Positions 1 through 35,456 of a stretch of 35,456 bases of DNA are shown piece by piece. Each line of letters opens with the position of its first letter. The stretch's first letter is position 1. Both the position numbers and the translations under genes were made by a program. A model generated the notes under the pieces. It made no database searches. It saw only the letters and a program-made list of their open reading frames with translations, and was not told the origin of the DNA. This DNA is from Methanothrix sp. (lineage in GTDB: Archaea; Halobacteriota; Methanosarcinia; Methanotrichales; Methanotrichaceae): positions 1-35,456 of the forward strand of contig NZ_JAOAKP010000016.1 of NCBI RefSeq assembly GCF_026419855.1. Reading direction: 5' to 3'.

Positions 1-209
1 CGTCACTTCATATAAGCTAATTTAAAATTTGCTGGACATATCGCACTTCATACATGATTTTATGTAATATGCAATATTATATCAACTTATGCGGAATACT
101 ATAATTTGTAGTATCCTGCATAAGTTCATATTAATATTGTGTGTTACATAAAACCATCTACGAAGTGCGATTATCCGGTAGCTTTTAAATAGATTTATAT
201 GAAGTGACG
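1..209. repeat. 209-bp nested imperfect palindrome (MITE-like or hairpin element)
   Basis: Bases 1-15 are the exact reverse complement of 195-209 (outer arms cgtcacttcatataa / ttatatgaagtgacg). Inside them, 42-104 and 106-169 form a second inverted pair of about 63 bp with several substitutions and one indel, separated by a single base. The whole block can fold into one long AT-rich hairpin. It holds no plausible ORF. The left boundary coincides with the window edge, so flanking duplications cannot be checked. The architecture resembles a non-autonomous inverted-repeat element; an origin-like or regulatory role is not excluded. A further arm copy lies at the right edge of the window. Confidence 0.8.
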
Positions 210-857
210 CGAAGGACTATAAATAGTGGGCTGGTTTTGTGGGCGGCCATGTGATATGGTTATGTTTGGATGGCAGCAATAACTGCCACGTCCTGCAGGA
301 TCAACGGATGTGTTCTATGAGAAGATCGCAGTCGAATCGCATCCTCTTGCGTTTGCCTGACCGGATGCGCAAAAAGAATGGTGGCATCAGGAAGCATTCG
401 AAGGTTATAGCATCTCCCGGCATGGCTCATCCCGGGGATTAGGCAGATCGGTAATCTCCCAGAAAGGGACAGAATACATGATGATTCCTATTTACCTCCT
501 GCTCAACAATCTATGCATGTCGTTGCATACTTTTATTAAAGTAGCTTTATATCAAAAAGCTTGGTTTTTAGGAGTCCCCCATTGCTGCTAATCGGAGCTA
601 CCGCGTTCGCCTCTCCGACGATGCGACCACATGAGCCCCAGACATAACAGAACGCTCCACAGATATGCTGAGATTTGCTCGTATGGTGTGTTCATGAAAC
701 ATCTCAAATTCATTCTCGAGTGGCTGCGCATATGCTGTTTACTATTAATATCATGTACCAAAGTAAAAAGATTGATTAGAATTATTTAACAGAAATAAAC
801 TATTTATAGTATAAACTCCACCTTACATCCTGAAGGGTACAATCTTGAGGGAGTAGC
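210..857. other. AT-rich intergenic region with no convincing gene
   Basis: No supported gene is seen between the palindrome and the regulator at 858. A good TATA-like box (actataaata, 215-224) would start a transcript near 245. A somewhat more GC-rich patch lies at about 245-470. The frame read from 301 carries a protein-like stretch interrupted by a stop at 358-360 and open again to about 591, which could be a decayed gene. The rest is AT-rich and featureless apart from tattaatatca at 743-753, which recurs in two other intergenic regions. Confidence 0.5.
803..813 (+). promoter_or_regulatory. TATA box upstream of the regulator gene
   Basis: The run tttatagtata lies about 50 bases before the ATG at 858. 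Archaeal initiation about 25-27 bases downstream would give a leader of roughly 20-25 nt that contains the purine-rich gagggag before the start. Confidence 0.5.
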
Positions 858-1247
858 ATGAAGGAGTCCTATGTAATGAAGTTCGACTCTAGGGATATGC
901 AGGTTGTCGAGATCCTTCGGAGCTTGGGGGTTCCCAGAAAGGTCTCGAACATGCTTGCTTACCTGGCAAACGTGGAGGAGGCCACGTCTCGAGACATCGA
1001 GAGGGGATCTGATCTTAGGCAGCCAGAGGTGAGCATAGCCCTGCGAACCCTGAGGAAGCACAACTGGATCGAGGAGAGCGTGCGCAGAAACGATGGCACT
1101 GGCAGGCCAGTGAAGGTTTACAGGCTCAGAGCATCGATAGACGAGATACTGAAGTACTACGAGGAGGAGAAGCTCAAGGAGGCGAACAGAGCCATGGAGC
1201 GGATACAGAAGCTCAGAGCTCTGCTCAGCCAGAGTGGCTCCTCATAA
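858..1247 (+). CDS. Small winged-helix transcriptional regulator (TrmB/ArsR-like)
   Basis: This 129-residue protein has a winged-helix fold signature. A helix-turn-helix region around residues 20-65 includes NVEEATSRDIE and LRQPEVSIALRTL. It is followed by a basic wing (GTGRPVKVYRL) and a C-terminal charged helix (about 95-125) suited to dimerisation. No ligand or metal motif is visible, so the signal it senses is unknown. It is clearly paralogous to the protein encoded on the minus strand at 27765-28190, sharing LRQPEVS, VEEATSR and KVYRL at the same spacing. ATG 858 is preceded by gaggga; an in-frame ATG at 876 is preceded by aaggag at 9-base spacing and is an equally reasonable start. It stands alone, followed by a 378-bp gap. 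Confidence 0.8.
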   Translation: MKESYVMKFDSRDMQVVEILRSLGVPRKVSNMLAYLANVEEATSRDIERGSDLRQPEVSIALRTLRKHNWIEESVRRNDGTGRPVKVYRLRASIDEILKYYEEEKLKEANRAMERIQKLRALLSQSGSS

Positions 1248-1625
1248 ATGACCGATCCTGGTGCCCCGTGGAGATTCACGCTGCGGGAAATGGAGTTTTC
1301 TGATCTGCGCCGGCGGTTCCATGCTGCCGGAAATGCTCTCATCCAGCGGAGCTTTTTTATGGGGGTGAGCCATCACTCCCCTTGATGTATTTGGTCTCTG
1401 CGGTGATTCGCTGAATCTTTTACAGGAATCGCCATCCAGGGGCGTGACACATCATGAATCTGGGGCTATCTTCTGGTCTCAGTGATAGAGAGCAGCAGGT
1501 GCATGAGACCTCGCCACCATGGATCAGCACGAATATCACGTGTGACGGGAGAGGCGTAACAGAAAGATGAAGGCTTACAACTTGTGTGGATTCAAGGTAA
1601 AACATGATGGCAGCTGAGCTCTTTC
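1248..1625. other. Intergenic region between the regulator and mmp11
   Basis: No gene is supported. A weak GCTC/GAGC hairpin followed by six T (1335-1358) may terminate the regulator transcript. No strong TATA box is obvious close to the GTG at 1626. The remainder shows nothing recognisable. Confidence 0.4.
1335..1358 (+). terminator. Possible T-run terminator after the regulator
   Basis: A short 4-bp stem (gctc at 1335-1338, gagc at 1349-1352) is followed directly by tttttt (1353-1358). The T-run itself is the stronger element, since archaeal RNA polymerase can terminate on T-runs alone. Confidence 0.35.
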
Positions 1626-2567
1626 GTGGTTACACTATTTGGAGAGGTGCTTCGGGTGGTCCTCGATCTGGATGATCCATACGTTGTGGTGTACAGGCAG
1701 ATCCATGCCATATCCAGCCCGTCGGGGGATGTGGTGGAGATCCTTGAGAGGTCCAGCTGCTACGGCGGCTCTGCATGGGCCAGGTATCACTACAGCAAGA
1801 GCCCGCTGGTTCTCTCCTCAAGAAACCTCGGCGAGTGGTTCAGGTACCTCGTCAGAACGGGAGAGGTGGATCTTGATCTCATATCCTCAAAAAGGTCTGC
1901 GGGCATCTCGTCGGTATTCGTGAATGGCGATGAGGTCGAGATAACCTACACGGGCCTCGGCGGAGGCGGTGTCGGTGCGACATTCACCAGGGCGAGGGCT
2001 GGGGATGTGATAAGGTCGAGAACCACAGAGGCCGGTGGGGGAAGGGTGGCGACGGGAACAATTGTTGTTCCAAGAAGGGAGCGCCTGGTGATCGGGGTTG
2101 ACAACACAGACTCGAAGACCACAGGTGCAACATGGTCGCTCGTGCACAACATCTCGGAGAAGATCGACAGATACGAGGCCAGGTACATCTCTCACTCGCT
2201 GGTCCAGCTCTTTCCTGTGCCCACGAAAACGCAGAACTGCGTCTCTACCGCTGTGGAGTTCGCCTGCATCCCTGGAAGAGAGAGGGAGATGGTGGAGGAT
2301 TTCAGGAGGCTTCTTGAGAGATACACGGTCTCAGATGAGACGGGAATGGTGGTGTGCAGGAGCTTCGACCCATCCATACTCCTCGGATACGCGAAAAGGT
2401 GCAGGCTGGAAAGGGTAAGCTATGAGGATGCTCTGAACGCTGCGAGGAGCGCGGGGCTGGAGATCGTGATGGACGGGCAGGGCCTCATAGGAGCGGTCGC
2501 TGCGGTGCCGTACTTTGCGAATTCCGATAGGTCTGTTGTGCCGGAGTGGCTATGCGAGGAGCATTGA
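1626..2567 (+). CDS. mmp11: Methanogenesis marker protein 11
   Basis: This 313-residue protein matches the methanogen-restricted marker 11 family as I remember it: an N-terminal VVYRQIHAISS segment, ERSSCYGGSAWARYHY (about residues 40-55), and a C-terminal half beginning RLVIGVDNTDSKTTGATWSL. The VDNTDS segment resembles the nucleotide-binding part of the archaeal tRNA-Ile2 agmatidine synthetase TiaS. The biochemical role is not known to me; the family tracks with methanogenesis. The start is GTG 1626, with no strong ribosome-binding site, and a later GTG is possible. The 3' end overlaps the next gene, so the two are probably co-transcribed and translationally coupled. Confidence 0.8.
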   Translation: MVTLFGEVLRVVLDLDDPYVVVYRQIHAISSPSGDVVEILERSSCYGGSAWARYHYSKSPLVLSSRNLGEWFRYLVRTGEVDLDLISSKRSAGISSVFVNGDEVEITYTGLGGGGVGATFTRARAGDVIRSRTTEAGGGRVATGTIVVPRRERLVIGVDNTDSKTTGATWSLVHNISEKIDRYEARYISHSLVQLFPVPTKTQNCVSTAVEFACIPGREREMVEDFRRLLERYTVSDETGMVVCRSFDPSILLGYAKRCRLERVSYEDALNAARSAGLEIVMDGQGLIGAVAAVPYFANSDRSVVPEWLCEEH

Positions 2568-4057
2568 AGCAGATACATCAGGCCCTGAGGGATGTGGGAG
2601 TTGGCTGCATCACGTATGTGCCAGGCTATCCGATAACAGATCTCGCTCAGTCTCTCGGGGCTGAGATCGCCGTAAACGAGAAGGTCGCGTTCGAGTGCGC
2701 ACTGGGGGCTTCGGCCACCGGCGTCAGATCCATGGTCGTTGTGAAGCAGCTGGGCATGAACGTACTCGCGGATCCGCTCGTCATCTCTGCGACTCACACC
2801 ACCGGCGCTGGTATCGTGGTCCTGGCGGGCGACGACCTCGGCCCGAGGGGCTCGCAGGTCGAGATGGACAGCAGATATTACGGCCCGCTGACAGAGCTGC
2901 CGGTTCTCGATCCATCAGCTCAAGATCTCTACAAAGCTGTTACCGAGGCATTCCGGGTATCAGAGGAGCTATCCATACCTGCAATATTAAGAATCACATC
3001 AGATGTACTGGAGGACTCGAGCACAGAGCCAGCAGCCGGACAGAATATACCACCATCTCTCCAGCAGCCGCCCAGACGCTTCGACCGATCCATCTGGGAT
3101 CTGACAGCGAGGGGGCGCCACCAGAGGTACTTTGCGAGGACTCTACCGGCTCTGAGCGAAGCTGCTGAGTCATCAGCCCGTATGGAGCTCCGCGGGGATA
3201 CAGGCGTTATAGCCTCCGGCTCTGTGGTTCCGCTGGCTGAGGCGGTGTGCAAGGAGACCGGATCGTCACTGCTCGTCACACTATACTCCTATCCGCTTCC
3301 CATGAGAGCGATCGAGCGATTCCTGCGCATGCACAGGCACGTCCTTGTGGCAGAGGGGCCGGCGCCGTTCATTGAGTCTCATCTGAAAGATGTGTGCGGC
3401 CGGCTGACAGGCCATATCTCCTATGGATCCATCAGAGAAAACGATCTCAAAGCCGCGCTCAGCCTCATACATATCTCGGATCTGAGAGGAAGCATTGAGA
3501 TGGAGACTGCTACTGGCCGTCCTCCAAGGAGATCGATATGCCAGGGGTGTCCGTTTATGCCTCTTTACGGCGTCCTCTCCAGAATAGATGTCCCGATCGC
3601 GGGTGACGCGGGATGCACGATACTCTCCCTCAGGATGGGGGCGGTGGACATGGTCTACGGCCTCGGCTCAGCGATTGGGGTCGCATCTGGTTTCAGGGAT
3701 AAGGGGGTCGCGATCATTGGGGACTACGCGCTCGCTCACACCGGCATACAGGGATTGATCAATGCGATCTGGCACAGGAAAAACGTGCTTGTGGGCGTGA
3801 TCTGGAACCGCGTCGCTGCAATGACCGGCTTCCAGGAGGTCTTCGATCTCGAGCCTCTCCTCAAAGCTCTTGTGCCTGGGATGAGGATTGTGGAGATGCC
3901 AGCACCGGAGCACGAGATCGAGCGGATTCTCGGAGAAGAGCTCAGCTCTCCGGGAGTTTCACTTGTGATATTCAAGGGCACATGCACAACATCGATCAGA
4001 GCGCCTGATTCTCAGGGTTCGACAGGCGAGCACGATATCTCTGGTGTGAACTCCTGA
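2552..4057 (+). CDS. IorA-like thiamine-diphosphate-dependent 2-oxoacid oxidoreductase subunit
   Basis: This protein of about 501 residues has the order of an indolepyruvate:ferredoxin oxidoreductase alpha subunit. The N-terminal pyrimidine-binding half contains TYVPGYPITDL, FECALGASATG and KQLGMNVLADPL. The C-terminal pyrophosphate-binding half contains ICQGCPFMPLYGVL, GDAGCTILSL, GLGSAIGVASGF, a GDYALAHTGIQGLINAIW metal/TPP segment and WNRVAAMTGFQ. Unlike typical IorA (over 600 residues) it ends without the two C-terminal [4Fe-4S] motifs, and no beta subunit is adjacent. ATG 2552 is chosen over GTG 2546 because ggag at 2543-2546 is better spaced. It overlaps the end of mmp11. The substrate is unknown; a phosphonopyruvate- or sulfopyruvate-decarboxylase-type reaction is an alternative. 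Confidence 0.75.
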   Translation: MRGALKQIHQALRDVGVGCITYVPGYPITDLAQSLGAEIAVNEKVAFECALGASATGVRSMVVVKQLGMNVLADPLVISATHTTGAGIVVLAGDDLGPRGSQVEMDSRYYGPLTELPVLDPSAQDLYKAVTEAFRVSEELSIPAILRITSDVLEDSSTEPAAGQNIPPSLQQPPRRFDRSIWDLTARGRHQRYFARTLPALSEAAESSARMELRGDTGVIASGSVVPLAEAVCKETGSSLLVTLYSYPLPMRAIERFLRMHRHVLVAEGPAPFIESHLKDVCGRLTGHISYGSIRENDLKAALSLIHISDLRGSIEMETATGRPPRRSICQGCPFMPLYGVLSRIDVPIAGDAGCTILSLRMGAVDMVYGLGSAIGVASGFRDKGVAIIGDYALAHTGIQGLINAIWHRKNVLVGVIWNRVAAMTGFQEVFDLEPLLKALVPGMRIVEMPAPEHEIERILGEELSSPGVSLVIFKGTCTTSIRAPDSQGSTGEHDISGVNS

Positions 4058-4142
4058 TCGGCTGTCCTCAAAACAATAAAGAGGCGACGAATGATTCAGG
4101 TTTTCTGGAGGATGGTTTACTTACTGGCAAATAGCAGTGCTG

Positions 4143-4182
4143 CAGCTCGATATGCCTGAAACAGAAAAGCACTTCATATCGA
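4143..4182. repeat. 10-bp perfect inverted repeat between convergent genes
   Basis: The arm gctcgatatg (4143-4152) is exactly repeated in inverse orientation as catatcgagc (4173-4182) around a 20-base spacer. It lies in the 248-bp gap between the convergent TPP-enzyme and surface-protein genes, so a bidirectional terminator or RNA-processing hairpin is plausible. No T-run follows it. Confidence 0.5.
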
Positions 4183-4270
4183 GCAGTATCATCCGCCAAA
4201 TGCTCATGTGCTCGGATCTGTGGAGATTCGCCCACCATTGGGCCTCCGGTGAGAGAGCTGCAGGGCTCAA

Positions 4271-4300
4271 GCTCAGTCTTCAGGCCGGAGAGGAAGTTAC
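4271..4300 (+). mobile_element. Possible IS200/IS605 right-end remnant (solo scar)
   Basis: The 17-mer cttcaggccggagagga (4278-4294) is identical to 24852-24868 and is followed by agtta. From memory, the form (imperfect stem, ttca loop, then gaggaagtt) resembles the hairpin region at the 3' end of TnpB-bearing IS200/IS605 elements. No tnpB coding sequence remains here. This is inference from a short match. Confidence 0.4.
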
Positions 4301-4305
4301 TGTGC

Positions 4306-7300
4306 TCAGTCCTGGAACTTTATGTTCTTCTGTATCTGGAAGCTTCCGGTGAGCTTCTGATCCGCCTTCATCTTCTTGCTGAACTTGGAGTACTCGGTTC
4401 TGGTGTTCCACATGCCCTCAAATGCCTGCTCCGTGGAGAACGCAACAGTATTGTTTTTATAATTTATAGATCTTATCATCCCGCGCTCACTCTTGTCGAG
4501 CTGGCTCATGTTGAAGCGCTCTGTGATGCTCGCGCCCATTCCTCCGTGGAAGACAGGCGAGTCGAACCGTTTGAAGCCCTTCAGAACGCCACCATCAAAG
4601 GATATATCCTTGACCTCGCTGAAGTTGACCGTCGGGTTTGACTTCTCCATGCACCTGACAGACTCCATGTTCAGATTCCCGCTTCCCTTCAGATCCTCCT
4701 CATAGGTCAGGGCGTTCTCCGTAAACGTATCCCTTATCGAGACCTCTCCCCTTCCGCTCACGGTCGTGGACTCGATGTATAGCATTCCATCTCCTTTTGC
4801 TTTCGTCTCAGGTAGCGGGCTCGGTCTTCTTGAAGGAGCATGGGAGACCCACTGGAGCATGTACGGCCCGTCCTCTGCGCTGCTCTGGCCGCCTGCGGCC
4901 CTGACCGATATCCCCAGGATGGTTCCCGCGCTCTGTCCGGGGATCAAGCAGCTCCAGTAGCCGTCCCTCCTGTTTCCGCTCTCCAGCAGCATCTTGATCT
5001 GTGCGGTTCTCTTCATGCTGACCATATCTGCCCTGGCTATGCTCTGGTCCGCCACCCCGTACTCAAGGATGACAGAATCCACATCGGAGTCCCCTCTTAT
5101 GTGGGCGACGACCCTGACAGGAGCACCTGCAACCGGCTCAGGAGGTATCGCAGTGACATCCAGAATGCGGACCGGTGCTCGCCTCTCCCTCACGCTCTCT
5201 ATCCCCAGCGTGGTATTCAGGGATGGGTCCTGAACGTTTATGGAGATGCCGGATTCAGATGGTATATCCTCTCCAGTGACATTCTGGCCCGGCACATCGA
5301 TCTGCTTTCTCATGATCAGATCCTGGATATATCTGATCACCTCCCTCAGGATGGAGAGAGCGGACTGATCGCTGGAGGCAGATATGCTTTCACGGTACCC
5401 ATCAGAGCTCAGCATACCAGATGTTCTGTCCTTCACGGCTCTGCTCACGTTCTCAGATGCGGCCGCGTTTTCGGATGAGTATGCCCCAGCATCATTGGTT
5501 GTGCTGGAGCCAGTGATGTTTGCTGTGCCTGTACTGGCGAGCGATGCGATAGATTCGCTTTTGTTCAGAGCACTCTCATTCTCACCGATCTCTTTTACTG
5601 CAGATTCGTTAGCAGACACGCCTGCGCTTGATGCAGCCGGAGCGGTGCTCTGTGGTCTCCCAGATGGTCTCGGCTCGAGCCCCTTGAGAAGTCTTATGCT
5701 CAGCGGCTCTCTCTCCAGAATATGCGTTCTCGATGGGGTCAGCCCCTCCGCGGTAACAGTATCTGAGATGTCCATTGTTAGCGGGATCGTCATTGTCACC
5801 GTTTTTCTCTCCTTCGGGGCCAGAAAGTCGATGCCTCCCAACGGTCCTATGACCCTGCTCGTCACGAATATCTCATGCAGCGGCACGCCACCAACGTTCT
5901 CCACGGTGCAGGAGATTGTCACCTTCTCCCCGAAGCGCGCCGCCTCTGGCGAGACGCTGATCTTGAGGTCGAGAGCGGCCTCTACCACAACCGCCTCGGA
6001 TCTCGCATCCGCGCTCCAGATCCTGCCGCGGGCATCTCTGCCGGCAGCTGTGAAGACCAGCGTGCGGTTCTCGCTGACAGATATGCAGGGACTGATTGTC
6101 CGGAACTCGCCAGGCGCCAGGTCTCCGAGAGTGGCAAGGGTGCCGATCTCCGACTCCGAGATCCGCACATCGTACAGGGGATCGGTGCCCGAGTTGGAGA
6201 CGAGACAGCTCACGTTGAATTCATCTCCGGCAGGAGCCATAACGCGAGCCGGCATCACAGATAGCGTTATGTTCGGCCTGATGACCTTCAAGGACAGAAC
6301 TGCTGTGTCGGTGACCACCTGATCGCCAGCTCCGTAGCCGGTTGCTGTGATCCTCACATCTTTAGATGCATCTGATGAGATGGATGCAGCTATCCTTGTC
6401 TCGGTTCCCGGTGGGATCTCTCCGATCCTGCCGCTCCTGATTCCAGAAAGCGTCACGTTTCTGAGCGATACCTCTCCGGTGTTCTCTACTGTGCACAGGA
6501 TCTCAGACTCCTCTCCAGGATAGAGAACAAGCTCTGATGGCTCCAGCGAGAGGTTCATACCGGCTCTGTAGACATGCACATCAGCCTGAGCGAATGCGTA
6601 AATCTCCTTGCCTGTCGAGTCCCTTGCAGATGCCATTACAATGTCATCTATCGGTGACGAGATCTGCCTCTTCCTGCTGACATGGATGACATCTCCAGGC
6701 TTCAGCTCCTTAATCTCCCCGATATGGCCGAAGCTGTCCTCCACAGAGACATCTCTGAGCATATCCGAGCCGGAGTTCTCAATCCTGACTGTGATGTTCG
6801 TCACCCCGCCCGATACTATCTCCGCCGGGTCGGCACTTGCACGTATCTCAAGCTCAGGTGAGACGACCCATATTGTCCTAGAGGTTTCATTCGCGACTGG
6901 GACACCATTCCTGTCGGTTCCGGACACATTCGCCCTGATGTCTGTAGTGGAGTTGATTGTGAAGTTGCCCTCCAGGCTCATGGATCTTCCGGGCAGGATG
7001 AACTGGGTTGTCATCCTCTTTTCGTGGCATAGCAGGTCCACATTGTAGATGACATCACTGCATGAGTTCCTGACCGTGCACCGATAGCTTATTTTCTCCC
7101 CTGATCTCGCCCTGGTAGTGCTCGTCTCGAGGATCAGATCCAGATCGCCGGATGGTCTGTACTCCATGGTCCTTAGGGTGGTCTCTGATGGGGCTGCAGT
7201 CATGAGTGATGATCGTGACCCGGAGCATCTGACCTCGCCGGCAAGTGGCATACCGGCATCGTTTACAGCCAGAACCCTGAGACCATTATCAGCCATTGAG

Positions 7301-7947
7301 CCTATCACAAGCGTGTGGCTCTCGCCCGGTTCGAGAACGGGTATTATGCCAAGGACGCTGTTTCTGCGGTCGACTATCTTAACTCGCCTCAGCTCCTTCT
7401 CTCCAAGATTCGCGATCCTGACCCTGTACTCTGCGCCACCGCCGATTCTGCTGGCCTCAACAGTCGCCCTTAGAGCTGGATATGGCGTTTGGCGGGCCTC
7501 TTTCTCCAGAACCCCGACGCTGATCTCCCGGGATGCGAGCTCTCTCCCATCTGAGCACGCCGTGATCCTGAACCGCGATGGCGATATTAAAGGCGGCGTC
7601 TTCGCCTTTATGATGAAGACGTCCCCAGGGGGCAGGGTGTCGCGAAACCCGATCTCTCTTGCACCATCTGTCACAGATATGTTTGCGAGAGCGCGATCTC
7701 CGGTGTTTCTGAGAACGCATGTGTAATCCAGTGCAGCTCCAGCAGCGACATCAGTACAATCAGCTCTAACTGTCATCTCCAGTTCAGGGCCGGAGGAGGT
7801 AGGGAGGGGCAGCCAGAAGGGCCAGGCGCATGCTGAGGGTATCGTACATGGCAGGAGGGATACGAAAAGGAGACCGAGGCTAAGCCAAGCTGAAAACCGG
7901 ATACAGCTTTGCATAGTCGGGCTACAAACAAGGCCCAGTCCCTTCAT
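4306..7947 (-). CDS. Large exported protein with seven Ig-like (CARDB/DUF11-type) repeats
   Basis: This 1213-residue protein has an N-terminal hydrophobic segment (about residues 17-42), consistent with a signal peptide. Seven tandem beta-sandwich repeats of about 90-100 residues follow (about 55-150, 158-240, 267-360, 365-458, 463-555, 558-655, 658-750). Each carries an N-(T/S/L/V)-G or N-S-C turn followed by a PGD/PGE/PGT-type loop. A Ser/Ala/Thr/Asn-rich linker follows (about 760-865), then another Ig-like domain (about 925-1035) and a polar beta-rich tail (about 1053-1213). Many N-x-S/T sites suggest surface glycosylation. No C-terminal membrane anchor or PGF-type sorting signal is seen. 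It is probably a cell-envelope or sheath-associated protein. The start is CAT 7945-7947; Met12 is an alternative. An A/T-rich TATA-like box (atttaaatattt) lies about 20 bases upstream. Confidence 0.8.
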   Translation of the reverse strand: MKGLGLVCSPTMQSCIRFSAWLSLGLLFVSLLPCTIPSACAWPFWLPLPTSSGPELEMTVRADCTDVAAGAALDYTCVLRNTGDRALANISVTDGAREIGFRDTLPPGDVFIIKAKTPPLISPSRFRITACSDGRELASREISVGVLEKEARQTPYPALRATVEASRIGGGAEYRVRIANLGEKELRRVKIVDRRNSVLGIIPVLEPGESHTLVIGSMADNGLRVLAVNDAGMPLAGEVRCSGSRSSLMTAAPSETTLRTMEYRPSGDLDLILETSTTRARSGEKISYRCTVRNSCSDVIYNVDLLCHEKRMTTQFILPGRSMSLEGNFTINSTTDIRANVSGTDRNGVPVANETSRTIWVVSPELEIRASADPAEIVSGGVTNITVRIENSGSDMLRDVSVEDSFGHIGEIKELKPGDVIHVSRKRQISSPIDDIVMASARDSTGKEIYAFAQADVHVYRAGMNLSLEPSELVLYPGEESEILCTVENTGEVSLRNVTLSGIRSGRIGEIPPGTETRIAASISSDASKDVRITATGYGAGDQVVTDTAVLSLKVIRPNITLSVMPARVMAPAGDEFNVSCLVSNSGTDPLYDVRISESEIGTLATLGDLAPGEFRTISPCISVSENRTLVFTAAGRDARGRIWSADARSEAVVVEAALDLKISVSPEAARFGEKVTISCTVENVGGVPLHEIFVTSRVIGPLGGIDFLAPKERKTVTMTIPLTMDISDTVTAEGLTPSRTHILEREPLSIRLLKGLEPRPSGRPQSTAPAASSAGVSANESAVKEIGENESALNKSESIASLASTGTANITGSSTTNDAGAYSSENAAASENVSRAVKDRTSGMLSSDGYRESISASSDQSALSILREVIRYIQDLIMRKQIDVPGQNVTGEDIPSESGISINVQDPSLNTTLGIESVRERRAPVRILDVTAIPPEPVAGAPVRVVAHIRGDSDVDSVILEYGVADQSIARADMVSMKRTAQIKMLLESGNRRDGYWSCLIPGQSAGTILGISVRAAGGQSSAEDGPYMLQWVSHAPSRRPSPLPETKAKGDGMLYIESTTVSGRGEVSIRDTFTENALTYEEDLKGSGNLNMESVRCMEKSNPTVNFSEVKDISFDGGVLKGFKRFDSPVFHGGMGASITERFNMSQLDKSERGMIRSINYKNNTVAFSTEQAFEGMWNTRTEYSKFSKKMKADQKLTGSFQIQKNIKFQD

Positions 7948-8266
7948 CTGCTACCCCACGAAATATTTAAATGGTTTCTATGTATAAACATTTCGGAGAT
8001 TGAAAGCATCCGACGCAATCGGTATATCTCCATTATTTTATGACGGTGGCCCTCCGAAAGCGTTTCTATGGTATATTTAAAAATTTTAAAATTTAAATTG
8101 TAATTAAAATACACTGTTTCGCGAAGCTTTTGGAGACGTCTTAATAAACAGGAATAATAATTAAAATATTTATTTTTAAATAAAATGTGGTTAGCATCTG
8201 ATTTCTATGCCCACACGGAGACACACAATTTTACCATCCTCCACGAGTATTTTCGGAATCTGATGC
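7948..8266. other. Very AT-rich intergenic region upstream of the surface protein
   Basis: This 319-bp gap lies between nadE and the surface-protein gene, both on the minus strand. The part from about 8075 to 8190 is almost entirely A/T. Read on the minus strand it supplies T-runs that could end the nadE transcript and TATA-like boxes for the downstream gene (near 7961-7974). No gene is seen. Confidence 0.5.
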
Positions 8267-9886
8267 CTATATCCTGTATGCTATCGGCATCCTCCATCCG
8301 CTCCCGAAGGCGCGATCTGTGACCTTGATCCCTGGGGGCGCCTGCTTCCTCTTGAACTCAGCGGTTTTTATCATTCTCAGGACGTATCTCACCAGCTCAG
8401 GATCAAAACCGGCGCTCACGATCTCCTCCTCGGACTGGCGCTGCTCTATGTGCCTGTGCAGAATCTCATCAAGGATATCGTATGGCGGCAGGGTGTCCTG
8501 ATCCTTCTGACCAGGCCTGAGCTCTGCAGACGGCGCCTTCTCGAGGACCCTCTGCGGGATGATAGACCGTCTCGTGTTGAGCCATCTTGCTATCCTGTAG
8601 ACCATTGTCTTGGGGACGTCGGAGAGAACAGCAAATCCTCCTGACATGTCCCCGTAGATCGTGCAGTATCCCACTGCAAGCTCGGATTTGTTGCCGGTGG
8701 AGAGAACTATGTGCCCGAACTTGTTTGAGAGCGCCATGAGCAGGTTGCCTCTTATCCTCGCCTGTATGTTCTCCTCGGTCACATCTCTCTTCATGTCCCT
8801 GAAAACCGGCTCCAGTGTGCGCTCGAACGCCATCATTATCTCATCTATCGGTATCGTGATGGTCTTAATACAGAGATTCCCAGCAAGCTCCATGGCATCA
8901 TCAATGCTCGCAGTGCTGGTGTATGGAGAGGGCATGAGAACGCCAATCACATTCTCAGAACCAAGCGCCTCAGCAGCGATCGCCGCTGTGAGAGATGAGT
9001 CGATGCCTCCAGAAAGCCCGATCACAGCAGATCTGAATCCACATTTGCGAACGTAATCCCTGGTGCCGAGCACAAGAGCCCGCCAGATCTCCGACTCGGG
9101 GGAGAAGTCATCTTTGGAGACGTAGCCGCTGCAGGAATCTATATCCACTATGAGCACATCCTCCTCAAACGCCGCTGCCCTTGCCATCAGCTCTCCCTCT
9201 GGGGTGAAGGCGCAGCTTCTTCCATCGAAAACCAGGTCGTCATTGCCGCCGACCTGGTTCACGTAAATCAGCGGCACACCATACCTGCGGGCGATGCTGC
9301 TGAGCATGATCTCTCTTCTGATATGCTTTCCTGCCGTGAATGGCGATGCTGACATGTTTATAAAACAGTCTGCGCCGCGCAGATCCTCCAGCGGGTCTCT
9401 GTGGTACCTTTTGCGCCCGAAGACATCAGAATCATTCCATATGTCCTCGCATATGGTGATGCCAAATGATCTTCCATTCAGGTTCAGAATCTGGGGGCCG
9501 GATGCAGGCTCGAAGTATCTGTCCTCATCGAAGACATCATATGTTGGGAGCAGCGTTTTTCGAAAGATCTGCTTCACAGACCCATCTGCTAGGAGAGCTG
9601 CGGAGTTGAAGAGTGGTCTTCCGGTCTCAGCTCTGTTCTGCTCAGGTATCCCAACGAGCACTGGCGGGGAATCTTTGAGATCGAGCGCGAGCCTCCTGAG
9701 AACATCCCAGGCCCTTTTCACAAATCCGGGCATCAGCAGAAGATCGCGTGGGGGGTATCCCATCAGGGACATCTCAGGGGTTACCGCCAAATCAACATCA
9801 AGCGGCTCCACCATTTCTCTGATAAGAGACGCATTGCCCTCGAGATCCCCGACGGTTGTGTTGATCTGGAGAAGAGCTGCTCTCAT
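8267..9886 (-). CDS. nadE: Glutamine-dependent NAD+ synthetase
   Basis: The 539-residue protein amidates nicotinate adenine dinucleotide to NAD+ with ATP, taking ammonia from glutamine. The N-terminal nitrilase-type glutaminase domain (about 1-260) shows Glu38 (TPEMSLMGYPPRD), Lys110 (FRKTLLPTYDVFDE) and Cys146 (GITICEDIW). The C-terminal synthetase domain carries the PP-loop LSGGIDSS (about 291-298), STGNKSELAVGYCTIYGDM, and the KAPSAELRPGQKDQD segment. The ATG at 9886 is preferred over the upstream in-frame ATG at 9907. The TATA box at 9908-9917 places transcription start at about 9886, giving a leaderless mRNA, and MRAALLQINTTVGD is the normal family N-terminus. It is divergent from the AdoMet synthetase operon. 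Confidence 0.93.
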   Translation of the reverse strand: MRAALLQINTTVGDLEGNASLIREMVEPLDVDLAVTPEMSLMGYPPRDLLLMPGFVKRAWDVLRRLALDLKDSPPVLVGIPEQNRAETGRPLFNSAALLADGSVKQIFRKTLLPTYDVFDEDRYFEPASGPQILNLNGRSFGITICEDIWNDSDVFGRKRYHRDPLEDLRGADCFINMSASPFTAGKHIRREIMLSSIARRYGVPLIYVNQVGGNDDLVFDGRSCAFTPEGELMARAAAFEEDVLIVDIDSCSGYVSKDDFSPESEIWRALVLGTRDYVRKCGFRSAVIGLSGGIDSSLTAAIAAEALGSENVIGVLMPSPYTSTASIDDAMELAGNLCIKTITIPIDEIMMAFERTLEPVFRDMKRDVTEENIQARIRGNLLMALSNKFGHIVLSTGNKSELAVGYCTIYGDMSGGFAVLSDVPKTMVYRIARWLNTRRSIIPQRVLEKAPSAELRPGQKDQDTLPPYDILDEILHRHIEQRQSEEEIVSAGFDPELVRYVLRMIKTAEFKRKQAPPGIKVTDRAFGSGWRMPIAYRI

Positions 9887-9907
9887 CGGACCGGCATATG
9901 CGCACAT

Positions 9908-9917
9908 CTTATATATA
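9908..9917 (-). promoter_or_regulatory. TATA box of nadE that decides its start
   Basis: Read on the minus strand the sequence is tatatataag. Its centre is about 26 bases from the ATG at 9886, as expected for a leaderless archaeal transcript. The ATG at 9907 would lie upstream of the predicted transcription start. Confidence 0.65.
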
Positions 9918-10041
9918 CCAATCTGGATCGAGCGGGATGCTCTCAGTCAAAATTAAAACTGTACCCGTGCCCCAGTCCGACCAAAGTATTAATAGGGAGC
10001 TGGTGGATCAGAGCTCGAAGATCTGAACTGAGGATGGGGTC

Positions 10042-11241
10042 ATGACCAAGAATATCAGGGTCGAGGAGCTAACCCAAAGGCCTGTTGAGAAGCAGAAGAT
10101 TGAGGTCGTGGAGCGCAAGGGGCTGGGGCATCCAGACAGCGTTGCGGATGGCATCGCAGAGGAGATCAGCCGGGCCCTCTGCAGGGAGTACATCGATAGG
10201 TTCGGCAGGGTGCTTCACCACAACACCGACAAGATACAGATAGTGGCGGGACGCTCCAGGCCAGCATTCGGCGGTGGAGAGGTCATCCAGCCCCAGTACA
10301 TACTGCTCACAGGCAGGGCGACACGGATATGCGGAGATATCGAGGTGCCTGTGGATGCGATAGCACTGAGAACAGCACGAAGCCACCTCAAGAGAGCCCT
10401 GAGAAACCTCGATCTGGATACGCATGTCATCATCGACTGCAAGATAGGCACAGGCTCCGCGGATCTTTGTGATATATTCGACAGAGAGATATCAACTGTG
10501 CCGAGCGCGAATGATACATCATATGGTGTGGGATACGCCCCTTTATCCGAGACTGAAAGGATTGTCTACAGCACGGAGCAGGAGCTTCTCTCGCTCAGGA
10601 GCAGGATACCCGCTATAGGAGAGGATATCAAGGTCATGGGTCTCAGGGAGGACGATACAATTTATCTTACGATCGCATGCGCAATGGTCGACAGATACAT
10701 CGATGACCTTGATCACTACGTGGAGACGAAGAAAGAGATCGTGGAGGAGATCTCCGCTAAGGCGCAGTCGATGACAAAACGCAGGGTTAAAGTTCAGATG
10801 AACGTGGGCGATAACATAGCCACCGGCTCTGTGTACATCACTGTCACAGGCACCTCTGCAGAGATGGGGGATGATGGTGCTGTTGGCAGGGGCAATCGTG
10901 CAAACGGCCTGATAACACCGAACAGGCCGATGAGCCTGGAGGCGACATCCGGGAAGAACCCGATCAACCACGTCGGCAAGATCTACAACCTCCTCTCAAA
11001 TCTAATAGCGAAGGAGATCGCTGAGGAGGTGGAGGGCGTGGAGGAGGTTTACGTGAAGATACTCTCACAGATCGGCAAGCCCATCAGCCAGCCGCATATC
11101 GCATCTGTGCAGCTAGTCCTGAAGGACGGTGTGAGTTTGAGCTCAGCACAATCCAGGGCACAGGGGATAACCGACAGGTGGCTTGAGGATATCCCCAGGG
11201 TGCAGCAGATGATCTTCCGCGGGGAGCTCCAGACGTACTGA
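10042..11241 (+). CDS. mat: Archaeal-type S-adenosylmethionine synthetase
   Basis: This 399-residue enzyme makes AdoMet from methionine and ATP and belongs to the archaeal AdoMet synthetase family, which is distant from bacterial MetK. Diagnostic segments are [19 protein letters not shown] near residues 23-41, [48 protein letters not shown] and the [13 protein letters not shown] stretch. Length and full colinearity indicate an intact gene. The ATG is preceded by gaggatgg (10030-10037), and a TATA-like agtattaata lies at 9985-9994. It begins a tightly packed operon with the exported protein, DUF424 and nmd3 genes (gaps of 10 and 7 bp, then a 4-bp overlap). Confidence 0.95.
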
Positions 11242-11251
11242 GGTAGGAGCT

Positions 11252-12154
11252 ATGAAAGCGCTGGCTTTAGTTCTTCTGCCCGTCCTGATGCTCTCGGTCT
11301 CATACGCTGCAGACACGCTGTTCTGGAGCGGAGAGAGGCCGGATGCGCTGATAAGCTCCGGTGATGGTATCTATGCTGCAATCTACCGAGCCGGCAGCGA
11401 TACAACAGAGATCCTGAGAATATCAGCGGGCGGAACGGTTCTTGACCGGTTCGAGGTCGATGGACGTGTCAGAGGGCTGGCGTTCAGCAACGGTGAGGTG
11501 CTGATCTCCCACTCAGACAGGATAACCTCTATCCGGAATGCCAGTGTCCGTGATATAGCAACGGGTCTGAGCAACCCTGGATCGATAGCAGCTCTGGGGG
11601 ATCAGATCTTTGTCGCGGTCGATGGTGGTGTGATCAGAATAGACAGGCGTGAAGAAGCTGCAACAGCAAACACAGGAGCACTCATCTTTCTCGAGATATG
11701 GACGATCGAGCATGGCATCGCCCGTATGGGACCGGGCCCGAGGATCATGATCGATTTTCCCACATACTCACTGGACGAAGGCATGCTCAGATCAATGATG
11801 CCCATCGATGGCGAGGAGGATGCGGATCTCATAGTAGGAACAGGCATATCGCTTTCAGGAGATCTAGGCGGCGGTGCCAGCAGCATGCTCAGCGCGGTGA
11901 AGCTCCCGTACACCGCGGAGGTATCAACGATTGAGACGAACGAGACGGATCAGTTTGAGATTCTGGGTATCGATGATAGCTGTGTGAACATTGCGCACAT
12001 GGGCGAGGTCTTCCAGCTCTGCCCAGGCGAGTCCAGGAGCTTCACGAGGAACACATCCAGCCCTGGCGGCTCGCTCGATGTGGTGCTCACAACCACAGTC
12101 ACAAACCACGGTTTTGTTACCCTGGAGACTCCTGGCGGGCAGGAGGAGATATAA
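11252..12154 (+). CDS. Exported protein of unknown function, possibly beta-propeller-like
   Basis: The 300-residue protein has a clear signal peptide (MKALALVLLPVLMLSVSYA, cleavage near residue 20). The mature part begins with repeated short beta-strand modules: LISSGDGIYAAIYRAG, VRGLAFSNGEVLISHSDRI and NPGSIAALGDQIFVAVDGGV. These recall one to three blades of a beta-propeller, but the protein is short for a closed propeller. The C-terminal half is acidic and contains a Cys pair (SCVNIAHMGEVFQLCPGES). No catalytic motif is recognised. A strong ribosome-binding site (gaggtaggag) sits 3 bases before ATG 11252, only 10 bp after the AdoMet synthetase stop. Confidence 0.7.
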   Translation: MKALALVLLPVLMLSVSYAADTLFWSGERPDALISSGDGIYAAIYRAGSDTTEILRISAGGTVLDRFEVDGRVRGLAFSNGEVLISHSDRITSIRNASVRDIATGLSNPGSIAALGDQIFVAVDGGVIRIDRREEAATANTGALIFLEIWTIEHGIARMGPGPRIMIDFPTYSLDEGMLRSMMPIDGEEDADLIVGTGISLSGDLGGGASSMLSAVKLPYTAEVSTIETNETDQFEILGIDDSCVNIAHMGEVFQLCPGESRSFTRNTSSPGGSLDVVLTTTVTNHGFVTLETPGGQEEI

Positions 12155-12161
12155 ACCATTC

Positions 12162-12521
12162 ATGACACATGAAGAGATTGAGAGCATGATGAGGAGTAGT
12201 GGTAAACCCGGAGATTACGATGAGCTCTCGATGTGTCTCAGGACGTACACGATCGGCGGGGAGGTCCTGGTGGCTGTATGCGACAGTGAGCTGCTCGGAC
12301 AGCGGTTCACGGAGAACGATCTCCAGCTAGAGGTCAGCGTGAGCTTTTTCGGCCAGGAGCTCGCATCAGCGGCGATGCTCGAGAGGGCCCTCGAGGAGGC
12401 CACGATGGCGAACTTCGTCGGGGAGAGAGCTGTTGCATGGGCGATAGCATTCGAGTATGTCGATCGCGAGAACGTTCTGCATATCGATGGGGTTCCGTGT
12501 GCCCAGATGGTGCGAATGTGA
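12162..12521 (+). CDS. DUF424 family protein
   Basis: This 119-residue protein matches the archaeal DUF424 family: RTYTIGGEVLVAVCDSELLG near the N-terminus, LEVSVSFFG in the middle, and NFVGERAVAWAIAFEYVD followed by VLHIDGVPCAQMVRM at the end. The family is archaea-specific and tends to neighbour translation genes; its biochemistry is not established. The start at ATG 12162 follows aggaggag (12141-12148) inside the 3' end of the previous gene. An extension in the same frame back to 11991 reads antisense-like sequence through the upstream gene and is rejected. The stop overlaps the GTG start of nmd3, implying translational coupling. Confidence 0.85.
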   Translation: MTHEEIESMMRSSGKPGDYDELSMCLRTYTIGGEVLVAVCDSELLGQRFTENDLQLEVSVSFFGQELASAAMLERALEEATMANFVGERAVAWAIAFEYVDRENVLHIDGVPCAQMVRM

Positions 12522-13555
12522 GAAGCATATGTCCCAGATGCGGTGGGGCATCCGATGATGGGCTCTGCCTCTCCTGCATTCTCGAGACGACAGAGTTCAT
12601 GATCTGCCCGGACCAGATCGAGCTCGTACTCTGCCCGGTCTGCGGCTCGATCCTGGAGAGGGGGAGGTGGAGGCAGTCGGATTCGGATCTGGATGAGCTC
12701 ATAAGAAATGCTCTCTTCAAGGAGGTCTCCATACACCATGAGCTTGAGGATGTTGATCTGGAGGTCCTTCTGCATCCCAGAGGGTCCACGAGGTTCGTGG
12801 CAGATGTCAACCTGAGCGGAACGTTCAGAGGCGCCATAGTGCATGCGGAGTGCCATGTGAGGGTCAGGGTATCAAAACGCACATGTGACAGATGCAGCAG
12901 GATCGCCGGCAGGTACTTCGAGGGCATAGTCCAGGTGAGGAGAAAGGAGAGGCCGCCAGAGGAGAGCGATCTCTCCGAGGCGAGGGAGATCGCCAAGAGC
13001 CTTGCAGCAGCTGGATATCAAAAGGGCGACAGGCTCGCGTTCATTCAGGATATAAAGGACGTTCGGGGTGGCATAGATATCATTGTGGGCTCCACACAGC
13101 TTGGGAGACACATAGCAAAAGCCATCGCCCAGAGGTTTGGCGGCAGGATCCAGGAATCCGTGAAGCTAGTGGGGTGCAGGGATGGGAAGGACCTCTTCAG
13201 AACTACCATGCTCGTGCGCCTTCCCAGACTCAGGAAGGGTGATGTGATATACTCAAAGGGCGCGGTGATGGAGGTGGTGGGGTTTGAGGGGAGAAGGACA
13301 GCTGTCATATCACTTGATAAAGGCGAGAGGTTCTACATATCTGAAGAGGAGGCCGATGCTGCGGAGATCATAGGAGACAGCTCAAAGGCCAGGAAAAGCG
13401 TTGTTATCTCCATGGATGAGAGCGTGGTTGAGGTTCTGGATCCGGAGAGCTACCGGACTGTGCTCGCGATTCGCCCGGCCGGCATGAAGCTCGAGTCCGG
13501 ATCAGAGGTGAAAGTATTGCATACAGACAAAGGTCTGTTTTTATTGTATTATTAG
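12518..13555 (+). CDS. nmd3: Nmd3-family 60S/50S ribosome export or biogenesis protein
   Basis: The 345-residue protein begins with several zinc-binding CxxC motifs (ICPRCGG, LCLSC, LCPVCG, then CDRCSR around residue 125), as in archaeal and eukaryotic Nmd3. It continues with the RFGGRIQESVKLVG and LVRLPRLRKGDVI segments and ends in an SH3/OB-like beta domain. In eukaryotes Nmd3 loads onto the large ribosomal subunit for export; in archaea a role in large-subunit assembly or quality control is presumed. GTG 12518 is chosen because it overlaps the DUF424 stop (GTGA) and directly precedes the first zinc motif. The longer frame from 12437 overlaps the upstream gene. Confidence 0.88.
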   Translation: MRSICPRCGGASDDGLCLSCILETTEFMICPDQIELVLCPVCGSILERGRWRQSDSDLDELIRNALFKEVSIHHELEDVDLEVLLHPRGSTRFVADVNLSGTFRGAIVHAECHVRVRVSKRTCDRCSRIAGRYFEGIVQVRRKERPPEESDLSEAREIAKSLAAAGYQKGDRLAFIQDIKDVRGGIDIIVGSTQLGRHIAKAIAQRFGGRIQESVKLVGCRDGKDLFRTTMLVRLPRLRKGDVIYSKGAVMEVVGFEGRRTAVISLDKGERFYISEEEADAAEIIGDSSKARKSVVISMDESVVEVLDPESYRTVLAIRPAGMKLESGSEVKVLHTDKGLFLLYY

Positions 13556-13915
13556 TATAAAAACATGCTGATGCAGTGGTACCAAAAAGTTATTAAACTA
13601 GTTTTGTCCCTTACCTTTTGATAGATGCTCGCGTGGGAGCTATTGTAAGAGCGTTGTATCTCACATGAGAGCTCGGTAGGACCACAGTGGGCAGTTATCA
13701 CATGATCCATAAAGCTGATACATGAGCATGGGAATAGTTGGATAAATGCACGTTCATGATCATTACAGCTCGATAGGAAGGGCACCTGAAGGGTATTTTG
13801 GCTGAAGGACTGTGCTGGGTGGAGCAGTTGGGTGACGCCGATACAGTGTGGGTAGGTCTCCCTGTCGGGCGGTGAAGGTCTGCGTGACTTTTATCTGACT
13901 ATTTTAAAATTTGGG
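13556..13915. other. Intergenic region between nmd3 and dnaG
   Basis: No protein gene is supported. The base composition is mixed, and a GC-rich G/T-heavy patch at about 13820-13890 ends just before tttta and the dnaG start. It could be a structured leader or small RNA, but no C/D-box, H/ACA or riboswitch consensus could be assigned by eye. Confidence 0.35.
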
Positions 13916-15241
13916 GTGTCTTATATGCAGAATGTTGACACAACAAAATATATAATTTACGCTGATATCACTGCAGATGGCATAGTAGAGCGGCCTGATG
14001 TTGTGGGCGCGATATTCGGCCAGACGGAGGGGCTGCTGGGCAGCGATCTCGATCTCAGGGATCTTCAGAAAACAGGAAGGCTCGGCAGGATTGATGTCCA
14101 GATATCCTCAAGCGGCGGTAAGTCGATGGGCACGATCTCCATACCCTCAAGCTTCGATAAGGTCGAGACCGCGATCCTAGCTGCAGCCCTTGAGACCATA
14201 GACCGGGTTGGGCCATGCATGGCAAGGATACAGGTTACAAAGATAGAGGATGTAAGGGCTGCGAAGAGGAAGTACATCATCGACAGGGCGAAGAGGATAC
14301 TGGTGGAGATGTTCGATGAGAACATCCTGGAGACCGAGCAGATCACCGAGGAGATCAAGCAGTCTGTGAGGGTGGAGGAGATCACCTACATAGGCAAGGA
14401 CAACCTGCCAGCAGGTCCGAACGTTCTGGATTCGGATGCGATTCTTGTTGTGGAAGGTCGGGCCGATGTCCTGAACCTTCTCAAGTACGGCATAAAGAAC
14501 GCTGTGGCTGTTGGCGGGACAAACATACCGCCCACAATCACAGAGCTCTGCTCGAAGAAGATCGCCACAGCATTCACAGATGGCGACCGCGGTGGGGAGC
14601 TCATAGTCAAGGAGCTCCTGCAGGTCGCTGATATAGATTATGTCGCCCGTGCTCCCGAGGGCAAGTGCGTGGAGGAGCTTACGCAGAAGGAGATCATACG
14701 CGCACTCCGCCAGAAGATTCCGGTCGAGCAGGTCATGGACATGTACAAGATCAAGCCGATTGCGAGGAAGAAGCGGGAGATTGTGGCCAAGCGGAAGAGC
14801 CTGATAAGGGAGAGGCCTGTCTCTGTCAGGACCGTCGCACAGGTGGTTCCCATAGCGCATCGTGCTGAGATAGCCCCGCCGCCTGAGATCCAGACCAGAG
14901 TGGTTCAGAAGGAGGCCCATGAGCACTACGAGGAGCCGGAGATCGAGGCTGAGGAGCCTGATGAGTGGTTCAAGCATCACGTCGAAGAGCTCGATGGAAC
15001 GCTCACTGCAAGGCTCTTCGACAGGAACAACAATCCGATAAGGGATGTGGCCGTGAGGGACCTTGCGAGGGAACTAAAGGAGTCGAACGGCAGCGTTCAT
15101 GGCGTGATATTCGATGGAGTGATCACACAGAGGCTGCTCGATATCGCGGCTGAAAAAGGCCTAGACTACCTGATAGGAGCAAAGATGGGGAGCATAGCGA
15201 AGACTCCTGTCGGGATAAAGGTTATCACAAGCGGTCAGTGA
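13916..15241 (+). CDS. dnaG: DnaG-type primase (archaeal, exosome-associated)
   Basis: This 441-residue protein carries the archaeal DnaG arrangement: an N-terminal domain ([25 protein letters not shown]), a central TOPRIM domain with the catalytic Glu in VVEGRADV (Glu180) and the metal-binding DGDRGG (222-227), and a C-terminal region ending [13 protein letters not shown]. The bacterial zinc-binding domain is absent. In archaea this protein has primase activity in vitro and is a stable subunit of the RNA exosome, where it favours poly(A) tails. GTG 13916 and ATG 13925 are both possible starts. Residues about 255-340 form a charged, probably flexible linker. A hairpin just after the stop may terminate it. 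Confidence 0.93.
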
Positions 15242-15246
15242 TGCTC

Positions 15247-15273
15247 AAAGGAGATTCGATCCAGATCTCCTTT
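15247..15273 (+). terminator. Hairpin terminator after dnaG
   Basis: A perfect 9-bp stem (aaaggagat 15247-15255, atctccttt 15265-15273) around a 9-base loop begins five bases after the dnaG stop codon. The run after the stem is only moderately T-rich. Confidence 0.6.
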
Positions 15274-15514
15274 GCACTTTCTATTATGATGATCAGCTCC
15301 CCAGCACTCAGATGATGTCTCAATAGATGTTCAGCTGCATGGACACTCACTTCATCTCATCAGTTTTTGCTTCTGCTTTTGGTTCACTCTTGAACGATAT
15401 GCAGAGTCCTGCGATCGTTCAGCTTTGCTATCCTGTTACGATTTTTCACCGGTCAGTGAGAGTATATGAAGTCGAGAGTTTCGGGACCTCCACATGATCT
15501 CCAGATCATCGAAA

Positions 15515-15523
15515 CATATTTAG
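15515..15523 (+). promoter_or_regulatory. TATA box of carA
   Basis: The sequence catatttag lies about 34 bases before ATG 15553. The predicted transcription start near 15545 supports that start rather than the upstream ATG at 15466. The rest of the 311-bp gap 15242-15552 shows only the dnaG hairpin. Confidence 0.5.
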
Positions 15524-15552
15524 ATCACCTCATTGCTTGTGGTGGCGATACT

Positions 15553-16638
15553 ATGATTGGGGTCTTAGGGTTAGAGGATGGCACTCTGGTAGAGGGCTAC
15601 GGTTTTGGTGCCCCAGGGATCGTAACCGGAGAGATCGTTTTCACCACGGTGATGTCTGGATATGAGGAGGCGCTGACAGATCCCTCATACAATGGGCAGA
15701 TACTGCTCTTCACCTACCCGCTGCAGGGCAACTACGGTGTGAGCGGTGATGAGTTCCAGTCAGACCGCATGTGGCCGAGGGGGATGGTCTGCAGGCACAT
15801 CTGGCCGAGCCCGAGGCATCACAGGTCTGCGAGAACGCTCGAGAAGTTTCTTGTTGACGAGGGAAGGCCCGGGATTCATGGTGTGGATACCAGGATGCTC
15901 ACGGTCAGGATAAGAAGGCTGGGTGCCATGAAGGCGGCTCTTGCCGTAGGAGAGTCTGAGGTGAGAGGGATCGACATCGTGCAGCTCGCCAGGGATCAGC
16001 CCTCAATATCTTCCCTGGATCTGCTGAGCGAGGTCACATGCAGAACTTCGTATAGAATAAAAGGAGATGGTCCCAGGCTGGCGGTGATAGATCTAGGGAT
16101 AAAAAGACACATACTCAAGAGCCTGGAGTGTCGCGGCTTCGATCTGCACGTTCTTCCTGCGCATTCGAGCATCTCGGAGATAGAGGCTGTTGAGCCTGAT
16201 GGTCTCTTCATATCAAACGGACCCGGAGACCCTGAGAGGGCGGTGAGCGCCATAGAGGCTGTCAGACATTTCGCAGGATCGATGCCGATATTTGGCATAT
16301 GCCTGGGCCATCAGGTCATCTCGCTGGCGCTGGGCGCGAGGACGTTCAAGCTGAAGTTCGGCCATCACGGAGGCAACCAGCCGGTGAAGGATCTCGAGAA
16401 GAGGATTGTGTACATAACATCGCAGAACCACAACTTCGCAGTTGTTCCCGAATCCGTCGAGGGTACAGATCTTGAGATAACCCAGCTGAATGCGAACGAT
16501 GGGACGGTCGAGGGAATCAAAAGCAGATACCTGAGGATCCTGGCGGTCCAGTACCATCCCGAGGCCCATCCAGGACCGATGTGCACCGAGGATCCGTTTT
16601 TCAGCTCTGTATTAAAGATAGCGTCCGGGGGTGATTGA
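15553..16638 (+). CDS. carA: Carbamoyl-phosphate synthase small (glutaminase) subunit
   Basis: The 361-residue subunit hydrolyses glutamine and channels ammonia to CarB for carbamoyl phosphate, the precursor of arginine and pyrimidines. The N-terminal CarA-specific domain ([37 protein letters not shown]) is followed by a class I amidotransferase domain with nucleophile Cys250 (FGICLGHQ) and the His335/Glu337 pair ([11 protein letters not shown]). ATG 15553 is chosen because [19 protein letters not shown] is the family N-terminus and ggtggcga (15541-15548) precedes it; the frame is open back to 15466. It is followed at once by carB. Confidence 0.95.
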
Positions 16639-16639
16639 G

Positions 16640-19600
16640 GTGCCAAAGCGCCCAGAGATCAAGAAGGTGCTGCTGATAGGATCCGGCCCGATCCAGATTG
16701 GGCAGGCAGCGGAGTTCGACTTCTCCGGATCGCAGGCATGCAAATCCCTCCGCGAGGAGGGCGTGGAGGTCGTTCTGGTGAACTCAAACCCCGCAACGAT
16801 AATGACCGATCCGGATATGGCGGACAAGGTCTACATCGAGCCCCTGGTGCCGGAGATTGTTGCGAAGATCATAGAGAAGGAGCGCCCTGATGGCATAATA
16901 GCAGGAATAGGCGGACAGACCGGCCTGAACATAACAAGCGAGCTCGCGGAGATGGGCGTTCTGGAGAGATACGGTGTCGAGGTGCTCGGCACGAAGGTGA
17001 GATCGATCCAGGAGGCCGAGGACAGGGATCTCTTCAAGAAGGCGATGGAGCGCATCGGAGAGCCTGTGCCGAGGAGCGTTGCGGTCACAAGCCTCGAGGA
17101 GGCGGAGGAGGCTATGAAGGAGCTCGGGCTTCCTTTGATTGTCAGGCCTGCGTACACCCTTGGGGGCAGCGGCGGAGGGATCGCGAGGACGCGTGAGGAC
17201 CTCATGCGGATATGCGAGATGGGCTTGAAGAGGTCCCGCATACATCAGGTGCTCCTCGAGGAGAGCGTTATAGGCTGGACAGAGGTGGAGTATGAGGTGA
17301 TGAGGGACTCGAACAACACCTGCATCACCATCTGCAACATGGAGAACATGGATCCAATGGGGATTCACACCGGAGAGTCGATAGTCGTCACCCCAATCCA
17401 GACGCTCTCGGATCATGAGATACAGATGCTGAGATCTGCTGCGATAAACATCATAAGGGCTCTGGGGATCGAAGGAGGGTGCAACATACAGTTTGCGGTC
17501 AGAAACGGTGAGTACAGGGTCATCGAGGTCAATCCCCGCGTATCCAGATCCTCAGCACTTGCATCAAAGGCCACAGGCTATCCGATAGCTCGTGTCACTG
17601 CCAAGATAGCCATAGGCCTCACGCTCGACGAGATCAGAAACGATGTGACGAAAGAGACGCCAGCGTCATTTGAGCCAACTGTCGATTATGTTGTCATAAA
17701 GATCCCGCGGTGGCCGTTCGATAAGTTCGTCAAAGCCGACAGAACGCTCACAACATCGATGAAGTCCACGGGAGAGGTGATGGCCATAGGCAGGAGTTAT
17801 GAGGAGGCGCTCATGAAGGCCATCAGGTCTCTTGACATAGATATAGATCTGGGATACAACGGCAAGTACACCCCGTGGACGGATGACGATGTCAGAGAGC
17901 TTCTCAGGACGCCGACGGATGAGAGGCTCTTTGCGATATACCAGGCTCTCAGACGTGGTTTCTCTGTGGACGAGATCTCGCAGCTGAGCATGATCGACCC
18001 GTACTTCATCGAGAGGATTCAGAACATAATCCGGATGGAGGACGAGCTTAAAGAGGGTCTCACGCCGGACAGGCTCAGGCGCGCAAAGAAGATGGGGTTC
18101 CTGGATAGCAGGATAGCAGAGCTTGTGGGTATGAGCAGGGAGGAGGTCACAGACTACAGGCTGTCTTTGGGGATCATACCCACGTACAAGATGGTGGACA
18201 CGTGCGCAGCGGAGTTTGCGGCCTCGACTCCATACTACTACTCGACATACGATGAGGAGTGCGAGCTGAATCCATCTGACGGTAAAAAGGTCCTGATCCT
18301 GGGCTCAGGTCCGATAAGGATCGGCCAGGGCATAGAGTTCGATTACTGCACAGTCCATGCGGTCACAGCCCTCCGGGAGATGGGAATTGAGGCGCACATA
18401 ATCAACAACAACCCCGAGACCGTCTCCACAGATTATGACACCTCTGACAAACTCTTCTTCGAGCCCGTCACTCTCGAGGATGTGATGAACGTAATCGAGA
18501 AGGAGAACTACTGGGGAGTGATGGTGCAGTTCGGCGGCCAGACTGCTGTGAACCTTGCGGTCCCTCTCGAGAAGGAGCTGAAGCGGCGCGGTCTTAAGAC
18601 CGTGATCCTGGGCACATCTCCGGACAGCATAGATATCGCGGAGGACAGGGAGCGCTTCAACAAGCTCCTGAACACGCTTGGAATACCTCAGCCAAGGGCT
18701 GGAATAGCCTACTCGCCTGAGGAGGCGAAGAGGGTCGCCAAGGAGATCGGCTATCCTGTTCTGGTAAGGCCAAGCTATGTCCTCGGCGGCAGGGCGATGG
18801 AGATCGTCTACGACGAGTCCGGGCTGGAGCTCTACATGCGTGAGGCCGTGCGCGTCTCTCATGAGCATCCTGTGCTCATAGACGACTTCCTCCAGAACGC
18901 TGTCGAGATAGATGTCGACGCGGTATGCGACGGTCGTGATGTTTTAATCGGGGCCATCATGGAGCACATAGAGGAGGCGGGGATACACTCAGGCGACAGC
19001 GCATGCATGATCCCGCCGCAGACGCTTCCAGAGGAGGTCATCGCGACGGTGAAGGATTACGTCAGGCGCATAGCTCTGGCGCTCGATGTCAGGGGGATAA
19101 TCAACATCCAGATGGCCTACAAGGATGGTGTCGTTTACGTCCTCGAGGCGAACCCAAGGTCCTCCAGGACGATACCGTTCGTTTCAAAGGCTGTGGGGCT
19201 GCCACTGGCGAAGATCGCTGCAAAGGTGATGGCAGGAATGACTCTGAGAGAGATGAACCTCAACGTTGAGCCTGAGATACCGTATGTCGCTGTCAAGGAG
19301 GTGCTCCTGCCGTTCGACAAGCTCCCCGGCGCAGACGTTCTCCTCGGCCCTGAGATGAGGTCCACAGGAGAGGTCATGGGGATCGACTACAACATGGGCC
19401 TCTCGTTCTTCAAGGCGGAGATGAGCGCTGAGAACAGCCTGCCGCTCGAGGGAATTGTATTCATCTCTGTGAGGGACGAGGACAAGGCGGAGATGGCAGA
19501 GGTGGCCAGAAGGCTTGCCAATGCAGGTCTTAAGATAATAGCGACCGAGGGAACATCCGAGTATCTGAGAAGGGCTGGTGTGCCTGCAGAGCGCGTAAGG

Positions 19601-19864
19601 AAAATCTACAACGGCAGCCCGAACGTTCTGGATTACATCAGGCGGGGCGAGGTGAAGCTGATAATAAACACGCCCACCACAAAGCAGTCCGTGAAGGACG
19701 GCTTCCAGATACGCAGGAGTGCGGTCGACTACCATGTGCCGTACATAACAACCGTTCAGGCTGCCAAGGCTGCAGCCGAGGCGATCGAGAAGGCTCTGAA
19801 GGGAGAGCTGACGATAAAGGCGCTCGACGAGTATCACAGAGAGGTGCGCTACAGGGCGCTGTGA
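16640..19864 (+). CDS. carB: Carbamoyl-phosphate synthase large subunit
   Basis: The 1074-residue protein has full family length. Two homologous ATP-grasp halves (about 1-400 and 550-930) each open with a GSGPI(Q/R)IGQ motif ([30 protein letters not shown]). An oligomerisation domain lies between them, and an allosteric MGS-like domain (about 935-1074; [26 protein letters not shown]) closes the chain. It makes carbamoyl phosphate from bicarbonate, 2 ATP and CarA-derived ammonia. GTG 16640 is preferred because it yields the usual [12 protein letters not shown] start one base after the carA stop, with gggggtga upstream; GTG 16631 would add three residues. argF, a user of carbamoyl phosphate, lies 14 kb away. 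Confidence 0.96.
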
Positions 19865-19914
19865 TCCTGCAGCGTCACCCTTTACCAGCTCCTGTGCTCC
19901 CAGGGGCATAAGCC

Positions 19915-19941
19915 AGGATGTTGGCATCCTGCACTGTTTTT
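19915..19941 (+). terminator. Terminator hairpin after carB
   Basis: A six-bp perfect stem (aggatg 19915-19920, catcct 19925-19930) with loop ttgg is followed by gcactgttttt, ending in five T. It lies about 50 bases after the carB stop. Confidence 0.6.
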
Positions 19942-19985
19942 GGACGACGCTGTCATCAGGGGATTCGGAGCGGCTTCAGGGTCAA

Positions 19986-19995
19986 GATTTATCTA
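19986..19995 (+). promoter_or_regulatory. TATA box of the leuC/hacA-like gene
   Basis: The sequence gatttatcta is centred about 28 bases before the ATG at 20019. This supports a leaderless start there rather than at the ATG at 19998. Confidence 0.55.
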
Positions 19996-20018
19996 TCATG
20001 GGCGTGATGGGCCTGAGC

Positions 20019-21269
20019 ATGGCTGGTCAAACCCTCTCTGAAAAGATATTCTCAAGGGCCGCGAACAGGGAGGCCAGGGCTGGCGAGTTCGTCATGGCCT
20101 CGATAGATCGCGCGATGATACATGACATAACCGGGCCACTTGCTGTCAGGGGCTTCTACGAGATAGCAGGCAGGGGGGCCAGGGTCTGGGACCCCTCCAG
20201 GATCGTTATACTCTTCGATCATCAGGTGCCTGCAGACAGCATAAAGGCGGCCGAGAATCATCAGATGCTGAGAGCATTTGCAAAGGAGCAGGGCATCATA
20301 AACTACGATGTATTCAGCGGAATCTGCCATCAGGTCATGCCTGAGAACGGCCATGTGCTTCCAGGGCAACTGATAGTTGGCACCGACTCCCACACCTGCA
20401 CCTACGGCGCGCTGGGCGCATTCGCGACCGGCATCGGCTCGACAGACATGGCCAGCGTATTCGCCACAGGAAAGCTCTGGTTCATGGTTCCTCATACTCT
20501 ACGGCTTGTGATAGACGGGCGCCTGCCGAGGAGAGTCACATCAAAGGATGTGATCCTCAGGATCATCGGGGACATCGGCGCGGATGGCGCGAACTACCTC
20601 GCATGCGAGTTTGCCGGATCCGCGGTCGAGAGAATGAGCGTTGCAGAGCGGATGACCATGACCAACATGTCGATAGAGATGGGCGCGAAGGCGGGACTCG
20701 TGGAGCCTGACAGGGTAACCATGGCATACCTCAAGGAATGGGTCACAGAGGACCCGATCAGGGGCGATGAGGACGCGATCTTCACGGAGAGGCACTGGAA
20801 CGTTAGCGATCTCGAGCCACAGGTGGCCATGCCCCATCGCGTTGATAATGTTGTTCCCGTAAGCAGGCTTTCTCATGTGAAGATCGATCAGGTATTCCTC
20901 GGATCGTGCACGAATGGTCGGTTCGAGGACCTGAAGCTCGCCGCAGAGGTTATGGGCGATGAGCCGGTCGCACGGGGCGTCAGGATGATCGTCATCCCCG
21001 CGAGCAGGAAGGAGTACATGCGGGCGCTCAGAGCGGGGCTCATAGAGAGGTTTATGGAGGCGGGTGCGATCGTCGAATCCCCCTGCTGCGGTCCGTGCAT
21101 GGGTGGAAGTTTCGGGCTGATCGGGCCTGGAGAGGTCTCACTCTCAACATCCAACAGAAACTTCGTCGGAAGGCAGGGGAGCCCGCAGGGCGAGGTATAC
21201 CTCTGCTCACCCGCGGTCGCAGGGGCTAGCGCCATAACAGGAGAGATCACGGATCCGAGGGAGATCTGA
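20019..21269 (+). CDS. leuC: 3-isopropylmalate dehydratase / homoaconitase large subunit
   Basis: This 416-residue aconitase-superfamily large subunit has the three cluster-binding cysteines in LGSCTNGR and CCGPCMGG, plus the active-site segments [33 protein letters not shown] and [25 protein letters not shown]. It isomerises a 2-hydroxy to a 3-hydroxy acid in leucine biosynthesis, or in the homoaconitate step of coenzyme B biosynthesis in methanogens. Substrate choice is set largely by the small subunit, which is not in the window, so the two roles cannot be separated here. ATG 20019 ([13 protein letters not shown]) agrees with the family N-terminus and with the TATA box; ATG 19998 would add seven residues. 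Confidence 0.88.
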
Positions 21270-21352
21270 TAGCGGTTGAGATCAGCAAAAACCAGGCTGC
21301 AGTCTGCTCAGGGGCTGCAGATCTTTTCTGCAGCAAATCCATTTCTGGTGCG

Positions 21353-22156
21353 ATGAAGGTTGCACTGAAGATCGCATATCTCGGAGATCGTTTCTATGGA
21401 TTCCAGAGGCAGCCTGGGCTCCGCACAGTTGAATCTGTAATAAGAGATGCTCTCCTGCGGATAGGGGTTGCAAATGGAGACTTCTGCTATGCGGGAAGGA
21501 CAGACAGGGGCGTCAGCGCGCTTGGCCAGGTCATAGACTTCTGGATTGACGAGGAGAGAGAGCATCTCTCATATCCCAGAGTGATCAACAGTTTCCTGCC
21601 ATCAGATGTATGGGCATGGGCTAGGGCTGTAGCTCCGGTCGGGTTCAGCGCCAGGTGGAGCGCCTTGTGGAGGGAGTACAGGTACTTCCTCTTCTCTCCG
21701 GATCTGGATCTGAGCTCAGTGAGAGAGGCTGCGGGGCATCTTGTTGGCACCCATGACTTTAGGAATTTCTCAACGTCGAAGGTTGACACGGTTCGCAGGG
21801 TTATGTCCATAGATGTGAACGAGCGCGGAGGGATCGTCGTATTCGATGTAAGAGCTGACGGGTTCCTCTGGAACATGGTCCGACGCATCGTCGGGGCCCT
21901 GGAGCTGATCGGCACCGGCGAGAAGCCTGTGGGGTGGATCCAGGAGCTTCTCGATCCATCTACCCCGCACGGCGCGCCCGCAGCAGCTCCGGAAGGGCTG
22001 GTGTTGATGGACGTCGGCTACAGCGATCTGGAGTGGGAGGAGGACCACTACACAAAGCAGCGTGTCTCAAGGATGCTCACAGGCGAGGCGAGAAGGAGAG
22101 CAGCCATGTACGGAGTCGTCCATGAGATGCTCGGGCGGATGAGGGGCAGCTCGTGA
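21353..22156 (+). CDS. truA: tRNA pseudouridine(38-40) synthase TruA
   Basis: This 267-residue protein has the TruA fold. It starts MKVALKIAYLGDRFYGFQRQ and carries the catalytic aspartate Asp51 in CYAGRTDRGVSALGQV. The second-half motifs REYRYFLFSP, GTHDFRNFS and FLWNMVRRIVGALELIG are all present. It converts uridine to pseudouridine in the anticodon arm of several tRNAs. Length is normal for archaea. It lies 83 bp after the leuC-like gene; the intervening DNA has repeated ctgcag motifs able to form a small hairpin (about 21295-21340), but no clear promoter. Confidence 0.94.
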   Translation: MKVALKIAYLGDRFYGFQRQPGLRTVESVIRDALLRIGVANGDFCYAGRTDRGVSALGQVIDFWIDEEREHLSYPRVINSFLPSDVWAWARAVAPVGFSARWSALWREYRYFLFSPDLDLSSVREAAGHLVGTHDFRNFSTSKVDTVRRVMSIDVNERGGIVVFDVRADGFLWNMVRRIVGALELIGTGEKPVGWIQELLDPSTPHGAPAAAPEGLVLMDVGYSDLEWEEDHYTKQRVSRMLTGEARRRAAMYGVVHEMLGRMRGSS

Positions 22157-22367
22157 CACTATAGCACAGCCGGAGAGTCGTCTGATAGTGCTCATGTGAT
22201 GAATTGAGGAACATGGCGGCTCGGTGAAACCAGCTGTTCTCTTGAACTGCCAGATGGATTGGTATGCATCTGATAGCCGCTGGACCAGAATCCAGCATCT
22301 CAGGCTTTATCAGACAGGCGGAAAGGTTAATACGTCAGCAGCCTTCATCGGGATGAGAGGTGTAGGA

Positions 22368-23546
22368 TTGTTTTTAGTAGGAGAGGCTCTTATCGGGAAG
22401 GAGCCCGAGGTAGCTCACATCGATCTGCTTATCGGGGATAAGAATGGTCCGGTGGGCATTGCGTTTGCGAATGGACTCACGCAGCTATCAGCCGGGCACA
22501 CCCCGCTTCTCTCTGTCATAAGACCGAACCTGCCGGCAAAGCCATCGACGCTGATAGTTCCAAAGGTCACTGTGAAGAACATGGAGCAGGCCGCTATCAT
22601 ATTTGGTCCAGCCCAGACAGCTGTGGCTAAGGCAGTGGCAGACTCGGTGGAGGAGGGTGTGATCCCAAAGGAGCGTGCTGAGGAGCTGGTGATCATAGTA
22701 TCCGTGTTCATCCATCCTGATGCTAAGGACTACGATGCGATCTACAGATACAACTACGGCGCGACGAAGCTCGCCATACAGAGGGCGATGGAGGGGTTCC
22801 CGGATGTCGATAAGGTTCTCTACGAGAAGGACCGATCTGTGCATCCTGTGATGGGCTACAGGGTCATGAGGCTCTGGGATCCGCCGTATCTGCAGATAGC
22901 GTTCGACATCGTCGATCTCGCGGAGGTGAGGCGTGTCCTCTCTGAGATCCCCGGAAGCGATCATGTGCTGATTGAGATCGGCACACCGCTGGTGAAGATG
23001 CACGGTGTTCAGGTCGTGAGGGAGGTGCGGAGAGCAAGGCCTGGATCGTTCGTCATACTCGATCTGAAGACCCTGGACACGGGGAACCTCGAGGTCAGGC
23101 TTGCTGCTGATGCATCTGCAGACGCAGTCGTTATCTCCGGACTGGCGCCCAGGAAAACCATAGAGCTTGCGATCAAGGAGGCTAAGAAGACCGGAATATA
23201 CTCCATAGTGGACATGCTAAACGTGAGCGATCCGGTTGAGGTTCTCAGGAGCCTTTCGGTGCTCCCTGATGTTGTTGAGCTACACAGAGCGATCGATATG
23301 GAGAACAGCGAGCATGCATGGCAGAGCATACCTGATATCAAATCTCTCGGAAAGAGGCTCCTGATTGCTGTTGCTGGCGGGATCAGGGTGGATAACGTCG
23401 CGGATGCGCTCAGGGCCGGTGCAGACATAATCGTGGTCGGCAGGGCGATAACGAGATCGAAGGATGTCAGAGATATGACGGAGCAGTTCCTGAGCCAGCT
23501 GAAGAAGAGCGAGATCGATCAGTACAGGATCATGACAGATTTCTGA
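22368..23546 (+). CDS. fae-hps: Bifunctional formaldehyde-activating enzyme / 3-hexulose-6-phosphate synthase
   Basis: The 392-residue fusion has an N-terminal Fae domain (about 1-165) with [21 protein letters not shown], where His17 matches the family catalytic histidine, then [16 protein letters not shown] and [24 protein letters not shown]-terminal Hps TIM-barrel domain (about 170-392) contains [23 protein letters not shown] and [10 protein letters not shown]. In methanogens the fusion links ribulose-5-phosphate formation from hexulose-6-phosphate to tetrahydromethanopterin-bound formaldehyde. The frame is open from 22224, but TTG 22368 gives the standard N-terminus and the usual fusion length, with gaggtgtagg (22356-22365) as ribosome-binding site. 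The stop overlaps the next gene (TGATG). Confidence 0.92.
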
Positions 23547-24829
23547 TGCTGTTGCTCATACTATATCTTCTCATATCTCCAGCAATCTGTGACAGCGATA
23601 GCGTGTATATGGCCGATGAAGCGCTGCCTAGGGGGGCAGTTCTTCTCATCGTCGATGGGCTTGGGTCGAGCTACATCTACCCTGAGCACAGGCCGTACTC
23701 AGTGGATGGAAGACCTCTGGAGCAGGCGGTGCTGTTCAACATCAGCGATGGCGCCAGGGTTCTGGACATTCGTGCATCAGTCCCATCCACTGTTCCAGGG
23801 CACAGCACGATAGTCACAGGATGCTCGAGTGCGGATGATATCCTGGTGGGAATGGATAACGCCACGATATTCGATGCGGCTCGTCGCCGCGGGTACATCT
23901 GCCTTGCGCTGCTCCAGAGAGGTGACTTCATGAACATGCTCCTGGAGCAGGATGGTGTTCTCTACTTCGAGAACAACACCCTCTCCGGGGAGCCGACAAT
24001 GGGATCGAGAAGCGATCTGCCGGAGGATGCAAGGGAGATCCTGGAGGAGTGGATGCATGCCTACCGCTTTTACAGCTCAGGCCACTCAAGGTACAACCGG
24101 TGGGGGCTCGATGCAGCATCTGACATAGTGCGAAGACTGGACCGGCCGTTTCTGCTGATCGTGAACCTCGGCGGCATTGACTTTGCAGGTCATTACAGAG
24201 GGTTCGATGAGTACATCAGGACGGTGAGGGCCCTGGATGTGGGGCTTGGAGAGCTGGTTAGCGCCTGCATGGAGAGAGACGTGTTGCTCATCGTCACCGC
24301 GGATCACGGCATGTCCTTCAGAGGGTCCCGCGGAGGGCATGCCGGGGAGAACTACTCTGACCGTCTGGAGAGCCTGAGGATACCCCTGATAGCAATCGGC
24401 CCAGGCGTGGATGACGTGATCCTGGGCGGCAGGTGGTCTCAGGCTGATATTGCTCCAACGCTTCTGGCGCTGCTCGGTATTCAGGGAGATCTCGCGATGA
24501 GCGATGGGAGGAGCCTGCCCATAAGAAGGACATACAGCCTGCAGGTGGAGCTCCCGCGGCCGGGCAGCGTGGAGGTTTGCAGAAACGGCTCGGTTATCGC
24601 AGCAGAGAGCGGATCCTCAAGCTATATCTTCCGGGGACTGGAGCTGGGAGTTTACGATCTGTATCTCAATGGCCATCTGAGATCCATCGTGCTCTCCGGT
24701 GACACCACTGTGGACCTGCGCGAGTCCAGCTCAGGGGTTTTTCCAAGATGGCTCTTGGGGTCCATACTAATACTGGCCATAAACGTTTGCGGGATCGTTG
24801 TGATCGTGAGGCTGATCAGAGGATGGTGA
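23546..24829 (+). CDS. Membrane-anchored alkaline-phosphatase-superfamily phosphodiesterase
   Basis: This 427-residue protein has a signal peptide ([15 protein letters not shown]), an extracytoplasmic metallo-hydrolase domain and a C-terminal membrane helix (about 402-423) with a short basic tail. The alkaline-phosphatase-superfamily metal ligands are visible: Asp37 (LIVDGLGS), Asp212/His216 (IDFAGH), Asp253/His254 (TADHGM) and His265 (GGHAGEN). The probable nucleophile is Thr82 in PSTVPGHSTIVTG, matching nucleotide pyrophosphatase/phosphodiesterases. Residues about 330-395 form a beta-rich domain. It is therefore probably an active surface phosphodiesterase or phosphatase of unknown substrate. 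Its ATG overlaps the stop of fae-hps, so the two are translationally coupled despite unrelated roles. Confidence 0.8.
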   Translation: MLLLILYLLISPAICDSDSVYMADEALPRGAVLLIVDGLGSSYIYPEHRPYSVDGRPLEQAVLFNISDGARVLDIRASVPSTVPGHSTIVTGCSSADDILVGMDNATIFDAARRRGYICLALLQRGDFMNMLLEQDGVLYFENNTLSGEPTMGSRSDLPEDAREILEEWMHAYRFYSSGHSRYNRWGLDAASDIVRRLDRPFLLIVNLGGIDFAGHYRGFDEYIRTVRALDVGLGELVSACMERDVLLIVTADHGMSFRGSRGGHAGENYSDRLESLRIPLIAIGPGVDDVILGGRWSQADIAPTLLALLGIQGDLAMSDGRSLPIRRTYSLQVELPRPGSVEVCRNGSVIAAESGSSSYIFRGLELGVYDLYLNGHLRSIVLSGDTTVDLRESSSGVFPRWLLGSILILAINVCGIVVIVRLIRGW

Positions 24830-24833
24830 GTAG

Positions 24834-24880
24834 AAGGGCGCTAACTTCTGCCTTCAGGCCGGAGAGGAGGGCACGAATGC
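24834..24880 (+). mobile_element. Possible IS200/IS605 right-end remnant (solo scar)
   Basis: The stretch starting agggcgctaacttctgcc continues into the 17-mer shared exactly with 4278-4294. It can form an imperfect stem of about 8 bp (cttctgcc / ggccggag) with a ttca loop. A related, more degenerate copy lies at 26118-26146. No transposase or tnpB coding sequence is left in this 120-bp gap. Confidence 0.4.
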
Positions 24881-24949
24881 ATTGACGCTTGAGCCAGCAA
24901 ATCCAGCCTGCCTGCTGGGGCTTCTGCCATCCCAGCGCCCTGGAGGGGT

Positions 24950-26107
24950 ATGACTGAATACAGGAGAATCGCGGAGCTCCTGAGCTCCGGGAGCAGAGAC
25001 AGAATCAGCGCCCTTGCATCTCTGCTTAGATCATTATCTAAAGATGAGATATGCCCAGCGGTGCGTCTCCTGACAGGGGGCATAAGGCCGAGCTGGAGCC
25101 CCGGGGAGTTCACCGGAAGGGATGTGATGAGGGGTGTGCTCTTCTCGATCTCCGACCGGCTCGAGGGCAGTGATCTGGGGGAGATGGCTGAGCATGCAAT
25201 CCGCCACAAGCGCCAGACTGGCATAGGCGAGTTCCCGCTCGACATACGCTATGTCCACAGCGTCCTCAACAGGGTCATGAAGTCGGAGGGGCGTGGATCT
25301 GAGGGGAGGCGCAGGTCCATGCTGACAGGTCTCCTCCTCGCATCAGAGCCGCTCGAGGGAAGGTGCATAGCGCTCACAGCGGCCGGGCTCAAATCCGGTA
25401 TCGGACCGAGAACGATCGCAGCAGCGATAGCGAAAGCATTTGGAGTGGACATCGAGAGGGTATGGGCAGCATACTCGAGGCTGCCGGAGATGGGGTTGGT
25501 GGCAGAAGCTGCATCCTCCGGTTCTCTGAATGGTATAAGGCTCACGCCCGGTATTCCTTTCGTCATGATGGAAATCCCTACGGTGGAGATCGCATCTGAG
25601 CATGGTTTCGTTACCAGATCGGATCACATCTGCTATGCGAGAAGAGGCATCAGGGTTCAGCTCCATGTATCCGGGGAGAGTTCCTGGCTCTTCACCACCA
25701 GGCGGAGGGATATCAGCCATCTTGTAAGCGGTCTCAAGACAGAGATGAGCGGATCTGCGATGCTCGAGGGAGAGATCCATGCGGAGGGTGGTCGCGGTCA
25801 GATCACCCGGCTGATCAACCGCAGAAGGAGCTCGAGGCGGTCATCGATCAGGCCCTCGATTGTCATCTGGGATGCGGTCTTTATCGATGGCAGTGAGATC
25901 ATCGATCTGGAATACTCGGAGAGGCTCCAAATGGCATCAGAGGTCGTGCGGAAGATGGACGGTGACTCTCTCGATGTCTCCGTTGTGGAATCCCTGGACC
26001 CTCCGAAGGCTCTCCAGAGCAATCTTTCATTCATGGTGCGCTCCGTATCTGCCCCATATCTTCTGGGTAGGAGGAGCAGGGTGGACATTCAGGTTGCGCC
26101 TCGTTGA
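24950..26107 (+). CDS. Degenerate ATP-dependent DNA-ligase-like protein lacking the catalytic lysine
   Basis: The 385-residue protein is colinear with the N-terminal and adenylation domains of archaeal ATP-dependent DNA ligases. Residues 1-190 resemble the ligase helical DNA-binding domain. At motif I, where KYDGxRVQ(I/L)H is expected, it has ARRGIRVQLH (230-239): the nucleophilic Lys is Ala230 and the Asp is Arg232. Motif III-like LEGEIHA (272-278), motif IV-like IWDAVFIDG (306-314) and motif V-like FMVRSVSAPYLLGRR (361-375, Lys replaced by Arg) remain, and the OB-fold domain is absent. It cannot self-adenylate by the known mechanism. The uninterrupted frame suggests a conserved non-catalytic role. 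ggaggggt lies just before the ATG. It ends 167 bp before the convergent presenilin-like gene. Confidence 0.72.
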   Translation: MTEYRRIAELLSSGSRDRISALASLLRSLSKDEICPAVRLLTGGIRPSWSPGEFTGRDVMRGVLFSISDRLEGSDLGEMAEHAIRHKRQTGIGEFPLDIRYVHSVLNRVMKSEGRGSEGRRRSMLTGLLLASEPLEGRCIALTAAGLKSGIGPRTIAAAIAKAFGVDIERVWAAYSRLPEMGLVAEAASSGSLNGIRLTPGIPFVMMEIPTVEIASEHGFVTRSDHICYARRGIRVQLHVSGESSWLFTTRRRDISHLVSGLKTEMSGSAMLEGEIHAEGGRGQITRLINRRRSSRRSSIRPSIVIWDAVFIDGSEIIDLEYSERLQMASEVVRKMDGDSLDVSVVESLDPPKALQSNLSFMVRSVSAPYLLGRRSRVDIQVAPR

Positions 26108-26117
26108 TAGAGATTAG

Positions 26118-26146
26118 CAGGGCGCGAACTTCGCTTTTCGGGCATG
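26118..26146 (+). mobile_element. Degenerate copy of the IS605-like scar
   Basis: The sequence cagggcgcgaacttcgcttt, followed by tcgggcatgag, matches the start of the scar at 24836 (agggcgc-n-aacttc) with gaps later. It lies in the 167-bp gap between the convergent ligase-like and presenilin-like genes. Support is weak. Confidence 0.25.
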
Positions 26147-26274
26147 AGGGAAACTCGCAGCATCAGACTTTTCCAGACGCTGAGCAGCAGGAGATCCCTT
26201 TGCTCCGATGAGCATCGGATCACATGGCAGCGTTCAGGGCCTGGGCTGAAACCGGAGAACCAGCTGCGGCTCGC

Positions 26275-27126
26275 TCAGAACGGCCGCACGCCCGATAGCA
26301 TGCATCCTGTGAGGAATCCGATCACAGCTCCGCCGTTGAGGAATGGGAGGCCCGCCTGCGGTTTCTCGCCAGATGTCATTGCGAGAACCATGAATCCGAT
26401 GTATGTCCCGAGCATTGCGCCGATCGCCGGCAAAGCGACGCCGAAGATGGCATAATTCACTGGTAGAGACCAGTTCGCGGAAACTACCAGCACCGATGGC
26501 ATTATCGCGTCCCCCAGACCCAGGAAGTAGGCGCCCCTCGCATCTGCACCCTGGACACGGAAGCTGTAGCTCCTGCTCTTCGGGATTACGAAGAGCAGAG
26601 GCGCCCTTATTTTTATCACGCTCTCAGCCAGCGTAACCATGTGCTTTGTTTTGTAGACTGATATTGCATCGTAGATAGCAAGAATGGAGAGGAGAACAAG
26701 CACGGGCAGGGTCTCCATGCTGATCCCGAAGAGAACGCTGACCCCTGCGCTCACGAGAATTCCCAGCGAGTCAACCACGTACCACTCCGGATGGTATATC
26801 ATCGCAAGCATTAGGGCGATGGAGATCGAGAAGGCAATCATCCACGGAAGGTAAACGCTGAGAACGTAAAAGACGCTGAGGAAGAGGCAGAGCTGAATTG
26901 TCCCGGAGATGAGCCAGCTCCAGCCAAGCTTCGTTGCCAGAAGCAGGAATCCTGTGAATATCAGCACCATCACTATGTAGAGTATGGCGTTCGACGTCGC
27001 GGACGGATCCTCAAAGACCCGAACCTCGCTAGCCGAGAGCGCGGGCATCATGCCCAGCGAAAGGATCTGAACCACGATTATTAGAAGAAGCATCCACAGC
27101 ATGGGACGCTCTGCTCGTCTTCCCAT
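26275..27126 (-). CDS. Archaeal presenilin homologue (intramembrane aspartyl protease)
   Basis: This 283-residue polytopic membrane protein has about nine hydrophobic segments. It carries the GxGD-protease signatures: YD with Asp153 (LAIYDAISVYKTKH), GLGD with Asp206 (AYFLGLGDAIMPS), and GLPFLNGG (259-266) at the position of the PAL motif. It is predicted to cleave transmembrane helices in the membrane, like the crystallised archaeal presenilin homologue; the substrates are unknown. ATG 27126 is chosen over an upstream ATG at 27270. The TATA box at 27147-27157 lies about 26 bases upstream, giving a leaderless mRNA, and the extra 48 residues are not family-like. Confidence 0.87.
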   Translation of the reverse strand: MGRRAERPMLWMLLLIIVVQILSLGMMPALSASEVRVFEDPSATSNAILYIVMVLIFTGFLLLATKLGWSWLISGTIQLCLFLSVFYVLSVYLPWMIAFSISIALMLAMIYHPEWYVVDSLGILVSAGVSVLFGISMETLPVLVLLSILAIYDAISVYKTKHMVTLAESVIKIRAPLLFVIPKSRSYSFRVQGADARGAYFLGLGDAIMPSVLVVSANWSLPVNYAIFGVALPAIGAMLGTYIGFMVLAMTSGEKPQAGLPFLNGGAVIGFLTGCMLSGVRPF

Positions 27127-27146
27127 GGTGAAGAGATGCAGCTCAT

Positions 27147-27157
27147 GTTTTAAAAAG
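27147..27157 (-). promoter_or_regulatory. TATA box of the presenilin-like gene
   Basis: Read on the minus strand the sequence is ctttttaaaac, centred about 26 bases before ATG 27126. It supports leaderless initiation and rules against the longer frame starting at 27270. Confidence 0.6.
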
Positions 27158-27455
27158 TCTCTCCCCGAAGATATGCTATGAAGCACGCTGAAATCGCAGC
27201 GCTGAATATTCGAGGCGCATAGTGGTCGAATCGTCGGAGAGATGTGTCCGGACAACCCAACCAGCGGCAATCGACTTCGCTTCTTTCTGCAAGGCTACCG
27301 CTCCGTCGAACCACATGGATGTGCCATGTAATCAGTTGTCATCCGAGCATAAAGGCATATTTTATAATTAATATCAACTCCATCGTTCTGTCCGTCCTTA
27401 AAAATAAGGATAAAACTTAATACAGTTGATGACATCTTAATTTCTGGTGGTGCTT
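27158..27455. other. Divergent intergenic region upstream of the microprotein gene
   Basis: About 300 bp of increasingly AT-rich DNA. tttataattaatatcaac (27361-27378) contains the recurring aattaatatcaac motif. aaaacttaata (27412-27422) is a TATA-like box placed about 35-40 bases before GTG 27456. No gene is seen. Confidence 0.45.
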
Positions 27456-27575
27456 GTGCCTAAGTTCAAGAAGCGCGAGACCGAGAGGAAGGGCGGCAAG
27501 AAGATGGAGAGCCTTGAGGAGAAGCTGCTGAAGACACACCTGGATGAGCTGAAGGGCGCAGGCGGTGAGGAGTAG
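27456..27575 (+). CDS. 39-residue lysine/glutamate-rich microprotein
   Basis: This short frame starts at GTG 27456 (MPKFKKRETERKGGKK...) and ends at TAG 27573-27575 (...DELKGAGGEE). It has 39 residues, a strongly basic first half and a helical, charged second half. No domain is recognised. A TATA-like box lies about 40 bases upstream, and ggtggtg (27446-27452) just before the start could act as ribosome-binding site. It ends five bases before the ThiS-like gene, so the pair is probably one operon. Codon use resembles the neighbouring genes (many AAG, GAG, CTG). The basic N-terminus could bind nucleic acid. Confidence 0.6.
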   Translation: MPKFKKRETERKGGKKMESLEEKLLKTHLDELKGAGGEE

Positions 27576-27580
27576 AGGTT

Positions 27581-27790
27581 TTGATATCTGTATCTGTGAG
27601 GATATTCGCTGATGTCGAGGCTGAGAGGCGGATCATGCTGCGTGAGGGGACCTCGTACTACGATCTTCTGGATCTCCTTGGCATAAACCCGGAGACCGTG
27701 GTTATCACGAGGGACGGGGTCCCTGTTCCATTTAACGACGTGGTGCTCCCAGGCGAGATCGAGATCATCCGGGTTGTATCTGCTGGCTAG
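27581..27790 (+). CDS. ThiS/MoaD-like ubiquitin-fold protein ending in Ala-Gly
   Basis: The 69-residue protein has the beta-grasp pattern of ThiS, MoaD and archaeal SAMP proteins: ISVSVRIFADVEAERRIML, SYYDLLDLLGINPETVVITRDG, then EIEIIRVVSAG. Such proteins are activated on their C-terminal Gly-Gly as sulfur carriers or protein modifiers. Here the end is Ser-Ala-Gly, so the usual penultimate Gly is Ala. Start TTG 27581 follows gagtagaggt; GTG 27596 is an alternative. The last 26 bases overlap the 3' end of the converging regulator gene. The role could be thiamine/molybdopterin/tRNA sulfur transfer or protein tagging; no E1-like enzyme is in the window. Confidence 0.78.
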   Translation: MISVSVRIFADVEAERRIMLREGTSYYDLLDLLGINPETVVITRDGVPVPFNDVVLPGEIEIIRVVSAG

Positions 27791-28190
27791 ATCCTTTTGG
27801 GCTGATCTTCGTGCTCAGTTCTCTCAGCCTCTGTATGCTTTCCATTATTTTTGCAGCTTCTCTCTTCTTCTCCTCCTCAAAGTGTTTTATGATCTCATCA
27901 AGGCTCACGGTCAGCCTGTAAACCTTCATGGGCCTGCCCTTGCCGTCTTTCTTGAGCTCCCTCTCCTCAACCCAGTTGTTCGCTCTGAGCACCCTCATCG
28001 CAACTGAGACCTCAGGCTGTCTCAGGTTTGAGCCTATCTCGATCTCCCTGGAGGTAGCCTCCTCAACGTTGGAGAGATATGTTATCATGGCAGCCACATT
28101 TCTGGGTATGCCCACGGATACAAGCGTCTCCACAAACTCGACATCCTTCTCATCAAGAACCCTTACTGAGAACTGTCTCATGCACATCAC
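27765..28190 (-). CDS. Winged-helix transcriptional regulator, paralogue of the gene at 858
   Basis: The 141-residue protein shares long near-identical segments with the regulator at 858-1247: NVEEATSREIE, LRQPEVSVAMRVLR, KGRPMKVYRL, and a C-terminal EEEKKREAAKIMESIQRLREL helix. A winged-helix DNA-binding domain with a dimerising helix is the likely architecture; no sensor domain is seen. The frame opens at GTG 28190 (MMCMRQF), with ATG 28187 and ATG 28181 as alternatives. A TATA box (28221-28232) lies about 40 bases upstream. Its 3' end overlaps the ThiS-like gene by 26 bp. It is divergent from hdrED across a 669-bp gap and could regulate it, but that is speculation. Confidence 0.82.
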   Translation of the reverse strand: MMCMRQFSVRVLDEKDVEFVETLVSVGIPRNVAAMITYLSNVEEATSREIEIGSNLRQPEVSVAMRVLRANNWVEERELKKDGKGRPMKVYRLTVSLDEIIKHFEEEKKREAAKIMESIQRLRELSTKISPKGSSQQIQPG

Positions 28191-28220
28191 AATCTTCTTT
28201 TAGCATTGTGTATTGTTGTT

Positions 28221-28232
28221 ATAATATAAATA
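28221..28232 (-). promoter_or_regulatory. TATA box of the minus-strand regulator
   Basis: Read on the minus strand the sequence is tatttatattat. Transcription would start near 28200, leaving a leader of about 10-20 bases. Confidence 0.55.
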
Positions 28233-28859
28233 CTTTATTTTGTGCAATCATAATCTATATGTTAGTAATATTAATATCAACCCAGTTAAGCTGTAAAATC
28301 CGGGCTGTGCACGTGTGTTGTTGATTTGCAGCGCTTAACTTGTTAAGTTTCACAGAATACCTATCCCACGACTGTCGATTTCAGCAATGCCGACAGAGTG
28401 CCCTCTGAACTTGGTCGCATGCAGTGGTAGTCAAATTTACCCAGCTGAGGTCCTGGTTTTTGTGCTCATATTATTGGGATCAACAGCATGTGACCTCTTG
28501 GTATACGTGATCTTATGCTGAATGGTGCCGGTTCCTTACAATACTGGATTGTGTGCTCAGATCATTGAACCCAGCAGCTGTTGGCGTCGCAAGATTTGTG
28601 ATCTGTTGTGCAAATGCATGCTGATTCCTGAAATCTCATTGAGTGATCCGAGCCCGCCACCGATGTATCCCGAAAAGAGGTATGCATTCTTCACGTTATG
28701 CATGACGCCTGGAGCTGTTGATTGCGGTAATCTGGAATCATTGGCTTTATCTCGAGATCATCACAGCCTGCTTGGAGGAATGTTTAAGTATTAGTGACAG
28801 GTAACTATTTCGCCGATAACGGCTGCTCGTAAAACAGATTTGGCGTAGGAGGAAATCAG
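28233..28859. other. Long divergent intergenic region upstream of hdrED
   Basis: About 630 bp with no convincing gene. It contains tattaatatcaac (28268-28280), also seen near the other regulator, a tgtttaagtatta TATA-like box (28782-28794) and the ribosome-binding site of hdrE (taggagga, 28847-28854). A 90-codon open frame (28522-28794) has codon use unlike its neighbours and no recognisable motif. The length suggests an untranslated leader or regulatory region for heterodisulfide reductase. Confidence 0.4.
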
Positions 28860-29612
28860 ATGGCGTTTTACACACTGGGCCTCACCTTCTCCATCGTGAT
28901 AGCTTTGACAGTCGTTGTGCTGGCGGTCTGGCTCTACGGCATGTATTTCAACTTCAAAAAGTGGGGCATTGGCTCCACAGGATACCAAGAGCCGCTCGCC
29001 CACAGCTTCTGGCTGTTCATTGCCACCTGGATTCATGAGGCATTCAAGGACGGAGTATGGGTCTTTATAAGAACACTTATACTGGACGTGCTTCTCCTCA
29101 GGAGAACGCTGCGAAGAAGCCCGGTCAGATGGGTCATGCATATGGCCATCTTTTATGGATTTGTGACACTTGCTGCGCTTTCGGGTCTCGGTCTTTTCAT
29201 GGATATTATAGAACACTTTAACATTCTTGGCATGGCCCATCAGGCTGAGATGGTGAAGAAGGCTATGGAGCTGCCCTTCGACATCTTTGGGTATCTGCTG
29301 CTCTTCGGCTCAACGATCTCGATACTTCGCAGGATTCTGCTCAAGGAGGTCAGGGATGCAACAACAGGGTACGATGTGGTGCTCATCGGAGGCGTTTTCC
29401 TGATAACAATAACTGGGTTCTATGCGGAGTGGATGCGCGGAAACGCATTCCTGGTGGGAGATGTCTTCGCAAATCCTGTTTACGCCCCGCACTTCGCACT
29501 GATACACACAATCCTGGCGTTATGTCTCTTTGCATTCATACTCCCGTGGAGCAGGTACCTTCACGTCATAGCAGCGCCGATGACGATCCTCGCAAACAGA
29601 GGAGGCGAGTAA
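28860..29612 (+). CDS. hdrE: Heterodisulfide reductase cytochrome b subunit HdrE
   Basis: This 250-residue membrane protein has about five to six hydrophobic helices and several membrane-proximal histidines (HSFWLFIATWIHE, HMAIFYGF, HFALIHTILA, RYLHVI) suited to b-heme ligation, as in NarI-type cytochromes. It takes electrons from reduced methanophenazine and passes them to HdrD for reduction of CoM-S-S-CoB, contributing to the proton gradient. The ATG is preceded by the strong taggagga site. Its 3' end (agaggaggcgag) contains the ribosome-binding site of hdrD, whose GTG begins one base after the hdrE stop, so the two are tightly coupled. Confidence 0.92.
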   Translation: MAFYTLGLTFSIVIALTVVVLAVWLYGMYFNFKKWGIGSTGYQEPLAHSFWLFIATWIHEAFKDGVWVFIRTLILDVLLLRRTLRRSPVRWVMHMAIFYGFVTLAALSGLGLFMDIIEHFNILGMAHQAEMVKKAMELPFDIFGYLLLFGSTISILRRILLKEVRDATTGYDVVLIGGVFLITITGFYAEWMRGNAFLVGDVFANPVYAPHFALIHTILALCLFAFILPWSRYLHVIAAPMTILANRGGE

Positions 29613-29613
29613 A

Positions 29614-30984
29614 GTGGCAGATAACAAGCCCAACAATAAGCCTCTCATATCAGGTTTCCTGATGTCAACACAGCTAATGGAGCTGAACGCCTGTACGAGA
29701 TGCAAGGAGTGCATGAACTGGTGTCCGACTTACGCTGTGAGGCCGGACAGGCCTGAGATAACCCCGATGTACAAGATCGCCAAGTTCAGGGAGATGCTCG
29801 ACAGCCAGTATGGTCTCAGAGCGAAGCTCTTCGGTCCAAAGCCAATCCATGAGGATGAAGTAAACAGGTACACAGAAGACACATACATGTGCACCACGTG
29901 CGGCGTCTGCGGAACAGTCTGTGAGTCCGCGATACTCACTGTGGAGCTCTGGGAGGCGATAAGGCCGAATCTCGTGGCCAGAGGCAACGGCCCATATGGA
30001 AAGCAGTCATTCTTCCCGAAGCTGCTCAAGACAGACCGGAACCCGTATCAGGCAAAGCAGGAGGAGAGGCTCTGCTGGGTCCCGAAGGATGCCAAGGTCG
30101 ATGAGTCGGGGAAGATCGCCTACTTCGCAGGATGCACGGCGGCATACAGACAGCAGGCTCTCGGCGTTGCGACGGTGAGGGTGCTGAACGCGCTCGGTGT
30201 GGACTTCTGCATGCTCGGCAAGGATGAGTGGTGCTGTGCCTCAGCGCTGGTCAGGACAGGGCAGAGGCCTGTGATGAAGGAGCATGCGGTTCACAACATA
30301 GACGCTTTGAAGGACAGGGGCGTCGAGACCGTCCTCTACGCATGTGCTGGATGTCTCAGGGCAGCGACGATCGACTGGCCCAGGTGGTATGAGGGCTACA
30401 TACCGTACAAGAACATGCCCCTGTCGGTATTCCTCAGAGACAAGATCAGAGAGGGTGCGGTCGATTACAAGAGAACTGTGGATTACAAGGTCACATACCA
30501 CGACCCGTGCCACAACGGTCGCCACCTGATGCACATAAACGGCAGGGACTGGGCTTTCGAGGCTCCGAGAGAGGTGCTCCAGTCCATTCCAGGCCTGAAG
30601 TTCATCGATATGGAGAGGAGCAGGGAGTTCCAGAGGTGCTGCGGCGCCGGAGGCGGCGTGAAGGCAGGGCTTCCTGACCTGGCGCTGGACTGCGCGGTTA
30701 ACAGGCTCAGGGATGCGGAGCAGGTTGGAGCTGATATCATAGCAAGCACATGCCCGTTCTGCAGGCGCAACATAATGGACGGCAGGAACTCGGTGAACTC
30801 TCCGATAAAGGTCCTGGATGTCGTGGAGCTTGTGGCAGCTGCGATGGGTCTAGATGTGACGATTCCGGAGAACCCCTACACCAAGTACCAGGAGCAGGAC
30901 ACGATCGTCTGCAAGGATGTCTGCAAGCTGGAGACCGTGGTCGGCAAGGAAGCAGGAAAGGACATCGTTGGCGAGGCCCACTAG
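29614..30984 (+). CDS. hdrD: Heterodisulfide reductase catalytic subunit HdrD
   Basis: The 456-residue iron-sulfur protein carries two N-terminal [4Fe-4S] motifs: CTRCKECMNWCPT (Cys27/30/33/37) and CTTCGVCGTVCES (Cys93/96/99/103). Two CCG domains follow. The first has YFAGCTAAYRQQ, EWCCASALV and YACAGCLRA; the second has YHDPCHNGRH, RCCGAGGGVKAG and TCPFCRRNI. These bind the unusual clusters where the CoM-S-S-CoB disulfide is reduced. The start is GTG 29614 behind agaggaggcga. This membrane-type HdrDE is characteristic of methanophenazine-using Methanosarcinales. It is slightly longer than I recall for other HdrD proteins, with a C-terminal tail of about 40 residues. Confidence 0.94.
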   Translation: MADNKPNNKPLISGFLMSTQLMELNACTRCKECMNWCPTYAVRPDRPEITPMYKIAKFREMLDSQYGLRAKLFGPKPIHEDEVNRYTEDTYMCTTCGVCGTVCESAILTVELWEAIRPNLVARGNGPYGKQSFFPKLLKTDRNPYQAKQEERLCWVPKDAKVDESGKIAYFAGCTAAYRQQALGVATVRVLNALGVDFCMLGKDEWCCASALVRTGQRPVMKEHAVHNIDALKDRGVETVLYACAGCLRAATIDWPRWYEGYIPYKNMPLSVFLRDKIREGAVDYKRTVDYKVTYHDPCHNGRHLMHINGRDWAFEAPREVLQSIPGLKFIDMERSREFQRCCGAGGGVKAGLPDLALDCAVNRLRDAEQVGADIIASTCPFCRRNIMDGRNSVNSPIKVLDVVELVAAAMGLDVTIPENPYTKYQEQDTIVCKDVCKLETVVGKEAGKDIVGEAH

Positions 30985-31119
30985 GCTTCCTGCCACAATT
31001 TATCTCACAGTTCCGGTTCTGCAGTGCGGGTCTCTGCAATTGCCTGGTGCGGTTGCAGTTGTACCATCACCAGGATCTTCTGCCTGTGGTGAATTGAGTT
31101 CCAGATTCACCACGATCAT

Positions 31120-31130
31120 CTTATAGTTTA
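31120..31130 (+). promoter_or_regulatory. TATA box of the gene at 31155
   Basis: The sequence cttatagttta is centred about 29 bases before ATG 31155, which has no ribosome-binding site. A leaderless or nearly leaderless mRNA is predicted. Confidence 0.6.
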
Positions 31131-31154
31131 AGTGCCGGAGCTTGATAGACCAAA

Positions 31155-31622
31155 ATGACAGACATACCAGTACTTACTTTGTCGGAGATACAGCAGCGCG
31201 TTGTCGGATGGTGGCTCGGAAACTACTACGGTAGTATCGGCTACGTGGGAAAGAGGCTCGGGAAGAAGGGCGTCAGGGAGTTCCTGGAGCTCGGCGCCAG
31301 GCAGGTGGCGGCGACTTTCAAGCGGCTTGATCTCACAGAGCCGCTGGATGTGGCGGTTGCGATAGCGACGAATGAGAAGAACATGTTTGGATCAGAGATT
31401 GAGGTGAAGGAGAGCGACGGATGTGTGGATATATACAGGGAGCGGTGTGCGATTCTCGAGGGTGCAAGGGCCTTCTCAAGGCTCGGAGCGTCACTTATCG
31501 CAAAGGAGCACTGCAGGACATGCTCAGAGGTACACTGGAAATCTGCATTTCGGGAAATGGGCATGAGCCTGGAGACCGAGCTCTCTGAGAACGGATGCAG
31601 GATGCGCGTAAGGAAGCTCTGA
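31155..31622 (+). CDS. Small cysteine-containing protein, possibly ATC-hydrolase-like
   Basis: The 155-residue protein begins with an amphipathic region (LSEIQQRVVGWWLGNYYGSIGYVGKRLGKKG). It then has a beta-rich part and a C-terminal half with conserved-looking Cys/His positions: RCAILEGARAF, EHCRTCSEVHWKSAFREMG, then a final NGCRMRVRKL. This layout (a cysteine early, a Cys-rich CxxC segment, a final Cys before a basic strand) resembles the L-2-amino-thiazoline-4-carboxylate hydrolase-like family, whose archaeal members have no known substrate. Assignment is from memory of the pattern only. It is probably monocistronic, with its own TATA box, between hdrD and the fwd cluster. Confidence 0.55.
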   Translation: MTDIPVLTLSEIQQRVVGWWLGNYYGSIGYVGKRLGKKGVREFLELGARQVAATFKRLDLTEPLDVAVAIATNEKNMFGSEIEVKESDGCVDIYRERCAILEGARAFSRLGASLIAKEHCRTCSEVHWKSAFREMGMSLETELSENGCRMRVRKL

Positions 31623-31783
31623 AGAGATGCATCCTTTTTATCATGCGGTTTTTGTGCGCAGAGAGGCTGCTTTATCAGCAGACGAAAACAGAGCATAAAT
31701 GTTCGAACTGTGATATACCACAGATCAATGGATACTATTATTACACATGGAAATAGAATCCCCTGCAGGGCAGGTGATGTTTA

Positions 31784-32242
31784 ATGGTCAGCGCTATGGA
31801 GATCTATCAGCTAACACCAAAGCTGAACTGCAAGAAATGTGGCCTGCCGACATGCATGGCATTCGCTGTTGCCCTTCTTGCCAGGGAAAAGCAGATCGAG
31901 GACTGCACGCCTCTGCTGGAGCCAAAATACGAGGCGAAGCTGAAGAAGCTCAGGGAGGTCATGGCGCCAGTCGCAGGCGCGACAGAGACCGGACTTATAA
32001 TCCATGATGAGCGATGCTACGGCTGTGGCAACTGTGTGGTAGCCTGCCCGGTGAATGTGGCAAACGACCCGAAGGGCTCTGCAATCGGTTTAGGACCAAA
32101 GAGCGATAAGGTCATACTGATCGTGGAGGATGGAGTCGTGAAATGCCTCAACCCCAAGGAGTGCAGGCGGTTTGGCCCGAACAGGATACTGTGCAACCTC
32201 TGCACTGCGACCTGCCCGAGCAAGGCTATAGAGTTCGTCTAG
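31784..32242 (+). CDS. Iron-sulfur protein with CODH-gamma-type [4Fe-4S] domain plus ferredoxin motifs
   Basis: The 152-residue protein opens with an Fe-S domain like that in the corrinoid protein gamma subunit of CO dehydrogenase/acetyl-CoA synthase: LNCKKCGLPTCMAFAVALL, with a fourth Cys in IEDCTPL. It continues with a ferredoxin-type half with CYGCGNCVVACPVNV, a lone Cys in VKCLNP and CNLCTATCPSKAI, probably two [4Fe-4S] clusters. It directly precedes fwdB and fwdD and probably supplies electrons to formylmethanofuran dehydrogenase, comparable to FwdG/FwdF-type subunits. ATG 31784 has aggtgat (31772-31778) upstream; ATG 31796 is an alternative. Eight bases separate it from fwdB. Confidence 0.8.
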   Translation: MVSAMEIYQLTPKLNCKKCGLPTCMAFAVALLAREKQIEDCTPLLEPKYEAKLKKLREVMAPVAGATETGLIIHDERCYGCGNCVVACPVNVANDPKGSAIGLGPKSDKVILIVEDGVVKCLNPKECRRFGPNRILCNLCTATCPSKAIEFV

Positions 32243-32250
32243 GTGATCAG

Positions 32251-33471
32251 ATGGCTGTATGCACAGGATGCTCCCTTCTCTGCGATGATATCGAGGTCTC
32301 GATTGATGGAAGAAGTATAACCAGAACGAAGAACCTGTGCAGGAAGGGATTCGGGAGGTACAGATCCCTCACTTCGGACAGATCTGTGCCGAGGGTTGAT
32401 GGGAGGCAGACCAGCATCCAGGAGGCGATCTCCAGAGCTGCGGAGATGCTGAGGAATGCAAGGAGGCCCATGCTCTTTGGCTGGTCGTGCTCGACGCTGG
32501 AGGCGCAGCGGAAGGGAATCGAGCTCGCGAGGAGGGCCCGGGCGATCATCGACGACACCTCTTCCATATGCCAAGGGGAGATCGTGGATATGATCATCCG
32601 CAGGGATATCCCGAGCTGCACCCTGGATGATGTGAGAAACTACGGCGACACTCTGATCTTTTGGGGATGCGATCCATCGAGCAGCCACCCGAGACACATG
32701 TCACGATTCTCATACTACCCGCGCGGGGAGAAGCTCCAGAGGGGGCACGAGGAGGACAGGACCGCATTTCTCATAGACATCAGAGCATCTCCCACAGCCA
32801 AGATACTTGCGGGAAACTTCGTACAGATACCTCCCGGAGGAGATTCCGATCTCATAGATGCGATGCTTGCGGTTCTGGACGGGAAGATCCCGAAGGTGAA
32901 GGACAAGAAGGCCCTGATATCAATGATGAACACTCTGAAAAAAGCAGATATGGGCGTTATATTTCCCGGGCTGGGGCTCGCGTACTCCCTCAAGGGCAGG
33001 ATGGATCGCCTGAAGGCGCTGGTGGACAGGCTGAATGAAACCACCAGATACAATGTTATATCGATGGTGGGGCATTATAACATGCGTGGTTTCAATCAGC
33101 TTCTCTTCGATGAGACCGGCTTCATAAACAGAGTATCGTTCGCTGATGGTGTGAACCATGGGCCGATGTACAGCGTGGTTGAGGCGTCGAAGAGCTGTGA
33201 TCTCGCTATGATTGTCGGATCTGACCCGATATCATCCCTTCCTGCAGGGATTGCAAAGGCGCTCGCAAGGGTCCCGATGATAACCCTTGATCCACACAGG
33301 ACGCTCACCACGGAGCTCTCAAGGGTTGTGATACCAACAGCACTGTCTGGTATTGAGGCAGGCGGAAGCGCGCTCAGGATGGACGGTGTGAGGATCGAGT
33401 TCGATGCGATTGTGAAGAGCGAGTATCCGTCAGATGAAGAGGTTCTCTCGAGGATCCTGGAGGAGATCTGA
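32251..33471 (+). CDS. fwdB: Formylmethanofuran dehydrogenase subunit B
   Basis: This 406-residue catalytic subunit of the Mo/W enzyme reduces CO2 onto methanofuran, or oxidises formylmethanofuran in the reverse direction. The N-terminus has a [4Fe-4S] motif, Cys4, Cys7, Cys11 and Cys30 (CTGCSLLCDD, NLCRKG). Cys107 in DDTSSICQGE fits the metal-ligating cysteine that is selenocysteine in some species. IFWGCDPSSSHPRHMSRFSYYPRG and VGHYNMRGFNQLLF are family segments. ATG 32251 is chosen behind aggtgatc; the frame is open from 32143 but the extension lies inside the ferredoxin gene. The tungsten versus molybdenum isoform cannot be told from the sequence. Subunits A and C are not in the window. 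Confidence 0.9.
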   Translation: MAVCTGCSLLCDDIEVSIDGRSITRTKNLCRKGFGRYRSLTSDRSVPRVDGRQTSIQEAISRAAEMLRNARRPMLFGWSCSTLEAQRKGIELARRARAIIDDTSSICQGEIVDMIIRRDIPSCTLDDVRNYGDTLIFWGCDPSSSHPRHMSRFSYYPRGEKLQRGHEEDRTAFLIDIRASPTAKILAGNFVQIPPGGDSDLIDAMLAVLDGKIPKVKDKKALISMMNTLKKADMGVIFPGLGLAYSLKGRMDRLKALVDRLNETTRYNVISMVGHYNMRGFNQLLFDETGFINRVSFADGVNHGPMYSVVEASKSCDLAMIVGSDPISSLPAGIAKALARVPMITLDPHRTLTTELSRVVIPTALSGIEAGGSALRMDGVRIEFDAIVKSEYPSDEEVLSRILEEI

Positions 33472-33849
33472 ATGAGGGTTACGATCGTGACGTTCAGAGA
33501 CATCTTCCAGAGTGAGGCACAGGAGATCGACAGGTTCAGCGAGGAATACAGAAAGATGAGCGCTGTGGTCTTCCTTGATAAAAGCGATGCTGTAAAGGCC
33601 GGAGTAAAGGAGGGAGCGAATGTGCTTGTGGAGAGTGATAACGGGAGGGTTGTTGTAGTGGCCAGAATCTCAGAGAATGCGCATCCGGGTCTGGCCTTCA
33701 TGCCGAACAGCCCTTGGTCGAACCGATTGGTTCCGGCGAAGACAGATGATACCAGGATACCCAGCTACAAGAGCATCAGCGCGGAGATAAGCGCAACAGA
33801 GGATAAAGTTCCCACAGTTGAGGATCTTCTCAGGGAGATGGTCTCATGA
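33472..33849 (+). CDS. fwdD: Formylmethanofuran dehydrogenase subunit D
   Basis: The 125-residue protein corresponds to the molybdopterin-dinucleotide-binding beta-barrel domain that completes the FwdB active site: ATG-initial RVTIVTFRDIFQSEAQEIDRFSEEY, VVFLDKSDAVKAGVKEGANVLV, and ARISENAHPGLAFMPNSPWSNRL. The ATG follows the fwdB stop with no gap, and its own stop overlaps the argF start in ATGA. It is therefore translated as a unit with fwdB and probably co-transcribed with argF. Confidence 0.88.
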   Translation: MRVTIVTFRDIFQSEAQEIDRFSEEYRKMSAVVFLDKSDAVKAGVKEGANVLVESDNGRVVVVARISENAHPGLAFMPNSPWSNRLVPAKTDDTRIPSYKSISAEISATEDKVPTVEDLLREMVS

Positions 33850-34784
33850 GCGCTCGTTCTCTCATATCGATAGCTGATCTTTCTCCGGGGGAGATCATAT
33901 CGCTCCTTGACAGGGCGGAGGACCTAAAGGCGGAGCGCTACGGGCGGGGCGGGTGTGCGCTCGGCGAGATAAAGCCTCTTGCAGGAAAGAGCATTGCGAT
34001 GATCTTCGAGAAGCCATCGACGCGCACCAGGGTGTCCCTGGAGGTCGCAGCCGCAGAGCTAGGCGGGCATCCACTCTATCTCAGTGCAGGTGAGCTGCAG
34101 CTCGGGCGTGGCGAGACGATTGGAGACACCGCGAGGGTTCTCTCAAGATATGTGCATGGAATAACAGCCAGGGTCTTCTCACACAGGACCGTGGAGGAGC
34201 TTGCAGCGCACTCGAGCGTGCCTGTGATAAACGCTCTCTCAGACCAGGAGCATCCGCTTCAGATACTGGCAGATCTTATGACGATCAGAGAGCATTTCGG
34301 CCATCTGGAGGGCCTCCGCATAGCATGGATAGGGGATGGGAACAATGTGTGCAACTCATTGATACTGGCGTCTGCCATGCTGGAGATGAGAATGATCGTG
34401 GCGTCGCCCAGGGGTTATGAGCCAAAGGGCCAAATATTAGAAAGGGCCAGAGAGCTCGGCTGCGTCCCGGAGATCACGGCTGAGCCGTCAGAGGCTGCAC
34501 GAGATGCTGATGTACTCGTTACAGACACATGGATATCGATGGGGGATGAGTCTGAGGAGGCGGAGCGTCTCAGGAGCTTCAGCGGGTACCAGATAAACCA
34601 GAGGATTCTTGAGATCGCTGGGAGGGACGCAATAGTGATGCACTGCCTGCCAGCACACAGGGGCCAGGAGATCACGGACGAGGTTATGGACGGCCCGCAG
34701 AGCGTTGTATTCGACGAGGCCGAGAACAGGCTTCACACATCAAAGGCAGTCCTGGAATGGCTGGTGGGAAGCAGGCCGCTTTAG
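33846..34784 (+). CDS. argF: Ornithine carbamoyltransferase
   Basis: The 312-residue enzyme transfers the carbamoyl group of carbamoyl phosphate to ornithine, giving citrulline. The carbamoyl-phosphate loop STRTR (about 58-62), DQEHPLQILADL, the ornithine-side DGNNVCNSL, and the catalytic HCLPAHRG are present; the last distinguishes it from aspartate carbamoyltransferase. The length is complete. Its ATG overlaps the fwdD stop by four bases, an unexpected coupling of an arginine gene to the formylmethanofuran dehydrogenase cluster. tRNA-Leu begins six bases after the stop. Confidence 0.95.
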   Translation: MSARSLISIADLSPGEIISLLDRAEDLKAERYGRGGCALGEIKPLAGKSIAMIFEKPSTRTRVSLEVAAAELGGHPLYLSAGELQLGRGETIGDTARVLSRYVHGITARVFSHRTVEELAAHSSVPVINALSDQEHPLQILADLMTIREHFGHLEGLRIAWIGDGNNVCNSLILASAMLEMRMIVASPRGYEPKGQILERARELGCVPEITAEPSEAARDADVLVTDTWISMGDESEEAERLRSFSGYQINQRILEIAGRDAIVMHCLPAHRGQEITDEVMDGPQSVVFDEAENRLHTSKAVLEWLVGSRPL

Positions 34785-34789
34785 AGAAC

Positions 34790-34872
34790 GCGGGGGTTGC
34801 CAAGAGGTCAAAGGCGCAGGGCTTAGGACCCTGTCCCGAAGGGGTTCGCGGGTTCGACTCCCGTCCCCCGCA
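34790..34872 (+). tRNA. tRNA-Leu (anticodon UAG)
   Basis: The 83-base cloverleaf has acceptor stem gcggggg / cccccgc, anticodon stem caggg / ccctg with loop cttagga (anticodon tag at 34824-34826), a long class II variable arm (tcccgaagggg) and T-arm gcgggttcgactcccgt. The discriminator base is A and CCA is not encoded. It reads CUA and probably CUG leucine codons. A T-run (about 34886-34891) follows. It lies six bases after argF and next to an integrase fragment, the usual setting of a tRNA used as an attachment site. Confidence 0.95.
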
Positions 34873-34900
34873 TCTAAGCATATCGATTTTTGATTTATAA

Positions 34901-34925
34901 CTCCCAGAGAATTTATATCTGGGAG
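34901..34925. promoter_or_regulatory. Operator-like inverted repeat around a TATA box
   Basis: The 7-bp arms ctcccag (34901-34907) and ctgggag (34919-34925) flank agaatttatat, which contains a TATA-like element. The layout would let a dimeric repressor cover the promoter of the integrase fragment at 34959. Alternatively it is a chance hairpin. Confidence 0.45.
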
Positions 34926-34958
34926 ACAGGATTCTTTTTCACGCTCGCTGCTCCAGCG

Positions 34959-35309
34959 ATGATGTGGATGTCCAGGAAGCGGCTGGATGTGAAATGGAAG
35001 AGGGAGCATGATGCTGAGGATATCATGCCCGCATTGAAGCGTTACAGGAGGTACCTGGAGGATAACGGACTTCGACCGTCCACAATACCCATGTACGTGC
35101 TGCATGTGAGAAAGTACCTGGAATTCGCGGGAACGGATTCGCCTGGTCCAGATGATTTCGAGCGATTCAGGGATCATCTACACGACATGAAACTCTCACG
35201 GAGCACGATCAACAACTACTCGTTCTCGATACAGAAGTATCACGAGATGCTCGGGCAGCATGTTACGTTCAAGTTCATCAGGCCGAACAACACCATACTA
35301 TTTCGATGA
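34959..35309 (+). pseudogene. Truncated tyrosine recombinase (N-terminal SAM-like domain only)
   Basis: About 116 codons from ATG 34959 encode the N-terminal core-binding domain of a phage/XerD-type integrase: ALKRYRRYLEDNGLRPSTIPMYVLHVRKYLEF, FRDHLHDMKLSRSTINNYSFSIQKYHEML. The frame ends at KFIRPNNTILFR, with no catalytic Arg-His-Arg-Tyr domain. Reading on in the +1 frame from 35293 gives PYYFDEQ and then 19 unrelated residues to a stop at 35371-35373. A repair of five bases (a second catac copy at 35294) would restore NNTIPYYFDEQ. It is therefore probably a remnant, located beside tRNA-Leu. In-frame ATGs at 34962 and 34968 are alternative starts. Confidence 0.65.
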
Positions 35310-35380
35310 GCAGTATAACACAGAAATCAGAGAGCGGTATGTCATTTGGCATCACCTCTCTAAATTTCAGTGAAGTAATT

Positions 35381-35456
35381 TTATAGTATTCCGCATAAGT
35401 TTATATAATATCGCATATTACATAAAATAGTGTATGAAGTGCGACATGTCTAGCAA
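35381..35456. repeat. Partner copy of the left palindrome arm, cut by the window edge
   Basis: The reverse complement of this stretch matches 29-104 with about 6 mismatches in 76 bases (4 in the first 63). It also matches the second arm at 106-169 less closely in direct orientation. The match continues to the last base of the window, so the element extends beyond it. Its opposite arm is not present on the left side (before 35381), so this is a half element or solo arm rather than the full palindrome. Confidence 0.8.

Follow-up and report, generated by a model that had tools for sequence, protein, structure and literature searches.

A catalytically degenerate, family-wide paralogue of DNA ligase in Methanotrichaceae, probably kept as a non-catalytic nucleic-acid-binding protein

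Members of the archaeal family Methanotrichaceae carry a ligase-like protein, called here pseudoligase, whose lineage is conserved and under purifying selection although its catalytic residues have been lost, i.e., it is a pseudoenzyme. We regard it as very probable that this protein is catalytically dead but selected, and the reading that we prefer, somewhat less firmly, is that of a true pseudoenzyme kept as a non-catalytic nucleic-acid binder. DNA ligase is a housekeeping enzyme that cells cannot do without, and this family of methanogens is globally important. A fixed single-copy, apparently dead paralogue of such an enzyme in a whole methanogen family points to a use of the ligase scaffold other than catalysis.

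The window, i.e., the whole stretch of DNA that was analysed, is contig NZ_JAOAKP010000016.1 (35,456 nt) of Methanothrix sp. GCF_026419855.1, whose genome of 1.9 Mb is 99.9% complete. The pseudo-DNA-ligase gene, recognised by profile matches and by its orthologues, occupies 24950–26107 on the forward strand as an intact frame of 385 codons (385 aa), running from the ATG at 24950 to a TGA that ends at 26107, and a Shine-Dalgarno-like GGAGG can be read directly at 24942–24946 (+), shortly 5′ of the ATG. The protein consists of a helical N-terminal DNA-binding domain (aa 1–190; 24950–25519, +), which is its more constrained half, and a degenerate adenylation (nucleotidyltransferase) domain (aa 205–385; 25562–26104, +), which keeps its fold.

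The descent of this protein was studied using profiles and structural comparison. Its N-terminal domain matches PF04675 at 6e-14 (53 bits, cut-off 24.6), and the adenylation domain matches PF01068 weakly, at 3e-5 and 24.3 bits, slightly below the gathering score of 26.2; the orthologue L046 reaches 56.7 bits with the latter profile. In a sequence comparison with the PDB, archaeal ligases come closest (E 5e-23). The AlphaFold2 model, based on 36 orthologues, has pLDDT 89 and pTM 0.88, with a DNA-binding domain that is all-helical at high pLDDT, and its best PDB matches found by Foldseek are archaeal, then human ligases (E 1e-25), the TM-score over the query being up to 0.83 against archaeal ligases. 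A full-length member of the pseudoligases is also modelled well (pLDDT 90, pTM 0.77). The NCBIfam DNA ligase models LigA_Halo, PRK03180 and dnl1 gave 56–64 bits and did not reach their curated cut-offs of 217.8–830. Matches to PF04675 and PF01068, together with the fold of both domains, place the protein by descent among ATP-dependent DNA ligases. The sequence-only reading had described the frame as colinear with archaeal ligases across the DNA-binding and adenylation domains, and profiles, PDB matches and Foldseek agree with it; the possibility of a protein structurally dissimilar to ligases was also examined, and the fold proved to be a ligase fold.

The distribution of the pseudoligase was established in 37 genomes belonging to 11 genera of one GTDB family. 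Each of them contains exactly one copy, which is intact in all 37, single-contig assemblies included. A canonical ligase was detected beside it in all these genomes except G021, whose assembly gives only a partial weak match; in the host genome of the window the canonical ligase (L002, 557 aa) carries EWKFDGAR, EGVMLK and WLKIKP. In the phylogenetic tree, all pseudoligases are on one side of a branch with support 100/100, and the canonical ligases of the family form a second clade (100/100) inside the ordinary archaeal ligases. Because the pseudoligases stand on long branches, the duplication can be placed on the tree only approximately. A profile search in 295 genomes of the phylum yielded 442–543 bits for the pseudoligase family and at most 303 bits elsewhere and found no pseudoligase in other families of the phylum. 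Among the best 20 outside matches, 19 carry the canonical motif I according to a pattern, and the remaining one, L123, reads EYKYDGSR. A viral or mobile origin was also rejected, a scan of viral contigs with a single short pattern having found no relatives.

The gene neighbourhood was compared in 15 genomes outside the window's genus and in 6 genomes within it. Outside the genus, the pseudoligase gene is preceded in 15/15 genomes by a winged-helix gene (~100 aa) located downstream of ftsZ, and in 14 of them the two genes are −10 to +7 nt apart; for the fifteenth genome (L050) the distance was taken from a separate OB remnant, the main ORF likewise coming after the winged-helix gene. A radical SAM gene related to the PA0069/Rv2578c families comes next after the pseudoligase in 11/15 genomes, often with a 4-nt overlap, and the genes of Nop5, RPA, an RPA-associated protein and TopoVI-B are found upstream in several. 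The recurrence across genera of the order ftsZ–winged helix–pseudoligase, mostly followed by radical SAM, and the tight spacing of the two middle genes favour another explanation, according to which both joining and nick binding were lost and the protein is a transcriptional cofactor or regulator acting with the winged-helix protein encoded upstream, possibly with a tie to ftsZ and cell division. In the window's genus, however, the pseudoligase gene has moved off and now stands beside fae-hps and a phosphodiesterase gene, whereas in 6/6 genomes ftsZ and the winged-helix gene have stayed side by side at another place and the radical SAM gene lies at a third. The winged-helix gene is, in addition, widespread across the phylum without an adjoining ligase. 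The ftsZ–winged-helix operon is weakened as an indication of function because it is broken up in the window's genus; as an association it is supportive but not obligatory, and we consider the transcriptional explanation unlikely.

As for other genes in the window, a Fae-Hps fusion gene at 22224–23546 (+) lies upstream of the pseudoligase gene, and a gene of an archaeal presenilin/signal-peptide-peptidase-like protease at 26275–27270 (−) is convergent to it. Two paralogous MreA-like transcriptional regulators are encoded at 858–1247 (+) and 27765–28190 (−), and other genera have a related gene 5′ of ftsZ and the pseudoligase. A link to Ku/LigD non-homologous end joining was rejected: among 6 family genomes tested, all with the pseudoligase, Ku is absent from 3, so the two do not co-occur, and the data give no support to end joining with Ku as its role. 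Three Ku genes were found in G015 and none in G002, which belongs to the window's genus.

The catalytic motifs were compared in 37 pseudoligases and 37 KxDG ligases, the percentages given below being calculated from 36 aligned members. In the window protein, the alignment puts Ala230 and Arg232 into the motif I Lys and Asp columns, just as the sequence-only reading had it, and Gly233 is kept, so that the remnant A230-R231-R232-G233 replaces K-x-D-G at 25637–25648 (+). Motif III, LEGE (aa 272–275; 25763–25774, +), is retained in this member and in the window's genus. Motif IV is reduced to S360-FMVR364 (26027–26041, +), where Glu is gone and Lys is changed to Arg. The latter replacement had earlier been ascribed to motif V; it is real, but R364 belongs to motif IV (EGVMLK in canonical form). 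At the motif V position (26084–26101, +), the window protein has DIQVAP, D379-I-Q-V-A-P384, in place of WLKIKP, both Lys being replaced, by Q381 and A383.

In the family as a whole, KxDG is present in 0/37 pseudoligases. The motif I Lys column contains R in 19, K in 10, A in 6, V in 1 and L in 1 of them and has undergone at least 8 changes on the tree; the Asp column never contains Asp, the 10 Lys-keepers included. Retention among the 36 aligned members is 0% for motif I Asp, motif I Glu, motif IV Glu and both motif V Lys, and 3% for motif IV Lys. Hence the loss of Lys itself, which had been put forward for checking, is not fixed, but that of KxDG is family-wide, and for motif I Asp, motif IV Glu and motif V Lys the loss is fixed across the sampled members. 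The features by which an ATP-dependent DNA ligase is recognised as an enzyme, namely KxDG, motif IV Glu with motif V Lys, and an OB domain with motif VI, are lacking in the window protein.

These data bear on the explanation that the protein is a working, though unusual, ligase or nucleotidyltransferase, which would use Lys elsewhere as the nucleophile or would perform step 3 only, on DNA adenylated by the true ligase. Some ligases with a mutated motif I Lys are still able to seal pre-adenylated nicks, and the Lys at this column in 10/37 members as well as the motif III kept in the window's genus can be counted on the same side. However, no conserved Lys was found among the invariant positions of the pseudoligase family, on which ground a relocated catalytic Lys was rejected, and the instability of the motif I Lys column, along with the loss of motif I Asp, of motif IV Glu, of both motif V Lys and, in most members, of the OB domain, makes a working enzyme highly improbable.

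The OB domain was described in the earlier reading as missing, and this is correct for the window protein, which has neither the domain nor a remnant downstream, but not as a defining trait, since 7/37 pseudoligases (530–546 aa) keep it and 30/37 are without a full OB domain. In the 7 OB-bearing members, the RFPR block of motif VI is degenerate. OB remnants are found past the stop codon in G012 and G021, and in G023 the last OB part alone remains in frame; at least 7 changes in OB presence are needed on the tree. Most simply, therefore, the OB domain was lost several times independently, one of these times in the ancestry of the window's copy, from a pseudoligase that was originally of full length. 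The OB domain is dispensable and was lost repeatedly among pseudoligases. The remnant in G012 stands behind the stop codon of L050 (contig C25), and a further broken ligase-like sequence with stops lies on a separate contig of this genome (G012:C56:29556-31031).

Purifying selection clearly acts on the pseudoligase. Within the window's genus its dN/dS is 0.23–0.35, the canonical ligase of the same genomes having values 3–4 times lower (0.07–0.10), and the DNA-binding domain (0.13–0.23) is more constrained than the adenylation domain (0.28–0.59). Pairs from other genera gave 0.14–0.51, mostly 0.15–0.35, with the top values in the very close pair G009/G017. Comparison of synonymous and non-synonymous changes gave Fisher p from 9e-15 to 2e-23, and a stop-free frame of 385 codons is kept in 0–3% of simulated neutral lineages. 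The earlier claim that selection keeps this frame is thus borne out by dN/dS well below 1 and Fisher p ≤1e-14, and the opposite situation, intact KxDG in orthologues and a decaying copy in the window, was not observed. Moreover, in 15 columns the pseudoligases share, at 90% or more, a residue that is rare in canonical ligases, namely Y4, L11, P36, R39, L40, L106, R120, G127, L130, P179, P200, I289, N290, Y322 and R364, which argues for new constraint rather than residual conservation. A decaying pseudogene or an assembly artefact, with which the elevated dN/dS relative to the true ligase and the OB remnants after stops in two relatives would agree, was rejected as barely credible in view of the intact copies throughout the family, the selection tests and these family-specific conserved residues.

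Some of the changes concern the surface and the presumed contacts with DNA. Pseudoligases are mostly basic, with pI about 8–10 against 5.5–6 in canonical ligases, the exceptions being a few members with pI 6.3–6.7. Conservation columns and charge mark out an Arg-rich loop, TRLINRRRSSRRSSIRP (25805–25855, +; net charge +7), containing N290, which is invariant among pseudoligases and has Arg at the same place in canonical ligases. In the DNA-binding domain, R165, I166, E170, G171 and R174 (canonical numbering) are invariant in working ligases and changed in pseudoligases, so pseudoligases may not bind DNA in the way that a ligase does. The nucleotidyltransferase domain is the faster-evolving of the two domains, and part of its function may therefore be gone.

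Canonical ligases of the sister family f3 have a PCNA-box-like QxxFxxF. In pseudoligases, Q89 is invariant and the aromatic residue is missing, and in the canonical ligases of Methanotrichaceae shown, e.g., L002, the PCNA-box-like Gln is replaced, mostly by Pro. Judging from these sequences, a partition of the PCNA contact between the canonical ligase and the pseudoligase is possible.

In our opinion, the history of a non-catalytic nucleic-acid binder would be as follows. A paralogue of the replicative ATP-dependent DNA ligase probably lost its catalytic residues before Methanotrichaceae diversified and would then have been kept beside the working ligase. Its residues suggest that it should neither form ligase-AMP nor seal nicks. 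Binding of nucleic acid by this protein is fairly probable, and the most likely ligand would be nicked, gapped or end-containing duplex, held by the DNA-binding domain and the basic nucleotidyltransferase surface with its Arg-rich face; specificity for nicks or ends, which the sequence-only reading had put forward beside regulation of the true ligase, can be proposed only tentatively. The bound pseudoligase could serve as a placeholder or regulator that limits or times the access of the true ligase or marks breaks, with no strand joining. That this ancient family-wide pseudoenzyme binds nicks or ends as a dedicated, non-catalytic regulator of DNA joining or of chromosome and cell-division control is likewise a conjecture that we hold with less than even confidence.

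Homologues from Methanotrichaceae should not be tallied as ligases on the strength of matches to ligase domain models. The existence of cultured members of the family with complete genomes makes the role of the pseudoligase testable.

The open-access literature yielded no account of a DNA ligase that is inactive or a pseudoenzyme, whether in archaea or in Methanothrix, subscription journals being outside the scope of the search, and we know of no earlier description of a prokaryotic pseudoligase family of such kind. Duplicated replication genes, RFC and PolB, are reported for Methanosaeta in a review of archaeal replication, the passages of which seen here do not mention a ligase duplication (PMC3984812).

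Compared with archaeal replicative ATP-dependent ligases of the LigI type, known from Thermococcus, Pyrococcus, Archaeoglobus and Saccharolobus structures, pseudoligases have the same domain order and fold, and the full-length ones share the OB domain too. Unlike these enzymes, they are without KxDG, motif IV Glu and motif V Lys, are mostly basic rather than acidic, and are extra proteins, present beside a working ligase. The canonical ligase L002 of the same genome is homologous to the window protein, about 28% identical to it and of the same architecture, but its KFDG, EGVMLK and WLKIKP are intact and its dN/dS is lower, as given above. A second ATP-dependent ligase likewise occurs in several genomes of family f3, which is Methanosarcinaceae-like (L081, L083, L084, L086, L088 and L090); in contrast to the pseudoligase, it has intact KYDG, EGIIIK and WVKWK, forms a separate clade and, by its sequence, appears to be an active enzyme. 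Summarizing these comparisons, it may be concluded that pseudoligases belong to the ATP-dependent ligase superfamily as a lineage of pseudoenzymes.
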